A stretch of DNA of 64,000 nucleotides from an uncultured Cohaesibacter sp. (GTDB lineage: Bacteria; Pseudomonadota; Alphaproteobacteria; Rhizobiales; Cohaesibacteraceae): positions 45,787-109,786 of the forward strand of contig NZ_OY781115.1 of NCBI RefSeq assembly GCF_963676485.1, written 5' to 3'. The translations under genes and the position numbers were made by a program. This document shows, in pieces, positions 1 through 64,000 of this stretch (position 1 is the stretch's first letter; each line of letters begins with the position of its first letter). The notes under the pieces are model-generated. The model saw only the letters and a program-made list of their open reading frames with translations. It was not told where the DNA came from and ran no database searches.

Positions 1-141
1 GATGACCTGATAAGTGATCATCGCGCTCATTGATAAGGTCATCACGACCAAGACCGACTTAAGCGCCAGTTTGAGAGCATCGTAGCCCCCTTCAAACAAA
101 CGCACCAGTCGAGGAGAGGAACAATCCGAACCTTGCTGCAT
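1..141 (-). CDS. TRAP transporter small permease (DctQ-like), N-terminal fragment
   Basis: The first 47 codons of a minus-strand gene run off the left edge of the window. The peptide begins MQQGSDCSSPRLVRLFEG and then enters a hydrophobic stretch (KSVLVVMTLSMSAMITYQVI), which is how TRAP small integral-membrane subunits start: a short cytosolic end, then the first transmembrane helix. An in-frame TAA lies just upstream of the ATG at 141 and no better start is visible, so this start is probably right. It follows the DctP-like binding protein gene on the same strand after a 204-base gap. That is the usual P-Q-M order, so the large permease should lie beyond the window. The family call rests on the short peptide plus context. 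Confidence 0.7.
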   Translation of the reverse strand, partial: MQQGSDCSSPRLVRLFEGGYDALKLALKSVLVVMTLSMSAMITYQVI

Positions 142-237
142 TGATTTTGCTATCCATCTAGCGATGCTTGAGCTTGTTTTTTAAGCTACAGAAAAGATGC
201 GCCAAGTTGGCGACCGCTGCCGATCCGTTCGGTTGGT

Positions 238-253
238 TTTGTTGAACAACAAA
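238..253. repeat. 16-bp perfect palindrome in the dctP-dctQ gap
   Basis: TTTGTTGAACAACAAA is a perfect inverted repeat in the 204-base gap (142-345) between the TRAP binding protein and small permease genes. A second short dyad (CGCCAA-G-TTGGCG) lies at 200-212. Such structures often stabilise or attenuate the binding-protein mRNA relative to the permeases. No gene is visible in the gap. The function is inferred. Confidence 0.4.
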
Positions 254-345
254 GACCCACTTGGCAAAGAGTATGGATGGAGGTGAAGGCGTCTCACAAG
301 TCGCTTGGCGCGATTGCTCAGCATCTCCACCTCCAAAATATCGGT

Positions 346-1335
346 TTACTTCAGTTCACGACCTTCGAGTTCGAAGATTTTTTCGAGCAACTTCAGTTTC
401 TTTGGATCTTTTGCAGCATCATCATACATGGGCTGAACAGCAGCCATGAACGGAGCCTTGTCAACATCAACCACGGTCACACCGAATTTCTCGACGCCTT
501 TCTGCTCACTGGCAGCAAAAGCACTGTCGATCACTTTGAGAGACTTCATGCTGATCTTGTTCAGCTCGTCCTTGACGATCTTCAGATCTTCATCTGACAG
601 GCTGTTGCGGAATTTGTCGCTGACCACGATGAAGTCGGTCAGACGGGTATGTTCCGTGCGCGCTGCATATTTGGTTGCCTGACCATAGTTGAGGTCATAC
701 AGGCCGCTCAAAGACCCGCCAGCTCCGTCGATAACGCCCTGCTGAAGTGCAGGGAAGGTGTCGCCGAATGCCATTGGTGTCGGAACAGCCCCAAACAGGG
801 TATACATGCGCACATATGTCTCACTGGACATCGTGCGGATTTTCATGCCCTTGAGGTCTGCCATTTTGTTGACAGGCTTGAGCAGGGACAAGCTGCGGAA
901 CCCGTTTGACAGGAAGCCCAACGGCACAAAGCGATGATCCTTGGCCGTTTCAAACAGCATCTGCTGAATGTCAGCATTGCCCATGACCTTGCCATATTCA
1001 TCAAGCGTGCGGAACATGTATGGAAGATTCACGACCGAGAATTCGGGAATGATATTTTCCAGAGTTGCACTGTTGACCAGACCCAGATCAACAACCCCTT
1101 TTTGGATCTGCTGCAGATAGTCGGTCTGGCTGCCCAGAACACCATTTGCAAAGACCTTGATCTTCACGCGCCCGTCTGTCTTTTCGCGCACCTCATCAGC
1201 AAACTCCTGAATAAGAGCCCCGGGGCCCACATCTGCTGTTGTGTTGGTGGCAAACTTGTAATTTGCGGCCTGAGCACCAGATGCCATGAGGCCTGCAACA
1301 CAAGCAAGACCAAGCATTGCCGAACGAATATTCAT
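346..1335 (-). CDS. dctP: TRAP transporter substrate-binding protein (DctP family)
   Basis: A periplasmic binding protein of 329 residues that captures a carboxylate, probably a sugar acid, for a TRAP (sodium-driven) importer. A Sec signal peptide occupies residues 1-23 (MNIRSAMLGLACVAGLMASG, then AQA). The family signature is clear: a first lobe with ADEVREKTDGRVKIKVFANGVLG, the central LKGMKIRTMSS segment whose Arg binds the substrate carboxylate, and GAVPTPMAFGDTFPALQQGVIDGA. Length is normal for DctP. The start has a good GGGAG ribosome site 7 bases upstream. It lies 39 bases after a GH88 hydrolase gene and before a dctQ-like gene, so the ligand is probably an unsaturated or ordinary uronate product. 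The ligand is inferred from context. Confidence 0.93.
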   Translation of the reverse strand: MNIRSAMLGLACVAGLMASGAQAANYKFATNTTADVGPGALIQEFADEVREKTDGRVKIKVFANGVLGSQTDYLQQIQKGVVDLGLVNSATLENIIPEFSVVNLPYMFRTLDEYGKVMGNADIQQMLFETAKDHRFVPLGFLSNGFRSLSLLKPVNKMADLKGMKIRTMSSETYVRMYTLFGAVPTPMAFGDTFPALQQGVIDGAGGSLSGLYDLNYGQATKYAARTEHTRLTDFIVVSDKFRNSLSDEDLKIVKDELNKISMKSLKVIDSAFAASEQKGVEKFGVTVVDVDKAPFMAAVQPMYDDAAKDPKKLKLLEKIFELEGRELK

Positions 1336-1374
1336 ATTTCACTCCCTATTCGGTTATTTTTTTAAGTTAGATTC

Positions 1375-2610
1375 TCACCAGAAAAACTGGCGATGCCCCA
1401 AAGCCCTCAAAACGGCTTCGAAATAGTAGTAGTCTCCGTAAGGCAACATCGCCTTGGCGAGCTTTAATTGCCCGGTCTTGGTCGCTCCGTGAACATGGGA
1501 CGCGCCACATGACAGCAAGCCTTCGGCCTCGTCCAAGTGCGTCAGATCATGCCCTTCGCGCAAACCAAAGAGCATTTTCATGCCCGCCGCTCTGTAATGA
1601 AGCGCCCGTTCCGTGTTTCCAACTCTGCGATAGACATCGGACAGAATGAACAAACCTGCTGATGTAACCGAACCGGCGGATGTATCCTTGTAGGGCTCCT
1701 CACCGGCGGGAAGCAGATAGTCCCAAACTGGTACCGGATCATCGCCCATTTTCTCAAGTGCATAGTCTGCAAGCTTTGCACTGATCTCCAGATAGCGAAG
1801 CTCGCCCGTGATCTCTGCAACCTGTGCAAATCCGTGGATGGCCCACGCTTGCCCGCGGCTCCAGCAAGATGCGTCGGCATAGCCTTGGGCGGTGCTGCCG
1901 CCGATTGGCTCTGCGGTCGAGGTGTCGAAATCAAAGGTGTGGAATGTGCTGTAATCGTCACGCACGATATATTTTGCCAGCGTCTCGGCATGGCCAATGG
2001 CCGCATCGTAGAAGGAAGCAACGTTTGTTTCCTGATAAGCCCACAGCAGCAGCGAGAGATTCTGGATGGAATCGATGATGATTTTGCCCTGAACCTTGCG
2101 CGCATGCTCCATATTGTGATGGCTTGCAGTCCAGGCGACCAGATAGTTGCCTGCCCAATTGTAACGGCTGCGCAGCGACTCTGCGGCTCTTAGCCCCAAT
2201 TGGCGTGCTTCCTGACAGCCCGTCAGCTTGTAATCGGCCACCGCCGAAAGCGAGAAAAGAAAGCCGAGATCGTGGCTCAACCACAACGGGGTATCCAGAA
2301 TCTTTTTCAGATGGCCGTTCCGAAGCCGGGCAGAATTCCGATATTCAGATTTGCCCGTCAGCATATAGGCCAGCCACAGCTCGCCCAGCCAGAAGGCATC
2401 CGTCCAGAAATATCCGATTTCGGGATACTGCCAACGATGGTCATCTCCCCCTGCGCCAATCATAGGATTTCTGGAACCGACGCGCGGAACGTTGCGCTCC
2501 AGACTTCCCAGAATGCTTTGCTTGATGGCATCCAGGCTCTTTTGTTCGGTGACATCGATGGATGGAATAGTCTTCCCTTCGTCATGCAAGGGGAACAGTC
2601 TATTGATCAT
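1375..2610 (-). CDS. Unsaturated glucuronyl hydrolase (glycoside hydrolase family 88)
   Basis: A 411-residue (alpha/alpha)6-barrel enzyme that removes the 4,5-unsaturated uronic acid left on oligosaccharides by polysaccharide lyases. Diagnostic GH88 blocks are present: a WTDAFWLGELWLAY segment near residue 70, SHHNMEHAR, and the signature around GSTAQGYADASCWSRGQAW, which contains the conserved Asp and the WSRGQAW motif. There is no signal peptide, so it should act in the cytosol on imported disaccharides. It is first in a minus-strand unit with the TRAP genes and faces a LacI-type regulator across a 371-base promoter region. The polysaccharide source (glycosaminoglycan, ulvan, alginate or xanthan) cannot be told from sequence. 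Confidence 0.9.
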   Translation of the reverse strand: MINRLFPLHDEGKTIPSIDVTEQKSLDAIKQSILGSLERNVPRVGSRNPMIGAGGDDHRWQYPEIGYFWTDAFWLGELWLAYMLTGKSEYRNSARLRNGHLKKILDTPLWLSHDLGFLFSLSAVADYKLTGCQEARQLGLRAAESLRSRYNWAGNYLVAWTASHHNMEHARKVQGKIIIDSIQNLSLLLWAYQETNVASFYDAAIGHAETLAKYIVRDDYSTFHTFDFDTSTAEPIGGSTAQGYADASCWSRGQAWAIHGFAQVAEITGELRYLEISAKLADYALEKMGDDPVPVWDYLLPAGEEPYKDTSAGSVTSAGLFILSDVYRRVGNTERALHYRAAGMKMLFGLREGHDLTHLDEAEGLLSCGASHVHGATKTGQLKLAKAMLPYGDYYYFEAVLRALGHRQFFW

Positions 2611-2663
2611 TTTTCTTAGTATATCCTATCCAATTGCTCGCGGATGTTTCGACGGATTGAGAG

Positions 2664-2679
2664 CACATGGGCGCATGTG
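2664..2679. promoter_or_regulatory. Candidate operator dyad upstream of the GH88-TRAP unit
   Basis: CACATG-GGCG-CATGTG is an inverted repeat with 6-base arms, 54 bases upstream of the GH88 start in the region shared with the divergent LacI-type gene. The rest of 2611-2981 is AT-rich, with runs of TTTTCTATT-like sequence at about 2840-2895. No other convincing gene is seen there. Assignment to the neighbouring LacI regulator is inference. Confidence 0.4.
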
Positions 2680-2981
2680 TCGCGTGACCATTTTTTGAAA
2701 ACGGAATGTCACTGAGCGCAATTTCCAAGGCTTCCTCCACATTGCGGTGCTCTGCGTAACCCTCGTTGCGAATAGGCTTGAAGCGGGCCCAAGCCTTCTC
2801 TTGCATTGGAGGAAGGATGGCGCAAAATTTTCCCATAATCAATTTATTTTCTATTATTTCCACATTTTCTATTTTTTCCATTTTTTCTATTTATTGGAAA
2901 AGCAATATCATTCCCGCTTGTTACAGCACGAAAAACATGCTTATTCTGGAGACTAACAAGCCGAATCCACGGGAACGAACA

Positions 2982-4085
2982 ATGACACCCTCGCCATCAC
3001 CCCAAGTTGACCCTTCAGATCCAACTGGTGCGGAGACCCCTGCTGATCTTGCGGACAAAGCTCCGCTTTCCGGCAAGGCAAAATTGCAGGATGTGGCGCG
3101 CGCAGCTGGCGTCTCCGTTGGGACGGCATCAAAAGCCCTGAACAGAAAAACCGGCGTCAGCAAACGCAATCGGACCGCCGTGCTCAAGGCCGCCATACAG
3201 CTGGGATATGCGGTTGAGGAAGAAGCCTATTCGCCGAAGGCGCTTTCGAACGTCACGCTATTGTCTTACGGACGCATGCTCGGCAATGATGCTTTTTATG
3301 GCGATATTGTTGACGGCATTGTCGAGGAAGCTTCAAGAGAAGGACTGTCAGTCGAGATCTGCATTCTGGATGAAAGCCAACCCGACCAGAGCTTTCAATC
3401 CCTCAGCACATTTCCCAAATCGGCCATCATCATGGGGGCCGATGTGCCCGGTGTCGTGCAGATGCTCGGCAGCAAGAATGTCGCCACTGTGCTGGTCAAT
3501 GGCATCGATCCCCAAATGCAGGTTTCCAGCGTTTCGCCTGACTATTATTATGGTGGCTGGCTGGCCACCAAGCATTTGCTGGATTTGGGACACCGCGACA
3601 TCGTCCATATCACCCATGCTTATCGCGAATCCATCACCCAGCGGGAATCCGGATTTAGAGACGCGTTGGAAACCGTCGACATCACCTTTGATTTTGATCA
3701 GCACATTCTGGATCTGGGCTCCCCTGACATGATCAGTGTGGCGGCCAGCTCGATCATCCGGGATTTCATCAAAGCAAGAAAAACGCCACCAACCGCCTTT
3801 TTCTGCATGTCCGATGTTGTCGCTTTGGGCGCCGTTCAGGCCATCAAGGAGTGTGGCCTCTCTGTACCGGACGATATCTCTGTGGTTGGTTTTGATGGGT
3901 TGGCCGTTGGTGCGCACTCCATTCCGCCGATTGCCTCGATCAATATCGACCGCAAGCAAGTCGGCGTGGCCGCTGTGAAAACGCTGCTAGAACGAGGCGC
4001 CTTCCCCACCTCACCGGCCAAACGCATCGGGATCGGCGTGGAGCTCGTCGACCGCCGCTCTTGCGCCGCTCCCCGAAATAATTAA
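2982..4085 (+). CDS. LacI family transcriptional regulator
   Basis: A repressor-type regulator of 367 residues from this start. The helix-turn-helix reads LQDVARAAGVSVGTASKALNRKTGVSK, with the hinge helix following. A periplasmic-binding-protein-like sensor domain follows, ending in the typical block PDDISVVGFDGLAVGAHSIPP. The frame stays open upstream to 2766, but that extra sequence is low-complexity and unlike the family. The ATG at 2982 has a GGGA element at suitable distance, although about 30 residues still precede the HTH, so the exact start is uncertain. It is divergent from the GH88/TRAP unit and is the obvious candidate regulator of it. The inducer is unknown, probably a uronide. 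Confidence 0.88.
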   Translation: MTPSPSPQVDPSDPTGAETPADLADKAPLSGKAKLQDVARAAGVSVGTASKALNRKTGVSKRNRTAVLKAAIQLGYAVEEEAYSPKALSNVTLLSYGRMLGNDAFYGDIVDGIVEEASREGLSVEICILDESQPDQSFQSLSTFPKSAIIMGADVPGVVQMLGSKNVATVLVNGIDPQMQVSSVSPDYYYGGWLATKHLLDLGHRDIVHITHAYRESITQRESGFRDALETVDITFDFDQHILDLGSPDMISVAASSIIRDFIKARKTPPTAFFCMSDVVALGAVQAIKECGLSVPDDISVVGFDGLAVGAHSIPPIASINIDRKQVGVAAVKTLLERGAFPTSPAKRIGIGVELVDRRSCAAPRNN

Positions 4086-4136
4086 ACCTCCACAGGCTCA
4101 ATCAGTTCTGCGGCATATCCGAGCCAAGCCAGATGC

Positions 4137-4171
4137 AATAAGGGCGGACCCGCGCAGGACCCGCCCTTATT
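4137..4171 (+). terminator. Hairpin terminator after the LacI gene
   Basis: An 11-bp stem AATAAGGGCGG / CCGCCCTTATT begins 52 bases after the LacI stop codon. The T-run is short, so it may act as a bidirectional or Rho-assisted terminator between convergent genes. Confidence 0.6.
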
Positions 4172-4192
4172 GACAACATAGACACCCGGCCT

Positions 4193-4235
4193 GAAGCCCA
4201 TAGACTATCTGTTCTTTCGAACAGAGACGGGCTTC
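4193..4235. terminator. Second hairpin between convergent genes
   Basis: A nested hairpin: outer arms GAAGCCC/GGGCTTC and inner arms CTGTTC/GAACAG around a TTTC loop, followed on the plus strand by TTT. It lies between the LacI gene and the convergent PfpI-like gene and probably helps to insulate them. Confidence 0.5.
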
Positions 4236-4276
4236 TTTGGCACAGGTTATGTCAGCTTATGTCTGCGTCTCTTGTT

Positions 4277-4954
4277 TTATTTCAGCAACGCCACGATCTC
4301 TTGTGCGGTGGCAGCCGATGAAGCTGGATTCTGGCCGGTTACGAGCTTGCCATCACGCAGAACGAAGCTGCCCCAGTCGGGCCCTTTTTCATAAAGGCCA
4401 CCATTTGCCTTGAGCATATCTTCAACCAGAAACGGCACAACCTCGGTCAGCCCTGCGCCCTCTTCTTCGGTGTTGGTGAAGCCTGTCACCCTGCGGCCGG
4501 AAACCAGCGGTTTGCCGTCCTTGCCCACAGTGTGGCGAAACACGGAAGGCGCGTGGCAGACCGCGCCAACCGGCAGGTCTGCGCCAGCGAAAGCCTCGAT
4601 CAAGCGCTTGCTGTCCGCGTCTTCGGCAAGATCCCACAAGGGGCCATGACCGCCTGGATAGAAGATGGCGTCAAATCCGTCTGCGGTCACGTCCGAAAGC
4701 TTCAGCGTGTTCGCCAGATGTTTCTGTGCCTCGCTATCATCCTTGAAACGACGGGTATCATCGGTCTGGGCGTCCGGGCTGTCGCTGTTGGGATCAACGG
4801 GCGGCTGCCCGCCTTTGGGCGAAGCCAATGTGATGTCAGCGCCAGCATCCTTGAACACATAGTAAGGGGCAGCAAATTCTTCCAGCCAGAAGCCGGTTTT
4901 CTTGCCTGTGTCCCCAAGGCTATCATGGGAAGTGAGTACCATTAGAATTTTCAT
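4277..4954 (-). CDS. DJ-1/PfpI family protein (type 1 glutamine amidotransferase-like)
   Basis: A cytosolic protein of 225 residues from the DJ-1/PfpI superfamily, Hsp31/glyoxalase-III-like branch. The nucleophile elbow is VGAVCHAPSV with Cys133 and His134, the acidic partner lies in TGFWLEEFAAPYYVF (Glu25 or Glu26), and the ITLASPKGG strand is typical. Family members convert methylglyoxal to lactate without cofactor or act as stress chaperones. The next gene on the same strand is a YqhD-like aldehyde reductase, which supports a role in reactive-aldehyde defence. The specific reaction is not provable from sequence. Confidence 0.88.
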   Translation of the reverse strand: MKILMVLTSHDSLGDTGKKTGFWLEEFAAPYYVFKDAGADITLASPKGGQPPVDPNSDSPDAQTDDTRRFKDDSEAQKHLANTLKLSDVTADGFDAIFYPGGHGPLWDLAEDADSKRLIEAFAGADLPVGAVCHAPSVFRHTVGKDGKPLVSGRRVTGFTNTEEEGAGLTEVVPFLVEDMLKANGGLYEKGPDWGSFVLRDGKLVTGQNPASSAATAQEIVALLK

Positions 4955-5126
4955 AATCTTGCTTTCTGTTTTCGGCAGCGCGGATGACGCGCTTGTCAGA
5001 ATTTGAGCAGTTCCGCAGCCCGAGGTCTTTCAGCGGCTTTTGATCGTGCCGCTTTCAAGCTCCGTAGGGCACACCGCCAGTACAAACTGGCGGTTGGCAG
5101 ATGTTGGCATGATGGTCGCGATTTGC

Positions 5127-6284
5127 TTATTGCGCCGCTTCAAGAATGCGACGGGCATCGTCAGGGGTGATGGCCCGATGTTCGCCAAGCGCTGTCAGGC
5201 CGTGGTCCTTCAAGGCAGCCACGATGCGGTCAATTTCAGGGCCGGCAACATCATAGTCACCCAGCCGTGTCTTGATGCCAATGGACTCAAAGAATCCGCG
5301 TGTGGCTTCGATTGCCGCGTCGATCCGCTCATCGTCGGACCCTGTGCGGATATCCCAGACATTGGCTGCATATTGCAGCAATTTCTCGCGTTTCCGGTCG
5401 CGCTGGTCATTCATCAGGGAAGGCAGCACAACCGCCAGGGTCCGGGCGTGATCGGTATCGTTGAGCGCGGTGATCTCATGACCGATCATATGGCTTGACC
5501 AGTCCTGTGGGACCCCTGCCCCGATCAGACCATTGAGCGCCAGCGTAGCCGTCCACATCAGGTTGGCCCGGATATCATAGTCCTTGGGTGTTTCAAGGGC
5601 CTTGGGTCCAAGGTCGATCAGGGTGCGCAGCAGGGTTTCGGCAAATCCGTCCTGAACATAGGCCGCAGACGGGTAGGTAAGATATTGTTCGATGATATGA
5701 ACAAAGGCATCGGCAACGCCGTTGGCGATTTGGCGCGGAGGCAATGAGAAGGTCACCTCGGGATCAAGCACCGAAAAGGCTGGATAGCAGAGAGGACTCA
5801 TGAAGGAGAGCTTTGCGCCCTTCTCCAGGTTGGTGATCACCGCGCCGGAATTCATCTCAGACCCTGTGGCAGGCAAAGTCAGCACAGTACCAAACGGCAT
5901 GGCGCCCTTCACGACGGCCCCACGCGATGTCAGGATTTCCCAAGGATCGCCCTCATACAGAGCGGCTGCCGAGATGAATTTAGTGGCATCGATGACAGAC
6001 CCACCGCCGACAGCAAGCAGGAAGGTAATGCCTTCCTTGCGGATCAGTTCAACGGCCTTCAATGCCGTTTCAAAACGGGGGTTCGGTTCGATCCCGCCAA
6101 ACTCGACCACAGTGCGGCCCGCAAGTGCTTCACGCACCTGAGCCAGAACGCCGGTCCGCTCCGCGCTGCCCCCACCATAGATGACAAGGACCTTGGCGTC
6201 AGCAGGAACCTGATCTTTCAGATCCGCGATACGGCCCTTCCCAAACAGAATATGCGTGGGGTTGCGATAATCGAAATTTTTCAT
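5127..6284 (-). CDS. yqhD: NADPH-dependent iron-type aldehyde reductase/alcohol dehydrogenase (YqhD-like)
   Basis: A 385-residue group III iron-containing dehydrogenase that closely follows E. coli YqhD through its length, as recalled: YRNPTHILFGKG at the N-terminus, FGGIEPNPRFET, FLLAVGGGSVIDATKF for dinucleotide binding, and LTLPATGSEMNSGAVI. Metal-ligand blocks are NGVADAFVHIIEQ and GVPQDWSSHMIGHEITA with a later DHA. YqhD reduces a wide range of short aldehydes, including methylglyoxal, malondialdehyde and butanal, with NADPH. A LysR gene lies upstream on the same strand after a 309-base gap, and a PfpI-like gene follows it. The three may form an aldehyde/electrophile defence group. Confidence 0.93.
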   Translation of the reverse strand: MKNFDYRNPTHILFGKGRIADLKDQVPADAKVLVIYGGGSAERTGVLAQVREALAGRTVVEFGGIEPNPRFETALKAVELIRKEGITFLLAVGGGSVIDATKFISAAALYEGDPWEILTSRGAVVKGAMPFGTVLTLPATGSEMNSGAVITNLEKGAKLSFMSPLCYPAFSVLDPEVTFSLPPRQIANGVADAFVHIIEQYLTYPSAAYVQDGFAETLLRTLIDLGPKALETPKDYDIRANLMWTATLALNGLIGAGVPQDWSSHMIGHEITALNDTDHARTLAVVLPSLMNDQRDRKREKLLQYAANVWDIRTGSDDERIDAAIEATRGFFESIGIKTRLGDYDVAGPEIDRIVAALKDHGLTALGEHRAITPDDARRILEAAQ

Positions 6285-6593
6285 TGGTTAAAGTCTCTTC
6301 TATTTCAATGGGCAAGCGCACGTCGATCATTTCGCGTGTGTCGTTGCACTATGGTCAAATCTGGTGTGTCTCTTCTACAAGACGCCGAGCGTCATTGTTG
6401 GTCATATCCGGCAAAAGTGAGGGGATGTCTGGATCAAACCCTGTTCCGCCATTGGTGGAGCCCAAAATGCGATGCGCTCATTTCCTAGCAACTCAAATAG
6501 GTGCATCTCGCAGCATTTCAAGGTTGCCGTTCGCCGCTGCGCGGGCGCTGGACAGCGGAGCGCATGACGAGCAACAAGTTGTCTGGCAGCAGA
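6285..6593. other. Intergenic region, promoter of the YqhD-like gene
   Basis: 309 bases between the YqhD-like gene and the end of the LysR gene. I see no coding region with family resemblance and no strong hairpin. It should hold the promoter of the YqhD-like gene, but no clear -35/-10 pair was picked out. Confidence 0.4.
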
Positions 6594-7445
6594 TTACAGC
6601 CCGCCTTCTTTCAGAGCTTGTCTCAGAATCTGCATAATCGTTTGGATTCGAACGTCATGGCGTTGCTCGGCATGTGTCACCGACCAGATTTCGCGTTCCA
6701 ACAGTGGAGATTGGTCCGGGAGGGGTAAGAGGTCTGTATTCCTCTGCGCTACAAATTCCGGCAAAGCCCCAATCCCCGCTCCCGCTTCTATGGCCTTTAG
6801 CTGCAGGTCTATAGCGTCCGCATAAAAGGCAAATCTTCCCTTTGCAATCCGGTTCAACATCGCCTGTTGCGGCAAGATATCCGCCGCGTCCCCTTGACCG
6901 ACATAACGCCAAGTGTCTGGCGCTGTGTTGGCGAGATACTCTCTGTGGCAATAAAGCCGGAACTTCATCGAACCGAGTTTAGAGATGGCAAAATCGCCGG
7001 TCTCAGGTCTACTGAGGCGGAGTGCAATGTCTGCCTCTCTGCGGCTGAGAGAAGCCGTGCGCATTTCCCCCACCAGACGGATTTCCAATTCAGGATAGGG
7101 CTTGGCAAGAGCGACCAGCGGGGCAACGAGCATGGTTGCTGCCAACGCGGGAGGCGCAGAAATCGTGATCCGCCCACGCATGCCGGATTTCATATCCGCA
7201 GCTTTCAGCTCTGCCAACCGCTCGATTGCGGCCATTGGCTCAAGAGCATAAGCAAGGTCTCGTCCTTCGGATGTGAGCACCCATTGTCTGCCACGGCGAT
7301 CAAACAGGCTAAGGCCGGTTTCCGCTTCCAGAGAAAGGATGCGACGAGAGACTGTCGTTCTCTGCACACCAAGTGCCTTTGATGCCTCAGCCAAGCTTTC
7401 ATGCTCCACAAGGCTCAAAAAATGCCGCACATGCTCCCAGTTCAT
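6594..7445 (-). CDS. LysR family transcriptional regulator
   Basis: A 283-residue LysR-type regulator. The N-terminal winged helix-turn-helix reads MNWEHVRHFLSLVEHESLAEASKALGVQ and continues RTTVSRRILSLEAETGLSLFDR. The effector domain begins near residue 90 (GRITISAPPALAATMLVAPL). It is transcribed away from the quinone oxidoreductase gene at 7576 across a 130-base gap and sits upstream of the YqhD-like gene. LysR proteins usually control the divergent gene, so the oxidoreductase is the first candidate target. The effector is unknown. Confidence 0.92.
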   Translation of the reverse strand: MNWEHVRHFLSLVEHESLAEASKALGVQRTTVSRRILSLEAETGLSLFDRRGRQWVLTSEGRDLAYALEPMAAIERLAELKAADMKSGMRGRITISAPPALAATMLVAPLVALAKPYPELEIRLVGEMRTASLSRREADIALRLSRPETGDFAISKLGSMKFRLYCHREYLANTAPDTWRYVGQGDAADILPQQAMLNRIAKGRFAFYADAIDLQLKAIEAGAGIGALPEFVAQRNTDLLPLPDQSPLLEREIWSVTHAEQRHDVRIQTIMQILRQALKEGGL

Positions 7446-7475
7446 TGCCGCCCCGCGCCTTCATAGTGAATTACC

Positions 7476-7487
7476 TGCAATTTTGCA
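7476..7487. promoter_or_regulatory. Candidate LysR operator
   Basis: TGCAA-TT-TTGCA is a perfect dyad located 30 bases upstream of the LysR start, in the divergent promoter region with the quinone oxidoreductase. Position and symmetry suit a LysR recognition site. Not proven. Confidence 0.4.
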
Positions 7488-7575
7488 CCTATTATATGCG
7501 CAAATATCATATGTCCAAACATGCGATCTCAAGCAATGCTCCTTTGGTCAGATTATCGAAACAAGGAGACAAGGC

Positions 7576-8544
7576 GTGACATTTTGCATAGAACTCACCG
7601 CTCCCGGCGGCGTTGAAAATCTATCCCTCGTTCGCAAGAGAGTTGGTGCCCCCGGCTTTGGTGAAATTCGCATGCGCCAACGCGCCGCTGGTGTCAATTT
7701 CATCGACATCTATCAGCGAACAGGTCTCTACCCCCTCCCCTTGCCCGCTATTTTGGGCGTGGAGGGCGTCGGTGAGGTTGAAGCAATTGGAGAAGGCGTA
7801 GAAGGCATTTCAGTGGGGGATCGCGTCGGCTATGCAGGGATACCGGGAGGATATGCCGAGCGACGGCTTTTGCCTGCCTGGCGCGCGATTCCTTTGCCTC
7901 AAACGCTGCCGGATACAGTTGCGGCCAGCAGCCTCCTCAGAGCCTTTACCGCTCATATGCTTCTGAAGGCCATATACAATGTTACAGACGGGACCAACAT
8001 GCTCATTCATGCGGGCGCTGGCGGACTGGCGAGCCTTGTCATCCCATGGGCAAAGCGGATGGGCGCGCGGGTCATGACCACCACGAGTTCGGAGACAAAA
8101 GCGGTCCAAGCCATAAAGAATGGCGCAGATCGGGTCATTGTCGGACGAAACGCGGATATAGCAAAGGAAGTTCTTGCCTGGACTGAAGGCAGAGGCGCGG
8201 ATTATGTGATCGATGGCATTGGAGGGCCCACATTCTTTGCCTCCCTCAACGCAACGGCAAAATCTGGCATGGTGGCAAGCGTCGGTCAGGCGGGAGGGCC
8301 GATTGCACCTGTGTGCGTTGAAGATCTTGGCCCCATGAGAAGCCTTTCTTTTTCAAGGCCGAGCGTCATGGCCTATCTTGCCAATCAAGCCAGATACAAG
8401 GCCGTGATGCCAGAGATAGTGGAGGCATTGTCATTTGGGGGCGGCCAGTTTGTGGGGCCGCAATTTGATCTAAAGGAGGCGGCAGCCGCGCAATCCGCCC
8501 TTGAAGACGGAACCACAATGGGGGCACCGGTTTTGCTGACATGA
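7576..8544 (+). CDS. Quinone oxidoreductase-like zinc-free MDR alcohol dehydrogenase
   Basis: A 322-residue NADPH:quinone oxidoreductase-type protein of the medium-chain reductase superfamily. The GTG at 7576 is chosen because AAGGAG lies 7 bases upstream and the peptide then starts at the family's usual N-terminus (ELTAPGGVENLSLV). Typical blocks are RAAGVNFIDIYQRTGLYP, the nucleotide-binding glycines in LIHAGAGGLASLVIPWAKRMGA, and DYVIDGIGGPTF. The structural-zinc cysteines of true alcohol dehydrogenases are not visible, as in QorA-type enzymes. It is divergent from the LysR gene and its end lies 12 bases from the convergent AmpR-like gene. Confidence 0.88.
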   Translation: MTFCIELTAPGGVENLSLVRKRVGAPGFGEIRMRQRAAGVNFIDIYQRTGLYPLPLPAILGVEGVGEVEAIGEGVEGISVGDRVGYAGIPGGYAERRLLPAWRAIPLPQTLPDTVAASSLLRAFTAHMLLKAIYNVTDGTNMLIHAGAGGLASLVIPWAKRMGARVMTTTSSETKAVQAIKNGADRVIVGRNADIAKEVLAWTEGRGADYVIDGIGGPTFFASLNATAKSGMVASVGQAGGPIAPVCVEDLGPMRSLSFSRPSVMAYLANQARYKAVMPEIVEALSFGGGQFVGPQFDLKEAAAAQSALEDGTTMGAPVLLT

Positions 8545-8556
8545 CAGCGCTTTGGT

Positions 8557-9429
8557 TCAAGAGGACGTCGCTTGTATCAACCAGCTTTCAAACACACCAT
8601 ATGCCGCGCTCTGCTCTTTTGTAGAAAGCCTTGTGATCCAGTAGCTACCTGTCACGATCTCTTCCTCAAAACACCGCACAAGGCTGCCCGCTGCCACACG
8701 GGATTGGAACATTTTGATCGGCAGCAAGGCGATGCCATAGCCGCCTGCGGCCAAATCGGCCATAGCCACTGACGAGTCAAAAACAGGGCCTTCCAGAAGC
8801 GGCGGAACCATCCCCGCCTTGATGAACCATAATGGCCATTCATCGGCGCGGTAGGATCTGAGCAGAACATGATCGGACAGGCGGTTTTTGTCTTCTTCAA
8901 GGCTCACCGCAACAGAAGGGGCACATAGTGGGGTCAGAGGGGTTGTCATGAGCGGTTTTGCCTCAAGGCCGGCCCATCGACCGTCACCAAACCGGATCGC
9001 GGCATCCAGCCCCTCCTGGGCGATATTCACCCGGTTGTTGTTTGTGAAGAGCCTGATACGGATTGCAGGGTAAAGGCGCTCGAAGTCCTGAAGCCGCTCC
9101 AGAAGCCACCCTGCGGCAAATGTGGTCACAACACCGACATTCAGCGTCTCTTCAAAATGGTTGCCCTGAACCCTGTCAAGCATGCCGCCGATCCGGTCAA
9201 GGCTGGAGGTGAGAACAGGCAACAATAGGGTCCCCTCCGACGTGAGAGAAAGCCCTCCGCGCGTACGGTGAAAGAGCTGAAAGCCCAAAAGCTCCTCCAA
9301 CCGTGCAATCTGATGGCTCACAGCCGCTTGCGTGACGCGAAGCTCTATCGCCGCATTTGTAAAACTGCCCTGTCTTGCTGTTGCTTCAAAGGTGCGCAGG
9401 GCGTTGAGGGGTATATCGGGGCGATCCAT
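8557..9429 (-). CDS. ampR: AmpR-type LysR regulator of the beta-lactamase
   Basis: A 290-residue LysR regulator with AmpR/GcvA hallmarks: PLNALRTFEATARQGSFTNAA and VTQAAVSHQIARLEELLG in the HTH, then LNVGVVTTFAAGWLL and the effector-domain segment LLRSYRADEWPLWF, which matches the LRSYRRDEW block recalled from AmpR. It is divergent from the class A beta-lactamase at 9621 across 191 bases, the classic ampR-bla arrangement. In known systems AmpR senses muropeptides and murein precursors and switches the lactamase on. This gene probably does the same, but the sensing is inferred from the family. Confidence 0.9.
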   Translation of the reverse strand: MDRPDIPLNALRTFEATARQGSFTNAAIELRVTQAAVSHQIARLEELLGFQLFHRTRGGLSLTSEGTLLLPVLTSSLDRIGGMLDRVQGNHFEETLNVGVVTTFAAGWLLERLQDFERLYPAIRIRLFTNNNRVNIAQEGLDAAIRFGDGRWAGLEAKPLMTTPLTPLCAPSVAVSLEEDKNRLSDHVLLRSYRADEWPLWFIKAGMVPPLLEGPVFDSSVAMADLAAGGYGIALLPIKMFQSRVAAGSLVRCFEEEIVTGSYWITRLSTKEQSAAYGVFESWLIQATSS

Positions 9430-9444
9430 CTTACATGACTCAAT

Positions 9445-9467
9445 CTAATGCTATTTGCGAGAATTAG
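9445..9467. promoter_or_regulatory. Candidate AmpR operator
   Basis: CTAAT and ATTAG arms are separated by 13 bases just upstream of the ampR start, giving the T-N11-A type symmetry of LysR sites. Together with the stronger dyad further downstream it lies in the ampR-bla intergenic region. Confidence 0.45.
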
Positions 9468-9526
9468 TCGTTTGATCCTACTACAGAGCCAGATCATAGT
9501 ACAGAAAATGACTTCACTTAATGTTT

Positions 9527-9547
9527 GGCCAATATCTTATATTGGCC
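9527..9547. promoter_or_regulatory. Inverted repeat upstream of the beta-lactamase gene
   Basis: GGCCAATAT-CTT-ATATTGGCC is a perfect 9-bp dyad with a 3-base centre, 73 bases before the lactamase start. It could be a regulator site or a leader hairpin. It is AT-rich at its centre and carries no T-run, so a terminator is unlikely. Confidence 0.45.
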
Positions 9548-9620
9548 CCTCCCCTTGAGTGAGACAGGGTGCGGTGCATCACACGATGGTGTTCCTGCAT
9601 GAATCCATAGGAGACTATCA

Positions 9621-10502
9621 ATGAGAAGAAACTGCCTTTCATTCCTCAGGACAGCCGGGCTAAGCCTCGCCTTATGTGCAACATTATCCGGCGTCGCAGC
9701 AGCTCAGGGGCTGAAAACGACCGTGTCGACATGGGAAAACAAGCTCGACGCACGCATAGGTGTAATCCTGCGCGATGGATCGTCAGACTGGGAAATCAGC
9801 CATCGTGCCGATGAACGCTTTCCGATGGCCAGCACCTTCAAGACCCTGTTGTGTGGAGCGATCCTCAGGCGTGCTGATGCCGGGCAGGAAAATCTGACCG
9901 AGTTGGTATCCTACAGCAAAAAGGATCTGGTCTCCTGGTCGCCCATAACGAAAAAGCATGTGAAGGACGGCATGCCCGTTTCCGATTTATGCGCAGCGGC
10001 GATCACCATGAGCGACAATACTGCTGCTAACCTGTTGCTTTCGCGCGTTAAAGGGCCAGCTGGCCTGACTGACTTTTTACGGCAGATTGGCGACGAAACA
10101 ACCCGTTTGGACAGATGGGAACCAGAGTTGAATGAAGCCACGCCCTCCGATCCGAGAGACACAACAAGCCCGCGCGCGATAACCATATCGCTGAACAAAC
10201 TTCTATTTGGCAGTGCCCTACAGCCTGCTTCTGCTGCGCATCTGAAACAATGGATGATTGATGACAAGGTCGCCGGCAAACTCATCCGCCCCCATGTGCC
10301 AAAGGGGTGGATCATCGGAGACAAGACCGGAACCGCCGGTTATGGCACGCGAGGCATCGTTGCCGTCATCCAAACGCCAGAAGGACAGACCTATCTTGCG
10401 GCCATCTATATCACGCAATCCAAGGCGGATCTGGAGCTGAGAAATCAAGTTATTTCAGACATAGGTCAGGCCATCATTTCCGAGATCAAACAGCGACGCT
10501 AG
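9621..10502 (+). CDS. bla: Class A beta-lactamase
   Basis: A 293-residue secreted serine beta-lactamase that hydrolyses beta-lactam rings in the periplasm. A signal peptide (about residues 1-28) precedes the mature enzyme. All active-site motifs are intact: Ser71-Thr-Phe-Lys74, Ser131-Asp-Asn133, the omega-loop EPELN with Glu167, and Lys235-Thr-Gly237. The block TFKTLLCGAILRRADAGQE resembles TEM/SHV and related chromosomal enzymes. AGGAG precedes the ATG at good distance. It is divergent from an ampR-type gene, so it is probably inducible. The spectrum cannot be judged from sequence alone. Confidence 0.95.
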   Translation: MRRNCLSFLRTAGLSLALCATLSGVAAAQGLKTTVSTWENKLDARIGVILRDGSSDWEISHRADERFPMASTFKTLLCGAILRRADAGQENLTELVSYSKKDLVSWSPITKKHVKDGMPVSDLCAAAITMSDNTAANLLLSRVKGPAGLTDFLRQIGDETTRLDRWEPELNEATPSDPRDTTSPRAITISLNKLLFGSALQPASAAHLKQWMIDDKVAGKLIRPHVPKGWIIGDKTGTAGYGTRGIVAVIQTPEGQTYLAAIYITQSKADLELRNQVISDIGQAIISEIKQRR

Positions 10503-10982
10503 CACATGCCTTCCCTGCCCTTTTGTCACAATGTCAGTTAACTGGTCTAAAACCAAAATTGCTTTTAGGGAAAGCAGGTTCCTGTGCAGGTGGTCTCAAG
10601 AAATTGGACCGCCTGCTTTGGCTGTCCGAGCGATATGAAGTCCCAACGGTGCAACAAAGTCGCTCCATTCAGTTCTTCCTTTTGAAGAATAGTCTTGCGG
10701 GAAGCTCATATATGTTGACGCGATAGTCACCGGCGTCGATATGCAATACTATTGTTTCGGAACGCTTGGTCGTGCAAATTGCACGATTTAGCCCCTCGGG
10801 TAAGATTTCACGGCGGCTCTCTGAGAGCATCTTCCAATGAAATTGGTGAGCGATCCTTTTCTCTCGTAGCCTAGTAAATATGCCTTTGTTGGGTCAATAA
10901 TCACTGTCGTTGGCATAGAAACCACCCAAACGATCGGTTTTATCGGATCCAGACTTGCGGAACGCATCAATTAACAAGCAGA
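10503..10982. other. Non-coding region downstream of repC
   Basis: About 480 bases between the beta-lactamase and the end of repC. Short open frames are present but none resembles a known protein or has a clear ribosome site. It separates the replication cassette from the resistance genes. Confidence 0.4.
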
Positions 10983-10998
10983 TTTAACAGCTGTTAAA
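10983..10998. promoter_or_regulatory. Candidate parS (RepB-binding) palindrome
   Basis: TTTAACAGCTGTTAAA is a perfect 16-bp palindrome 10 bases beyond the repC stop. It matches the repABC parS consensus GTTnnCnGCnGnnAAC, as recalled, at all fixed positions except the two outermost. A 15/16 copy lies within the start of repC (12190-12205). Such sites are the centromeres bound by RepB. Confidence 0.6.
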
Positions 10999-11007
10999 AA
11001 TCCATGC

Positions 11008-12297
11008 TTACGCCAGTTTCTGCTGTCCGATTGTTTTGCTAAGCAAGGCCTCGATCATGAAACGCGGAGAAAAACCGTCTTTCGCAACAAGCGATCTTAA
11101 ATAGCCGCCCGGCGATCGAATGCTATCACACCGTTCTAGCAACGCGGCAACGGTTACAGATGCGGTAACAAGTCCCAACCGCACCTTTGCTTCATGCCAA
11201 GCAGAGCTCGAAATGGAAAGCATTTGACTGACATGATCTGCGGTTTCAATCAGATCTGTCCAACTGCGAATACGAAAGCGGCTGCAATGAGTGATCTTTG
11301 GGCAGGCTTCCAATATCGTTTGCAAATCAAAGTAATTGCCGTGAGATTGCTCGGTAAGGACAAACTTCTCCTGCAAAGCAGTCTTAGGGACTGTTTGAAT
11401 TGCTGAAGACTTTTGTGGTTTGGTGCTTTGTGTTGCAATTTCCTGGCCGATGTGAATCTCGGTCCTTGATTGGATCTGGTCCTGAGCGGCTCCTTCTTCA
11501 GAGTCAAAATATTTATCTTTATTTGAATCCTCTATGTGCCGTTCATTTTGAGCGGGGCTGCCGTTCACTTCTTTGGAAAAAATAAGCTCATTCAACAGCT
11601 TGCCCACATCCTGAGCGAGCGTATAGAGACTGGCGTGAAGCTCTTTGAGAGTCGCAAGGCAAAGGCGACGGTCGGTTCTCTGTTGTAGCGTGGCCAGTCT
11701 TTCCATGAGCGGAGACCATTGGCCTGAGGGGCAGGTTATTGTGCCGTAGGACAGGCTCTTGGAGATATTGCGGCGCAGAATTGTGATGTCTTCCTTGAGG
11801 GTTTGTATCAGTCTTGCTTCTTGTCGCGTGGCTTCTGCCATTTGATGGAAGTCGGCAGCGCGTACGAGCAGAGGTTTGAGATCAAACCCGAAAGCACGCA
11901 TGATGGTGCCTTCATGGTCACGACGGGCATAGCGTTTGCCATTGGGGCTATCGCGACGGATGAGCAAACCGGCTTTGACAAGACTTGCCAAATGACGCCG
12001 CAATGTTGGTTCAGACATGCCATAAGCGCGTGAGCGCAGTTTGTTGTTGGAGGGAAAAACAATCAGATTGTCGTGCCCGCACAGGACATCGTCCTTGTGA
12101 AAGGAGAGCAGGGCGCTGAGCACAGCAAGACTGCGGTCTGAAAGCTCAAGCATTTTACGGCAGTCTGTTATATCGCGCAGAATTTGCCATTTATCAGCTG
12201 TTAAATTTTGAGCACAAGACACACTTATCCGTTGTCCATCTATCATCTCGACAGATAGATTACGGCCCCCAAAAGGGGTCGATAGAGTGATAGTCAT
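11008..12297 (-). CDS. repC: RepC replication initiator of a repABC replicon
   Basis: The 429-residue initiator that limits replication of repABC plasmids and chromids. It shows the family course: a basic winged-helix N-terminal half (LRSRAYGMSEPTLRRHLASLVKAGLLIRR, then DSPNGKRYARRD), a variable acidic/polar middle, and a conserved C-terminal segment (CDSIRSPGGYLRSLVAKDGFSP) near residues 390-410. In characterised replicons the origin lies inside repC. Here an AT-rich patch at about 11503-11532 is a candidate. It follows repB after a 203-base gap carrying the antisense RNA. The ATG at 12297 has only a weak ribosome site, in keeping with control by leader structure. Confidence 0.95.
   Translation of the reverse strand: MTITLSTPFGGRNLSVEMIDGQRISVSCAQNLTADKWQILRDITDCRKMLELSDRSLAVLSALLSFHKDDVLCGHDNLIVFPSNNKLRSRAYGMSEPTLRRHLASLVKAGLLIRRDSPNGKRYARRDHEGTIMRAFGFDLKPLLVRAADFHQMAEATRQEARLIQTLKEDITILRRNISKSLSYGTITCPSGQWSPLMERLATLQQRTDRRLCLATLKELHASLYTLAQDVGKLLNELIFSKEVNGSPAQNERHIEDSNKDKYFDSEEGAAQDQIQSRTEIHIGQEIATQSTKPQKSSAIQTVPKTALQEKFVLTEQSHGNYFDLQTILEACPKITHCSRFRIRSWTDLIETADHVSQMLSISSSAWHEAKVRLGLVTASVTVAALLERCDSIRSPGGYLRSLVAKDGFSPRFMIEALLSKTIGQQKLA
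11503..11532. other. AT-rich patch in repC, candidate origin
   Basis: A local AT-rich run (AAAATATTTATCTTTATTTG and flanks) within the variable middle of repC. The repABC origin is known to map inside repC near an AT-rich stretch. This is the most obvious one seen by eye, and the placement is inference. Confidence 0.35.
12190..12205. promoter_or_regulatory. Second parS-like site inside the start of repC
   Basis: TTTATCAGCTGTTAAA differs at one base from the perfect palindrome at 10983-10998. Two near-identical 16-mers flanking the body of repC are unlikely by chance and fit RepB-binding centromere sites. Confidence 0.5.
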
Positions 12298-12323
12298 AAC
12301 TTTTCATCAGGCAAAAGAAAATT

Positions 12324-12339
12324 GTTCGCTCGCGAGAAC
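12324..12339. repeat. 16-bp near-palindrome in the repC leader
   Basis: GTTCGCTCGCGAGAAC lies 27 bases upstream of repC. It keeps the GTT...AAC ends and the inner C and G of the repABC parS pattern but has CG instead of GC at the centre. It may be a divergent centromere site or part of the leader structure that controls repC. Confidence 0.35.
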
Positions 12340-12347
12340 GTTATGTC

Positions 12348-12376
12348 TTGACAATTTGTTGGGAAGCTGATTCTGT
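12348..12376 (+). promoter_or_regulatory. Promoter of the antisense RNA
   Basis: A consensus -35 TTGACA at 12348-12353 is followed 17 bases later by a weak -10 (TTCTGT, 12371-12376) on the strand opposite to repABC. This predicts a transcript starting near 12383. Confidence 0.5.
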
Positions 12377-12382
12377 AGGGTT

Positions 12383-12437
12383 GCTATACAATACAGGGCT
12401 TCCGGGTGGTTAACGCTGCTTGGGAGCCTTTTTCTTT
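12383..12437 (+). ncRNA. Counter-transcribed antisense RNA (incompatibility RNA) between repB and repC
   Basis: A predicted RNA of about 55 nucleotides, antisense to the repB-repC leader. Its 3' end is an intrinsic terminator: arms GGCTTCC (12397-12403) and GGGAGCC (12422-12428, one G-U pair) followed by TTTTTCTTT. Position, strand and size match the ctRNAs of other repABC replicons, which reduce RepC synthesis and set copy number and incompatibility. The exact 5' end is estimated from the promoter. Confidence 0.7.
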
Positions 12438-12469
12438 GCGCTATTCTCCTTTCTGTGTTTCATTCTTTG

Positions 12470-12490
12470 TTAACCATAACCCCTGGTTAA
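12470..12490. repeat. Stem-loop between repB and the antisense RNA
   Basis: TTAACCA and TGGTTAA arms enclose a 7-base loop, starting 10 bases after the repB stop. It probably forms in the repABC message leader and may take part in the alternative folding controlled by the antisense RNA. Confidence 0.4.
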
Positions 12491-12500
12491 GATGGGGGAG

Positions 12501-13544
12501 TTAACTTTTTTTCTTATAGTCCTCATAGAGTGAGGCCAGTGAGCTTGCGACATGTTCGGCGAATCTGCTGTCGAGCAAAACAAGCTCCGATTTTCGCGCG
12601 CCTTTTTTGAATGAGCCCAATGTGACATCTCCGGCGAGAAGCGCGACAGGCTGTGTCGACTTGTCCGCCTTATCGTCTTCTTCCTTCTGCAAATGCGAAA
12701 ATAAAAGCTGGAAGCGTTTGTCAGACGAGAGCTCATCGGTAAAAGCCTGCGATGTAATATAGCCATGGGCCCGCTGGCGGGCTCTATCGCTTTCCAGATG
12801 ATCCGCCATTTTCATCCAGCGCGGGCGTCCGATTTTCGGGGCAGGGCCAATGGCTCGAATAAGGGTGTCGGGCACGGCTGCATGGACACGCTTTAGATAT
12901 GAGGCTTCCGCATCGGTAATGGATAGGGCCAGCTTGACACGGGCTACTTCCTCTTTGGGGTCCGTGCACAGGGCGCGGACATGCGCGGCGAAGAGGACGC
13001 GCTCGATAAAGCTGAGATCCTGTCGATCACTATTCTCGATGCCTTGCGCTTGCACCAACTCGGCATCGGATAAGGCTTGCACCACCGCGCGGACCTTTTT
13101 GCCGGCAAGGCCTGAAATGGCCTTGAGACGGCGGTGTCCATACGCGACCTGGTAGCGCCCTTCCTCATCAGGGTGCGGGCGCACAAGGATCGGGATTTCC
13201 TGTCCTCTTTCCTCAATGGATTGGCGCAGCGAGAGAATTGCTTCTTCACTGGCGGCGTCCGAAAGACGATCAGGGAAAGGGGAGGGGTCTACTTGGTTCG
13301 GATCAAGCTCGACAACATCAGAGGCCGGTTTTTCAGCAAGCTGTGTCTTGAGCCTGTCGCGCTCTTGGCGTAATTCCGCAATCACGGTCTCCTTGGTGGC
13401 AGCGACCACGCCCGAGCCAACCCTTTGATTGTGCGGCTGTGAAGAGGTTTTTTGCTCCTCTCCGGCTTGTGTTTTGCTGGTCTCGGCAATCGAGTTGACC
13501 AGCGCACCGAACATCTGGGTTCGGGATGTCTTTTTCGCCGTCAT
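12501..13544 (-). CDS. repB: RepB partition protein (ParB family)
   Basis: A 347-residue centromere-binding protein of the repABC partition system. It has the basic N-terminus MTAKKTSRTQMFGAL, the ParB core (LRQSIEERGQEIPILVRPH, AYGHRRLKAI, QGIENSDRQDLSFIE) and an HTH region downstream (LALSITDAEASYLKRV). The ATG at 13544 overlaps the repA stop in an ATGA junction and has a G-rich ribosome site. A longer reading to 13556 is possible but less likely. RepB loads on parS and works with the ATPase RepA to segregate the replicon. Confidence 0.95.
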   Translation of the reverse strand: MTAKKTSRTQMFGALVNSIAETSKTQAGEEQKTSSQPHNQRVGSGVVAATKETVIAELRQERDRLKTQLAEKPASDVVELDPNQVDPSPFPDRLSDAASEEAILSLRQSIEERGQEIPILVRPHPDEEGRYQVAYGHRRLKAISGLAGKKVRAVVQALSDAELVQAQGIENSDRQDLSFIERVLFAAHVRALCTDPKEEVARVKLALSITDAEASYLKRVHAAVPDTLIRAIGPAPKIGRPRWMKMADHLESDRARQRAHGYITSQAFTDELSSDKRFQLLFSHLQKEEDDKADKSTQPVALLAGDVTLGSFKKGARKSELVLLDSRFAEHVASSLASLYEDYKKKS

Positions 13545-14743
13545 GAGCGCCCCCAACTGGCTTGAATCAGAGACAGAATTTCATGATTGACCGAGTCCAT
13601 GCTTTCCATTGCACGCCGATAGGTATCTCGTCCCATGGAATTGGTCTCGATTTCATAAAGGCTGCGCTTGTCGAGCCCGGCATTGGCAACCGCCGTGGTT
13701 TCAAACACGGAATTGGTCAATACCGCATCCCCCAGCAGCATACGCAACAGGCCGACAACCTGTTGCTGGGGGGCATCATTTGGATTGTGGCGCGTGATCA
13801 GGAAGCGCATGAAATTCATGTCCATGCTGCCGCCAGCCTCTTCAATGACATTCATGATGTCACTCATCATCAGCAAAAACTGGTTCATTGAGGCCACATC
13901 AAGCATGGAGGGATGCACGGTGATCATCAGGCCGGTCGAAGCAAAAAGCGCCCCTAGTGTGAGATAGCCAAGCTGGGGCGGTGTGTCGAATATAACGATG
14001 TCATACTCTTCGGACACTTGCTCAAGGCATGCGGATATGCGGCGGAAAAACACGCCATCCCCTTTGGATTGGCCCGAAACGATGGCTTGCGGCGTTGCAT
14101 GCTCGAATTCCATCAGCTCCAGATTCCCCGGAACCAGATCCAGGCCGTCAAAATAGGTCTTGCGGATCACATCGCGCAAAGGCCGTTGTTCTTCATCATA
14201 GCGGATCGCTGCCCAGAGGGTTTCGTTCGGCCCCACATCGAGCTCGGGTTGGGCGCCGAACATGGCGCTCATGGAAGCCTGCGGATCAAGGTCAATCGCC
14301 AACACCCGATAGCCTTGCAAGGCCAGAAAATGGGATAGATGCACCGAGGTGGTCGTCTTGGCTGATCCACCCTTGAAATTGGCAACAGACAGCACCTGAA
14401 GGCCTTCGCCTTGCTGCCGATTTGGGAGGAATTTCAAATGCTCATTGGGGCGTTTGTGGGCCAGATATTCGCGGAGCGCATTGATTTCCTGCAAGGAATA
14501 AATCCGTCGCCCGTTGGAAAGGCGCTCGGGGTCCGGGCCTTCACCATCCAGCGACATTTGCCGAATGGTGCTTTCAGCGATGGAAAGCAGACGTGCCGCT
14601 TCCGGAGCGGAAAATTTGCGCAATGATTTCTGCGCGTGCGGCGGATACATCCGCTCACGCAATGCGCTCAATTGTGACGACAACAGCGAGGCAAATTGGC
14701 CAACCTGTTCAGAGGGGCTCGAAAGAGGGGCCTGATCGCTCAC
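13541..14743 (-). CDS. repA: RepA partition ATPase (ParA family)
   Basis: A 400-residue Walker-type partition ATPase, first gene of repABC. An N-terminal HTH (APEAARLLSIAESTIRQM, about residues 47-64) lets such proteins autorepress the operon. The deviant Walker A motif KGGSAKT is at 124-130, followed by AIDLDPQASMS and IVIFDTPPQLGYLT. The length is typical for repABC RepA. GAGG precedes the ATG by about 6 bases. Translational coupling with repB through an ATGA overlap supports equal production of the two partition proteins. Confidence 0.96.
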   Translation of the reverse strand: MSDQAPLSSPSEQVGQFASLLSSQLSALRERMYPPHAQKSLRKFSAPEAARLLSIAESTIRQMSLDGEGPDPERLSNGRRIYSLQEINALREYLAHKRPNEHLKFLPNRQQGEGLQVLSVANFKGGSAKTTTSVHLSHFLALQGYRVLAIDLDPQASMSAMFGAQPELDVGPNETLWAAIRYDEEQRPLRDVIRKTYFDGLDLVPGNLELMEFEHATPQAIVSGQSKGDGVFFRRISACLEQVSEEYDIVIFDTPPQLGYLTLGALFASTGLMITVHPSMLDVASMNQFLLMMSDIMNVIEEAGGSMDMNFMRFLITRHNPNDAPQQQVVGLLRMLLGDAVLTNSVFETTAVANAGLDKRSLYEIETNSMGRDTYRRAMESMDSVNHEILSLIQASWGRS

Positions 14744-14759
14744 ATCAATACCTCATTAT

Positions 14760-14811
14760 AAAACGCTACAAAACGGGACGACGCATTTTTCAAAAAAAAC
14801 GCTCAAAACGC
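14760..14811. promoter_or_regulatory. Tandem AAAACG repeats upstream of repA
   Basis: Four AAAACG units start at 14760, 14770, 14796 and 14805, giving two pairs spaced 9-10 bases (one helical turn), within 70 bases of the repA start. They are candidates for the RepA/RepB autoregulatory operator. A larger imperfect dyad with GTTAA...TTAAC ends lies further upstream at 14872-14896. Confidence 0.45.
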
Positions 14812-15071
14812 GTCATACTAAGAAGTGACCGTAAAATGCGATTCTGTAAAGTATTTTTTGGTAAATGGATGGTTAATGCAAGGAGGTTTGCTTAACACTT
14901 TGCTAAGATTAGGCGCCCGGGCGCGCTGAGGTCGGGCAAATACCCTTCAGGCTGTCCGTTGAGCCATAAGCGCTATGAATCAATTCCAAACGATTGATTC
15001 CCAATATGAATTGGATATTTCTAAGGCTCGATCCTACACTCCTAGCATAGTCATAAATAGGGGAGGGGACT

Positions 15072-15320
15072 TTGTCCAGCCCACCAGACGTCCATTTGAA
15101 AAAACAGGTCCCGGCGCGAAATATGCACCGCTTTTATCACTTGACCATAGAGCCTGATTTACTGGGGGGCGTCCGGTTAATCCGTTGTTGGGGCCGAATA
15201 GGCACGAGCGGGCAGGTAAAAGGAGAGTATTTCTCCAATATAGGCGCCGCACAAAGCAGGTATCGCAGCATTGAGGCCCGAAAAATTGCGAAGGGCTACA
15301 CGCCCGTCACAGCTGTCTAA
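15072..15320 (+). CDS. WGR domain-containing protein
   Basis: A small protein of 82 residues that is nearly all WGR domain: MHRFYHLTIEPDLLGGVRL leads into RCWGRIGTSGQ with Trp40-Gly41-Arg42. The TTG start at 15072 is preferred because GGAGG lies 5 bases upstream and the first residues (SSPPDVHLKKQVPARNM) resemble the usual N-terminus of this family. WGR domains bind nucleic acid in larger proteins. Stand-alone copies are often found beside plasmid rep genes, and this one lies 329 bases upstream of repA on the opposite strand. Its function is unknown. Confidence 0.85.
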   Translation: MSSPPDVHLKKQVPARNMHRFYHLTIEPDLLGGVRLIRCWGRIGTSGQVKGEYFSNIGAAQSRYRSIEARKIAKGYTPVTAV

Positions 15321-15454
15321 GCGCCTCGGACAGGCTCAATGCTTGGCCCCTTGCTTCTGCCGCGCTGTCAGACATCCGTGCGCCAATAGGCTTCGGCATT
15401 GTTTCAACTTAGGCCTATCTCTTTGTTGCTCTGATGGCGGCATTCTATCCCAAG

Positions 15455-15970
15455 CTAAGGTTTCCGCTTCATCCAGGCTGCATAGTCCGGGTTCTGATGG
15501 CTCATATCGTCATAAAGCCACACCATCCGGTCGAGAAACCAGAGCTTTGTGAGCATGATCGTGATGGTGCCAAAGACCGTCGCCCAGACGTCCAGCCAGA
15601 TGAGACCATACAGATAGGGCAAGGCCGCCAGTCCGGACAGTCCATTGAGAATGAAGCCAGCCCGAATGTGGTGGCGCGGTATGGGGCATTCTTGCCGGTT
15701 CAGCCAGACGCGTTCTCCGAACACGCCTTTGGTCATCCAGTTGTCTGTATCCTCGGGCGCAGGGAAAAGGCGTGGGTTGATCCAGAGCCACAGAAGCGCA
15801 AGCACAAGGGGCACGGCAGCCCAGACACCGATATAGATGCGGCTCCATACGGCAAGCGCGATCAGGGGGAGAGATGCAACCCGGCTCCAACCACTCCATT
15901 TGTTGGCGTGACGCTCCCAGACCTCCGGTGACATCCCCATCAGCTTTTCAGACAGTTCGGCGATTTTCAT
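15455..15970 (-). CDS. DUF6653 family membrane protein
   Basis: A 171-residue membrane protein with a cytosolic start (SPEVWERHANKWSGWSRV), a pair of hydrophobic helices (LPLIALAVWSRIYIGVW and AAVPLVLALLWLWI), a soluble NPRLFPAPEDTDNWM block, and further hydrophobic segments before WFLDRMVWLYDDM. I recognise this as the DUF6653 pattern. No function is known and there is no operon partner. The assignment is from remembered family features. Confidence 0.75.
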   Translation of the reverse strand: MKIAELSEKLMGMSPEVWERHANKWSGWSRVASLPLIALAVWSRIYIGVWAAVPLVLALLWLWINPRLFPAPEDTDNWMTKGVFGERVWLNRQECPIPRHHIRAGFILNGLSGLAALPYLYGLIWLDVWATVFGTITIMLTKLWFLDRMVWLYDDMSHQNPDYAAWMKRKP

Positions 15971-16127
15971 GGCGGTTGGGGCTCCATGCTTTTAAAAGCG
16001 TTGTAAGGGGCAGAGGGAGGAAACAAAAAGGACCAAAGCCCCGGGGAGACGGTTTTTCCCGATATTGGGCAGATATTGCCCTTCTGGGCAGGATTTGCCG
16101 GGATAAATGTGAGCAAGCTACTGTGCG

Positions 16128-17003
16128 TTAGATGTGATAGCCATAGCGCTGCAATATGTCGGCAACGGTGCCTTTTTCGATATAGCCTCTTTGAACTTCA
16201 TTCATGACATCTTGCACGCTGCTTTCCGCACTCTTCATTGTGTCATATTTCGCATCATCCGGCGTCAGCATGATGTAGGATTCGTCCGTGTGGCTGTAGA
16301 CCAGCTTTACATCCTGCCCATATTCAGCGCGCAGTTGACGTTCTGCATCGACTGCGTTCATCAAGGTTTCCAACCGCACCCTGCGATCTGCCTTGATGGC
16401 AGCGTCAGAATTGCTCTTCTCGATCGGGTTCCCATTGGACCAAACACCGTTGCTGTGAAAGAAATCCTCGTTCATATAGGCGGATGTGGCGCCATCTGGC
16501 AGAGCGCCCAGAGCTTTTGATGCAATCTCGACCATGCCTCCCTGCATGTCTATTTTGATCATGCTGTTCCCGGATTGAGAGCCTTGTTGCGTCTGCGCGC
16601 CGCCCCCATTTTCTGCCTGATCTGCTATGGCAGCAAAGGTGGACATCATGGCTTTGGTGTCGGCCGCCGAGAGCGTTTGGATGAGTGACACACCATCGCG
16701 CGCATCAATGCTGTGCCCTGAGGTGATAATCGATAATCCATTGATATTAATAGACTTGGTGGACGCTTCGCGCGCTGCGTCTTCTTGCAAGGCCAGCAGA
16801 GACGATTGGGTTTCAGCCGTTACCGGCGCAGTTTTGTAAGCGCCTTGCGTAGGCCGTGAGGAGGCGGTTTCCTTTGCCTGTGGCCCGGCAAAGGGTTTCG
16901 AAGTGTCTTCTGATCTAGACGAGGCCCCGCTTTCAAAATTGATGGGGAATTTCGTTGGTATCGTGCCAAGAATCGGAAGTTGCATCATCGCCCTCTCGTT
17001 CAT
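16128..17003 (-). CDS. Hypothetical protein
   Basis: A 291-residue protein I do not recognise. There is no signal peptide or membrane helix. The first 80 residues are Ser/Thr/Pro/Gln-rich and look disordered. The middle has a Gly/Gln-rich run (NGGGAQTQQGSQSGNS). The C-terminal 120 residues look folded and contain RRVRLETLMNAVDAERQLRAEYG and a final segment VMNEVQRGYIEKGTVADILQ. A second ATG pair at 16985-16988 has a better GAGAGG ribosome site, so the protein may start six residues later (MQLPILGTI). It is divergent from the MarR-amylase gene. Confidence 0.6.
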   Translation of the reverse strand: MNERAMMQLPILGTIPTKFPINFESGASSRSEDTSKPFAGPQAKETASSRPTQGAYKTAPVTAETQSSLLALQEDAAREASTKSININGLSIITSGHSIDARDGVSLIQTLSAADTKAMMSTFAAIADQAENGGGAQTQQGSQSGNSMIKIDMQGGMVEIASKALGALPDGATSAYMNEDFFHSNGVWSNGNPIEKSNSDAAIKADRRVRLETLMNAVDAERQLRAEYGQDVKLVYSHTDESYIMLTPDDAKYDTMKSAESSVQDVMNEVQRGYIEKGTVADILQRYGYHI

Positions 17004-17126
17004 GTTCCAGAAAAATTAATGCAAGAGATGTGCCATAATCTTTGTCATATTTCAGATTGCATCATGCCTATTGGCGGGCATGCGCCTATGCGGAAACAGA
17101 GCGCTGATCTTGATTTTTGTAAATTA

Positions 17127-17141
17127 ATACGCTATGCGTAT
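17127..17141. promoter_or_regulatory. Palindrome overlapping the start of the MarR-amylase gene
   Basis: ATACGC-TAT-GCGTAT is a perfect inverted repeat that covers the first ATG (17134). MarR proteins commonly bind such short dyads at their own promoter, so autoregulation is likely. If translation begins at the next ATG (17146), the site lies in the leader. Confidence 0.5.
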
Positions 17142-18921
17142 CATTATGGCAAGATATGCAAGACATGATGTCGCCGCTCTGCTGAAGGCTGTGCTGGCGT
17201 TCGGGCGTCGACTGCGCTCGGAGCGCACATCGACGCGCGTCACATCCTCTGCTGCGAGCATGCTCAACACGCTCTATGTGCAAGGGCCAATGTCCGCCCG
17301 GCAGCTCGCAAGCGAGGAGCGACTACAGCCCCAATCGCTGACGCGGATCGTCAAGCGGCTGGAGGAAGATGGCCTGATCCGGCGCGACCGCAGTCAAGAA
17401 GATCAACGCGAGCTGATCATTGCGTTGACCCAAACAGGCACAAGAGAGCTCGATGCCGACCTCTTGGAGCGACAGAGATGGTTGGAGCAGGTTGTCGCGG
17501 ACGCCCTGAGCGAAGAGGACCGGGCTTTGTTGGGAGACGTCGCACGCCTTCTGCTCAAGCTCGCCTTTCATGATACTGAGGCCAAAACACAGGAAACAGA
17601 TATGCCGAGCTGGGTTCAATATGCGATTTTCTGGCAACTATATCCTTTAGGATTTGTTGGTGCACCTAAAAGCATCGACAGGATCAAAGGCATTGATCAT
17701 CGTTTCGATCATATCATCGACTGGCTTGATTATGCCGTTGAACTGGGCGTTTCCGCGCTGCTACTCGGGCCGATCTTCGCATCATCCACGCACGGATATG
17801 ACACGATTGATCACTATCGCATCGACCCGCGCCTTGGTGATGAGGCGGATTTCGACCGGCTGATGGCCGCAGCCAATCAGCGTGGTCTGAAGATCATTCT
17901 CGATGGGGTCTTCAATCATGTCGGGCGCGATTTCCCCAAATTCATCGAAGCCGACGCTGAAGGGGCCGGGTCAGAAGCGGCACACTGGTTCCTTCCCGTT
18001 GACAGCAATGGCTCCAATAGCACGGCGGCATGGGAGACCTTTGAGGGGCACCCCAGTCTGATCACACTCAATCATGAGAATCCGGATGTGGCGGACTATG
18101 TTCTCGATGTCATGACCCATTGGATGGATCGTGGGGTATCCGGTTGGCGCCTTGATGCGGCCTATGCGACGCCGACGTCCTTTTGGGCGCAAATTCTGCC
18201 CACGGTGCGTCAAGCTCATCCTGAAGCCTATATTTTCGGGGAGGTCATTCACGGAGATTATGTCGGGTTTGTTCAGGAAAGCGGCGTTGATTCCGTTACG
18301 CAGTATGAGCTCTGGAAGGCCATATGGAGTGCGCTCAATGACACCAATTTCTTCGAGCTCGCCTGGGCCCTTGATCGGCACAACCGGTTCCTTGAACATT
18401 TTGCGCCCCTTACATTCGTAGGCAATCACGATGTCACCCGGATTGCGAGCCAGTTGGAAGACACAAAGCATTTGCCCCATGCGTTGGCCTTGCTTTTATT
18501 GACCGGGGGAACCCCTTGCATTTATTCCGGCGATGAGCAGGGATTTCGCGGCATCAAGGAAGAAAGGGAAGGCGGCGATGATGTGATCCGCCCGGCTTTT
18601 CCCGAGCATCCGGACGGGCTACTCGATGATGGATTGCCCATTTACCGTCTGCATCAGGATCTGATCGGCTTGCGACGCAGAAATCCATGGCTGGTGCGCG
18701 CCCGAAGCGAGGCGCTGCATCTTGAAAACCAGCAGATGGTTCTGAAAGTCAGCGCCGAGGGCAACCGCCTGATCCTTGCTTTCAACCTTGGAGAGGCTGA
18801 TGTCGCGCTCCCCGCTGGCGATGCCAGTAGCCTTTTGTCGGGGGAGGGGAATCTGACCAAGAATGGTGAGGGTGGCACGATTCATCTCAAAGGCCACGGT
18901 TGGTGTGTTTTGTCGTCTTGA
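17134..18921 (+). CDS. MarR-type regulator fused in frame to a GH13 alpha-amylase family enzyme
   Basis: One open frame of 595 residues joins two unrelated domains. Residues 1-150 are a complete MarR winged helix: MSARQLASEERLQPQSLTRI, then VKRLEEDGLIRRDRSQEDQR as the wing. Residues 157-595 are a GH13 enzyme beginning at its natural N-terminus (MPSWVQYAIFWQLYPLGF). It has DGVFNH at 257-262, nucleophile Asp341 in GWRLDAAY, acid/base Glu370 in FGEVI and Asp433 in FVGNHD. The joint is a short polar linker (HDTEAKTQETD). An AGGA element lies 7 bases before the internal ATG at 17602, so a separate amylase may also be made. There is no signal peptide, so the enzyme should be cytosolic. Confidence 0.85.
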   Translation: MRIIMARYARHDVAALLKAVLAFGRRLRSERTSTRVTSSAASMLNTLYVQGPMSARQLASEERLQPQSLTRIVKRLEEDGLIRRDRSQEDQRELIIALTQTGTRELDADLLERQRWLEQVVADALSEEDRALLGDVARLLLKLAFHDTEAKTQETDMPSWVQYAIFWQLYPLGFVGAPKSIDRIKGIDHRFDHIIDWLDYAVELGVSALLLGPIFASSTHGYDTIDHYRIDPRLGDEADFDRLMAAANQRGLKIILDGVFNHVGRDFPKFIEADAEGAGSEAAHWFLPVDSNGSNSTAAWETFEGHPSLITLNHENPDVADYVLDVMTHWMDRGVSGWRLDAAYATPTSFWAQILPTVRQAHPEAYIFGEVIHGDYVGFVQESGVDSVTQYELWKAIWSALNDTNFFELAWALDRHNRFLEHFAPLTFVGNHDVTRIASQLEDTKHLPHALALLLLTGGTPCIYSGDEQGFRGIKEEREGGDDVIRPAFPEHPDGLLDDGLPIYRLHQDLIGLRRRNPWLVRARSEALHLENQQMVLKVSAEGNRLILAFNLGEADVALPAGDASSLLSGEGNLTKNGEGGTIHLKGHGWCVLSS

Positions 18922-19032
18922 CGCCCAAGGGGAAGCGGCTGACGGAGTGGGGGAACAAAGACTGAGCCCGCAATCCAGCCCTTTTGAGGCGCATGCTGGT
19001 CTTTTCGCCAGAGCATCAAAGAGGCGTAAAAA

Positions 19033-19056
19033 GGCATTGCCCAGATAGGCAATGCC
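19033..19056 (-). terminator. Terminator of the VOC gene
   Basis: A 9-bp stem GGCATTGCC/GGCAATGCC with a 6-base loop. Read on the minus strand it is followed by TTTTT (19028-19032). It lies 25 bases after the VOC stop and also separates it from the convergent MarR-amylase gene. Confidence 0.75.
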
Positions 19057-19080
19057 AATCGTCAGATGCAAAGGGGCGTT

Positions 19081-19446
19081 TTAACCGTCGGGCAGGTTCA
19101 CGCGGATCCGATGCCCATCAGGGTCCAGCGCCACAAAGGTGAGGCCAAACACGGCTTCTTGCAATTCTTGCTCGATTTTGACGCCATTCGCGCACCACTG
19201 TGCGTAGAGTTTTCTGACGATTTCTTCAGTCTCGACTTGGAACGCCAATTCGGAGCGATGGCCCACCCCACCCGATAGGAAATTTTTCGCACTGGTCGAC
19301 CAAAGGCCAAGGATCAGTCCATTATCGAACTCGAAGGCTTGATAGGTCGGAAAGCCAACAGCCGGTTTACCGATGATCTGTTCGTAGAATTTCGCGCTCT
19401 CAAGCGGGTTGGAAACATACAGAATGAGTAGGTTTGGAGCGAGCAT
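19081..19446 (-). CDS. VOC family protein (glyoxalase/bleomycin-resistance fold)
   Basis: A small 121-residue protein of the vicinal-oxygen-chelate superfamily. It shows two beta-alpha-beta modules: LLILYVSNPLESAKFYEQIIG at the start, and FGLTFVALDPDGHRIRVNLPDG at the end, the usual last strand. Members are metal-dependent isomerases or dioxygenases, or simple ligand-binding resistance proteins. It is divergent from a YafY-type regulator, a frequent pairing, which suggests control by it. The substrate is unknown. Confidence 0.85.
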   Translation of the reverse strand: MLAPNLLILYVSNPLESAKFYEQIIGKPAVGFPTYQAFEFDNGLILGLWSTSAKNFLSGGVGHRSELAFQVETEEIVRKLYAQWCANGVKIEQELQEAVFGLTFVALDPDGHRIRVNLPDG

Positions 19447-19492
19447 TGTAGAGTCCTCTCGGTTGACAATAAGAAGAGTCTACAGATGACAG

Positions 19493-19507
19493 TGCCAAAA
19501 AATGGCA
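19493..19507. promoter_or_regulatory. Dyad in the VOC-YafY promoter region
   Basis: TGCCA-AAAAA-TGGCA lies 13 bases before the regulator start. A wider pair TGTAGA (19447) / TCTACA (19479) flanks a TTGACA (19463-19468) in the same 74-base gap. These are candidate sites for the WYL regulator. Confidence 0.4.
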
Positions 19508-19520
19508 GTATGGTTTTGCT

Positions 19521-20201
19521 ATGCGCACATCACGGCTACTCAATTTGCTTCAGATACTCAGACGCTCACGATATCCCGTGAGCGGCCATGAACTCGCACA
19601 AAAGCTGGGCATCAGCATTCGGACCCTCTATCGGGACATCGCGACACTGCAAGCCGAAGGCGCGGACATTGAGGGCGAGCCCGGTGTTGGATATGTCCTG
19701 AATAAAGGCTTCTTCCTCCCCCCGCTGATGTTTTCCGAAGAGGAAATGTCGGCCTTTATGCTTGGCATGAAATGGGTTGCCAGATTCGGCGACAAGTCGC
19801 TCTCCGAGGCATCAAAACAAATGATTGCCAAGGTTGAACGGGTCGTGCCGGAAACGGTCTTGGAAGCGGCAGCCGCGATACCTCATGGCGTTGGTGAGCC
19901 TGCCGAAGAGACATTCAACGGCGAAGATTTGAGCGATCTCAGAGCTGCGATCAAGCAAGAGCGCAAGTTGAAAATGATATATCAAAAGCCGGGTGGGGAG
20001 CCTGCAGAACGGATAATCTGGCCCATTGCCATCGGATATTTTCCAACCGGCCGGGTTTTGGTCGGTTGGTGTGAAACCAGCCAAGGGTTCCGACACTTTC
20101 GCACGGATCGCATCCGCTCTCGCACGCAGATGGCCGACGGATTCCCGAAAAGACGCAGTGATTTGTATAGAGAATGGCAGCATGGACAATCAAAGCGCTG
20201 A
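19521..20201 (+). CDS. YafY-type HTH/WYL transcriptional regulator
   Basis: A 226-residue DeoR-like regulator. The N-terminal HTH_11 reads RTSRLLNLLQILRRSRYPVSG followed by HELAQKLGISIRTLYRDI. A WYL-type ligand-binding region follows (IYQKPGGEPAERIIWPIAIGYF, with LVGWCETSQGFRHFRTDRI). WYL domains bind small ligands or nucleic acids and tune the regulator. It is divergent from the VOC gene and is its likely regulator. Confidence 0.88.
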   Translation: MRTSRLLNLLQILRRSRYPVSGHELAQKLGISIRTLYRDIATLQAEGADIEGEPGVGYVLNKGFFLPPLMFSEEEMSAFMLGMKWVARFGDKSLSEASKQMIAKVERVVPETVLEAAAAIPHGVGEPAEETFNGEDLSDLRAAIKQERKLKMIYQKPGGEPAERIIWPIAIGYFPTGRVLVGWCETSQGFRHFRTDRIRSRTQMADGFPKRRSDLYREWQHGQSKR

Positions 20202-20342
20202 ATTCTCGATCACCGCGGCTACCAGCGATGAAGTGAAGACCCAGCGCAATATGATCGCGAACTATTTGAACGCTGGTGTGATCGAGCCAATGTTCACGAT
20301 CTCGCAGCTTATATGCTCGGCTGGCTAGACCACGATGCGAAG

Positions 20343-20373
20343 CTGCCCGCATGGCGGGAGTGCATGCGGGCAG
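20343..20373. terminator. Hairpin between the YafY and chemoreceptor genes
   Basis: A perfect 11-bp stem CTGCCCGCATG/CATGCGGGCAG with a 9-base loop between two convergent genes. There is no T-run on either side, so termination may need Rho or the hairpin may serve mRNA stability. The rest of 20202-20484 shows no gene. Confidence 0.5.
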
Positions 20374-20484
20374 AAAAGCAGCTCGATTTGCTCCGGGGCT
20401 TTAGGAGAATCTGCGCGCCGCGGGCGCTCTTTTCACAAAAACCATCGCCAGTGAAAATGACGCGATCACCCTGCGCCCTTAGTC

Positions 20485-22686
20485 TTAGGCCTCTCGAACT
20501 TCTGCCAGGAACCGCTCAACTTGAACTCTGAGCTGTTCTGACTTGTTGCTAAGTTCGCCGGCGGTACTTGTAACCTGGGTAGCTGCGGTTCCTGTTTCGC
20601 CCGCAGACTGAGAGACGAAGATTATGTTTTCAGTCACTTCCTGAGTGCCGCGGGAGGCCTGTTCGACATTGCGGGCAATTTCTCCGGTGGCCGAAGATTG
20701 CTGCTCAACAGCAGCTGCAATACTCGAAGCGATCGCATTCATATCACCGATCGTTTTTCCAATTTCCTGGATAGCCTTCACCGCCTCGTCGGTCTCAAGC
20801 TGAACCGTGCCGATCTGCTGGCTGATTTCCTCTGTTGCCTTGGTGGTTTGGCTTGCGAGCTCTTTCACTTCGCTGGCGACAACCGCAAAGCCCTTACCGG
20901 CATCGCCAGCTCTGGCAGCTTCGATTGTCGCGTTGAGTGCCAAAAGATTTGTTTGCTCGGCAATGGCAGAAATCAGATTGACCACATCACCAATCTTCTG
21001 GGAGGCGGCAGCTAGACCCTGAATCTGTTGATCCGTCTGTTCTGCCTGCGATACAGCGCCCCCTGCTATGTCGGAGGACTGGGCTACCTGCCTGCTGATT
21101 TCCGCAATGGAACTCGTCAATTCTTCCGTCGCGCTGGCAACGGATTGAACATTTGCGGCAGCCTGTTCTGCGGCGGTCGCAACAGACGTTGCTCTTTGGT
21201 TGGTGTCGTTGGCGATTCCGGAGACTGCATCTGCGGTGCTTTCCATTTCTTTTGAAGCAGCGGACGTAGCGGCCAGCAATTCACTGGCATCGACATCGAA
21301 CCGCTGCGTCAGCGTCGCAATGCGTTGTGCCCGTTCTTCCCTACGCTTTGTTTCCTCGGCGGCACCAAGGCTCAGCTCATCGGCCTTGATCATATTGTCT
21401 TTAAAGACTTGCACGGCCACGGCCATATCGCCGACTTCGTCGGTCCTTCCCTGATAGGGTATCTCGGCCGACGTATCATGTCCGGCCAGCTTCTTCATGG
21501 AATTGGTAATGTTGACGATCGGCTTTGCGATACCGCGTGCAGCAAGAACCATCACGAAAGTTGCAGCCACGCCTACGATGATGCCAAGAATGATCATCCA
21601 CAAGGTTGCAGAGTGCGCGCGCTCAGTGAGTTTGGTCTGCAATTGATTGACATTTGCAAGCGCTACCGCTTTGGGCACTGAGATCACAACCGTCCATGGC
21701 GTGTTATCTTCACTAAGATCGATTGGCGCAAAGATGTCGATCGCCTCGAACGCCCCATCGTCTATGGCAGTAGACTTACTCGGGACCATTGATCCCATGC
21801 GCTGCGACCAGCTTGTTCCGGCTGCGGCGACCTTTTTGCCGATGAGACTGGCATCATCACTGTAGGCAACGATCAGTCCGTTGTCGCTGATGATGATCAC
21901 GCTTCCTTTGCCGTCAAACAGACCAGAATCGACGTTCGTGACGAGTTTTTGCACGAAGTTCAGATTGAAATTGGCGCCGGTAATGCCCTGAAACTTGCCA
22001 TCGATCATCACGGGGACGGCAAAAGTGGCAAGTGAAACCAGCTTTCCTTGATCGAGATAGGTCAACGGGCCGATGACGCGTTCTTTGCCGGTTGAACGGG
22101 GATCAAGATACCATGCCCCTTTCTGCAAGCCGTATGAAGCCATTGAGGTGTCTTCATACTCCACAAGGGCTTGCACCACCGCTTTGCCTGACGCGTCTTT
22201 GGTCCAGTAAGGAAGGAAACGACCAGTATCATCGGAGCCGATATCAGTGCGGTTCCGATAGGCTGCGTCATCACCATCAAGCGCGTTTGGCTCCCAGGCC
22301 GAATAGGTGCCGTTGATCGTGCTGTTCTGCTCGACGGTATGGCGAAGGATGCCATTGAATTTCTCGCGTCGGATCTCAGCAGGCAAGCCTTCGGTCGCCG
22401 ACGCCAGTTCCGAAAATGTCGTTGCCATGTTACGAGCGGTCTGGATCCCTACGCTCAGCCTTGACTTGATAACGCCCGCTTGCAGGCTGGCTTCATTCAA
22501 TAGGCGCTCTTTGATTTGTCCGTCGATAATGCCCGTGGCGGTTTCCCCGATATAGTCGTTCGTATCACGAGAGAAGAACAGCGATGTAACCACCAATGAA
22601 ACAACGGTAAGGGCGATGCAAAAGATCGAAAATATTGCAATCTTAGACTGAATGCTGCCGAGACGAATGAAGCTATTTCTTTTCAT
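20485..22686 (-). CDS. Methyl-accepting chemotaxis protein with Cache sensor
   Basis: A transmembrane chemoreceptor of about 733 residues. The first helix (KIAIFSIFCIALTVVSLVVTS) is followed by a large periplasmic sensor of double-Cache type (WEPNALDGDDAAYRN, YEDTSMASYGLQKGAWYLDP, VPVMIDGKFQGITGANFN), a second helix, HAMP, and the signalling tip [28 protein letters not shown]. The ATG at 22686 is preferred because AAAGG lies 6 bases upstream. The frame can be read to 22707. Cache domains bind amino acids, organic acids or other small solutes. The ligand here is unknown. It has no neighbouring che genes. Confidence 0.93.
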   Translation of the reverse strand: MKRNSFIRLGSIQSKIAIFSIFCIALTVVSLVVTSLFFSRDTNDYIGETATGIIDGQIKERLLNEASLQAGVIKSRLSVGIQTARNMATTFSELASATEGLPAEIRREKFNGILRHTVEQNSTINGTYSAWEPNALDGDDAAYRNRTDIGSDDTGRFLPYWTKDASGKAVVQALVEYEDTSMASYGLQKGAWYLDPRSTGKERVIGPLTYLDQGKLVSLATFAVPVMIDGKFQGITGANFNLNFVQKLVTNVDSGLFDGKGSVIIISDNGLIVAYSDDASLIGKKVAAAGTSWSQRMGSMVPSKSTAIDDGAFEAIDIFAPIDLSEDNTPWTVVISVPKAVALANVNQLQTKLTERAHSATLWMIILGIIVGVAATFVMVLAARGIAKPIVNITNSMKKLAGHDTSAEIPYQGRTDEVGDMAVAVQVFKDNMIKADELSLGAAEETKRREERAQRIATLTQRFDVDASELLAATSAASKEMESTADAVSGIANDTNQRATSVATAAEQAAANVQSVASATEELTSSIAEISRQVAQSSDIAGGAVSQAEQTDQQIQGLAAASQKIGDVVNLISAIAEQTNLLALNATIEAARAGDAGKGFAVVASEVKELASQTTKATEEISQQIGTVQLETDEAVKAIQEIGKTIGDMNAIASSIAAAVEQQSSATGEIARNVEQASRGTQEVTENIIFVSQSAGETGTAATQVTSTAGELSNKSEQLRVQVERFLAEVREA

Positions 22687-23152
22687 TTTCAACCTTTCGA
22701 GCATCAACCGGAGAGATCGGAATTTCTGCTGCCATCATTTCAAGAGGGTGCGCATTACTCCCGCGCTGTAGCAAAAAGCCAAAGAAAATCTCCAGGTTCA
22801 TTTTGCTATAGTGCGTAGAGTAATCGCCATTATTAGGTAAATTTTTACATGGCAAAATTAACAATACTCTAATGGTGCAGTAAAATGACGAGATCGAAAA
22901 AATATAACGAATGAATCATTTCAAATAGTCGGTGTTTGCTCGGCTGTGCTTTATGATGGATGAAGGGGAAGATTTGGCACAACGATAAGGTCTCTTCCCC
23001 GAAAGCATGTATTTCAACGCCCCTTTGAAACTCAGCAAGTGATGTCAAGTATGGCGACCTCAAAGCCTCTAGGCTACTGGCACTGGCCGGAGCGTGATGG
23101 GGCGTGCAATCTACCCTTCCTGTTCAGGGAGTAGATCGATGAGGAGGCTGTT
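22687..23152. other. Intergenic region between divergent chemoreceptor and AraC genes
   Basis: About 465 bases, AT-rich at 22790-22920. No protein-like frame or strong hairpin was seen. It must carry the promoters of both flanking genes. Confidence 0.4.
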
Positions 23153-24061
23153 GTGAAGACGAGCAGTGTGAATGATTATGAGACCCGTTTGCTGCGGGTT
23201 CTCGAACATATTGATGCCAACCTGACAGACCCATCAGATCTGGAGGAGCTGGCCCGCATTGCGCATTTTTCACCATTCCATTTTCATCGCATCTTCAAGG
23301 GCATGACGGGAGAAACGGTCGGCGGATATATCCGCCGGCGGCGTCTCGAGGTGGCAGCGGATCAATTGATCTCAAAGGATCACTCCATCACCAGTCTTGC
23401 TTTTGATGCCGGATTTGAAAATAGCGAGAGCTTCTCGCGCGCTTTCAAGGCTCACTTCGGCTTGACCCCCAGCCAGTATCGTTGCACGGGCAAATCGCTG
23501 ATCACCTCGCCGGCGCTGAAAGCTGCCCGGTTGGGGCTCCTTCATTCGCAAGCCCGTGCGCTCGCTCACTATATGGAAACAGAAGGAAGACGAAGGATGT
23601 TCGACGTTGAAATCAAGAAACTGCCCGCAATCCAGGTGGCCAGTTTGCGTCATATCGGACCCTACAAGGAATGCGGTGCTGCGTTTGAAAGACTGTGCAA
23701 AAAGGCGACCGAGGCAGGGCTGTTTCGAGGAGACACCATGGCGATGGCAATCTGCTATGACGATCCCCATTCAGTGGAAGCGGAAAGCCTGCGCTGCGAT
23801 GTCTGCATCACAGTGCCAGAGCAAACCAAGGTCGCAGATCCGATCAAACTGCAAACGATTCCTTCAGGGGACTATGCGGTTGCCGTTCACAGAGGATCCT
23901 ATGACGGCCTGCAGGCCGCCTATGATTGGCTATTCGGTCAATGGTTGCCCCAGTCGGGGCGTGAGGCGACCGACGAAAATTCTGTTGAAGTCTATTTGAC
24001 CGATCCCGACAAAACCAAGCCTGAAGACAACCTCACCGAGATCCGCATCCCGCTGATCTGA
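23153..24061 (+). CDS. AraC family regulator with GyrI-like effector domain
   Basis: A 302-residue protein with an N-terminal AraC DNA-binding domain (LEELARIAHFSPFHFHRIFK and ITSLAFDAGFENSESFSRAF, the two HTH units) followed by a GyrI/SbmC-like effector domain (EIKKLPAIQVASLRHIGPYK, VHRGSYDGLQAAYDWLFGQW). Such Rob/BmrR-type fusions sense lipophilic drugs and dyes and activate resistance genes. The GTG start is supported by GAGGAGG 5 bases upstream. No target gene lies adjacent, as the next operon is a metal-type ABC transporter with its own operator. Confidence 0.9.
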   Translation: MKTSSVNDYETRLLRVLEHIDANLTDPSDLEELARIAHFSPFHFHRIFKGMTGETVGGYIRRRRLEVAADQLISKDHSITSLAFDAGFENSESFSRAFKAHFGLTPSQYRCTGKSLITSPALKAARLGLLHSQARALAHYMETEGRRRMFDVEIKKLPAIQVASLRHIGPYKECGAAFERLCKKATEAGLFRGDTMAMAICYDDPHSVEAESLRCDVCITVPEQTKVADPIKLQTIPSGDYAVAVHRGSYDGLQAAYDWLFGQWLPQSGREATDENSVEVYLTDPDKTKPEDNLTEIRIPLI

Positions 24062-24094
24062 CATTGATCAGGTGTCGCAAACGCCCCATGACAG

Positions 24095-24126
24095 CCCGGG
24101 ACATCTTCTTTGAGAGATGCCCCGGG
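24095..24126 (+). terminator. Terminator after the AraC-GyrI gene
   Basis: The arms CCCGGG-a-CATCT and AGATG-c-CCCGGG form a strong stem with an 8-base loop, followed by ATTT. It begins 34 bases after the stop codon. Confidence 0.65.
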
Positions 24127-24335
24127 ATTTGGTGCCCTGTGGAGATCGCCTTGCCCTCGATTGCACAGGCGGTTGACGTCGTCTTCACCGGCGCAAAGCG
24201 GCGCTTTCCCTATAATGGCGCGCATCTTCATTTCTCAATCTACCCACAAGGTGGGTCGCAGTTTCTTTCTGGATGGCTGGTTGTAAGAATAGGTTTTGGC
24301 TTCAAGAGCATTTCGAACTTTCGTATAGAATATTA

Positions 24336-24363
24336 GTATGATAATGAGCGTTAAAAATCATAC
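24336..24363. promoter_or_regulatory. NikR-type operator upstream of the ABC operon
   Basis: GTATGA (24336-24341) and TCATAC (24358-24363) are separated by exactly 16 bases, which is the operator of the nickel-responsive repressor NikR (GTATGA-N16-TCATAC). It ends 13 bases before the first gene of the nik-like operon. No nikR gene is in the window, so the regulator would act in trans. Confidence 0.75.
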
Positions 24364-24376
24364 TATGGAGTTTTAG

Positions 24377-25945
24377 ATGCGCCGTTCCACATTGCTCGTC
24401 ACCGTTTGTGCCACTCTTTTGTCTGCGACAATGGTCAATGCAGCTCCACCGCCGCTCGTCTTGGCTGTGGGTGGGGAACCGGAAGGCGGATTTGATCCGA
24501 TCATGGGCTGGGGGCGCTATGGCAATCCGCTGTTTCAGGCAACCCTGTTGCGCCGCGATGCTGACCTTGAGATGAAGGGCGATCTCGCAACCGACTGGTC
24601 CTTGTCCGATGATCGCCTCGTCTGGACTGTTTCACTGCGTCAGGACGCCAAATTCTCCGATGGCACACCGCTAACCGCAGACGATGTTGCCTTCACTTTC
24701 AACAAAGCCAGAGATGCGGGCGGTCTGACGGATATGAAGATCCTCAAGGAAGCACGCGCAATATCTCCCTATAAGGTCGAGCTGGAACTCAACAAACCGC
24801 AGATCACTTTCACCTCGCATCTGGTGGCACTGGGTATTGTGCCCAAAGGCAGCTATGGCGATGACTATGCACGTCATCCGGTTGGAGCGGGACCGTTTAA
24901 AATGGTTGAATGGCGCGAAGGGGAACAGCTGATCGTTGAGCCCAATCCCTATTGGTATGGCGAAAAGATTTCCTTCCCGCGCGTAACCTTTGTTTTCGGC
25001 GAAGAGGCCGTTGCGCTCAATCTGGCGCGATCCGGAGCCGCGCATCTGGTCACGGTTCCACCCACTGACGCAGAACAGGTGCCTAGTGGCATGCATGTCC
25101 AATTTGTCGATACGGTCGACAACCGCGGCATCACCTTCCCCATGCTTCCTGCCGGTACAAAGACCGAAAATGGCGCACCGATTGGCAACGACGTGACATC
25201 CGATCGGGCCATCCGTATCGCCATCAATCAGGGCATGGACAGGAAGGCTCTGGTCGCGCTGGCGCTCAATGGGCATGGAACGCCTGCCTATGGCCCGGTG
25301 GACGGTCTTCCTTGGGACAATCCCGATGCCCGCATTGAAGGCGGTGACATCGAGCAGGCGAAAGCCACTCTGGATGCCGCTGGCTGGCATGATGAGGATG
25401 GTGATGGCGTCCGGGAAAAGGACGGTCTGGAAGCCCGCTTCCCACTCATCTATCCGGCATCGGATTCCCTGCGTCAGGCCTTGGCGCTGGGAGCGGCAGA
25501 CCAGATGCGCGCGCTTGGTATCATCGCCGAACCACGGGGCCTGAGCTGGGATGCAATCGGCAAGGAAATGCACGCAAGCCCGGTGCTCTTTGGCTGGGGT
25601 GCGCATGATCCTTCAGAGATCTACTCACTCTATCATGGCAGCAATGCCGGGGTTGAGTATTACAACACGGGCTTCTATCACAATGCCAGCGTTGATGCCC
25701 ATCTGGATGCTGCCCAGTCTGCCGCCAGCTTCGAAGCGTCCCTTCCCGAGTGGAAAGCGGCCCAGTGGGATGGCAAGACCGGTTTCAGTGCAAAGGGCGA
25801 TGCACCCTGGGCATGGATGGTGAATATCGACCATGCATACTGGATCAGCGACTGCCTTGATATTGGCCCTGTCCAGATTGAACCCCATGGCCATGGTTAT
25901 CCAATCACTCAAGGGCTGCCGTCCTGGAAATGGACCTGTGAATGA
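24377..25945 (+). CDS. Nickel-type ABC transporter substrate-binding protein (NikA/SBP_bac_5 family)
   Basis: A 522-residue periplasmic binding protein of the peptide/opine/nickel family. A signal peptide (residues 1-22, ending VNA) is followed by family blocks: FSDGTPLTADDVAFTFNKARD, NPYWYGEKISFPRVTFVFGEE, DRAIRIAINQGMDRKALV and ASDSLRQALALGA. It opens a five-gene operon ordered binding protein, two permeases and two ATPases, with 4-base overlaps. The NikR-type box directly upstream argues for nickel or a nickel-metallophore complex rather than peptides. Whether free Ni or a chelate is bound cannot be judged. Confidence 0.85.
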   Translation: MRRSTLLVTVCATLLSATMVNAAPPPLVLAVGGEPEGGFDPIMGWGRYGNPLFQATLLRRDADLEMKGDLATDWSLSDDRLVWTVSLRQDAKFSDGTPLTADDVAFTFNKARDAGGLTDMKILKEARAISPYKVELELNKPQITFTSHLVALGIVPKGSYGDDYARHPVGAGPFKMVEWREGEQLIVEPNPYWYGEKISFPRVTFVFGEEAVALNLARSGAAHLVTVPPTDAEQVPSGMHVQFVDTVDNRGITFPMLPAGTKTENGAPIGNDVTSDRAIRIAINQGMDRKALVALALNGHGTPAYGPVDGLPWDNPDARIEGGDIEQAKATLDAAGWHDEDGDGVREKDGLEARFPLIYPASDSLRQALALGAADQMRALGIIAEPRGLSWDAIGKEMHASPVLFGWGAHDPSEIYSLYHGSNAGVEYYNTGFYHNASVDAHLDAAQSAASFEASLPEWKAAQWDGKTGFSAKGDAPWAWMVNIDHAYWISDCLDIGPVQIEPHGHGYPITQGLPSWKWTCE

Positions 25946-27006
25946 GCCGATATCAGTGGCTTTTGAATTTGCTGCGCGAACGTGTCATTCGTCTCATATG
26001 GCTACTGCCATTGGCGATGGTAGGCCTGTTCACGCTCATCAGGCTTGCGCCGGTTGATCCGGTGCAGGCCTATGTGGGTGCGCGCGTGGCTCTGATCGGG
26101 CCGGAACAACGCACGGCGATTGCCAAGGCCTGGGGTCTTCATGATCCCGTGCCGGAACAGTTCCTGCGCTGGCTCTCCCATCTCCTGAAGGGCGATCTTG
26201 GCGACAGCATGCTCTTCAACGCGCCCGTTAGCGAGGTGATCATGGCCCGTTGGCCTGCGTCTCTGTCGTTGATCGGTGCCGCTTTTCTTTTTGCCTTCGT
26301 CATAGGTACCTCACTGGGGCTGATTGCAGCCGCTTCGAGAGGGCGCTGGCCTGACCGGATCATCCGTGCTGTTGCGGTAACGCTGGCGGTCAGCCCGAGC
26401 TTTTGGCTTGCGCTGATGCTGATTGCGCTATTCTCCGTGCAGCTTGGCTGGTTGCCCGCCTGCTGTTCCGCTTCCCCGGGGCTGACGATGGATGAGGTGA
26501 CATTGGGCGACAGGCTGCGCCATCTGATCCTGCCTGCGATAACCGTGTCGATTGTTGGCATCGCCCCCCTGATCTTGCACACAAGAGCGCGGGCCACCGC
26601 TTTTCTGGAAGGGCCTGCGGCACGCCATCTCAAGTCACATGGTGCCCGCGATCTGCCTCTACTCGTTGGCCCGGGTCTGCGCCATGCGCTTGGTCCGGCG
26701 CTCACGATCCATCTGGCTGGTGCCGGCGAATTGATCGGCGGCTCTGTTCTGGCGGAAAGCATCTTTTCCTGGCCCGGTCTGGGCGAAGCAACGGTTCGTG
26801 CAGCAAAAGGGGCCGATGCGCCGCTTCTGATGGGCGTTGCTCTCGCAACGCTGGGGGTGGTGTTTGTTGGCAACATGTTGGCGGATATTTGCGCCCATCT
26901 GCTTGACCCCCGTTTGCGTGAGCTGCCCTCCGCTGAGCGAAAGAAGCGCTCACAAGCATGGCTGTTCAAGAGAACCGCCGACATTCCGAGCGAGGGGAAG
27001 CCATGA
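25942..27006 (+). CDS. ABC transporter permease (NikB-like)
   Basis: A 354-residue inner-membrane permease of the DppB/NikB family. Family marks are the early LIRLAPVDPVQAYVGARV, LLKGDLGDSMLFNAPVSEVI and the late EASA-loop region leading to ESIFSWPGLGEATVRAAKGAD. Several hydrophobic helices are evident. It overlaps the binding-protein gene and the next permease by ATGA junctions, so translation is coupled. It forms the channel with the next permease. Confidence 0.88.
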   Translation: MSRYQWLLNLLRERVIRLIWLLPLAMVGLFTLIRLAPVDPVQAYVGARVALIGPEQRTAIAKAWGLHDPVPEQFLRWLSHLLKGDLGDSMLFNAPVSEVIMARWPASLSLIGAAFLFAFVIGTSLGLIAAASRGRWPDRIIRAVAVTLAVSPSFWLALMLIALFSVQLGWLPACCSASPGLTMDEVTLGDRLRHLILPAITVSIVGIAPLILHTRARATAFLEGPAARHLKSHGARDLPLLVGPGLRHALGPALTIHLAGAGELIGGSVLAESIFSWPGLGEATVRAAKGADAPLLMGVALATLGVVFVGNMLADICAHLLDPRLRELPSAERKKRSQAWLFKRTADIPSEGKP

Positions 27007-27881
27007 CCGAGCTGATCGAAAAAACACGCCTTGCAGAACCGTTTGATGCAAGGGGGAGCAACCGCCTTGCCGGAACGCGCCGTCAGGCCGTCCTCAGTGG
27101 CCTCATCGCCTTGACGCTCGTCCTTGGCGTCTTTGCCTATTCCCTGATGGTCTCCTCTGATGATCTGCGGGTCGATCCTGCGGCGCGGATGCTTGCGCCC
27201 TCTCTGGAGCATCTGTTTGGTACCGATCTTCTGGGCAGGGACATGCTGCTGCGCACGCTTCTGGCGCTTGGCCAGTCCATTGGTATCGGGCTGTTCGCCG
27301 GGATCGTTTCAACGGCGCTCTCCGTCATTCTCGGCCTCCTTGCAAGCGTCAATCGCCTTGCGGACAGGATTGTCGGCGTCGCGACAGAGCTGTTTCTTGG
27401 CCTTCCTCATTTCGTGCTTCTGATGTTGGTTGCCTATGCGGCGGGTGGAGGCGTCAAAGGTGTCATTCTCGCTGTTGGCTTGACCCATTGGCCGCGTCTG
27501 GCACGCTTGTTGCGCCATGAGACCCAACGGGTGCTGGCGTCTGACTATGTGGCGGTTTCGCGCGGGCTCGGGCGTAGTCCGCTTTGGATCGCACGGCGGC
27601 ATTTGCTGCCTCATCTCATCCCCCAGATCATAGCAGGCTTCGTGCTGATCTTTCCCCATGCCATCCTGCATGAGGCTGGCTTGTCCTTCCTTGGTCTGGG
27701 CGTGCCGCCGCATCTGCCGTCCATTGGCGTCATATTGTCTGAATCCCTAAGAGCGCTCGGCTCGGGCCTTTGGTGGCTTGCTTTCTTTCCCGGCCTCGGC
27801 CTGCTGCTTGTTGCCTTGTCCTTTGAGATATTCGGCGAGTCTTTGCGGCGTGTCTCTGATCCTGATGAAGGGGTGGCCTGA
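27003..27881 (+). CDS. ABC transporter permease (NikC-like)
   Basis: The second membrane subunit, 292 residues, of the DppC/NikC family: HLFGTDLLGRDMLLRTLLALGQS, the ATPase-contact loop ASDYVAVSRGLGRSPLWIARRHL, and HEAGLSFLGLGVPPHLPSIG. The ATG at 27003 sits in an ATGA overlap with the previous stop and gives the normal family length, so the in-frame extension to 26958 is not used. It ends by overlapping the first ATPase gene by one base. Confidence 0.88.
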   Translation: MTELIEKTRLAEPFDARGSNRLAGTRRQAVLSGLIALTLVLGVFAYSLMVSSDDLRVDPAARMLAPSLEHLFGTDLLGRDMLLRTLLALGQSIGIGLFAGIVSTALSVILGLLASVNRLADRIVGVATELFLGLPHFVLLMLVAYAAGGGVKGVILAVGLTHWPRLARLLRHETQRVLASDYVAVSRGLGRSPLWIARRHLLPHLIPQIIAGFVLIFPHAILHEAGLSFLGLGVPPHLPSIGVILSESLRALGSGLWWLAFFPGLGLLLVALSFEIFGESLRRVSDPDEGVA

Positions 27882-28642
27882 TGCTGGTGGTGAAAAATCT
27901 GTCTGTTCATTTTCGGCAGCATCATGGTGCCCCGCTTTCCCCGATCCGGGATGTCTCCTTCAGTCTAAAGCGGGGCGGCGTCACCGGGCTGGTCGGCGGA
28001 TCCGGTGCGGGCAAAAGCCTGATTGCCGAAGCACTTATTGGCAATCTGCCGCGCAATGCCGAAATCACAGGACACATGGCGTTTGACGGTGCCCCGCCAA
28101 AACCGGGCACCTTGGCCCTTGCCCCACAAGGCCGAGACTCGCTTGATCCCCTCTGCCCAGTTGGTCGACAGGTTGCCCGTTTTGCCAAGCTTGCCGGACG
28201 GCCCTGCGATGTGCCCGCACTGTTTGAGAGACTGGGCCTATCGCCCGAGAGCCTTGAGCACTCCCCCCATGCGCTTTCTGGCGGCATGGCCAAGCGCGTG
28301 CTGCTGGCAACAGCGCTTGCGACGGGTGCCGATTGCATCATCGCCGACGAGCCGACTGCAGGACTGGATGGGGAAGCCGCCGACCGCATCATGGCGCTTC
28401 TGGCATCTCTGGCGACAGGCGGCAAGGCGATCCTTGTGATCAGCCATGACCTTATGCGCCTGACCCAGATCGCAGATCAGATGGTGATCCTTGAAGAAGG
28501 ACAGCAGGTGGACGTGACCTCGGCAGACGCTTTTCACGAAGGAAGATTGGCCCATCCCTTCACCAAGGCGCTGTGGCAGGCCCAGACATGGAACGGCTTT
28601 GCGATGGCAGCAGCTGAGGGAGGCGAAAATGCTGAAAGTTGA
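27881..28642 (+). CDS. ABC transporter ATP-binding protein (NikD-like)
   Basis: A 253-residue ATPase of the Opp/Nik type. Walker A is GGSGAGKS (near residue 43), the signature is LSGGMAKRVLLATAL and Walker B is CIIADEPTAGLDG, followed by the His-loop ISHDL. It pairs with the next gene, a second ATPase, as in NikD-NikE. The start directly overlaps the end of the permease gene. Confidence 0.9.
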   Translation: MLVVKNLSVHFRQHHGAPLSPIRDVSFSLKRGGVTGLVGGSGAGKSLIAEALIGNLPRNAEITGHMAFDGAPPKPGTLALAPQGRDSLDPLCPVGRQVARFAKLAGRPCDVPALFERLGLSPESLEHSPHALSGGMAKRVLLATALATGADCIIADEPTAGLDGEAADRIMALLASLATGGKAILVISHDLMRLTQIADQMVILEEGQQVDVTSADAFHEGRLAHPFTKALWQAQTWNGFAMAAAEGGENAES

Positions 28643-29339
28643 CGGATTGATCCATCGATTTGGCGATGCCATGGTCCTTGATCATGTGGCGCTATCTGCG
28701 AACACGGATGAGCGGATCGGTATTGTTGGTCCGTCCGGTATCGGCAAGACGACGCTTGGGCGTATTTTGGCCGGACAGATCCGACCGGATGGGGGCCAGG
28801 TCTTGTGGAATGGCATGGATATCGCTGCTGTGAAGGGACCGTCGCCTGTACAATTGGCGCCGCAATCACCGGAACTTGCGGTCGATCCGCGTTGGACGGT
28901 TGCGGATATTCTCGCCAACGGCGGTGCCATTGATCCTGCGGTTCTTGATGGCTTTGGTATTCGAGCGAACTGGCGCACGCGACGGGCAAGGGAATTGTCT
29001 GGCGGCGAGCTTGCCCGCGTGTCTCTCGCCCGCCTCATCCTGCCGACAACGCACCTGCTCATCTGCGATGAGATCACCGCCCAGCTCGACGCCATTTCAG
29101 CGCGCCAGATCTGGCAGGCTCTCTTGTCGGTTACGCTAGAGCGGGATATCGGCCTCATCGTCATCAGTCATGATGAAAGATTGCAAAAGGCTGTCTCTAC
29201 CCGGAGCTTCCGCCTTGAAGGCGGACAGCTCAAACACAACTCTCGACCACCATCCGGCGGGGCGCTCCAACAGGAAAACTCAGGGCTCGAAAAGACAAAG
29301 GATCATTGCACTCAAGACGATAAATCCCAAGCCAACTAG
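28629..29339 (+). CDS. ABC transporter ATP-binding protein (NikE-like)
   Basis: A 236-residue partner ATPase: Walker [10 protein letters not shown], signature [15 protein letters not shown], Walker [14 protein letters not shown] and switch His in ISHDE. The ATG at 28629 has a GGAGG-type site and overlaps the previous gene by 14 bases. Upstream in-frame residues are not needed. The C-terminus carries a polar tail of about 30 residues. Its stop codon shares the four bases CTAG with the stop of the convergent chemoreceptor gene. Confidence 0.88.
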
Positions 29340-31300
29340 ATCCGTTCAAGCCCGAGCTTGCCTTCTCTGGCCCAGATTTTCCTGAAGGCGGCCCAGCCAT
29401 AATCTGGCAGGTTCAATTCGATAGGTTCATCGAACGCTCGCTCGATTTCCGCTATGCAGGCCCCTCTTCGGGAGACATTGAAAAGCGTGGTGACAAACTC
29501 TCCGTTTTTATCTCGCCCCTTCACTTGTTCGTTCAGGTCGGTTCTGGCTTCCGAGCGCTGTTCTGTTGCATCAAGAGATGCCTGAATAATGGCCGGAATT
29601 TCATCCCGCAATCTCTGGGCAGTCAAGGACATGTTGTTCGTTTTCTCGCTCATTGCATTGGAGAAAGCGAGCGTCTTTTGGGCGATCTGCGCCACCTCGG
29701 ACATCCCGGTTGACATCATGCCAACCGACCGACCCGAGTCACTGACTATGCGCCCGAAACTCTCCGTCGTTGCGCGTTGCTCTTCCGTTGCCGATGCAAC
29801 GATGGCGGCCATTTCGCTCAGGCCGCGCGTGCTCTGGATTAGCTGATCCATGGAGGATACGGCGGCATTTGTTTTCTGCTGGATGGCCACGACCTGCTCT
29901 GAAATCTGTTTGGTCGACTGGTTGGTCTGCTCGGCCAGATCCTTGACTTCGGCGGCAACAACTGCAAAGCCGCGCCCTGCTTCTCCTGCTCTTGCGGCTT
30001 CAATCGTTGCATTCAGCGCCAGAAGGTTGGTCTTTTCTGCAATGTCGCTGATCACAGAGACAAATTGGCCGATATTGTCGGCGGCTGTTGCCAGTTCCGA
30101 AATCGTCTCTTGCGAGGATGATGACAGCGACACGGCCTCGATGGTCAGTCTGTTGGATGTGTCCGTTTTCTCAGCAACTTCACTGATCGCGGTCAAAAGC
30201 TCCTCGGAAAGGCCCACAGCTTCCTTGGAACGTGAATGGGTTTCCTGCGCCTGGACGAGGATTTGCGCAACGCTGTTATTGGCCTGTTCAAGCGAGCCGC
30301 GCATGTCTATCGATTGGCTTTCCACTTCGCAGGCGCTTTCAGCGATCACATCAATCCCTTCTTCGGTCTTGTTTTTGACCTCTGTGGCCATCAGGGAGAG
30401 AATTTCCCGCCGTTCGGAGATGTTTTTACGCTCGGCTTGTTCTCGCTCGTCTTCCAGCTGCCGCATACGGATGAGCCGTTCCTTGAACCGATCGAATGCG
30501 CGTGCCAGATCTCCGATCTCGTCATTCCCCTTGACCTTCACACTGGCTGTCAAATCATTTTCAGACAGATGCTCCAATGCGGTGACCACCTGTCGCAAGG
30601 GAAGTGTGACTGTCTTTCGCGTTATATAGCTGGCAATCAGAATTCCGAGTAACGTCGCGACAATGGCAACAATGATGAGGACATGTTCTGTCGTTGTTTC
30701 GTGCTCTTCTGCTGAGCGAGCCGCTTTCAGCGTGAAGCCTTCGATCCGTTGCAGGAGGTCGACCAATTCCCGGTTGAGCTTTTTTTCTTCAAGCTCAATC
30801 GTCTGCAACAGTTCCAGTGCCTTATCTGTCTCATTGCCATTTGAAAAGGCGATGATCTGGGCGGCATGTTCATCATAGGCTTGATGCTCGCGCTCAATTT
30901 GCTTAAGAGCGTTCACAACAAGTTGGATCTGCGCCCGTGTTTTCTCGTCAAAACTATGCTCGAGTGCCTTTTCGGCGATACGCTCTCCTTGTTGGATTTC
31001 CTCTCCAACAAGATCCGCGTAATCTTTGAATTTCAGCTCCGCAGCTTCTTTCTGTGTCGGAATGTCACCATCCGTCAAGCCATTCAAGCGTAAGACCCGT
31101 TCGAACATCACTGATTGTTCTAACTGATGTGTGGTAATTCGGCTGAGGACTTCTGTCAGCGGAATATCGGCCTCAGCGATCGTCTCGATCTCCTTGCCTA
31201 TCTTCCCCAGCTGCATGACGCTGAAGAAAGACTGTGCCACGATAACTACACTTAAAACCAAAACTATGGTGATTACTTTGGCAGATACTGAATAACGCAC
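29336..31300 (-). CDS. Methyl-accepting chemotaxis protein with C-terminal PilZ-like segment
   Basis: A 654-residue chemoreceptor. An N-terminal helix precedes a mostly helical periplasmic four-helix-bundle-like domain (about residues 30-205). A second helix ([19 protein letters not shown]), HAMP and a signalling tip ([28 protein letters not shown]) follow. After the coiled coil, the last 80 residues carry RSEAR and then NVSRRGACI. These fit the RxxxR and (D/N)xSxxG halves of the PilZ cyclic-di-GMP site. This suggests a receptor that integrates ligand and c-di-GMP signals. The gene is convergent with the nik-like operon and overlaps its last stop. Confidence 0.88.
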
Positions 31301-31697
31301 GTTGCCCTCATATTATTTAGACGCCAAGAAGTAATAAACTATTACATGGGATAATTAACAATTTAATACCGTTGATTGTACTAATTTTGCATACGTAAAT
31401 ACAAAAAATGATTGTATATATTTTTGGAAAGTAATTTATACTATAATACTATTCAGGGGCGATGTAGTATTTCGAAAGAATGGCGACTTTCTGGGCTTGG
31501 CACTGCAATGCCTTTAGCGCGGAGAAAATCTCAAACGGGCGCCTTTAATTGCGCCTTTGGGCCGAATAGACCCGGAAACAAAACAGATGAATGTCATGGG
31601 CACGTCAAGGCTTTGCCTGAAAATGGTGTTGCAAATCTCTTCGCTGTTGCGTTAGCTTTTCTTTCCCAACAGCCCTTACCCTTCAAGCGCATGCACC
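31301..31697. other. Intergenic region upstream of the PilZ-type chemoreceptor
   Basis: About 400 bases, very AT-rich at 31310-31460. An open frame at 31412-31705 has no family resemblance and no ribosome site. The region probably carries divergent promoters only. Confidence 0.4.
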
Positions 31698-32252
31698 ATG
31701 CCTAATTTTATTTCCATATCCGACGCGACCAAGCGTTTGGCGACAGCCGAGCGGGTTCTTGTCATCGGGTGTTCTGCGGCTGGCAAAAGCACGATCTCAC
31801 TCAAGATCGCCGAGCATTTTAAGCTCGAATATCTGTCCCTTGACCGTGACGTAATTTGGCTTCCTGAATGGACAATGCGCAAGCAGAGCGATCAGAGAGA
31901 AATCTTGAAAAAACTAGTCAGCCGTAAACGCTGGGTTATGGATGGAAACAGCCCCGCAACATTTGACATACGGGTGCCGCGGGCTGATTTGGTTATCTGG
32001 CTTCGTGTTCCTCGTCGCGTGTCTCTTATGGGCTTAGCGCGCCGCGTCCTTAAAAACTACGGTTCGGTAAGGAATGCCATGGCCGATGGCTGCCCTGAAC
32101 GATTGCCCGACCGGGAATTCCTCACATATATATGGACCTTTGAACAAAAAATGGCCCCGCGCATTATCGATGCATTGAACCAGCATGGCCCGGATGTGCC
32201 TGTGGTTACTCCACGCAGCCGAAAAGAGGCCGAGTCATTGTTGGGCATCTAG
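31698..32252 (+). CDS. P-loop NTPase, adenylate-kinase-like (topology modulation protein type)
   Basis: A 184-residue cytosolic NTP-binding protein. Walker A is GCSAAGKST near residue 24, followed by LSLDRDVIWLPEWT and a WVMDGNSPATFDIRVPRADLVIW block. This is the pattern of the small FlaR/adenylate-kinase-related family (DUF-type AAA). It probably phosphorylates a small molecule. The substrate is unknown. It stands alone, with 310 bases before the next gene. Confidence 0.8.
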   Translation: MPNFISISDATKRLATAERVLVIGCSAAGKSTISLKIAEHFKLEYLSLDRDVIWLPEWTMRKQSDQREILKKLVSRKRWVMDGNSPATFDIRVPRADLVIWLRVPRRVSLMGLARRVLKNYGSVRNAMADGCPERLPDREFLTYIWTFEQKMAPRIIDALNQHGPDVPVVTPRSRKEAESLLGI

Positions 32253-32562
32253 ATGGCGCCTAAGGCAGAAACAGTGTTGAATATTCAACACAAATCCGGA
32301 CACATGAATATATGCGCTTGGGTTTCAGCCGCACATCATGGCCAAGTTTTGTGAGCTTGCATGTCCAATAATCGTTCGAGCTGCAATCCACCATCCCGAC
32401 CCGACAATGCCCAAGCCTTAGCTCCGACAGCGAGTTCAGAATGCGAGCCGTGAGAGTAGAATATGTTGAAGCTGATGATAGGGGAAATTGATCTGGACAA
32501 GAATAAAATGGTATTCTTTCAAAAATCGAATATTTTAAAATGTTGAATTTAGGAATTTTGAA
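32253..32562. other. Intergenic region before a LysR gene
   Basis: 310 bases. A minus-strand open frame covering 32260-32712 runs into the LysR coding region and lacks any recognisable domain. AT-rich sequence at 32480-32560 precedes the LysR start and may be its promoter. Confidence 0.35.
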
Positions 32563-33444
32563 GTGATACCAGCTTTTGATATTGATGCCATGCGGATGGT
32601 GATTGCAGGCATGGATCTGGCCAGTTTTGCCAGAGCGGCTGTGCAACTGGGTCGTTCGCAGTCTGCGGTCAGCATGCAGCTCAAGAAGCTTGAATATCAG
32701 GCAGGCACGCAATTATTCACGCGCAAGGGGAGGGGGCTGGTTCCAACTGCCGCAGGCGAAGCGTTTGTTGCCTATGCGCGCAGGATTGTGGCGCTCAACG
32801 ATGAGGCCGCCCTTGCAATGGGGGTGGCGACGACGGCTGCTTCCGTGCGATTTGGTCTGCCTCAGGATTTCTTTGAGGATGTTATGCCCGCGACTCTCAG
32901 AACATTTGTTGAAGCGCATGACAAGGTGCATGTCGACGTTCGGGCGGGAGATAACCACACTATCGCCGATGAAGTCCGGTCTGGCCGTATTGATGCAGCG
33001 ATCGCATTTTTCAAACCGGGCAGCTCTTCGGAAGGAGAAACATTATGCTCGCTTCCTATTCGTTGGCTGGTTCATTCAGATTGGATTGAAGAGAGCAGGG
33101 GGGATCCCTTGCCGTTGGTTCTCTTCAACCATCCCTGCCTCTTTCGTCAAGCGGCGTTGGCGGCTCTGGAAAAAGAAGGGATCCGTTGGCGCGCGGCATT
33201 GACAACCCCCAGTTTGCCCGGCGTGTGGGCAGGTCTTCGCTCTGGGTTGGGCATTGCAGCAAGGGCAGAGCATGGAGTGCCTGCGGACATGGTTATTCTG
33301 GGCAAAGCAGAAGGATTGCCTGAGTTGCCCGAGATAGAAGTCCGCTTGCTGCGTGCTCCGAATATATCCTCATATGCCGAAGCGCTTTCAGAGACTTTGC
33401 GTAAGGAGACTTTGAAAAGGCTTGCTTTGAAGGACGAGCACTGA
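32563..33444 (+). CDS. LysR family transcriptional regulator
   Basis: A 293-residue LysR regulator starting at GTG, with AGGA upstream. HTH: MDLASFARAAVQLGRSQSAVSMQ, then LKKLEYQAGTQLFTRKGRGL. The effector domain starts at ASVRFGLPQDFFED. The next genes in the same direction are a beta-hydroxyacid dehydrogenase and a LysE-family exporter, so it may control amino-acid or hydroxyacid handling. The gaps (152 and 137 bases) mean these are probably separate units. Confidence 0.9.
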   Translation: MIPAFDIDAMRMVIAGMDLASFARAAVQLGRSQSAVSMQLKKLEYQAGTQLFTRKGRGLVPTAAGEAFVAYARRIVALNDEAALAMGVATTAASVRFGLPQDFFEDVMPATLRTFVEAHDKVHVDVRAGDNHTIADEVRSGRIDAAIAFFKPGSSSEGETLCSLPIRWLVHSDWIEESRGDPLPLVLFNHPCLFRQAALAALEKEGIRWRAALTTPSLPGVWAGLRSGLGIAARAEHGVPADMVILGKAEGLPELPEIEVRLLRAPNISSYAEALSETLRKETLKRLALKDEH

Positions 33445-33596
33445 AGCCTGCCTCTTTGGTTCCTGCGTGGGTCCTGTCGGAATCCGCTACGTCAATAGTT
33501 AAAAAATTTTGAAGTCATAGTTCTGAAAAATTCGATTTTGGAAAGTATCTTCTAGCGCTAATTTGTCTTGGAAACATAGCGTAGGGGGGAAGAGAC

Positions 33597-34481
33597 ATGG
33601 CGAAACAAGGTGGCGTTGGATTTATCGGGCTTGGAACCATGGGCAAGCCCATGGCTCTCAATCTGATAAAAGCGGGAACAGACCTCATTGTCTGGAATCG
33701 GACAAGAGAGCGTTGTTTTGCGTTGGAGCAGGCAGGCGCTACGGTCGCGCTTACTGCCGACGAGCTTTTTACCCGATGTGAGATGATTATCCTGATGCTC
33801 GAAAATGACGGGGCAACAGATGCGGTTCTTGCTCGTCGTCAGCCTCAATTTACATCCAGAGTTTCAGGCAAGACCATCATTTCCATGAGCACGCTATCGG
33901 CGGACTATGCGCAAAGCCTGTCGGAGGATATTCGTGCCGCAGGAGGTCGCTATGTCGAAGCGCCAGTGTCCGGCTCCAGGAAGCCTGCGCAAGCCGGACA
34001 ATTGGTGGGCCTGCTCGCCGGAGATGAAGCCGATCTGCAAAAGGTAAGGGCGCTTCTCGCTCCTATCTGCAAAGAGCTTTTTGATTGTGGGGCCGTTCCG
34101 GGCGCACTGCAGATGAAATTTGCAGTCAACAGCTTCCTCATTACGATGGTTACAGGGCTGGCGGAAGCGTGGAATTTTGCTTTGCAGCATCATTTGGACA
34201 TGAGGCGCTTTGCAGAGATTCTGAACGCCGGCCCCATGGCAAGCGACGTATCGCGAACCAAGGTTGCCAAGCTGCTGGCAGGGGATTTCTCCCGGCAGGC
34301 CGGGATTGCGGATGTTTTCAAGAATAGCTGCCTCGTGGTTGAAGCGGCCCGGTCTGTCGGAATCCCTTCTCCACTGATGGACCGGTGCCTTGAGCTCTAT
34401 CGAGAAACGGCATCAATGGATCTGGAAGAGGATGACATGGTGTCTGTTATTCGGGCAATCGAAGGATATGATCTGCCATAA
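33597..34481 (+). CDS. NAD(P)-dependent beta-hydroxyacid dehydrogenase (3-hydroxyisobutyrate dehydrogenase family)
   Basis: A 294-residue oxidoreductase. The Rossmann motif is GFIGLGTMGKPMALNLIKAG at residues 8-27. The family substrate block is EAPVSGSRKPAQAGQLVGLLAG, and the catalytic Lys lies in GALQMKFAVNSFLITM. These enzymes oxidise 3-hydroxyisobutyrate, tartronate semialdehyde, glyoxylate/succinic semialdehyde or similar. The exact substrate is not resolvable. A GGGGGGAAGAG stretch precedes the ATG. Confidence 0.9.
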   Translation: MAKQGGVGFIGLGTMGKPMALNLIKAGTDLIVWNRTRERCFALEQAGATVALTADELFTRCEMIILMLENDGATDAVLARRQPQFTSRVSGKTIISMSTLSADYAQSLSEDIRAAGGRYVEAPVSGSRKPAQAGQLVGLLAGDEADLQKVRALLAPICKELFDCGAVPGALQMKFAVNSFLITMVTGLAEAWNFALQHHLDMRRFAEILNAGPMASDVSRTKVAKLLAGDFSRQAGIADVFKNSCLVVEAARSVGIPSPLMDRCLELYRETASMDLEEDDMVSVIRAIEGYDLP

Positions 34482-34618
34482 GACAGCCAAACAGGGTTTG
34501 CAGATGTCAGGCACCCATCCTTTCAGCTTTCGGGTTGGTATCCGCTTTTCGCAAGTTTCGGGTCGATTGGGGCGGCTGAAACAAGTTCTATAGGGACCCA
34601 TGACGTGAGGAGGTCCCG

Positions 34619-35215
34619 ATGCTGCAAACCATTCCAGCTCTCATTCTGTTTCTCTTGCCTCTGGCCTACAGTCCCGGTCCCGGCAATATGTTTTTCGCGG
34701 CAAATGGAGCGCGATTTGGTTTCCGGTCGACTGTTCCGGCCAATGCCGGATATCATATTGCGACTTGGGCCGTAACCGCAGCAATCGGCTTGGGGTTCAT
34801 CGTTGCTCTGGATGAGTATCCCACGCTCTTCGTTGCCCTGAAACTGGCAGGCTCTCTCTATGTGCTTTGGATCGCTTGGAAAATGTTCAAGTCCGGAACA
34901 CTGGAACAGCAGGAAACCGCGCGGCCAGCATCATTCTGGGATGGGGTCGTCCTGCTTCTCCTCAATCCCAAAGCATATGTGATTATCGCGCTTATGTTTA
35001 CGCAGTTTCTTGATCAGTCAAAAAGCGGATGGCTGTCTGAAGTCATTCTGATCACAACTATTTTCACCCTAAACAACTTGGTTGCATTTTCCCTCTGGGC
35101 ATTGGCTGGGGATAGAATTGCCGATTATTTCAGAGCCCCTTCAAGTGCTCGCATATTGAACATCACCTTCAGCATAGCCTTGGCTATCGTCGCTGTCTGG
35201 ATGGCTCTGCAATAA
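34619..35215 (+). CDS. LysE family transporter (amino-acid/homoserine lactone exporter type)
   Basis: A 198-residue inner-membrane protein with six predicted hydrophobic segments. It has the LysE/RhtB signature at the N-terminus (LAYSPGPGNMFFAANGARFG) and VVLLLLNPKAYVIIALMF in the middle. Members export amino acids or related solutes. GAGGAGG precedes the ATG by about 6 bases. It lies 137 bases after the dehydrogenase gene. Confidence 0.9.
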   Translation: MLQTIPALILFLLPLAYSPGPGNMFFAANGARFGFRSTVPANAGYHIATWAVTAAIGLGFIVALDEYPTLFVALKLAGSLYVLWIAWKMFKSGTLEQQETARPASFWDGVVLLLLNPKAYVIIALMFTQFLDQSKSGWLSEVILITTIFTLNNLVAFSLWALAGDRIADYFRAPSSARILNITFSIALAIVAVWMALQ

Positions 35216-35442
35216 CGGCTAAAGACAAAACGAAGCTCATTCAACAGCCTCTACAGCAATTAACACAACAAGAAAACACAGGGCCCCTTTCTCGTTTCGG
35301 TGAAATATCTGGCTTACCCGATGACCTTGAAAGCTGAATTTTATGCCCTGTCTTGTGTTTCAATTCAAAGAAGCATTTCTTTTTCCACATTGACGTTCAA
35401 TTCCTGCTTGATATCGAAGCACCGTCAGACCACTATGTCGGC

Positions 35443-35629
35443 GATGGTTCTCTACAAGGGAAGACCTTGTCGAGATGAAAAGGGAACACGGTGAGGAGAA
35501 GCCAATAGGCGCCAAGTCCGTGACTGCCCCCGCAACTGTAAGCGGTTAGCGACCCGTCAGACCACTGAGCCAAACAGGCTCGGGAAGGGACGGCAAGCGA
35601 AGACCCGTGAAGTCAGGAGACCTGCCATC
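35443..35629 (+). ncRNA. Cobalamin riboswitch
   Basis: A full AdoCbl-type riboswitch. Helix P1 pairs GATGGT (35443-35448) with GCCATC (35624-35629). Between them are the hallmark elements in order: GGGAACACGGTGAGG, CCAAGTCCGTGACTGCCCCC, the B12-box-like GCAACTGTAAGCGG, a CCACTGAGCC arm, CGGGAAGG, and GACCCGTGAAGTCAGGAGACCTGCC. High cobalamin should lower expression of the gene downstream, here a BtuF-like binding protein starting 302 bases later. Confidence 0.92.
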
Positions 35630-35931
35630 ATGTCTTTTTTACTCAATCAGGCGGAGGGCCTGGGATGGATGGATATGATGCTTCACCACACATAATCGCA
35701 CTTGAATTTTTGCGTTGATTTTCAATCCTTCGTGGTTTGGGACATGGCCGCGTGTATGCGCGTGCACCCTCACGCCTGCAATGCGTCATGACAGCTCTAT
35801 CCGCCTGTCTGGCGTAATGAGGATTGCTGTCTTCTCTGATGCTCTGTCTCTTCCTGCGCCATCGCGCTGGGCCGCTTCCTTTTCATTGAGAGTTCGAGAT
35901 TTTTTCCCTTCTGCCAACCAATGAGAGTCCA
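35630..35931 (+). other. Leader between the riboswitch and the BtuF-like gene
   Basis: 302 bases that should hold the expression platform. A possible short frame of 21 codons starts at the ATG at 35630 directly after the riboswitch, but nothing supports its translation. A TTTTTT run lies at 35635-35640. No clear terminator stem was identified by eye. Confidence 0.35.
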
Positions 35932-36864
35932 ATGTACAAATTTGGCATTCTTGCCCCTTTGTTTTTCCTTACAAGTCTCACCCTTGCCCACGCTCATTCC
36001 GAACCGCGGACCGTTGCAGGCTGTTTCGGTGACTATACCTATTATGTGCCACCAGAACGCGTGATCAGCCTGGACCAACAGGCGACAGACCTGATGGTCG
36101 CTTTGGAACTTGAGGATCATCTTGTTGGTACAGCCCATGGTGATCCAATCGAGGCACCGTTGGGACAAGCTGTGTCTGAGACGGTCCCCATCCTCTCCGA
36201 GGGCTATCCGGGCCGCAAGGCGGTGCTCGCGCTGGAGCCGGATTTCCTTATTGGCAGCAAGCCAGAGGCCTTTGACAGTGCAAAACTCGGAGCTGGTGCC
36301 GATTGGCAAGAGGAACAAGACGTTGGCGTCTATCTCCTGGATGGCTCATGTCAGGCTTTCCACGAAGATGGACAGCCCAAGTCCTTTGAACCTCTGCTCA
36401 AGGATATACAGACCCTTGGTGATATCTTTCACATCAAGGGCCGGGCAGCAGCTCTTTTGCGGGACAGTTTGGTGCGTCTCAAAGCGGTGCAGAAAGCTGC
36501 CGCTGGAGAGGGGCGCACTGCTTTCGTGTTTTCCGGCGATCCCCAGGCCCCCCAAAGCAACGCCTGTTGCAATGGTGTAGGCGTCATGCTCGATCTTGTG
36601 GGGCTCAAGAGCATTGATATCGCTGAACCAATAAAATGGGATGCCGTCGTAGCCGCAGATCCAGACGTGATCATTCTGATCGATGAAGCATCTTTCCGGG
36701 CCGAGGCAAAGCGCGGCTATCTGCAAAATGATGCCGCGCTGTCCAAGCTCAAGGCTGTTCAGGACAATCGAATTGTCACTCTGACGGCGCTTCAGATATC
36801 CCTAGGGCTTCGGTTTGTCGGCGGAGCCGAACAGCTCAATGCCCAGCTGTTGTCCCTGCAATAG
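35932..36864 (+). CDS. Periplasmic binding protein, BtuF/FhuD-like (TroA fold), riboswitch-controlled
   Basis: A 310-residue class III binding protein. The signal peptide ends near residue 21 (LTLAHA). The TroA-type lobe begins with RVISLDQQATDLMVALELEDHLVG, followed by KAVLALEPDFLIGSKPEAF, the long connecting helix, and AVVAADPDVIILIDEAS. A vicinal Cys pair (NACCNG) is unusual. Family ligands are cobalamin, haem or ferric siderophores. The riboswitch upstream argues for a corrinoid or cobalt role. No btuC or btuD lies next to it, so it would have to share permease and ATPase subunits encoded elsewhere. Confidence 0.82.
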   Translation: MYKFGILAPLFFLTSLTLAHAHSEPRTVAGCFGDYTYYVPPERVISLDQQATDLMVALELEDHLVGTAHGDPIEAPLGQAVSETVPILSEGYPGRKAVLALEPDFLIGSKPEAFDSAKLGAGADWQEEQDVGVYLLDGSCQAFHEDGQPKSFEPLLKDIQTLGDIFHIKGRAAALLRDSLVRLKAVQKAAAGEGRTAFVFSGDPQAPQSNACCNGVGVMLDLVGLKSIDIAEPIKWDAVVAADPDVIILIDEASFRAEAKRGYLQNDAALSKLKAVQDNRIVTLTALQISLGLRFVGGAEQLNAQLLSLQ

Positions 36865-36998
36865 CGACGGGAGGATCGGGCTCTTCTCTCACATTTGGGT
36901 GGTTGGCGAGACGGCAAAAAAGGACTGCATAAACGCCTGTTTTTTTGTGCCGCTCGCTTTTCCTTCCTCCCAAAACGACATATGAGTTCCAACAATAC

Positions 36999-37016
36999 GT
37001 TATGTTATAACATTAC
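36999..37016. promoter_or_regulatory. Zur-like palindrome upstream of the second Nik/Opp-type operon
   Basis: GTTATGTTA-TAACATTAC is an 18-bp palindrome with one mismatch, 88 bases before the binding-protein start. Its shape (GTTAT..ATAAC arms, AT-rich centre) resembles the zinc-uptake-regulator boxes of alphaproteobacteria as I recall them. It differs from the NikR box of the first operon. Confidence 0.55.
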
Positions 37017-37104
37017 TTTATTATGGCATGACTCGATACCGTACACACTCTTCACTTTGCGCCCTCATAGATTCCGGGTGCCTCGCTCTTCTAAGGAGAT
37101 GACT

Positions 37105-38607
37105 ATGCTACGTAAATTTTGGCTTGCCGCATTGATGGCCGGAGCAGCGTTCCCTGCGCTGGCCAATGACGGCGTTTTGGATGTTGTTGCGCCGTTTGAG
37201 ATCGTCAGTGCGGATCCCGTTCGATCTGGCAATATCTTTCAGAAGATGGATGTTATCGAAACGCTGGTTGATTCAGACGATAAGGGTCGCCTGCTGCCCG
37301 GCTTGGCGACCGAATGGGTTGCCTCTGAGGATGGCCTGGTTTGGACCTTCACCTTGCGCAGCAACGTGAAATTCCATGATGGCACCAAGATGGATGGCGC
37401 CTCTGTGGCAACGGCGCTGGAGCGTTCACGCGCCAAAGGCGGCCTTCTGGCCAAGGCGCCGATTGACCGCATCGAAGCGGATGGGAATAGCGTTCGTTTC
37501 ATCCTGTCCTCACCATTTGCCATGTTGCCCGCCATGTTGGCAGAATATCGCAGCGGAATTATTGCGCCCAGCGCCATTGACGCCAATGGCACCGTGACCG
37601 CGCTTATCGGCACGGGGGCATATCGTGCCACGTCCCTGATGCCACCAAACAAGCTCGAAGCAGAGCGCTTTGAGGACTATTGGGGCAAGCTTGCGGCCAT
37701 TCCACTGGCGACCTATTCGGCGGTGTCCCGCTCCGAGACGCGCGCCTTGATGGCCGAAGGGGGCGATGCGGATGTCACGATCAACCTGGACCCTGCTTCC
37801 GTTAAGCGGCTCGCGCAACTCGATAGCCTTGAGGTCGTGTCCGTTTCAATCCCGCGAATTTTGATGCTCAAGGTCAACGCTGAAGTTTTCGACCTTGAAA
37901 CCCGCAAGGCGCTGAGCTTGGCAATCGATCGCGATGGCATCGCCAAGGCTGTGCTGCGCTATCCGGCGGGCGCGACGCAGATGTTCCCGCCAAAGATGGC
38001 TGAATGGCATGACGACAGCCTGCCTCCGCTTGAATACGACCCTCAGAAGGCCCGCGATATTCTGGCAAAGCTTGGCTGGACGGCGCAGGCAGATGGTGTG
38101 CTGCAAAAGGACGGAAAACCGCTCGAAATCGAACTGCTCACCTATCCGGACCGCCCGGAGCTGCCTCTGGCTGCGGCCGTGCTTCAGCAGCAATTTGCCG
38201 CTATTGGTGCAAAAGCCGAGATCAATGCCACCAACTTTTCCGAAATCCCGGCAAAGCATAAGAGCGGCACGTTGAGCACGGCGCTGTTTGCCCGCAATTT
38301 TGCGCTGGTGCCAGATCCCGTTGGCACACTTCTGGAAGATTATGCCCCGACCGGAGACTGGGGAGCTATGGGCTGGAACAATGAAGCCTTCACCAACACG
38401 GTGAATATGCTTGCTGCCGGTGCGGTCGATGAAGATGCCCGGGCAGAAGCACGCGAACAGATTGTCCAGACGCTGCAATCGGAACTGCCGGTTCTGCCCA
38501 TCGCCTGGTACCAGCAAACCATGGCGGTTTCCAACGAAGTCAAAGGTCTGGTCGTTGATCCGTTCGAACGCACGCTTGGTCTGAAATCAATGGAATGGGC
38601 ACAATGA
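37105..38607 (+). CDS. ABC transporter substrate-binding protein (SBP_bac_5, metal/opine type)
   Basis: A 500-residue periplasmic binding protein with a signal peptide (MLRKFWLAALMAGAAFPALA). Family blocks: FHDGTKMDGASVATALERS, GTGAYRATSLMPPNKLEAERF, ETRKALSLAIDRDGIAKAVL. The ATG at 37105 is chosen because AAGGAG lies 6 bases upstream and the signal peptide follows at once. The open frame upstream to 36895 is non-coding leader that contains the Zur-like box. It leads a four-gene operon with 4-base overlaps. The ligand may be a zinc or other metal-opine complex, inferred from the operator only. Confidence 0.85.
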   Translation: MLRKFWLAALMAGAAFPALANDGVLDVVAPFEIVSADPVRSGNIFQKMDVIETLVDSDDKGRLLPGLATEWVASEDGLVWTFTLRSNVKFHDGTKMDGASVATALERSRAKGGLLAKAPIDRIEADGNSVRFILSSPFAMLPAMLAEYRSGIIAPSAIDANGTVTALIGTGAYRATSLMPPNKLEAERFEDYWGKLAAIPLATYSAVSRSETRALMAEGGDADVTINLDPASVKRLAQLDSLEVVSVSIPRILMLKVNAEVFDLETRKALSLAIDRDGIAKAVLRYPAGATQMFPPKMAEWHDDSLPPLEYDPQKARDILAKLGWTAQADGVLQKDGKPLEIELLTYPDRPELPLAAAVLQQQFAAIGAKAEINATNFSEIPAKHKSGTLSTALFARNFALVPDPVGTLLEDYAPTGDWGAMGWNNEAFTNTVNMLAAGAVDEDARAEAREQIVQTLQSELPVLPIAWYQQTMAVSNEVKGLVVDPFERTLGLKSMEWAQ

Positions 38608-39536
38608 TACAAACGCTTGGTTGGCGCCTTGCACAAGCCGGGATGGTGGCCTTTTTGGTCGCCATCCTGAGCTTTCTCATGATGCAGGCCTTGCCTGGAG
38701 ACATGGTCTTCAGAATTGCTGCGGCGCGCTTTGGCTATGATAATGTGAGCGCGGAGAATGCCGAGTTGGTGCGGGCCCAGATCGGCGACCCGGCCGGGGT
38801 CGATGCCTTTCTGTCCTGGATCTCGGGTCTCCTTCAAGGAGATCTGGGCAGCTCTCTGGTCTCGGGTGAGAAGGTTTCCGCAGAAATCCTCCACCAGTTT
38901 GGCGCAACGGCGCAGCTTGCCGGTCTGGCCATTCTGCTATCCTTGTTGATCGGTCCCACATTCGGCATTTTGGCGGGCATGCGACCGCAGGGGTGGATGG
39001 ATCGGCTAACGCTCCTGTTTGCATCAAGCCTTAAGGCAACGCCGCAGTTCCTGCTTGGCTTGTTCCTGATCGTCCTGCTCTCTATCGAGCTGGGTCTGTT
39101 GCCATCTGCAGGATATGGCAAGCCATCCCATCTGGTGTTGCCGTCCCTCACGCTTGCGCTTGGCCTGTCCGCATCGACGGCCCGGATCACCCGGGAGGCC
39201 CTTGTGCAAGCCCGGTCTTCGGACTGGTGGCGTTTTGCTCGCTGGAAGGGGCTCGGAGAACGCTCCGTTCTGGCCCGCCACGGCCTGAGACATATTGCTG
39301 TGCCTGTGCTCACACTTGTTGCGGCGCAATTCGTCGCTCTCATGGAAGGCGTGGTGGTGGTTGAAACCATTTTCGGCTGGCCCGGTATCGGTCATGCCTT
39401 GGTGCATGCCGTATTCCATCGCGACGTGCCTATGGTGCAGGGGACAGCCCTTGTCATGGGGTTGGCCTTCGTTGCGGTCAATATGCTGGCGGACATTGCT
39501 GCCCGCATGCTGGATCCAAGGGAGGCGGTGCAATGA
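38604..39536 (+). CDS. ABC transporter permease (NikB/DppB-like)
   Basis: A 310-residue membrane subunit. It shows MQALPGDMVFRIAAARFG in the first extracytoplasmic region, LLQGDLGSSLVSGEKVSAEI, the cytosolic coupling loop ending in LARHGLRHIAVPVLTLVA, and ETIFGWPGIGHALVHAVFHRD. The start lies in an ATGA overlap with the binding-protein stop. It pairs with the next permease. Confidence 0.88.
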   Translation: MIQTLGWRLAQAGMVAFLVAILSFLMMQALPGDMVFRIAAARFGYDNVSAENAELVRAQIGDPAGVDAFLSWISGLLQGDLGSSLVSGEKVSAEILHQFGATAQLAGLAILLSLLIGPTFGILAGMRPQGWMDRLTLLFASSLKATPQFLLGLFLIVLLSIELGLLPSAGYGKPSHLVLPSLTLALGLSASTARITREALVQARSSDWWRFARWKGLGERSVLARHGLRHIAVPVLTLVAAQFVALMEGVVVVETIFGWPGIGHALVHAVFHRDVPMVQGTALVMGLAFVAVNMLADIAARMLDPREAVQ

Positions 39537-40309
39537 GTTTGCGTTGGATTGGGACCGCGATCCTTGCGATCGTGATCATCTTTGCCCTCGGTTTCCCCTT
39601 GGTTGACAGTGCTGATCCGGTTAGTCAGAGCCTGATGAAGACCCTTGAGGCCCCATCTGGGGAGGCCTATTTCGGATATGATCATCTGGGACGTTCGATG
39701 GGGGCGCGATTGGCGGCAGCTCTGCGGCTATCTCTTGGCATCGCTGCGGCAACATTGGTAACGACCGCTTTCATTGGCGTTTTCCTTGGCGCTCTTGCCA
39801 GCTGGTCTGGCGGTTGGGTTGATCGCCTGATTGTCCTGTTTGCTGACAGCGTCGTTGCCTTGCCAGCTCTTCTGATCGTGCTGATTGCCGGTATTATCTT
39901 TCCCAATCAGCCGCTTGCCTTCTGGGCCGGGTTGTCGATAACCCTGTGGGTCGAGATATTCCGCCTGACGCGGGCAACCATCAGGGCACAGATCGCAGCA
40001 CCGGCGGTTGAAGCCGCGCGCCTGTTGGGATTTGGCCCCTTATACATCTTCCGCACCTATCTATGGCCAGAACTCGCTCCGGTATTGCGCGCCACATTCG
40101 CGCTGACCTTTTCCAGCGTGGTGATGGGGATTGCGGCGCTCGGCTTTGTTTCAGTCGGGGTGCGGGCTCCGACGCCGGAACTGGGATTGATGATGGTCGA
40201 ACTGTTGCCCTATTGGCGGGAGGCTCCTTGGGCCTTGTTGCAACCGGTCGCAGCCACTCTGGTCACTTTGTTGGCGCTCACCTTGATCGCCGGGGAGAAG
40301 AAAGCATGA
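39533..40309 (+). CDS. ABC transporter permease (NikC/DppC-like)
   Basis: A 258-residue membrane subunit: YFGYDHLGRSMGARLAAALRLS, the coupling region AAPAVEAARLLGFGPLYIFRTYL, and MGIAALGFVSVGVRAPTPELG. It is a little shorter than usual for the family because the N-terminal cytosolic tail is brief. It overlaps both neighbours by ATGA junctions. Confidence 0.88.
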   Translation: MSLRWIGTAILAIVIIFALGFPLVDSADPVSQSLMKTLEAPSGEAYFGYDHLGRSMGARLAAALRLSLGIAAATLVTTAFIGVFLGALASWSGGWVDRLIVLFADSVVALPALLIVLIAGIIFPNQPLAFWAGLSITLWVEIFRLTRATIRAQIAAPAVEAARLLGFGPLYIFRTYLWPELAPVLRATFALTFSSVVMGIAALGFVSVGVRAPTPELGLMMVELLPYWREAPWALLQPVAATLVTLLALTLIAGEKKA

Positions 40310-41757
40310 GTTTGCTTGATGTCAATAATCTTGCGGTGCATGGCCTTGATGGTGAGGTTGTTGCGCCCATATCGATGACCATCAATCCCGGACAGTCTGT
40401 TTTGCTGATCGGGGAAACCGGATCTGGCAAGAGCCTGTTTGCGCAATCCCTACTGGGCACCTTGCCCAAGGGGCTGACGGCAACCGGCGGATTGTCCATT
40501 CTTGGGAAACGCTACTCTGTGAGGGAAGCAGACGCATTGGCGCATTTGTGGGGGCATCAGATTTCCGTGCTGCCGCAAGAGCCATGGCGTGCGCTTGATC
40601 CTCTGATGCGGTCCCGCCGGCAGATAGAAGAAGTCTATCGGCTGGTGTCCAAAAGGACCGATGCAAGAGCGGCAGCGGATGCCGATCTTGACGCGATGGA
40701 TCTTGCCGACGCAGCGGGTCGGTTTCCCTTCGAGCTATCCGGAGGCATGGCGCAACGCCTCGCTATTGCGGCAGCCCGGGCAGGCGGTGCACAGATCGTC
40801 GTTGCGGACGAACCCACAAAGGGGCTCGATCTGGCACGCCGGAACGATGTGGCCCGCCGCATGCGGACGGTAACCCAAGCGGGTGGAGGACTGATCACGA
40901 TCACGCATGATCTGGAGTTCGCCGAAGCATTGGGCGGCGAAGTGATCGTGCTGCGAGAAGGGCAGATCATCGAGCGTGGCCCTGCGCAACAGGTCCTCAA
41001 ATCGCCCTCACATCCTTACACCAAAGACCTGATCGCTTCAGAACCGCGCAACTGGCAGCCTTTGGCTGCCAGCAAGAAGGGCGAGGTCGCCATCAGGGCG
41101 GAGAAACTCTGTGTGGCCCGCGGCGAGCGGGTTATCGCCAAGGATATCGATCTGACGATCAAGGCCGGTGAGATCGTGGGATTGTCCGGCCCTTCCGGGA
41201 TCGGAAAGTCCTCACTTGGCGACACCCTGCTGGGCCTTGTGCCCGCAAGGGCCGGGCATGTGGAGCGGGGCGGCAATCTCGCAGCCCACCGTTTCCAGAA
41301 ACTCTGGCAAGATCCTCCTGCTGCCTTTGCCCCGATGCAGAAGCTGGGTCAGGGACTTGAGGATTTGATGCGGCTGCATGGCATTTCTCGCGATGCTCTG
41401 CCGCCCTTGCTGGAACGCCTGCGGCTTGATCCAGTGCTCCTTGATCGTCTTCCCAGTGAAGTGTCCGGCGGTGAATTGCAGCGCTTGTCCATTGCGCGTG
41501 CGCTGTTGCTCGAACCGGTCTTTCTGTTTGCCGATGAGCCCACCTCTCGCCTTGATCCGCTGACCCAGCGAGAGGTCATCCAGATGTTGGTCGAATTGGC
41601 CCGCGCACGTCAGATTGCCGTTCTCATGGTTAGCCATGATCCCGATTTGACCGAACGGGCCACGGACCGCCAGATCAATCTCGCAGAAGGCACCCATGAG
41701 GCCATTTTGAGTGATATGGCCGGTCCCTTAACGGAAGCACTTGCAACTGGCTGCTAG
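40306..41757 (+). CDS. Fused double ABC ATPase (NikD-NikE type)
   Basis: One 483-residue protein carries two complete nucleotide-binding domains. Domain 1 (about 1-245) has GETGSGKS, LSGGMAQRLAIAAAR and VVADEPTKGLDLA. Domain 2 (about 260-483) has GPSGIGKSS, VSGGELQRLSIARALLLEP and LFADEPTSRLDP. The first operon encodes the same two activities as separate genes. The start is in an ATGA overlap with the permease, and the frame upstream to 40063 is inside the permease and not used. Fusion of both ATPases is known in Opp/Gsi-type systems. Confidence 0.9.
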   Translation: MSLLDVNNLAVHGLDGEVVAPISMTINPGQSVLLIGETGSGKSLFAQSLLGTLPKGLTATGGLSILGKRYSVREADALAHLWGHQISVLPQEPWRALDPLMRSRRQIEEVYRLVSKRTDARAAADADLDAMDLADAAGRFPFELSGGMAQRLAIAAARAGGAQIVVADEPTKGLDLARRNDVARRMRTVTQAGGGLITITHDLEFAEALGGEVIVLREGQIIERGPAQQVLKSPSHPYTKDLIASEPRNWQPLAASKKGEVAIRAEKLCVARGERVIAKDIDLTIKAGEIVGLSGPSGIGKSSLGDTLLGLVPARAGHVERGGNLAAHRFQKLWQDPPAAFAPMQKLGQGLEDLMRLHGISRDALPPLLERLRLDPVLLDRLPSEVSGGELQRLSIARALLLEPVFLFADEPTSRLDPLTQREVIQMLVELARARQIAVLMVSHDPDLTERATDRQINLAEGTHEAILSDMAGPLTEALATGC

Positions 41758-41759
41758 AA

Positions 41760-41796
41760 AAAAACGATGCGGGCAGCCTATCAAAGCTGCCCGCAT
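41760..41796 (-). terminator. Bidirectional terminator between the metal operon and feo genes
   Basis: An 11-bp perfect stem ATGCGGGCAGC/GCTGCCCGCAT (41767-41777 and 41786-41796). Read on the minus strand it is followed by CGTTTTTTC, so it ends the feo operon. It starts 10 bases after the fused ATPase stop and may also serve that operon. Confidence 0.75.
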
Positions 41797-41905
41797 TCAC
41801 AAGATGGGTGGGCCTCGGTCCCGATACGCGTTGATTGCCTGCTTTCTTTAAGAGGCCTTCACAGGTTTGGGGCCATTCCCTCTGTACACTTTGCGATGAG
41901 CTCGC

Positions 41906-42136
41906 CTAGCGCTTTTTCAATGGAGACGTGTCGAATTCGAACTTGCTTGTCTGGCAGGAAGAACAGCCTCCACCGCCTGACGTGCAGTCTGAGCAAGCGC
42001 CGCGCTTGGTCCAGAGCTTGCGATACAGGTAGATCAAGGCGACCAGCATGACGAACCCGACCAAAAGCACATCCCAGAGGGTGCCAATAGAGGACCCGAC
42101 AAGGGCTGAAGTCGAGGAAACCGCTTCACTTTCCAT
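41906..42136 (-). CDS. FeoB-associated Cys-rich membrane protein
   Basis: A 76-residue protein with one membrane helix (LWDVLLVGFVMLVALIYLY) followed by a basic stop-transfer (RKLWTKR) and four cysteines in CSDC...CSSC (residues 48-61). This is the layout of the FeoB_associated family. The ATG at 42136 lies 3 bases after the feoB stop. The longer open frame reaching 42415 only overlaps feoB and is not used. It probably helps the FeoB ferrous-iron permease, in place of FeoC. The four Cys may bind iron or an Fe-S cluster. Confidence 0.88.
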   Translation of the reverse strand: MESEAVSSTSALVGSSIGTLWDVLLVGFVMLVALIYLYRKLWTKRGACSDCTSGGGGCSSCQTSKFEFDTSPLKKR

Positions 42137-42138
42137 GA

Positions 42139-44664
42139 TCAGGCCCCTTTCTCTACAACACTGGATCTTTGCTCTAGCAAGACATCCAGAGATCGCTCGT
42201 TCCTTCCACTGTACAGCCCGACAATGACAAGCAAGGCAAGAGCGGAAAGATAGACGATTGTCATCATCTGCATGCCGCCAAGACCTGCTGCCGTGCCGAT
42301 TGTGTAGACGGCACTGGAGACGCCCAGCCCGAGCGCTGTCGGAAACAGGATGGAAAAGAGCATCCATTTGTAGGAGCCGGTCTGCACTTTTACCATGACG
42401 GTCGTTGCCAGACACGGCGGATAGAGCGCGAAGAACAGGATCATGGAAACGGCGAGCAGAGCGGTTGCGCCTCCTGCCTTGGTTTCCGCTCCCATACGAT
42501 CTTCCAGCGTGGCGTTCTGGTCTTCATCCTGCTGGAACAGCACGCCCAGTGTGGCAACCGAGCTTTCTCTTGCGGCAAAGGAAGACAGGAGAGCTACGTT
42601 GATTTTCCAGTCGAAGCCAGCAAATTGGGTAACCGGCTCCAGAGACCGGCCAATCATGCCCAGAACCGATGTCGTGATCCGTTCTTCTTTCATCTCGCGG
42701 CGGATCGACTTGCGGGTCTTGACCAGCTTCTTCAGGCTACGACCTGCTTTCTTGGCATCCTTGTCGCCCTTAGGAGCGCGCACGAGCGGGTAATAGTCGG
42801 CATTGCGGGCCATGAATGTTTCATTGACTGCTTTCGATCCTGCCGCACCGCCCGCATTCAGTTTGGCGCGCTTATAGTCTGTGTAATAATTTACAAGCGG
42901 AACGATATTCTCGTTGCTTGCCAAAGCCTCATAAGCGTTGCCTTTCATGCTTTTCTGGAACTTTTCAACGGCCTTTACGCCATTTGCCTCATATTGCTGC
43001 ATATGATCATCAGAGAGGCCGGGGAATTGCAAAAGAGCAAATACGACGACGGCCACGGCGACGACAATCGTGCCGACCTTCTTGATATAGATCCACGTCC
43101 GTTCGAAAGAGCGCTGCAACACGGCTTTGACTGTCGGTACGTGATAGGTGGGCAGCTCCATGACGAAAGGGGAGGTTTCTTGCCCTTTAAGCACTGTAAC
43201 CGTCAAAAGCTTTGAGACCAGCAAAGCAAAAATGACTGTCATCGTTGAGATGTAGAACATCATGAGCGACTTGTCTTCGACGAAGAAAATGCCAAGCAGC
43301 AAGGTGTAAAGGGGCACTTTTGCCAGACAATTCATGAAAGGCACTGCGAAGATGGTGGCCATGCGTGCGCGATTGTCCGGAATGCCCTTGGTCGCCATGA
43401 TCCCCGGCACAGCGCAGCCCCCGGCAAACACCCCGCCCAGAATAAGGGGCAACGTGCTCTGGCCATGCAGGCCAAAGCGATGCAGCACCTTGTCGAGGAT
43501 GAAAGCAATCCGCGCCATATAGCCTGAGTCTTCCAGCATCGCGATCAGTGCAAACAGAATGATGAAAATCGGCACATAGTTGAGCAGCGTATTGGCCGAA
43601 TCCACCAGCCATAGCCCCATGGATCGGGTATAGGGATCTTCGAGGAAACCGGCGCTCGGCAGAAGATTGGCGACGATTTCCCTGAATTTCGCCAAAATCG
43701 GCCAAGTATAGTTGGTCAGCTCATATCCCCACACAATGGAAATCTGATAGATCAGATAGACCGTCAACACCAGAAAGAGTGGTGCTGCCCATCGGTTCAG
43801 CACGAAGCGGTCTATTTTGCTGGTGGTGGATTCCGTCTCTTTCTCCGTGTCTGTGACACAGTCCGCCAGCAGCTCCGTTATATAGCGATCGCGTGTGGCA
43901 ATAATGGAATCGGACGTACTCATGCCTTCCGTTTGCTCGAATTGTTCGGCCATTTGGTTGGCTTTTTGGATGATATTGTCAGCCCATTCGAAGCCTGCAC
44001 TTTCCTGTAACAGAACTTGGGTTTGACTATCCTGCTCCAAAAGCTTGATGGCGAGCCAACGGGCCGGAAGGTGCCATTCACTGGCAGGATCTCGGACCAT
44101 CAGAGAAAGATCGGAGATCAATGGTTCAAGGGAGGCATAATCGATGCACTGGACATCGTGCTTCACACACCGGGCTTCTTCCAGAATGGCCTGACGCAAA
44201 TTCTCGCGGCCAAAGCCTCTCGAACCGATGGTCTCGACGACCGTAAGCCCCAATGTGTGCGCAAGACCTTTCACATCAATCGAGATGCCGCGTTTGGTGG
44301 CGATATCCATCATGTTGAGCGCCAGAACGGATTTGAGGCCCATTTCCAAAAGCTGGATGGTCAGATGGAGAGACCGGCGCAGATTGGATGCATCCACAAC
44401 ATTGACTGCGACATCGGGTCGCTCCTGGATCAGAAAGGCTCTGGCTACTCTTTCTTCAAGGGAAAAGGAGGTCAGGCTATAGGTGCCGGGCAGATCCACT
44501 GCCGTCACCGAAACACCCTCAAATTTATAGCTGCCATATTTCTTATCAACAGTGACCCCGGGATAGTTGGCAACATGTTGGCGCGCGCCGGTCAACAGGT
44601 TGAACAATGTCGACTTTCCGGCGTTTTGTTGACCTGCGAGTGCAACTTTAATCTGGTCAGTCAT
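42139..44664 (-). CDS. feoB: Ferrous iron transport protein B
   Basis: An 841-residue GTP-gated Fe(II) permease. The cytosolic G domain starts at once with G1 GQQNAGKST (residues 11-19), then ANYPGVTVDKK (G2), DLPGTYSL (G3) and LNMMD (G4). The membrane part has two Gate domains (IILFALIAMLEDSGYMARIAF and GGVFAGGCAVPGIMATK, the latter with the conserved Cys) and a FeoB core. A large insertion of about 150 residues between membrane segments (near residues 560-690) is typical of long FeoB variants. It overlaps feoA by 8 bases and is followed by a Cys-rich partner. Confidence 0.96.
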   Translation of the reverse strand: MTDQIKVALAGQQNAGKSTLFNLLTGARQHVANYPGVTVDKKYGSYKFEGVSVTAVDLPGTYSLTSFSLEERVARAFLIQERPDVAVNVVDASNLRRSLHLTIQLLEMGLKSVLALNMMDIATKRGISIDVKGLAHTLGLTVVETIGSRGFGRENLRQAILEEARCVKHDVQCIDYASLEPLISDLSLMVRDPASEWHLPARWLAIKLLEQDSQTQVLLQESAGFEWADNIIQKANQMAEQFEQTEGMSTSDSIIATRDRYITELLADCVTDTEKETESTTSKIDRFVLNRWAAPLFLVLTVYLIYQISIVWGYELTNYTWPILAKFREIVANLLPSAGFLEDPYTRSMGLWLVDSANTLLNYVPIFIILFALIAMLEDSGYMARIAFILDKVLHRFGLHGQSTLPLILGGVFAGGCAVPGIMATKGIPDNRARMATIFAVPFMNCLAKVPLYTLLLGIFFVEDKSLMMFYISTMTVIFALLVSKLLTVTVLKGQETSPFVMELPTYHVPTVKAVLQRSFERTWIYIKKVGTIVVAVAVVVFALLQFPGLSDDHMQQYEANGVKAVEKFQKSMKGNAYEALASNENIVPLVNYYTDYKRAKLNAGGAAGSKAVNETFMARNADYYPLVRAPKGDKDAKKAGRSLKKLVKTRKSIRREMKEERITTSVLGMIGRSLEPVTQFAGFDWKINVALLSSFAARESSVATLGVLFQQDEDQNATLEDRMGAETKAGGATALLAVSMILFFALYPPCLATTVMVKVQTGSYKWMLFSILFPTALGLGVSSAVYTIGTAAGLGGMQMMTIVYLSALALLVIVGLYSGRNERSLDVLLEQRSSVVEKGA

Positions 44665-44941
44665 CTTGGTTCTCGATTACTTCAATGGTTGCTGCTTCGC
44701 GTCTGCGCAAGGTGATATCTGTGGCATCCAGGCGGAGCTCAATCGGGTCGTTTAAAGGGGCTGCGCGCACCACCAGAATGGACGCATTCGGCATGACGCC
44801 CAGATCGAGAAGCCGCTGCCGCACTGACCCTTTTGCGTTGTGGCGCTTCACGCGGACGCGAGATCCGGGAAGAATATCGTTTAAAGTCAATACCTTATTG
44901 AACTCTGCCAATTGGTCAGATTTGGTCATTACCAGCACCAT
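44657..44941 (-). CDS. feoA: FeoA family protein
   Basis: A small SH3-like cytosolic partner of FeoB, 94 residues from this start. FeoA features are LTLNDILPGSRVRVKRHNAK, VRQRLLDLGVMPNASILVVR, and PIELRLDATDITLRRREAATIEV. The open frame extends to 45094, but the extra 50 residues look non-coding. An ATG at 44929 is an alternative. It overlaps feoB, which indicates a tightly coupled operon transcribed from the region near 45100. Confidence 0.88.
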   Translation of the reverse strand: MVLVMTKSDQLAEFNKVLTLNDILPGSRVRVKRHNAKGSVRQRLLDLGVMPNASILVVRAAPLNDPIELRLDATDITLRRREAATIEVIENQDD

Positions 44942-45107
44942 TTTTGAGTTTGATAGCCCTTGAAAATTCAAGCGAAACATTGCGCCATTTTGCGGAGCGG
45001 TGAGAAGTTGCGAATGATTACTATTTACAACAAGCAGATCTAAGAATAAAGTAAAAACTTGAGTTGACGGTTCATGATACTTGCTTTTCGGCATTTCTCA
45101 TGTCTTT

Positions 45108-45138
45108 TTATTATGATTCTAAAATAGAATTATTATAA
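45108..45138. promoter_or_regulatory. Dyad operator between feoA and the divergent secreted-protein gene
   Basis: Arms of 14 bases (45108-45121 and 45125-45138) with two mismatches surround AAA. The core is ATTCTA-AAA-TAGAAT. It lies between feoA and the divergent gene at 45190 and is probably an iron or redox regulator site. It is not the Irr element (TAGAA-N3-TTCTA, arms reversed) nor a RirA-type TGA-N9-TCA box. Confidence 0.55.
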
Positions 45139-45189
45139 GGAGAAATAATCGTTCTACGTATTTGTTCTGATATGGGAGATTTGTTTGGG

Positions 45190-45504
45190 ATGAAGAAGCT
45201 AATAACCTTCTCTGCCTTTGGTTTGATTTGCATGATGAGCGCCGCATCTGCGCACACGCCTATTTGTGCTTGCTATGACAATGGAGATGGCACAGTTCTG
45301 TGTGAGGGGGGCTTTTCTGATGGCTCGTCAGCATCAGGCGTCACAATGAAAGTCTATGACGGCGACAAGACTCTCATACTGGAAGGCAAAATGAGCGAGG
45401 ACAGCGAATTCGAGTTCGATAAGCCAGATGGCGATTATAGCGTTCTGTTTGCTGCTGGCCCTGGCCATGAGATTGAGATCAACGGTAGCGAAATCGTAGA
45501 ATAA
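45190..45504 (+). CDS. Small secreted protein, feo-linked
   Basis: A 104-residue exported protein with a signal peptide (MKKLITFSAFGLICMMSAASA). The mature part opens HTPICACYDNGDGTVLCEGG with three Cys and continues as a likely small beta fold ending FAAGPGHEIEINGSEIVE. The end resembles accessory domains of nickel/metal uptake proteins (NikL-like) in my recollection. An ATG at 45172 in frame is a possible earlier start but would spoil the signal peptide. It lies upstream of the DUF4198 gene and divergent from feoAB. Confidence 0.72.
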   Translation: MKKLITFSAFGLICMMSAASAHTPICACYDNGDGTVLCEGGFSDGSSASGVTMKVYDGDKTLILEGKMSEDSEFEFDKPDGDYSVLFAAGPGHEIEINGSEIVE

Positions 45505-45646
45505 TTTCTTAGGCGTTCCGGGATCTTGGAGCGCAAATCAACAAATACATGATTGCTGACTATGCCAACAAGGAGGCTTGCTTTGTCCCTTGAATGGAAG
45601 GGGTTTGCCCAATTTTTGCTGGCATGGTGCAAACGGGAGATGATCA

Positions 45647-46432
45647 ATGAAAAAACTGCTTATTGGTGTTGCTGCAGCAGCGATCGGTTTTGCTGGAGCC
45701 GCAGAGGCGCATTTCCAGCTGCTTTACACCCCCAATGTGATGCTCGACAAAGCGCAGGAAATTCAGCTTAAGTTGATGTTTGGGCATCCGATGGAAAATG
45801 GACACGCAATGGATATGGGGCAGCCAGAAGCCTTTGATGTCTATTTCAAAGGCAAGAAGACCGACCTGCTGCCAACCCTCAAGCCGATCACCTGGAAAGG
45901 GGCGCACAATGAGGCCAAGGCGTTTGAAACGTCCTATTCGATCAAGCGCAACGGCGATTACATCTTCGCTTTGACGCCCGCTCCTTACTATGAAGAAAGC
46001 GAAGACATCTACATCCAGCAGATCACCAAGTCTTATGTGAACAAGGCCATGCCGACTACGTGGAATGAGCCTCTGGGGCTACCTGCCGAGATCGTTCCGC
46101 TCAACAAGCCCTATCAGAATTTCGTAGGCGGCACATTCTCCGGTCAGGTGCTTTCCGATGGCAAACCGGCAGCCGGGGTTGAATGTGAGATTGAATATAT
46201 CAATCCGGCCATTGACCTTGAAGCCAATGCATTTTCCAAGGACGCCGAAGGGCCCGTGCCGGATAGCGCTATCGTTGCGATCACTGATCCGAATGGTGTC
46301 TTCACATTCGGCATTCCTCGCGCGGGCAAGTGGGGATTTGCCTGCCTTGGTGCCGGGCCAGACACCGAGCATGAAGGCAAGGAGCTCTCCCAAGATGCCG
46401 TCCTCTGGATTGATGTAACCGAATTCAAGTAA
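45647..46432 (+). CDS. DUF4198 domain-containing periplasmic protein
   Basis: A 261-residue exported protein with signal peptide MKKLLIGVAAAAIGFAGAAEA and the early HFQLLYTPNVML start of DUF4198 (NikK/NikM-associated) proteins. His/Met-rich residues follow (FGHPMENGHAMDMGQP), suited to metal binding. The C-terminal half has FSGQVLSDGKPAAGVECEIEYI and VFTFGIPRAGKWGFACLGAG. Members occur beside nickel, cobalt and iron uptake genes. Here it forms a unit with the small secreted protein, divergent from feoAB, suggesting periplasmic metal capture for FeoB. The role is inferred. Confidence 0.85.
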   Translation: MKKLLIGVAAAAIGFAGAAEAHFQLLYTPNVMLDKAQEIQLKLMFGHPMENGHAMDMGQPEAFDVYFKGKKTDLLPTLKPITWKGAHNEAKAFETSYSIKRNGDYIFALTPAPYYEESEDIYIQQITKSYVNKAMPTTWNEPLGLPAEIVPLNKPYQNFVGGTFSGQVLSDGKPAAGVECEIEYINPAIDLEANAFSKDAEGPVPDSAIVAITDPNGVFTFGIPRAGKWGFACLGAGPDTEHEGKELSQDAVLWIDVTEFK

Positions 46433-46473
46433 TATCGTGAAATTTTCAATCGCAGACGCATTGTGATCTTGAC

Positions 46474-46506
46474 CCGGGCTGGATGGACAGCCCGGTTCTC
46501 CGTTTT
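46474..46506 (+). terminator. Terminator after the DUF4198 gene
   Basis: Stem CCGGGCTG/CAGCCCGG with loop GATGGA, followed a few bases on by TTTTT (46502-46506). It begins 42 bases after the stop codon. Confidence 0.75.
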
Positions 46507-46834
46507 TCGCGAAGCTTGTATGAAGGCCCGTTTATACCGTGGCCTTGCTCAATTTGAGCTTTTGTAAAAGCCAACATATTTGCTCCAGCCTGAACTTCAT
46601 ACAAAGCAGCTCCGCAAGGGGCTCGAAATCGGTCCGGCTTTTCAGGCTACCGTGAAGCAGGATCAGGGGACACCGCTAGCTTTCCCTGCCTCTAACGCAG
46701 ATATTTCGGTGTCCTCCGCCGGAATGGGTTGCCCTTGTCATTAAGGACTGGCTTGGAAGAGCAAAAAGTAGCATGAAATCTAAAACGGATACACCGTAGA
46801 AGCGCTGCAAAATGTCTGAAAAGGTGGAACCTTT
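46507..46834. other. Non-coding region before the ROK gene end
   Basis: About 330 bases between the terminator and the stop of the convergent ROK gene. No open frame, hairpin or repeat worth naming was seen. It may be decayed sequence. Confidence 0.35.
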
Positions 46835-47950
46835 TCAAAATACAAGCTGATGCAACGGCAATAGCCCTGCGCCAAGGTGAGCTGGGTCTCCGGGTAGCGC
46901 GCTGACTATCAGAGAAGGGCGGGGCAGGCGTTTGTCACGAAATGCTCCTTCTGCCGCTTCCATGAAAAGAAGCCGCAGGGCATCAGGCGCTTCCCCGCCA
47001 AAAAAGATGGCCTCCGGGTCAACTGTCGCCTGTAGTGCCCTGAGTGCCAGATGGAGCTGGGGCTTGACCTCTTCGAGCCATTCAGCCACCCCGGGCCAGT
47101 TGGCATCAAAGCGCGAGGTCATGTCCATCACGCCATCAAGCTGCATTCCCCTCTGCGTGAGGGTGCGCAACAGCCCGGAAAGGGCGGGTCGCTTGTGCAG
47201 TTCGTCGGCAAGATAGAGTGCACCAATCTCCCCGGCATTGCCATGCCCGCCAAGAAACGGGCGATTCCCAGAATAGATCCCGGCCCCGAAGCCGTGGTTG
47301 AACGAGAGATAGGTGAGTGTATCGCACTCCTGTCCCGCACCGAGATAATATTCCGCAAGCGCACTTGCCGTTGCGTTGTTTTCCGCAAATGCTGGCAGGG
47401 CAAGCTCTTTGTTGAGATAGGCCTCAAGGGGCAAATCCTGCCAGCTGACCAAAAGCTCGGGCGGCTGGAACAGATCATCCGGCCCGGTGCGGAAGCCCTG
47501 CATGGTAATTCCGATGCCGATGATACTTTTCTCGCCGACGCCTTGCGTGCGCCATTTCGTAATTTTCTGCCGGACAAGTTCGATTACCTGTTCAGGTCTT
47601 GAGGCTGCGAGAGGGGCTGTCTCTTGCGCCACAGGCTTCCCGGACAGGTCAAGCAGGCAGAGCCTGACGTGATCGGTGCTGATGGACAGGCCGATCGATG
47701 CATATCGGTTTGGATTGATTGACACCATGGGGCTAGGCTTCCCGCGCCCTGCAATCACCGCTTCACCAAACTGGAGAAAGCCGTGTTGTTCCAGATTATC
47801 GACAATCCGATGAACCGTTTGCTGAGCCAGCTCGGTTTGTCGCGTGATCTCGGATCGCGCTATGGGACCGGCATGCTTGATCGCCGCCATGATCTTGCGT
47901 TCGCTCGGACCTAGCAAGTCTTTCACCGGGTGACCTTCTTCAAATCGCAT
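46835..47950 (-). CDS. ROK family transcriptional regulator
   Basis: A 371-residue repressor with an N-terminal winged HTH (RSEITRQTELAQQTVHRIVDNL) and a ROK sugar-kinase-like sensor domain (SIGLSISTDHVRLCLLDLSGKP, then LSFNHGFGAGIYSGNRPFLGGHGNAGEIGA with the GHG...E pattern). The usual Cys-rich zinc motif of ROK kinases is not obvious, fitting a regulator. It is divergent from an ABC importer operon with a dyad inside the promoter, so it probably represses that operon until a sugar-like ligand binds. Confidence 0.9.
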   Translation of the reverse strand: MRFEEGHPVKDLLGPSERKIMAAIKHAGPIARSEITRQTELAQQTVHRIVDNLEQHGFLQFGEAVIAGRGKPSPMVSINPNRYASIGLSISTDHVRLCLLDLSGKPVAQETAPLAASRPEQVIELVRQKITKWRTQGVGEKSIIGIGITMQGFRTGPDDLFQPPELLVSWQDLPLEAYLNKELALPAFAENNATASALAEYYLGAGQECDTLTYLSFNHGFGAGIYSGNRPFLGGHGNAGEIGALYLADELHKRPALSGLLRTLTQRGMQLDGVMDMTSRFDANWPGVAEWLEEVKPQLHLALRALQATVDPEAIFFGGEAPDALRLLFMEAAEGAFRDKRLPRPSLIVSALPGDPAHLGAGLLPLHQLVF

Positions 47951-48026
47951 TCTGCATCAATCCTTGTTTGCGGTATGCCTTTGCCCATTCTCACCTCGTC
48001 ATCGCTACGGATCAAGCGTTTTTTAC

Positions 48027-48055
48027 TTGACATGAGTAATATTATTATTACTATT
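48027..48055 (+). promoter_or_regulatory. Promoter with embedded ROK operator
   Basis: A consensus -35 TTGACA (48027-48032) is followed by the dyad GTAATA-TTAT-TATTAC (48036-48051), which fills the spacer and reaches the likely -10 (TACTAT, 48049-48054). A repressor bound here would block RNA polymerase. It lies 35 bases before the ATPase start. Confidence 0.65.
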
Positions 48056-48089
48056 CGTGGGTAATAAAAAGCATTTCTCGGGAGGGAAC

Positions 48090-49133
48090 ATGATTGCCAT
48101 CAGCCTGCGCGACCTGTCGAAGTCATTTGGGACCTTTACAGCCTTGTCTGAATTGTCCCTCGACGTGGAATCCGGCGAGTTTCTGACACTGTTGGGACCA
48201 TCCGGATGTGGAAAGACCACACTCCTCAAACTCATCTCCGGTTTTCTGGAGCCGACCAGAGGCAGTATCAGCATTGATGGCAAGGATGTTACCAACATCC
48301 CTCCTGAAGCGCGCGATACAGCACTTTGCTTCCAGTCCTATGCGCTTTTCCCCCACTTGACCGTGCGTGCCAATCTTGAGTTCGGGCTCCGTCAGAAGAA
48401 ACTGCCCGCAAAAGAAAGAAACGAGCGTGTTGCAGATGTGGCCGCAAAGCTCGACCTCGAAAAGCAGATGGACCGGCTCCCCAACCAGCTCTCTGGAGGC
48501 CAGCAGCAGCGTGTCTCATTGGGCCGCGCACTGGTCATGCGCCCAAGTGTCATCCTGTTCGATGAACCCCTTTCAAACCTTGACGCCAAACTGCGCGATC
48601 AGGTGCGCATCGAGATCCGTCGTATCCAGCGGGAATATGGCCTCACGGCCATCTATGTCACCCATGATCAGGCAGAAGCACTGGCCATGTCCGACAGGAT
48701 CGTGGTGCTCAATGAAGGCCGCATGGAACAAGTTGATACGCCAGAGACAATCTATTCCCGACCCCGCACCGGTTTCGTCGCCGATTTCATCGGCGATGCG
48801 AATGTGGTCGAAGGCGTTGTCGGTCAGAAGCGCGAAGCCGGTCGTTGGGACGTCAGCACGCCGGTCGGCACGTTGCTGGTCGCTGCTGATCAGCTCAATC
48901 AGGGTGAGACGATTTCCCTTGGCTGGCGTCCGGAAAAGGTCGTGCTTGGAGAAGGCTCCCTCACAGGAACTATCCAGAACAGAGCCTTTCAGGGGCACTA
49001 TACGGATTTGATGATCAACACCGATGGCTATGTCCACCGGGTGCAAGTCACCGAAAGTTCGGCGCAAGAAGGGGATGCAGTCCAGTTCGGCGTTCCGACG
49101 GACCACATCATCATATTGGAGGCAGGGTCATGA
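48090..49133 (+). CDS. ABC transporter ATP-binding protein (PotA-like)
   Basis: A 347-residue importer ATPase: GPSGCGKTT (Walker A), [15 protein letters not shown] (signature), [14 protein letters not shown] (Walker B/D-loop) and a C-terminal TOBE-type domain ([15 protein letters not shown]). The ATG at 48090 has GGGAGGG directly upstream, so the in-frame extension to 48057 is rejected. It is first in an operon with two permeases and a binding protein of polyamine/iron/thiamine-type arrangement. Confidence 0.92.
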
Positions 49134-49984
49134 CACTGCGCCGCTGGCTTCTGGTCATTCTGCTGCTGCTCCCCGGCCTTGGGCTCATTCTCTGGTTGAT
49201 GGGCACCGTGGTCTATATCGCGGTTGCACAATCCTTCGGGCTTTATGCCATCAACGGCGAAAGCCAACTCACGCTTGCCTTCTGGTCCGATCTCTTCGGG
49301 CGCAAGATTTTCTCCCGATCAATCCAATATTCGATCTATGTCGGCGTGCTGAGTGCCGTCTTCTCGGTCGCGCTCGCCTATCCGCTGGCTATATGGTTGC
49401 GCAAACCCTTTCCCGGCTCCATGACCATCGGAGCCATTCTCAAGGCCCCAATGCTCGTGCATGGCCTCGTCGCCGCCTTCCTGTTCATCAACATCATAGC
49501 CTATCATGGCCTGTTCAACCAGTTCATGATGTGGCTGGGCATCTGGGATAGTCCCCACAGGCTCCAAAACGACCGCAACGCAATCGGTATCCTTATTCTG
49601 CAAACCTGGAAACAGATGCCTTTCGCCCTGCTTCTGCTGACCGGAGCAGTTCAGGGGATTTCGGATGATGTTCTTGATGCCGCGCGCGATCTGGGTGCCG
49701 GATCCTGGGACCGGTTCCGCAAGGTAATTGCTCCCCTGACTGTATCGGGCATGCAAGCGGCCATGGTCATCATCTTCATCGGCGCATTGGCGGACTTCAG
49801 CTTCCAGACCATCGCAGGCCCTATCAATCGTCAGTCCCTCTCCCAGCTCATGGTGAGCTTCAAGGGCAGGGGCGACTGGCATTCGGCGGCCGTGGTGGGC
49901 GTATCGATGATTGTCATCGCTCTGGTGGGGTCGGCCATTCTTGCCTTAGTATCTCGCCTCGTTCTCAAGGGGATAAGCAAATGA
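49130..49984 (+). CDS. ABC transporter permease (PotB-like)
   Basis: A 284-residue permease with six hydrophobic segments and the EAA loop DDVLDAARDLGAGSWDRFRKVI, which contacts the ATPase. The ATG overlaps the stop of the ATPase gene by 4 bases, as does its own end with the next permease. Confidence 0.9.
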   Translation: MTLRRWLLVILLLLPGLGLILWLMGTVVYIAVAQSFGLYAINGESQLTLAFWSDLFGRKIFSRSIQYSIYVGVLSAVFSVALAYPLAIWLRKPFPGSMTIGAILKAPMLVHGLVAAFLFINIIAYHGLFNQFMMWLGIWDSPHRLQNDRNAIGILILQTWKQMPFALLLLTGAVQGISDDVLDAARDLGAGSWDRFRKVIAPLTVSGMQAAMVIIFIGALADFSFQTIAGPINRQSLSQLMVSFKGRGDWHSAAVVGVSMIVIALVGSAILALVSRLVLKGISK

Positions 49985-50808
49985 GCCAGTCCCGCATCAA
50001 TCGCATTCTCATGGGACTGGTGATCACCGTCTCCATCATCTGGCTGGTCATTCCCTTTTCCATGGCGATCCTCTGGTCTCTGGTCGATCCATCCGAGCCA
50101 TGGACCGCAGGCACCTTGCTGCCGCCCGCCATGTCGTTTCATCGCTGGGTAGACATGTGGCAGAATTCTTCACTCAAGTCGGCGCTCATCACGTCCTATA
50201 CCCTTGCTCCGTCAACAGCGGTCGTCGCCTTTCTTCTTGCTCTGCCAACTTCCTATGCCCTTGGGCGAATCCGTTTTCCCGGGCGTGAGGTGGCCAAAAC
50301 GCTTTGCCTGTTGCCGCTTGTGGTGCCTCCCTTCATCACCTCGGTCTTCTTCTCGGCGCTGCTCTTCCAGATCGGTCTTGCCAGTTGGCGCATGGGGGCC
50401 ATCGTTTTTGCCCATTCCATCATTTTCCTGCCCTACGCGATCCGTATTCTGACGGTCTGTTTCGAGCAGGTGCGGCAGGATCATGTCGACGCCGCACGCG
50501 ATCTGGGCGCCAGCCATTGGGCGCGCTTCAAGGTGGCCTATCTGCCGCCCTTGCGGCCGGGCATTTTTGCCACGCTGCTGATTGTTTTCATCCAGTCTAT
50601 CGAGGAATTCGCCATCGCCTTCATCGTCGGCTCTCCGGATGTCGTTACCATTCCCACATTGCTCTACTCCGCGCTCGGGCAAGATTTTGTCCGCCCCAAC
50701 GCAGCCGTTTTGTCTCTCATTCTGGTCGTTCCCAATGTGCTTCTGATGCTCATTCTGGAACGACTTCTCAAGTCCGCAAATCCGTCTCTGTCTTCCGGCA
50801 AGGGATAG
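49981..50808 (+). CDS. ABC transporter permease (PotC-like)
   Basis: A 275-residue permease with the EAA loop DHVDAARDLGASHWARFKVAYL and typical final helices (NAAVLSLILVVPNVLLMLILE). It overlaps the preceding permease by 4 bases and forms the channel with it. A 47-base gap separates it from the binding-protein gene. Confidence 0.9.
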   Translation: MSQSRINRILMGLVITVSIIWLVIPFSMAILWSLVDPSEPWTAGTLLPPAMSFHRWVDMWQNSSLKSALITSYTLAPSTAVVAFLLALPTSYALGRIRFPGREVAKTLCLLPLVVPPFITSVFFSALLFQIGLASWRMGAIVFAHSIIFLPYAIRILTVCFEQVRQDHVDAARDLGASHWARFKVAYLPPLRPGIFATLLIVFIQSIEEFAIAFIVGSPDVVTIPTLLYSALGQDFVRPNAAVLSLILVVPNVLLMLILERLLKSANPSLSSGKG

Positions 50809-50855
50809 CCGCAGGCAGCACTATGTCGAGCATTATTTGAAAGAGGAGGAGATCC

Positions 50856-51959
50856 ATGCTCAAGAAACTACTCATGTCAGCCACCATGCTGCTTGCATCG
50901 GTCCAGCTGTCAACCGCCGCCGATCTTGGTTCCATGTCGTGGGACGAAATCGTATCACAAGCAAAGGAAGAGGGAGAGCTGACCTGGTATGTCTGGTACT
51001 TCCAGGATGACTTCCGGCGCGAGGTCAAAGCCTTTGAAGAGGCCTATGGCATCAAGGTCAAGATTCCGGTTACGACGCTTGATGGCAACACGGAAAAGCT
51101 CATGGCAGAGCGGGACCGTGACACAGGTGATATCGATGCTTTCGCCTGGGATTGGGATCTGCTGTCCACCGTCACACCAGCCAATCTGTTCTATAAACTT
51201 GATATGCTGCCTGCCGATGAAGGGCGTGTCACAACCCTGTCCGGATATGACAGCGACGGCTATGCGCTGGCCTTCTGGGGCAACCAGACCGGTATTGCCT
51301 ATGATCCGGCCAAAGTCGCGGAACAGGATCTGCCACAAACGCCGAAAGATTTTGCCGCCTTCTGGCAGAAAAATCCCGGCAAGTTCGGTTTCAACTATGA
51401 GAATGGTGGGTCCGGCCCCTCATTTTATCAGAATATTCTCAGGGTCGTCTCCGGTACCGACTTCACGGATGGATCGGACAGCGCCGAACACCTTGCTCAA
51501 TTGCAGCCGGGTATCGATTTCTTCAACAAGTATGCCGAAGACTATGTGATCACGGTCTCGAATGCAGATTCGATCACGCGCGTCTCTGATGGCGAATTGT
51601 GGATGGCACCCGCTTGGGAAGACCATCTCGCTGGTCTTCAGAAGCGTGGCGAAGTGCGCAAGGACATCAAATTCTACATTCCCGAAATGGGCATGAATGG
51701 TGGTGGCAACGCAATTGCCATTCCAAAGAACGCACCGCATCCGGCAGCCGCTGCCGTGTTCGTCAACTGGCTGACTTCTGCTGAAACCCAGTCGATGCTC
51801 AATCGCGACTTCGGCAGCGCACCGATGAACACCAAGGCCGATGACAGTTATGCCCTGATTCCCAACAAACAGCGGCAATATCGGATGCCATGGGGTGCCC
51901 AGCCTTTCCGCGGGGAAGTCGAGGCCTATTTCGTCGAACATGTCGTGCAGGAACGATAA
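50856..51959 (+). CDS. ABC transporter substrate-binding protein (PotD/YnjB-like)
   Basis: A 367-residue periplasmic binding protein with signal peptide MLKKLLMSATMLLASVQLSTAA. The first strand reads GELTWYVWYFQDDFRREVKAFEE, followed by WDWDLLSTVTPANLFYKLDM and a late HPAAAAVFVNWLTSAETQSM block. It belongs to the spermidine/iron/phosphonate-like class II group. The ligand is unknown. A following Na/Pi transporter and 2H phosphoesterase hint at a phosphate ester. AGGAGGAG precedes the ATG. Confidence 0.88.
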   Translation: MLKKLLMSATMLLASVQLSTAADLGSMSWDEIVSQAKEEGELTWYVWYFQDDFRREVKAFEEAYGIKVKIPVTTLDGNTEKLMAERDRDTGDIDAFAWDWDLLSTVTPANLFYKLDMLPADEGRVTTLSGYDSDGYALAFWGNQTGIAYDPAKVAEQDLPQTPKDFAAFWQKNPGKFGFNYENGGSGPSFYQNILRVVSGTDFTDGSDSAEHLAQLQPGIDFFNKYAEDYVITVSNADSITRVSDGELWMAPAWEDHLAGLQKRGEVRKDIKFYIPEMGMNGGGNAIAIPKNAPHPAAAAVFVNWLTSAETQSMLNRDFGSAPMNTKADDSYALIPNKQRQYRMPWGAQPFRGEVEAYFVEHVVQER

Positions 51960-51966
51960 GCAAAAT

Positions 51967-51996
51967 GGCCCGACCGACTTTGTCGGTCGGGCCCTT
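51967..51996 (+). terminator. Strong hairpin after the binding-protein gene
   Basis: A 12-bp perfect stem GGCCCGACCGAC/GTCGGTCGGGCC with a TTT loop, followed by CTT. The short T-tail suggests partial termination or mRNA protection, leaving some transcription into the Na/Pi gene 60 bases on. Confidence 0.7.
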
Positions 51997-52052
51997 CAAT
52001 ACCCTCTCTTTGCGCCCATTTGAGGCCAACATGAACCCTCTAGAGGTTAGAT

Positions 52053-53687
52053 GTGACCATTCTGATCTTTCTGATACAGCTTACCAGCGGCGCCATGCTG
52101 CTGTTGTTCTCGGTGCGCTTCATGCGGATCGGCATTGAACGGCTGTGGAGCGTTCAAATCCATGCAAGCCTGAATGAACAGTCCTCAACCTTTCGCAATC
52201 TTGTCAAAGGCATGGGGCTCGGTTTCATCATGCAAGGGGCAACGGTCGTTATGCTGATGACGGCAGCGCTGGCGGGAAATGGGGCGATTCCGATCCTCTC
52301 GGCAACCATCGTTGCACTTGGAGCGGATATGGGATCGGCATTTGCCGTCCAGTTCCTGCATCTGCCCGTCTCTGCCCTTAGCCCTCTGGCCATTCTGGTC
52401 GGTGCTAGCCTCTATCTGCGCTCGAACAATCCCCGACACCGAAATCTCGGGCGGACCATTCTGGGGCTGGGCCTCATCTTCCTTTCCCTGTCCATCATCC
52501 GGGAGAGTGTGGCCCCGCTTGGCAACATGCCATGGACCTCCGCGGTGGTGGACTATCTCAATCGGGATCCCGTGACGGCTGCCCTTGCGGGCGTTGTGCT
52601 GACCTTCCTGATGCATTCAAGTGTTGCAAGCATCCTGACCGCGGTCGCCTTCTCGGCGCATGCCGGGCTTGGATCCTTCGCCGGTCTTGCCTTCATGCTC
52701 GGGTGCAATCTCGGCAGCGCGCTGCTTCCCGTCTGGCTCTTGAAATATGAGAATGAGCGCAGCAAGGCTGTTGCCCTGACTGTAGCAGTGCTGCGTTCTT
52801 CCGTAGCAGCCCTGATCATCCTGATCTTGGCCGTAATGCAGGGACGCATCGCGTTGCCGACCATAGTCTCTGCGGAACAGATGATCCTTGCGGGTCATCT
52901 GACATTCAATCTGCTTCTTCTGCTGTTTGCCCCTGTTTGCACACAGATCTGTGCGCTGTTCGAGCAGCGCGTCAAACTCGCCCAACATCATGCACGGCCT
53001 GATCTGTCCGATACCGTGGTCGATGATGGCACGCTTGCTCTGCCTGCCATCAAGCGCCGTGTGAGCGGCATGCTTGATATCGCAGCAATGATGCTGGAAG
53101 AGGGCGCCTCTCCATCGCCAGACCCTGAGGTCGTTGCCGGACTTGAAAAGCGGATGAATGCAAGCCTTGTCAGCGTGCGCCAGCTCTATGCCCGCCTGCC
53201 GGTCGGCGATGAGCAGGAGCTTGAACGCATCCGGCACATCGTCGAATTCGCCATCCGTGTCGAGCGTTGCGGAGACGTGTTGGCTGGAAAATTCCTCTCC
53301 CTGCAATGCGCCCGACGCGCCGGTGATTTCAAATTCTCTGAAGAAGGTCTGTCCGAGATCAACGGCATTATCGATGCGGTTCGCAAAGCAATCATTCTGG
53401 CGCAGGAAACGGCATGGACCGGGCTCGTTCCCGTTGCCCAGCAGTTGGTGGTGCACAAGCAGGATGTCGCAGAGCTGGAGCAGGAAAGCCGCGCCAATCA
53501 TCTTTCGCGCTTGCGTCGGGGCAATCTGACAAGCCTTGCCTCGAGCAATCAGCATCTCGAAATCATCGCCGATCTCAAGGAGATGAACAGCAAGTTTGCG
53601 ACGATCGGATATGCGGTGATGGAGCAGCATGGCCGATTGCAGAAATCACGCATCAAGGCGACGCCCACCAGCGCAGCATCAGGATGA
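52053..53687 (+). CDS. Na/Pi cotransporter family protein with PhoU-like tail
   Basis: A 544-residue membrane protein of the NptA/YjbB type. The two inverted repeats of the Na/Pi family are visible (MGLGFIMQGATVVMLMTAAL and LTFLMHSSVASILTAVAFSA, with the QGAT/HSSV motifs). From about residue 330 a helical PhoU-like cytosolic tail follows (KRVSGMLDIAAMMLEE, HLEIIADLKEMNSKFATIG). Such proteins move phosphate, often outward. The GTG start has AGAGG 6 bases upstream. It follows an ABC importer and precedes a 2H-phosphoesterase-like gene. Confidence 0.9.
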   Translation: MTILIFLIQLTSGAMLLLFSVRFMRIGIERLWSVQIHASLNEQSSTFRNLVKGMGLGFIMQGATVVMLMTAALAGNGAIPILSATIVALGADMGSAFAVQFLHLPVSALSPLAILVGASLYLRSNNPRHRNLGRTILGLGLIFLSLSIIRESVAPLGNMPWTSAVVDYLNRDPVTAALAGVVLTFLMHSSVASILTAVAFSAHAGLGSFAGLAFMLGCNLGSALLPVWLLKYENERSKAVALTVAVLRSSVAALIILILAVMQGRIALPTIVSAEQMILAGHLTFNLLLLLFAPVCTQICALFEQRVKLAQHHARPDLSDTVVDDGTLALPAIKRRVSGMLDIAAMMLEEGASPSPDPEVVAGLEKRMNASLVSVRQLYARLPVGDEQELERIRHIVEFAIRVERCGDVLAGKFLSLQCARRAGDFKFSEEGLSEINGIIDAVRKAIILAQETAWTGLVPVAQQLVVHKQDVAELEQESRANHLSRLRRGNLTSLASSNQHLEIIADLKEMNSKFATIGYAVMEQHGRLQKSRIKATPTSAASG

Positions 53688-53835
53688 GGCGACACGCCGC
53701 GAAACAAACAACAGACAAGGAACCGGTATGATCTAGCGAGATCTACCGGAGAGCCAAAAACACGAACAGATGACGGCCGACTATCTTTTCCCAAGGGATA
53801 GAGGCCGATCAATCACGACATACTGGAGATGTCCG

Positions 53836-54642
53836 ATGCAAAGCAACAGCTGGTCTATGCCCGAACCCAAGCGCGGCAAAATTCTTTCCCTTCTAACCGG
53901 AAAAGACATCGGTGGAGCCCACCCGCCCGCAATCACGGCCCCGGACAAGGGTGGGAAATTTACACCGGACGGCACTGTGCTGCCCTTTCCCGGCAACACC
54001 TTCATTTGCCACATCAATCAGAATACGGCCTTCTTCGAAGCGCTCTGCACCATGCAGGATCACCTTCGTGCATCGCGATATGCCGACTGGTTTTCTTTTC
54101 TGCCGAAGGCAAGCTTTCACATGACGGTCTTCTGTGGTGTCTGTGGCGACCCACTCGGGCAGGATGGCTGGCCAGAAGGATTGCCCGCCGGCTCCGACCT
54201 CGCAACAACCACGCGCCATTTCATCGACACTTTGGAACAAAAAAGGGGGGAAGCGGGGTTCAAGGTCAAACCGACAGGGCTCGTCTTGCCGGCTACCATT
54301 GAGATGGAAGGGCTGAACCCGGTTGAAGAAGGGAAATTGCGCCAGACACGCGCCTTGCTGGAAGATGTGACGGGCATCAGGCGTGGTGATATCGACAGCT
54401 ACGGCTTTCATGTCAGCATGGCCTATCCCATCCGCTGGCTCACCACACAGCAGGCAGACAGCGTGATGAAAGAGGCGGAAGCCCTGTTTGAAGCATTGTT
54501 GAGGGACATCGGCCCGGTCGATCTTGGCCCTGTTGAATTGTGCCTTTTTGAAACCATGCATCGCTATGAAACGATCGGAATTCTCGATCCCGAAGGCTAC
54601 AGTATTGGCAAAATGACTGAGCAGACGCGAATGACGGATTGA
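53836..54642 (+). CDS. DUF1868 protein (2H phosphoesterase-like)
   Basis: A 268-residue cytosolic protein. Two histidine motifs of the 2H phosphoesterase superfamily are present, SFHMTVFCG (near residue 93) and GFHVSMAYPI (near 193), about 100 residues apart as expected for the paired active site. Superfamily members open 2',3'-cyclic or 1',2'-cyclic phosphodiesters. The ATG at 53836 has GGAGA at 8 bases and starts before the first conserved segment. Its place after a Na/Pi transporter supports a phosphate-releasing route. The substrate is not known. Confidence 0.8.
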   Translation: MQSNSWSMPEPKRGKILSLLTGKDIGGAHPPAITAPDKGGKFTPDGTVLPFPGNTFICHINQNTAFFEALCTMQDHLRASRYADWFSFLPKASFHMTVFCGVCGDPLGQDGWPEGLPAGSDLATTTRHFIDTLEQKRGEAGFKVKPTGLVLPATIEMEGLNPVEEGKLRQTRALLEDVTGIRRGDIDSYGFHVSMAYPIRWLTTQQADSVMKEAEALFEALLRDIGPVDLGPVELCLFETMHRYETIGILDPEGYSIGKMTEQTRMTD

Positions 54643-54696
54643 ACGCGTTTATCGCGCGCCACTCCGGCGCCTAATCATATCCTTGCAATATGAAAT

Positions 54697-54726
54697 ATCA
54701 GGCTTGCCTACAGCGGTAAGCCTGAT
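54697..54726. terminator. Bidirectional hairpin between convergent genes
   Basis: A 12-bp stem (ATCAGGCTTGCC / GGTAAGCCTGAT, one G-U pair) with a 6-base loop between the DUF1868 gene and the convergent LacI gene. There is no long T-run. Confidence 0.55.
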
Positions 54727-54830
54727 CCGATAAGCCTTACATGCTTGCGTTGCTCGCAGCCGATCTTGTCGCTTTGTATCCACCGTGATCTGCGATGTAT
54801 TGATTCCGAGCGCATTTCTACCCAAGCCCC

Positions 54831-55877
54831 TCAGCGATGGTGCGAACCCAACTCCGGGTCGCTTTCTCCCTCAATCAGGGTCATCGGCCAGATTTTTGTC
54901 TTTGGAACATCCTTATAGATCGAGGCAAAAGCCGGAAGGGTAGATAATAGCATTTCACCTAGCGCCTGCCCAACCGATAGAGCATCTACTCCAAAGCAGG
55001 TAAGACGTGGTAACAGGAAACTGCCAACTGGACTTTCGCGTTCCGCAATGATCGCCAGATTTGCACCCGGCTGCAATCCTTCTTCCCCGAGCCTTCGATA
55101 GAGGCCAACTGACATCATTTCAGCATTGAGCAGTATGGCTGTCGGGCGATCTTCAATCTGTAAAAGCTGATTGCCAACTTCATAGCCGCCGCTTTCCTTC
55201 ACTGCAGCTCGAAAAACCAAGGCAGGGTCAAATGGAAGCCCGTGTTTCTCCAAGCCAGCTTGATAGCCCTTTAAAAATAACTTTGCCAGATTCACATCAT
55301 TGTCAGGAGCTGCAACAGCGATCCGCCTATGTCCCCGCTCGTAGAGCCGCTCAACTGCCCTTTTCGCGATGCCTTCGAAATCAAGGTCGATCCAGCGATT
55401 TTCTGCGCTTGCGGATTCACTGCGACCAAGTGAAACAAATGGCATTTTGGCCTTTGTGAGAAAAGAGAATCTTGGATCCGTTATACGGGTCGATGAAATC
55501 ACCATGGCGTCAACAAGGCGTCGCGCCACCATTCTGCGCAAGAAGGCGTCCTGATCTTCATCATTGGGGCAAAGCAGCAGCACCAGATCAAGACCATGAC
55601 GGGTTAGCACTCTCTGTAGACCATCAATCACTCTTGGAAAGAAATTGTCACTCGTCGATCCGGTCGAAGAATCATGATCCAGAATTAGTCCTATCGTGCG
55701 TGTGGTGCCCTGTCGTAAGCTGCGTCCGGCCTGATTGGGCACATAACCTAACTCCTCAGCTGCTTCCAGAACCTTGCGGCGGGTTTCAGCATTGACGTCG
55801 GCCTTGCCGTTCAGAGCACGCGACACCGTCCCCGTAGAAATATGTAGATGGTTGGCAAGTTGACGAATGCCCTTCAT
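54831..55877 (-). CDS. LacI family regulator of the alpha-xyloside operon
   Basis: A 348-residue repressor: HTH MKGIRQLANHLHISTGTVSR, hinge helix GYVPNQAGRSLRQGTT and a periplasmic-binding-like sensor domain. It is divergent from a sugar ABC operon ending in a YicI-type alpha-xylosidase. A perfect LacI-type operator lies at that operon's promoter, 61-74 bases from this gene's own start, so it probably controls both directions. The inducer is probably an alpha-xyloside or a related oligosaccharide. Confidence 0.92.
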   Translation of the reverse strand: MKGIRQLANHLHISTGTVSRALNGKADVNAETRRKVLEAAEELGYVPNQAGRSLRQGTTRTIGLILDHDSSTGSTSDNFFPRVIDGLQRVLTRHGLDLVLLLCPNDEDQDAFLRRMVARRLVDAMVISSTRITDPRFSFLTKAKMPFVSLGRSESASAENRWIDLDFEGIAKRAVERLYERGHRRIAVAAPDNDVNLAKLFLKGYQAGLEKHGLPFDPALVFRAAVKESGGYEVGNQLLQIEDRPTAILLNAEMMSVGLYRRLGEEGLQPGANLAIIAERESPVGSFLLPRLTCFGVDALSVGQALGEMLLSTLPAFASIYKDVPKTKIWPMTLIEGESDPELGSHHR

Positions 55878-55907
55878 TCCATTTCCTCTAATAATGTAAT
55901 TCTCTAT

Positions 55908-55951
55908 TTGACAGCTTGTGACACTCAGGTCTATTGTCGTAAACGTTTACG
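55908..55951 (+). promoter_or_regulatory. Promoter with perfect LacI operator
   Basis: -35 TTGACA (55908-55913), an 18-base spacer and -10 TATTGT (55932-55937) are followed at once by CGTAAACGTTTACG (55938-55951), a perfect 14-bp palindrome with the central CG of LacI/PurR-family sites. It covers the start of transcription, an ideal repressor position. Confidence 0.8.
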
Positions 55952-56011
55952 GTGGCAATTTCAGACCTTTTTCGTGTGAAGTTCCTGCCAAAGCGCATTT
56001 GGGAGGTCGAT

Positions 56012-57238
56012 TTGACAAAATTCAGCTTATTCACCCGTGTATCATTAGCGGCAACGATGTTCAGCCTTGCCGGTTCCGCTTTTGCAGCCGACCCTGTTAC
56101 CATTCAACTCTGGGCCGTCGACCGGCCGGACCAGCCGACACCAGCTCTGGTGGAGGATTTCAACGCCAGCCACACTGATATCAAGGTGCAATACCGGCAA
56201 TTGCAGTTTGCCGATCTGATGAGCGACGTCATGCGCGCTTATGCGGTTGGCAAGGCTCCCGATATCTATGCAGTTGACGTTCCCTTTAATGCCATGATGG
56301 CCGCCAAGGGCGCCTTGCTTGACCTCACAGACATGGTCAACAGCTCCAAAGTGATCAATATTGATGACTATTATTCTGGCCCGATCGCCTCTGCCATGTG
56401 GGATGGAAAACTCTATGGTGTTCCCAAATCCACCAATACGATCGCTCTCTATTACAATGCCGACATGCTCAAGTCTGCTGGGATCACAGAACCTCCCAAA
56501 ACGTGGGATGAGTTGTACGAAGATGCCAAGAAGCTGACCGACAAGAAAAAAGGCATCTATGGCCTCGCTTTTTCAGCACAGGCAACCGAGGAAGGAACCT
56601 TCCAGTTTCTGCCCTGGGTGCAAATGGCAGGCGGCAGCTGGGATCAAGTCAATACCGAAGGCGGTGTAAAGGCTCTGAGGTTATGGAAGAAGTTTCTGGA
56701 TGAAGGACTTGCTTCGCCAGATACCATCAGTCGCAGTCAGTGGGACTCAACCTCCACTTTCATCGCTGGCAATGCCGCCATGTCGATCTCCGGCCCGTGG
56801 GAACTGGATCGCATGTCCAAGGAAGCAAAATTTGACTATAAGGTCGCCTTGCTTCCTGTTCCCGAAGAAAGCGCAACGCGTTCATCTGCAATGGGCGACT
56901 ATAACTGGGTGGTTTTCAAGTCGACCAAGCATCCAGAAGAAACCTTCAAGGTGTTGGAATATCTGGCTGAGCAGGACAAGGACATGTTCCAGCGCTTCGG
57001 GCAGTTGCCGCCAGAGCAGAACATTACGATCCCATCCACCGGTGATCCCAAAAAGGATCGGGCACTTCAAGCCTTTCAGGAACAACTAAAATATGCTCGG
57101 CCCCGAGGTCCATCACCAGAATGGCCCAAGATCTCCAAGGCCATTCAAGATGCTCTTCAGGCCGCATTGACGGGAGCCTCTTCTCCCAAGGAAGCGCTTG
57201 ATCAGGCTCAGGTTGTTATAGACAGGGTCACCCAATAA
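56012..57238 (+). CDS. Sugar ABC transporter substrate-binding protein (MalE-like)
   Basis: A 408-residue family-1 binding protein. The TTG at 56012 is chosen because GGGAGG lies 5 bases upstream and a signal peptide follows directly ([20 protein letters not shown], then GSAFA). Typical blocks: ITIQLW-like first strand, [40 protein letters not shown] and [16 protein letters not shown]. It is first of a five-gene operon. With the downstream alpha-xylosidase it probably imports alpha-xylosyl oligosaccharides such as isoprimeverose. Confidence 0.9.
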
Positions 57239-57269
57239 TCCCAAGGCGTGAGCGTAAAGTAGAGCTCCA

Positions 57270-57294
57270 CCCGCATCCCCTCATGGGATGCGGG
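57270..57294 (+). repeat. Intercistronic hairpin after the binding-protein gene
   Basis: A 10-bp perfect stem CCCGCATCCC/GGGATGCGGG with a 5-base loop in the 100-base gap before the permease. Such hairpins protect the binding-protein message and give it a higher level than the permeases, as for malE-malF. Confidence 0.65.
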
Positions 57295-57338
57295 ATGCTG
57301 GAAGTTTGCTTATTGCCGCTCAAAGGAGTTTCATCCCC

Positions 57339-58241
57339 ATGCGCAAGCGATTGTCCAATTTATGGGACGGGCTTGGTTTTGATATCATTCTGATCGGCCT
57401 GCCGCTGATCTTTCTGATCGCCATATCCGGCAGCGCCATCCTTTATAATGTTCTGATGAGTTTTCAGGAAGTTGACATGTTCAGCCTCGGACAACTCATT
57501 CGCCCCTTTGTAGGCTTCGAGAATTACCAAGCCATTCTGTCCGATCCGCAAACCTGGCCCATTTTCTGGAATACGCTGCTGTTCGTCGTGGGATCTCTGG
57601 CAGGTCAGTTTCTCCTCGGATTCGGGCTTGCTCTTTTCTTCCAACAGACATTTCCTGGCTCGACATGGCTGCGTGGACTTTTTCTTGTCTCTTGGGTCAT
57701 GCCCGGGCTGGTCGCCGGCGCCATCTGGAATTGGTTGCTCAGCGGTGACTTCGGGGTGTTCAATTTCTTCCTCACCCAACTCGGTGTGATCGACGCGCCT
57801 ATCTTCTGGCGTTCTAACCCGGATTTTGCGCTCTGGAGTGTGATCTTTGCTAATATATGGCTGGGAACTTCCTTCAATATGATTTTGCTCTCTGTCGGTC
57901 TGGCATCGATACCGGGAGATCTCTATGAAGCCGCAGCACTGGATGGTGCTGGTCCCATGCGCCGGTTTCTCACCATAACACTTCCCATGATGCGGGCGAC
58001 TATCGGGGCTCTGCTCTCGCTGGGCCTCATTTTCACCTTGCAACAATTCGACCTCTTCGCCTCGATCACCGATGGCGGTCCGAACAATGCATCCAATGTG
58101 GCGCAATATTGGGCCTGGCAGCTTTCCTTCCGTGAATTTGATTTTGCAAGGGGAGCCACCGTGTCTGTGATGATGATAACGCTCGTGATCGTGGCGGCTG
58201 CTTTTTATGTGCGCTCCACGCGCTCGGAGGTAAGAGGATGA
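57339..58241 (+). CDS. Sugar ABC transporter permease (MalF-like)
   Basis: A 300-residue permease with six hydrophobic segments and the EAA loop GDLYEAAALDGAGPMRRFLTI. The ATG at 57339 has AAAGGAG upstream and gives the usual cytosolic start MRKRLSNLWDGLG. The open frame back to 57288 overlaps the hairpin and is rejected. It ends in an ATGA overlap with the next permease. Confidence 0.92.
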   Translation: MRKRLSNLWDGLGFDIILIGLPLIFLIAISGSAILYNVLMSFQEVDMFSLGQLIRPFVGFENYQAILSDPQTWPIFWNTLLFVVGSLAGQFLLGFGLALFFQQTFPGSTWLRGLFLVSWVMPGLVAGAIWNWLLSGDFGVFNFFLTQLGVIDAPIFWRSNPDFALWSVIFANIWLGTSFNMILLSVGLASIPGDLYEAAALDGAGPMRRFLTITLPMMRATIGALLSLGLIFTLQQFDLFASITDGGPNNASNVAQYWAWQLSFREFDFARGATVSVMMITLVIVAAAFYVRSTRSEVRG

Positions 58242-59068
58242 GTAACAAAAGCTTTCGCAATGTCATCCTGATTGTCTGTGCACTCATATTGGCGTTGATC
58301 TATCTATTTCCACTATACTGGATGTATGTCACGGCAATCAAGACAACCTCCGAAGCGTTTGCCAGTCCGCCCATTTTTATTCCGACACAGGCACAATGGA
58401 GCAATTTTGTTGATGTCTGGCAGACGCGCCATATGGGCAACTTCCTCTGGAATTCCTTCTATATTGCCACTTGGTCCGTTGTTCTGATTGCTATTCTCGG
58501 CTCTGGAGCAGCCTATGTTCTGGCCCGCTATCGCAACCGTTGGGTGGATGTTGGTCTGTTCCTGATCCTGATGTTGCAGGTATTGCCCCCCTCTCTGATG
58601 GTAACCCCGATTTTTGTTGGTTTCTCACAGCTTGGCATCCTCGATTATCCACGGTTTGCAACGGTTCTGGGGATCACGGCAAAGAGCATGCCTTTCTTCG
58701 TCGTACTTGTACGCGCCACTTTCATGAGCGTGCCGATGGAGCTTGAGGAGGCAGCGCTGGTGGATGGCAACTCCCGTATCGGGGCTTTCTTTCACATCGT
58801 ATTGCCGCTTGCGCGGAACGGGATCCTGGTCAGCGCAATCCTCATCTACATGCAGGCCTTCGGTGAATTCGTTTATTCCAAAACCTTCATCGCGGACGCC
58901 ATCTATCAACCGGCCAGTGTGGGCCTCAATACCTTCATGGGACCGAACACGGTCGAATGGGACAAGATCATGGCTTACTCGTCGATCTATGTGACACCAA
59001 TTCTCGCCGTATTTGTTCTTTTGCAACGCAAAATCGTCTCAGGCCTGACCTCGGGAGCTTTAAAATGA
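58238..59068 (+). CDS. Sugar ABC transporter permease (MalG-like)
   Basis: A 276-residue permease with the EAA loop MELEEAALVDGNSRIGAFFHIVLP and the early YLFPLYWMYVTAIKTTSEAF characteristic of MalG-type proteins. It overlaps both neighbours by 4 bases. Confidence 0.92.
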   Translation: MSNKSFRNVILIVCALILALIYLFPLYWMYVTAIKTTSEAFASPPIFIPTQAQWSNFVDVWQTRHMGNFLWNSFYIATWSVVLIAILGSGAAYVLARYRNRWVDVGLFLILMLQVLPPSLMVTPIFVGFSQLGILDYPRFATVLGITAKSMPFFVVLVRATFMSVPMELEEAALVDGNSRIGAFFHIVLPLARNGILVSAILIYMQAFGEFVYSKTFIADAIYQPASVGLNTFMGPNTVEWDKIMAYSSIYVTPILAVFVLLQRKIVSGLTSGALK

Positions 59069-60132
59069 CAGCCCAGATCGAATTTGATGCGGTCGAAAAA
59101 TACTATGGTCGCTATCATGCCCTCAAGAATATCAATCTGACGATCGAGAAAAAATCTTTCGTGGCTCTGGTAGGCCCGTCAGGATGTGGCAAATCCACCC
59201 TGCTGCGCTCACTTGCTGGTCTGGAAGGCATTTCTAAAGGCGAGATCCGGATCGCCGGGGATCGCATGAATGAAGCGCCTCCGCGCAAACGCGATATTGC
59301 CATGGTCTTCCAGTCCTATGCGCTGTATCCGCACATGACCGTGGAAGAAAATCTCACCTACAGCCTCAGAACCCATGGTGTGAAGAAAAAACAGGCCCAG
59401 TTGAAAGCCCGCGAAGTGGCCGAAACCACAGGGCTCTCAACCCTTCTAAGCCGCTATCCGCGCGAGCTTTCAGGTGGACAGCGTCAACGCGTGGCCATGA
59501 GCCGCGCCATCATTCGCGATCCCAAGGCGTTCCTGTTTGATGAACCCCTCTCTAACCTTGACGCCGCGCTACGCGTACATATGCGTAAGGAGATCCGTGC
59601 CCTACATGATCGACTGCAGGCCACTTCTGTCTATGTGACACATGATCAGATCGAGGCCATGACCATGGCGGACAAGGTCGTGCTCATGAAAGAGGGCAAG
59701 ATTGAACAGGAAGGGGCTCCTCTTGAGCTCTATGATCGTCCGGCCAATCAGTTCGTGGCAGGGTTTGTCGGCTCCCCGGCAATGAATTTCATACCCGCAA
59801 CAGTTTGCGCAGATGGGCAGGGCCTGAAGTTGGAAATGGGAGATGATCAAATCCTCCCTTATGCAGGACCACTGAAAGGCGGGCACAGAGTTACCGTCGG
59901 GCTGAGACCTGAGCATTTGATGCTGGTCTCTTCCGAGGAAGCCCAGTTCAAGATGCGCCTGAGATTGGCAGAAGCCACCGGAGCAACCACCTATCTGTTC
60001 ACGGACAGTGAGCAGGAAGTCACCATTGTTGTGAATGATCGGGCAACTGTGCGCCCGGGTGAAGTCCTCAATCTACGGATCGATCCGGAGCGCATACATC
60101 TGTTTGACCGAGAAACCGGCATCCGCATCTAG
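59065..60132 (+). CDS. Sugar ABC transporter ATP-binding protein (MalK/UgpC-like)
   Basis: A 355-residue ATPase: [38 protein letters not shown] and THDQIEAM. A C-terminal regulatory OB/TOBE domain is present (VTVGLRPEHLMLVSSEEA). The ATG at 59065 overlaps the permease stop. Having its own ATPase makes the operon self-contained. Confidence 0.93.
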   Translation: MTAQIEFDAVEKYYGRYHALKNINLTIEKKSFVALVGPSGCGKSTLLRSLAGLEGISKGEIRIAGDRMNEAPPRKRDIAMVFQSYALYPHMTVEENLTYSLRTHGVKKKQAQLKAREVAETTGLSTLLSRYPRELSGGQRQRVAMSRAIIRDPKAFLFDEPLSNLDAALRVHMRKEIRALHDRLQATSVYVTHDQIEAMTMADKVVLMKEGKIEQEGAPLELYDRPANQFVAGFVGSPAMNFIPATVCADGQGLKLEMGDDQILPYAGPLKGGHRVTVGLRPEHLMLVSSEEAQFKMRLRLAEATGATTYLFTDSEQEVTIVVNDRATVRPGEVLNLRIDPERIHLFDRETGIRI

Positions 60133-60220
60133 CTAAAACTTTTTAATCGCGGCTTTGACCAACAAAGCAGGGACTCGCGCCAGCCTTTGCGCATGCGCGG
60201 CTGTTAAGGGAATTTGAATT

Positions 60221-62545
60221 ATGAAATTTGCAGATGGAAACTGGCTCGTCCCCGATCATCTCGATGTGATGCATCCGGTTGACTTTTATGAAGCAGAGCA
60301 GAAGGGCTCAGATCTGATTGTCTATGCATCGGCTGCCCGCCTCAGGGAACGAGCCGACCAGATCAATGCTCGTCTGTTTACCATGCGTTTTTTCTCACCC
60401 ATGGCAGGGGTGATCGGTGTCCGGGTTGAGCATTTTCAGGGGGGTATTGATAGAAGCCCGAAATTCGAGCTCTACGAGGATGAGAGCTTCCAGCCAACAA
60501 TCTGCTTTGAGGAAGATTTTGTTTCTTTGACATCAGATAGCTTGACTGTGCGCGTGGCAAAGAAAGGGCCGTGGCGGCTGGATTTTCTGCGCGATGGCAA
60601 AGTGATATCTGGCAGTGCCTATAAGGCAGGCGGCCATGCTCTGGATCATGCTGCTGATGACAGGGCCCATATGTTCGAACGTCTCGACCTTGGCATTGGG
60701 GATTTTGTGTACGGCCTTGGTGAGCGTTTTACCAGCTTCGTCAAGAATGGCCAGCATGTCGAAATCTGGAACCGCGATGGTGGCGCCAACACCGATCAGG
60801 CTTACAAGAATATTCCTTTTTTCCTGACCAATCGTGGCTGGGGGGTCTTTGTCAATCACACTGGCAAAGTGGAATTTGAAATCGGATCGGAAAAGGCCTC
60901 CAAAGCACAATTCTCGGTCCCGGGGGAAGCGCTTGAATATTTCATGATTGATGGGTCTGACCCCAAAGGGGTGCTGGATCGCTATACGCGCCTCACCGGG
61001 CGTCCTGCTCTACCCAAACAATGGTCATTTGGTCTCTGGCTGACCACCTCATTCACCACTGAATATGACGAAGCAACGGTTACGGGGTTTCTGAATGGCA
61101 TGAAAGAGCGGGATATTCCGCTCCATGTATTCCACTTTGACTGTTTCTGGATGAGAGGCTTGCATTGGTGCGATTTCGATTGGGACCCAGAGACCTTCCC
61201 CGATCCCGAGGGCATGCTTGCTCGCTATAAGGAGCGGGGCCTGAAAATCTGCGCTTGGATCAATCCTTATATCGCGCAAAAGTCAAGATTGTTCGAAGAA
61301 GGGAAAGACCAAGGCTACCTTCTCAAGAAACCGGACGGCACCGTCTGGCAATGGGATATGTGGCAGCCGGGACAGGCTGTGGTCGATTTCACCAATCCGG
61401 ATGCTTGTGACTGGTATGCTGGTTATTTGAAAAAGCTGGTCAAGCAGGGTGTTGATTGTTTCAAAACAGATTTTGGTGAACGTATCCCGCTCAATGTTGA
61501 ATATTATGACAAATCCGATCCCGAAGAGATGCACAACTATTACACGCATCTCTACAACAAATGCGTCTATCAGGCGCTTGAGGAAGAGCTGGGTAAGGGC
61601 GAGGCGGTCCTGTTCGCCCGTTCGGCAACAACCGGTGGTCAACAATTCCCGGTTCACTGGGGCGGAGACTGTTATTCCGATTTTGAATCCATGGCAGAGA
61701 CCCTTAGAGGTGGCTTGTCTCTCGGGCTTTGCGGTTTTGGCTTTTGGAGCCATGATATCGGCGGGTTTGAATCCACTGCAGATGCTTCGGTCTACAAACG
61801 CTGGTGTGCCTTTGGCCTTCTCTCAAGCCATTCGCGCTTGCATGGATCCAAGTCCTATCGCGTCCCATGGCTCTATGATGAAGAAGCGGTTGATGTCTTG
61901 CGTTTCTTCACGAAGCTGAGATTGCGCCTCATACCGACCATCTTTGAAGCGTCAGTCGAAGCTAGAGACAGTGGCTTGCCGGTGATGCGTGCCATGCTGC
62001 TAGAATTCCCGGATGATCGGGCTTGTGACCCGCTTGATCGCCAATATATGTTGGGCCAGAAATTGCTGGTTGCTCCGGTTCTGGATCACTCAGGCGAGGT
62101 GGAATATTACTTGCCCAAGGGGCGCTGGACCCATCTGCTCAGTAATGATGTTTTTGAAGGCGGCAGCTGGTTCAAAAAACAGTATGATTTTATGAACCTT
62201 CCCTTGTTTGCACGCCCTAATAGCCTTGTGATCTGGGGGGGCAATGATCAGGTTCCAACCTATGACTATGCGGACGATGCGCTCTATGTACTCTACGAAT
62301 TGGAAGAGGGGCAGACAGCAGACGCCCTGGTTTATGCAGAAGGGGGAGTTCTGACACAGAAGATCTCCGTTGCAAGAGTAGAGAACTCTCTGCACATAAA
62401 GGCGCTGGATGAAAACCGTCCATGGCAAATTCGCCTTAACAACATAGCCAGCATTTCAAAGGCGGATAGTGAGATTCAGAGCCATTCAAGCCCGGAAGGT
62501 GTGATCCTTGAAGGCAAGGGAGCCGCGATCATTCATCTTCAGTGA
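60221..62545 (+). CDS. yicI: Alpha-xylosidase (GH31, YicI-like)
   Basis: A 774-residue cytosolic GH31 enzyme that follows E. coli YicI closely over its length, as recalled (MKFADGNWLVPDHLDVMHPV start, WNRDGGANTDQAYKNIPF, GRPALPKQWSFGLWLTTSF). The nucleophile is Asp417 in FKTDFGERIP and the acid/base Asp lies in HWGGDCY. The WCDFDWDPETFPDP block that favours xylose over glucose is present. YicI releases xylose from isoprimeverose and xyloglucan oligosaccharides. It lies last in the LacI-controlled ABC operon, so the transporter supplies its substrate. Confidence 0.95.
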   Translation: MKFADGNWLVPDHLDVMHPVDFYEAEQKGSDLIVYASAARLRERADQINARLFTMRFFSPMAGVIGVRVEHFQGGIDRSPKFELYEDESFQPTICFEEDFVSLTSDSLTVRVAKKGPWRLDFLRDGKVISGSAYKAGGHALDHAADDRAHMFERLDLGIGDFVYGLGERFTSFVKNGQHVEIWNRDGGANTDQAYKNIPFFLTNRGWGVFVNHTGKVEFEIGSEKASKAQFSVPGEALEYFMIDGSDPKGVLDRYTRLTGRPALPKQWSFGLWLTTSFTTEYDEATVTGFLNGMKERDIPLHVFHFDCFWMRGLHWCDFDWDPETFPDPEGMLARYKERGLKICAWINPYIAQKSRLFEEGKDQGYLLKKPDGTVWQWDMWQPGQAVVDFTNPDACDWYAGYLKKLVKQGVDCFKTDFGERIPLNVEYYDKSDPEEMHNYYTHLYNKCVYQALEEELGKGEAVLFARSATTGGQQFPVHWGGDCYSDFESMAETLRGGLSLGLCGFGFWSHDIGGFESTADASVYKRWCAFGLLSSHSRLHGSKSYRVPWLYDEEAVDVLRFFTKLRLRLIPTIFEASVEARDSGLPVMRAMLLEFPDDRACDPLDRQYMLGQKLLVAPVLDHSGEVEYYLPKGRWTHLLSNDVFEGGSWFKKQYDFMNLPLFARPNSLVIWGGNDQVPTYDYADDALYVLYELEEGQTADALVYAEGGVLTQKISVARVENSLHIKALDENRPWQIRLNNIASISKADSEIQSHSSPEGVILEGKGAAIIHLQ

Positions 62546-62580
62546 TGAGCCCTGTGAGACAATCCAAGCACAATCAGCAG

Positions 62581-62616
62581 GCCGCCCTTGTTACACAATC
62601 AGGGCGGCTTTGTTTG
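62581..62616 (+). terminator. Terminator of the alpha-xyloside operon
   Basis: Stem GCCGCCCT/AGGGCGGC with a 12-base loop, followed by TTTGTTT, 36 bases after the yicI stop. Confidence 0.8.
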
Positions 62617-62762
62617 GTTGTCTCTCATTCAAGCTTAACTGGTTTCCCTAGACATTTTACCAGGAATATCCGAGCAACTCCCCGCAGCATGGGCCATCGC
62701 TGTTCACGGGACAATCGGGAATTCGGAAAATCCTTGCGGCGAACATCAACAACCAGATGCGC

Positions 62763-63584
62763 TTAAGGCCCATCCGCTCCAAGATATCCCAGAGCGCGGG
62801 ACGCATTAAGGCTCGCTGTTTTTAGCAGCGCTACATAGTCTGCTTTTTTGACTTCATCAAAACGGAAAAGTGGAAAGGATATGCTCATGGCAGCAACCGA
62901 TTTACCAAGATGGTCAAGGATCGGAGCCGCCATGCAACGCACACCTGCTTCGCTTTCCTCAATTTCCTCTGCATAGCCTAAGTCTCTAGCGGTTTTAAGT
63001 TGCTCGAGATATTTCTCTTGATCCGTTATCGTATTTGGGGCCAGCTTGGCAAAATCCATCTTGCCTAACCGGTCCTTGATTTCCCGCTCATCACGCCAAG
63101 CCAGCAGTGCTTTGCCCAGAGATGTACTGTGAAGTGGATTGCGATAACCCAATGTTGATTGCATGGCGAGGCTATAGGCGGAATCGTATTTATGTATGTA
63201 GGTCACGCACTGTTCGCGGTCATCGATGACACCCAGATTGATCGACTCGCCGGTTTCTCGCGATAGCCTGCCCATTTCGATGTCAGCAACACGCAGGATG
63301 TCCGCCTGTCCACTTAATGAACGCGCCCCCAGGCTGAAGAGCTTGAGCGTTAGCTGATATTTTTCGGTTTCAGGGTCCTGTTCCACATAGCCCAAATCTA
63401 TCATGGTTTGGAGCAAACGGTGTGCGGTGCTTTTGGTGGTCATTGCGCGCAGGGAGAGATCTGCCAATCCGGCGCGCTTTTCCTCAACTAGGGTCTCCAG
63501 GACAGAGAAGACCTTTAACACGGACGCAACCTGTTCGGATTTTGGCTGGCGCTGCGGAGTCATATTGGTTCCAGTTTGTTTCAT
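62763..63584 (-). CDS. IclR family transcriptional regulator
   Basis: A 273-residue regulator with an N-terminal winged HTH (SVLETLVEEKRAGLADLSLR and STAHRLLQTMIDLGYVEQD) and a GAF-like effector domain (LGVIDDREQCVTYIHKYDS, HSTSLGKALLAW, GVRCMAAPILDHLGKSVAAM). It is divergent from a GH105-like gene at the window edge with repeats at that promoter. IclR proteins such as KdgR sense pectin or uronate breakdown products, which fits. Confidence 0.92.
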   Translation of the reverse strand: MKQTGTNMTPQRQPKSEQVASVLKVFSVLETLVEEKRAGLADLSLRAMTTKSTAHRLLQTMIDLGYVEQDPETEKYQLTLKLFSLGARSLSGQADILRVADIEMGRLSRETGESINLGVIDDREQCVTYIHKYDSAYSLAMQSTLGYRNPLHSTSLGKALLAWRDEREIKDRLGKMDFAKLAPNTITDQEKYLEQLKTARDLGYAEEIEESEAGVRCMAAPILDHLGKSVAAMSISFPLFRFDEVKKADYVALLKTASLNASRALGYLGADGP

Positions 63585-63702
63585 TATTTTCGGATTTGGA
63601 TTTTGAAATTTATGGAAGCTTTTGTCAAGAGGATTGACTGGCGTGAAAGAAATGACTTCAAATATTTGATATTAAACAACTAATCTAATCCATGAAAAAA
63701 TC

Positions 63703-63755
63703 TTGACACACATCTTTCAATGTGATTTTAATATTTCCGAAACGCAGTTCCGAAA
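63703..63755 (+). promoter_or_regulatory. Promoter and candidate IclR operator before the GH105-like gene
   Basis: -35 TTGACA (63703-63708) and -10 TTTAAT (63727-63732, 18-base spacer) are followed by two direct TTCCGAAA units at 63735 and 63748, spaced 13 bases. The pair also forms an imperfect dyad. This position just downstream of the -10 suits a repressor. Confidence 0.65.
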
Positions 63756-63788
63756 ATAAAGTTGAAATTTCAAGGGAGGATCCTGAAA

Positions 63789-64000
63789 TTGCATCCCCTG
63801 CTCAGGCAAAAAGACCATTTCATTGCGCGTGATGAGGTTAAGGAACGCATCGAGCGTTTGACCGACAATTTGATTAATATCACAGACGAAACGGGCGAGT
63901 TTTTACTGCATCTGGAAGATGGTCGTGTCATCGACACCAAAGGATGGGCTGGATGGGAATGGACTCACGGGATTGGGCTCTATGGCTTATTAAAATATTG
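63789..64000 (+). CDS. GH105-like unsaturated uronyl hydrolase, N-terminal fragment
   Basis: The first 70 codons of a gene that runs off the right edge. The TTG start has AGGGAGGA 8 bases upstream. The peptide ends with DTKGWAGWEWTHGIGLYGLL, the conserved opening block of GH105 (unsaturated rhamnogalacturonyl/glucuronyl hydrolase, YteR/YesR type), where a Trp-rich EWTxGIGLYG motif begins the (alpha/alpha)6 barrel. There is no signal peptide, so it should act in the cytosol on imported lyase products. It is divergent from an IclR regulator, which supports a pectin- or ulvan-like sugar pathway. Confidence 0.8.
   Translation, partial: MHPLLRQKDHFIARDEVKERIERLTDNLINITDETGEFLLHLEDGRVIDTKGWAGWEWTHGIGLYGLLKY

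Follow-up and report, generated by a model that had tools for sequence, protein, structure and literature searches.

The window, a stretch of 64,000 nucleotides from an uncultured Cohaesibacter sp., encodes a MarR-type regulator and a GH13 enzyme of the amylase family in one open reading frame. This fusion is genuine, old and conserved. When related genomes were searched for the MarR-GH13 architecture, it was found in frame at eight loci from eight separate assemblies of at least two families (four genomes of the genus Cohaesibacter, three of Pleomorphomonas and one Ahrensia MAG), with equal architecture and the same linker length throughout. We call the fusion old because differences at fourfold sites among the fused loci reach 0.67 (67%), a near-saturated synonymous divergence. 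The explanation that we consider probable is an old fusion of a local MarR autoregulator to its former operon-mate, a GH13 enzyme, so that the gene would encode an autorepressor-enzyme, probably together with free GH13. The features of the locus are listed below, with residues counted from Met5, the conserved start.

17110..17115, + strand: TTGATT, proposed -35 element; TTGAT identical in 8/8 fused loci
17127..17141, no strand: dyad ATACGCTATGCGTAT, proposed MarR operator; ends 4 nt before the Met5 start
17128-17140, no strand: conserved dyad core TACGCTATGCGTA, 13 bp
17146..18921, + strand: gene of the MarR-GH13 fusion, with 591 codons when read from Met5, the conserved start, and 595 when read from the first ATG (17134)
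17146..17568, + strand: MarR domain (winged helix), residues 1-141, with helices 1 to 6
17569..17601, + strand: linker of 11 codons, stop-free and variable in sequence
17591..17604, + strand: internal Shine-Dalgarno-like AGGA (17591-17594) with in-frame ATG 17602, at or near the stand-alone GH13 start position
17602..18918, + strand: GH13 catalytic domain and C-terminal DUF3459 (Pfam, alignments and fold match)

Reading frame, domains and start codon

The frame at 17134-18921 (+) has 595 codons and a single stop, located at its end. The preliminary description, which had reported one such frame holding both domains with no stop between them, was thus correct on this point; the position it gave as the start of the feature, 17127, is the first base of the dyad, and the frame itself begins at 17134. 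Pfam analysis of the frame returned MarR (PF01047, residues 37-93, E 1.4e-14), Alpha-amylase (PF00128, residues 192-481, E 6.8e-49) and DUF3459 (residues 506-586, E 7.1e-8), all of them exceeding their curated cut-offs. The remaining Pfam models that matched (E up to 0.01) were helix-turn-helix models overlying the MarR part. PF01047 scored 54.1-57.1 bits against a curated cut-off of 24.6, which places the N-terminal part in the MarR family and agrees with the complete winged helix noted earlier, while PF00128 scored 169.2 bits for the GH13 part against a curated cut-off of 22. The complete GH13 domain with three catalytic acids described before is likewise present: counted from Met5, D337 (18154-18156), E366 (18241-18243) and D429 (18430-18432) are invariant across an alignment of 38 rows and align with the acids of solved cyclomaltodextrinase and alpha-amylase II.

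Met5 (17146) is kept in all eight fused loci. It is the conserved start, and the ATG at 17134 was rejected as such, because the fused relative L085 has a Lys codon where the window has its first ATG (position 1) and because the dyad ATG is out of frame with MarR in four two-gene loci of the Rhizobium/Neorhizobium type. No Shine-Dalgarno sequence precedes Met5 (predicted pairing +0.6 in seven loci and -0.5 in one), and its use is suggested by its conservation together with a putative leaderless transcript.

Distribution of the fusion

We scanned one genome per species (84,980 species) with a pattern-based search using the fused protein, and the best 80 of the 107 confirmed relatives were examined for MarR. 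Four of these 80 are in-frame fusions (the three Pleomorphomonas and the Ahrensia MAG), and in six a MarR gene precedes GH13 on the same strand, in a different frame (Neorhizobium, a Rhizobiales isolate, two Rhizobium tropici, Actinomadura and Nakamurella). Four, all Kribbella, have an upstream MarR on the opposite strand and three have a distant or weaker MarR only, while no MarR was found near GH13 at E 1e-5 in the flanking DNA of 63 of the best 80 of 107. A weakly similar MarR lies convergent with GH13, on its 3' side, in L122 (G857) and in the Methylobacterium locus L016.

Twenty genomes of the window's own family were searched as well. The fusion is present in 4 of the 18 belonging to the genus, counting that of the window itself (another of them is only 64% complete), and neither of the two genomes from other genera carries it. 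The family of Pleomorphomonas has it in 3 of 20 genomes; these agree with loci L001-L003 in frame length and profile score and were counted once. In the larger samples at most three candidates were scored in each genome, and some fusions may have been missed. Within that scope, two overlapping samples of the order (397 and 393 genomes) added no fusion to the count. Each had 13 matches at E 1e-60, of which 7 and 5 were fusions already counted; the rest matched GH13 only, among them G849, where a MarR lies in another frame, and G857 with its weak convergent MarR. The class (385 genomes) and phylum (398 genomes) samples, searched in the same way, gave the window's own genome as their sole match at E 1e-60. 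In one of six matching plasmid records, that of Rhizobium tropici CIAT 899, two pieces together match 96% of the protein.

Two-gene relatives and the origin of the fusion

In a quick, midpoint-rooted tree of GH13 sequences (89 rows, after L078 had been dropped as too short) the eight fusions form one clade with SH-aLRT 100. Its sister group is made up of the four rhizobial loci with two overlapping genes, with a support of 94, which is under the starred level. The eight fusions are also united in a quick tree of 17 MarR rows (SH-aLRT 100).

Related regulator and enzyme genes adjoin in Rhizobium, Neorhizobium, the Rhizobiales isolate, Actinomadura and Nakamurella, as their counterparts do in the window, but there they are separate genes in different frames. 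GH13 and MarR overlap by 4 nt in Neorhizobium and by 20 nt in the three other rhizobial two-gene loci. In Actinomadura the overlap, taken from the nearest in-frame GH13 ATG to the MarR stop, is 4 nt, and the two genes of Nakamurella lie 34 nt apart. What sets these relatives apart from the fusions is a change of frame and not a single stop codon, the loss of which had been raised earlier as one possibility. The simplest history is that a single event changed the frame within a short overlap and that the joined gene was then passed on by descent or transfer.

The four rhizobial two-gene loci also share the 13-bp dyad upstream of MarR with the window, whereas the sites of Actinomadura and Nakamurella are merely loosely similar to it. 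Kribbella differs from the fused window in having a related MarR divergent from GH13 (L037, 4120-4539; also L039, L040 and L048) and another dyad: none of the four Kribbella loci has the pattern TACG...CGTA between MarR and GH13, and the 13-bp dyad TAAGCTNAGCTTA was seen by eye upstream of MarR in all four. The rhizobial and fused loci form a natural before-and-after pair, with two overlapping genes in the one and a single chain in the other behind the same upstream dyad. This makes the gain from having repressor and target enzyme as one molecule directly testable, and the same holds for the idea that a hydrolase might control transcription of the gene encoding it.

A conserved dyad upstream of the fusion gene

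The dyad at 17127-17141 has the arms ATACGC and GCGTAT around a TAT centre. It was initially described as a perfect dyad over the first ATG, and it does overlie the ATG at 17134; the conserved start is Met5, however, so that the dyad sits before the start codon instead of covering it. Its 13-bp core is identical in the eight fused loci save for one column (7/8), where the exception, L085, retains a dyad with a changed centre. Conservation of the outer base on either side of the core is 0.62 and 0.75. Over the 100 nt before Met5 in the eight loci, the TTGAT columns (-36 to -32) are identical in 8/8 and columns -100 to -41 have a conservation of 0.25-0.75.

A distance of 17 nt separates TTGATT from TATGCG inside the dyad, and the latter may represent a -10 element (17133-17138). 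A promoter overlapped by its operator, with a leaderless transcript from about Met5, is plausible from this arrangement, and such a transcript would explain the use of Met5 without a Shine-Dalgarno sequence. Like MarR-family genes in general, the fusion gene is closely preceded by a candidate palindromic site, located 4 nt before Met5 in all eight fused loci. The recognition-helix sequence QPQSLT is identical in 17/17 MarR rows, and the next residue is Arg in 16 of them and Lys in one. Autoregulation by the fused MarR is likely.

The 13-mer is also found upstream of MarR in 4/4 two-gene loci of the Rhizobium/Neorhizobium type. Ten genomes, seven with the fusion (all carriers but that of L004) and three congeners without it, were scanned for the exact 13-mer TACGCTAWGCGTA. 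Nine copies were present in the ten genomes. Seven are at the fusion gene, in 7/7 carriers, and the two others are in the carrier G270, where both sit inside long open frames and probably arose by chance; the exact 13-mer was not found in the 3/3 congeners without the fusion. Matches with one mismatch were fewer than those of a reversed control pattern in all ten genomes. With the exact copies nearly all at the fusion gene and the mismatch scan below its control in these ten genomes, a wider regulon was rejected, and the regulator looks local.

A possible internal start for free GH13

The ribosome-site-like AGGA reported before the GH13 start was recovered at 17591-17594, with a spacing of 7 nt to ATG 17602. 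This ATG matches the start position (ATG, GTG or TTG) of most of 15 inspected loci with a non-fused GH13. Across the eight fused loci, the energy predicted for anti-Shine-Dalgarno pairing at the junction ranges from -4.3 to -10.3 kcal/mol, compared with a mean of -1.4 kcal/mol (s.d. 2.4) over 64 further ATG codons in frame. The retained Shine-Dalgarno sequence and ATG 17602 may also yield free GH13, which would make the fusion gene a compact candidate for two in-frame products from one gene.

From the DNA we infer DNA binding, repression, a ligand, enzyme activity and a second product, which may be combined as follows. The MarR part, presumably as a dimer, would bind the dyad at 17127-17141, which overlaps the promoter proposed for the fusion gene, and would keep that gene repressed until a ligand releases the protein. 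Translation from Met5 would attach the enzyme to each MarR made, and the Shine-Dalgarno sequence with ATG 17602 would provide additional free GH13, as in the two-gene relatives.

The internal start could instead be a relic. If so, the 591-residue protein would be the single product and the Shine-Dalgarno sequence and ATG 17602 would be unused remains of the operon, which we regard as possible yet unlikely. All MarR translation does enter GH13, with no stop between the parts, and the Gly and Glu codons at the junction give a GG-rich sequence regardless, so that the amino acids can account for it. The pairing is moreover a moderate -4.3 kcal/mol in three loci of the genus, window included, whereas all 15 non-fused GH13 starts, one of them (L017) scored at a misplaced start, are stronger at -5.0 to -12.7 kcal/mol. 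A relic is harder to reconcile with an ATG that is kept in 8/8 fused loci beside a linker whose residues differ in about 60% of comparisons among them. The junction also pairs more strongly than 61 of the 64 other in-frame ATGs, each compared within its own gene, and only three are as strong.

Structure and closest known systems

The full-length model was mostly confident in GH13 but poor in MarR, which was therefore folded alone (17 rows). An alignment including MarR-only rows looked misaligned and was left out of the folding. The MarR-alone model has the canonical fold with a mean pLDDT of 84, and its best structure matches are Rv0880 chains (TM by query 0.71-0.82). With Rv0880 (4yif), the nearest solved member of the family, the window protein shares the winged-helix fold and a conserved recognition helix. 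Unlike Rv0880, it has an enzyme of 439 residues C-terminally, and its score with the NCBIfam Rv0880 equivalog model, 77 bits, is below the cut-off of 220.

By E-value, the best matches of the GH13 model are a Nostoc debranching enzyme, a Thermoactinomyces alpha-amylase II and neopullulanases, and the top target-normalised TM among the best 50 rows, 0.81, belongs to the Arthrobacter cyclic alpha-maltosyl-(1->6)-maltose hydrolase. The GH13 part resembles the cyclomaltodextrinase/neopullulanase/alpha-amylase II group (1ea9, 1wzl and 1j0h) in its catalytic barrel, three acids and conserved motifs. It differs from this group in that identity in the fold match is about 25-28% and the match starts at residue 125-175 of those chains, after an N-terminal region that is absent in the window protein. 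An extra N-terminal carbohydrate-binding domain defines neopullulanase-type GH13, and with models at E up to 0.01 no such domain was found. The cyclomaltodextrinase equivalog NF041090 scored 159.7-161 bits, against a cut-off of 540. For the Nostoc enzyme (2wc7, 2wcs) and the Arthrobacter hydrolase (5zxg, 6a0k), each at about 26% identity, the match begins near the chain N-terminus. We propose that the GH13 part is an alpha-glucan-active enzyme.

Bifunctional regulator-enzymes, of which RbkR is one, combine DNA-binding and enzyme domains in one chain, and the window protein has both in its sequence. BirA (PMC5882156) is another, with a DNA-binding part joined to an enzyme of the regulated process. 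BirA and RbkR have another DNA-binding family and another enzyme than the window protein, whose dual function is putative; its conserved fusion fits a bifunctional, DNA-bound enzyme. No MarR-GH13 fusion was found among the literature matches listed (titles and the starts of abstracts), and the available part of PMC11046441 makes no mention of MarR. The regulator-enzyme fusion as a kind has precedents in BirA and RbkR.

A more daring version, which we hold to be doubtful, is that the GH13 active site is itself the sensor. Bound substrate or product would then alter the grip of the MarR dimer on the operator, and the start at 17602 would set the ratio of sensor-enzyme to free enzyme. If true, a glycoside hydrolase would be its own one-component gene switch.

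The linker and possible selection on the joined frame

The linker between the final helix of MarR and the ATG of GH13 is 33 nt long and stop-free in all eight fused loci. In the model it comes out as disordered, with a pLDDT below 50 for residues 145-152. The mean numbers of changes per column at codon positions 1/2/3, with gapped columns excluded, are 0.69/0.33/1.77 in MarR (p about 5.5e-28) and 0.63/0.40/2.01 in GH13 (p about 2.8e-103); both domains are thus under selection, with a strong codon-position bias. The linker, with 1.09/0.91/1.64 (p = 0.059), shows a weaker bias, and by itself it is too short a stretch to demonstrate that the joined frame is selected. Stop avoidance was also considered as proof of such selection and was not decisive: in a neutral simulation with substitutions only, all eight leaves stayed stop-free with a probability of 0.09 to 0.72, a range that reflects the base composition, rate and ancestor chosen. 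Since no stop separates the parts, every MarR made carries GH13, and with MarR this strongly conserved the fused chain should be made in the cell, whether or not it is cut later.

Such cutting, or a MarR that is barely translated, would leave functionally two proteins whose parts act apart. The disordered, fast-evolving linker, the relatives that work as two genes and the lack of a Shine-Dalgarno sequence at Met5 would all suit this reading, which nevertheless strikes us as improbable: it requires cleavage or weak translation, and the linker length is identical in 8/8 loci and MarR is under strong constraint. An assembly or sequencing artefact at the joint, or a stop lost very recently in this genome alone, has practically no chance of being correct, since nothing but the two-gene state of some relatives speaks for it and the joined frame occurs in eight separate assemblies, which represent two or more families and are nearly saturated in synonymous divergence. 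The refuting condition named earlier, that relatives all encode two genes, fails at these eight loci and is true only for other relatives.

Genomic surroundings

The fusion gene is flanked on its 5' side by the following genes.

16128..17003, - strand: divergent gene without a Pfam, NCBIfam or PHROG match; adjoins the fusion in 7/8 fused loci
11008-14743, - strand: repABC-type replication and partition genes

The divergent gene is present without the fusion in the congeners G003 and G004, which weakens its case as an obligate partner; G016 has a weaker match. Pleomorphomonas L001 and L003 have two copies each, and a weaker match lies elsewhere in the window's own genome. A gene for a DUF6653 protein (15455-15970, -) also neighbours the fusion in two congeners; the third shows a short, remnant-like DUF6653 match of 31 residues.

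As a side observation, the fusion lies 2.4 kb from the repA-like gene on a contig of 208,801 bp; given the repABC genes and this contig size, the window is probably on a plasmid. Three congeners, each assembled as one contig of 4.6-5.2 Mb, carry the fusion gene on that contig together with its neighbour. Downstream of the fusion, a glyoxalase-superfamily gene (19081-19446, -) is divergent from a gene for an HTH_11/WYL regulator (19521-20201, +), and the two are possibly an ordinary regulator-target pair.
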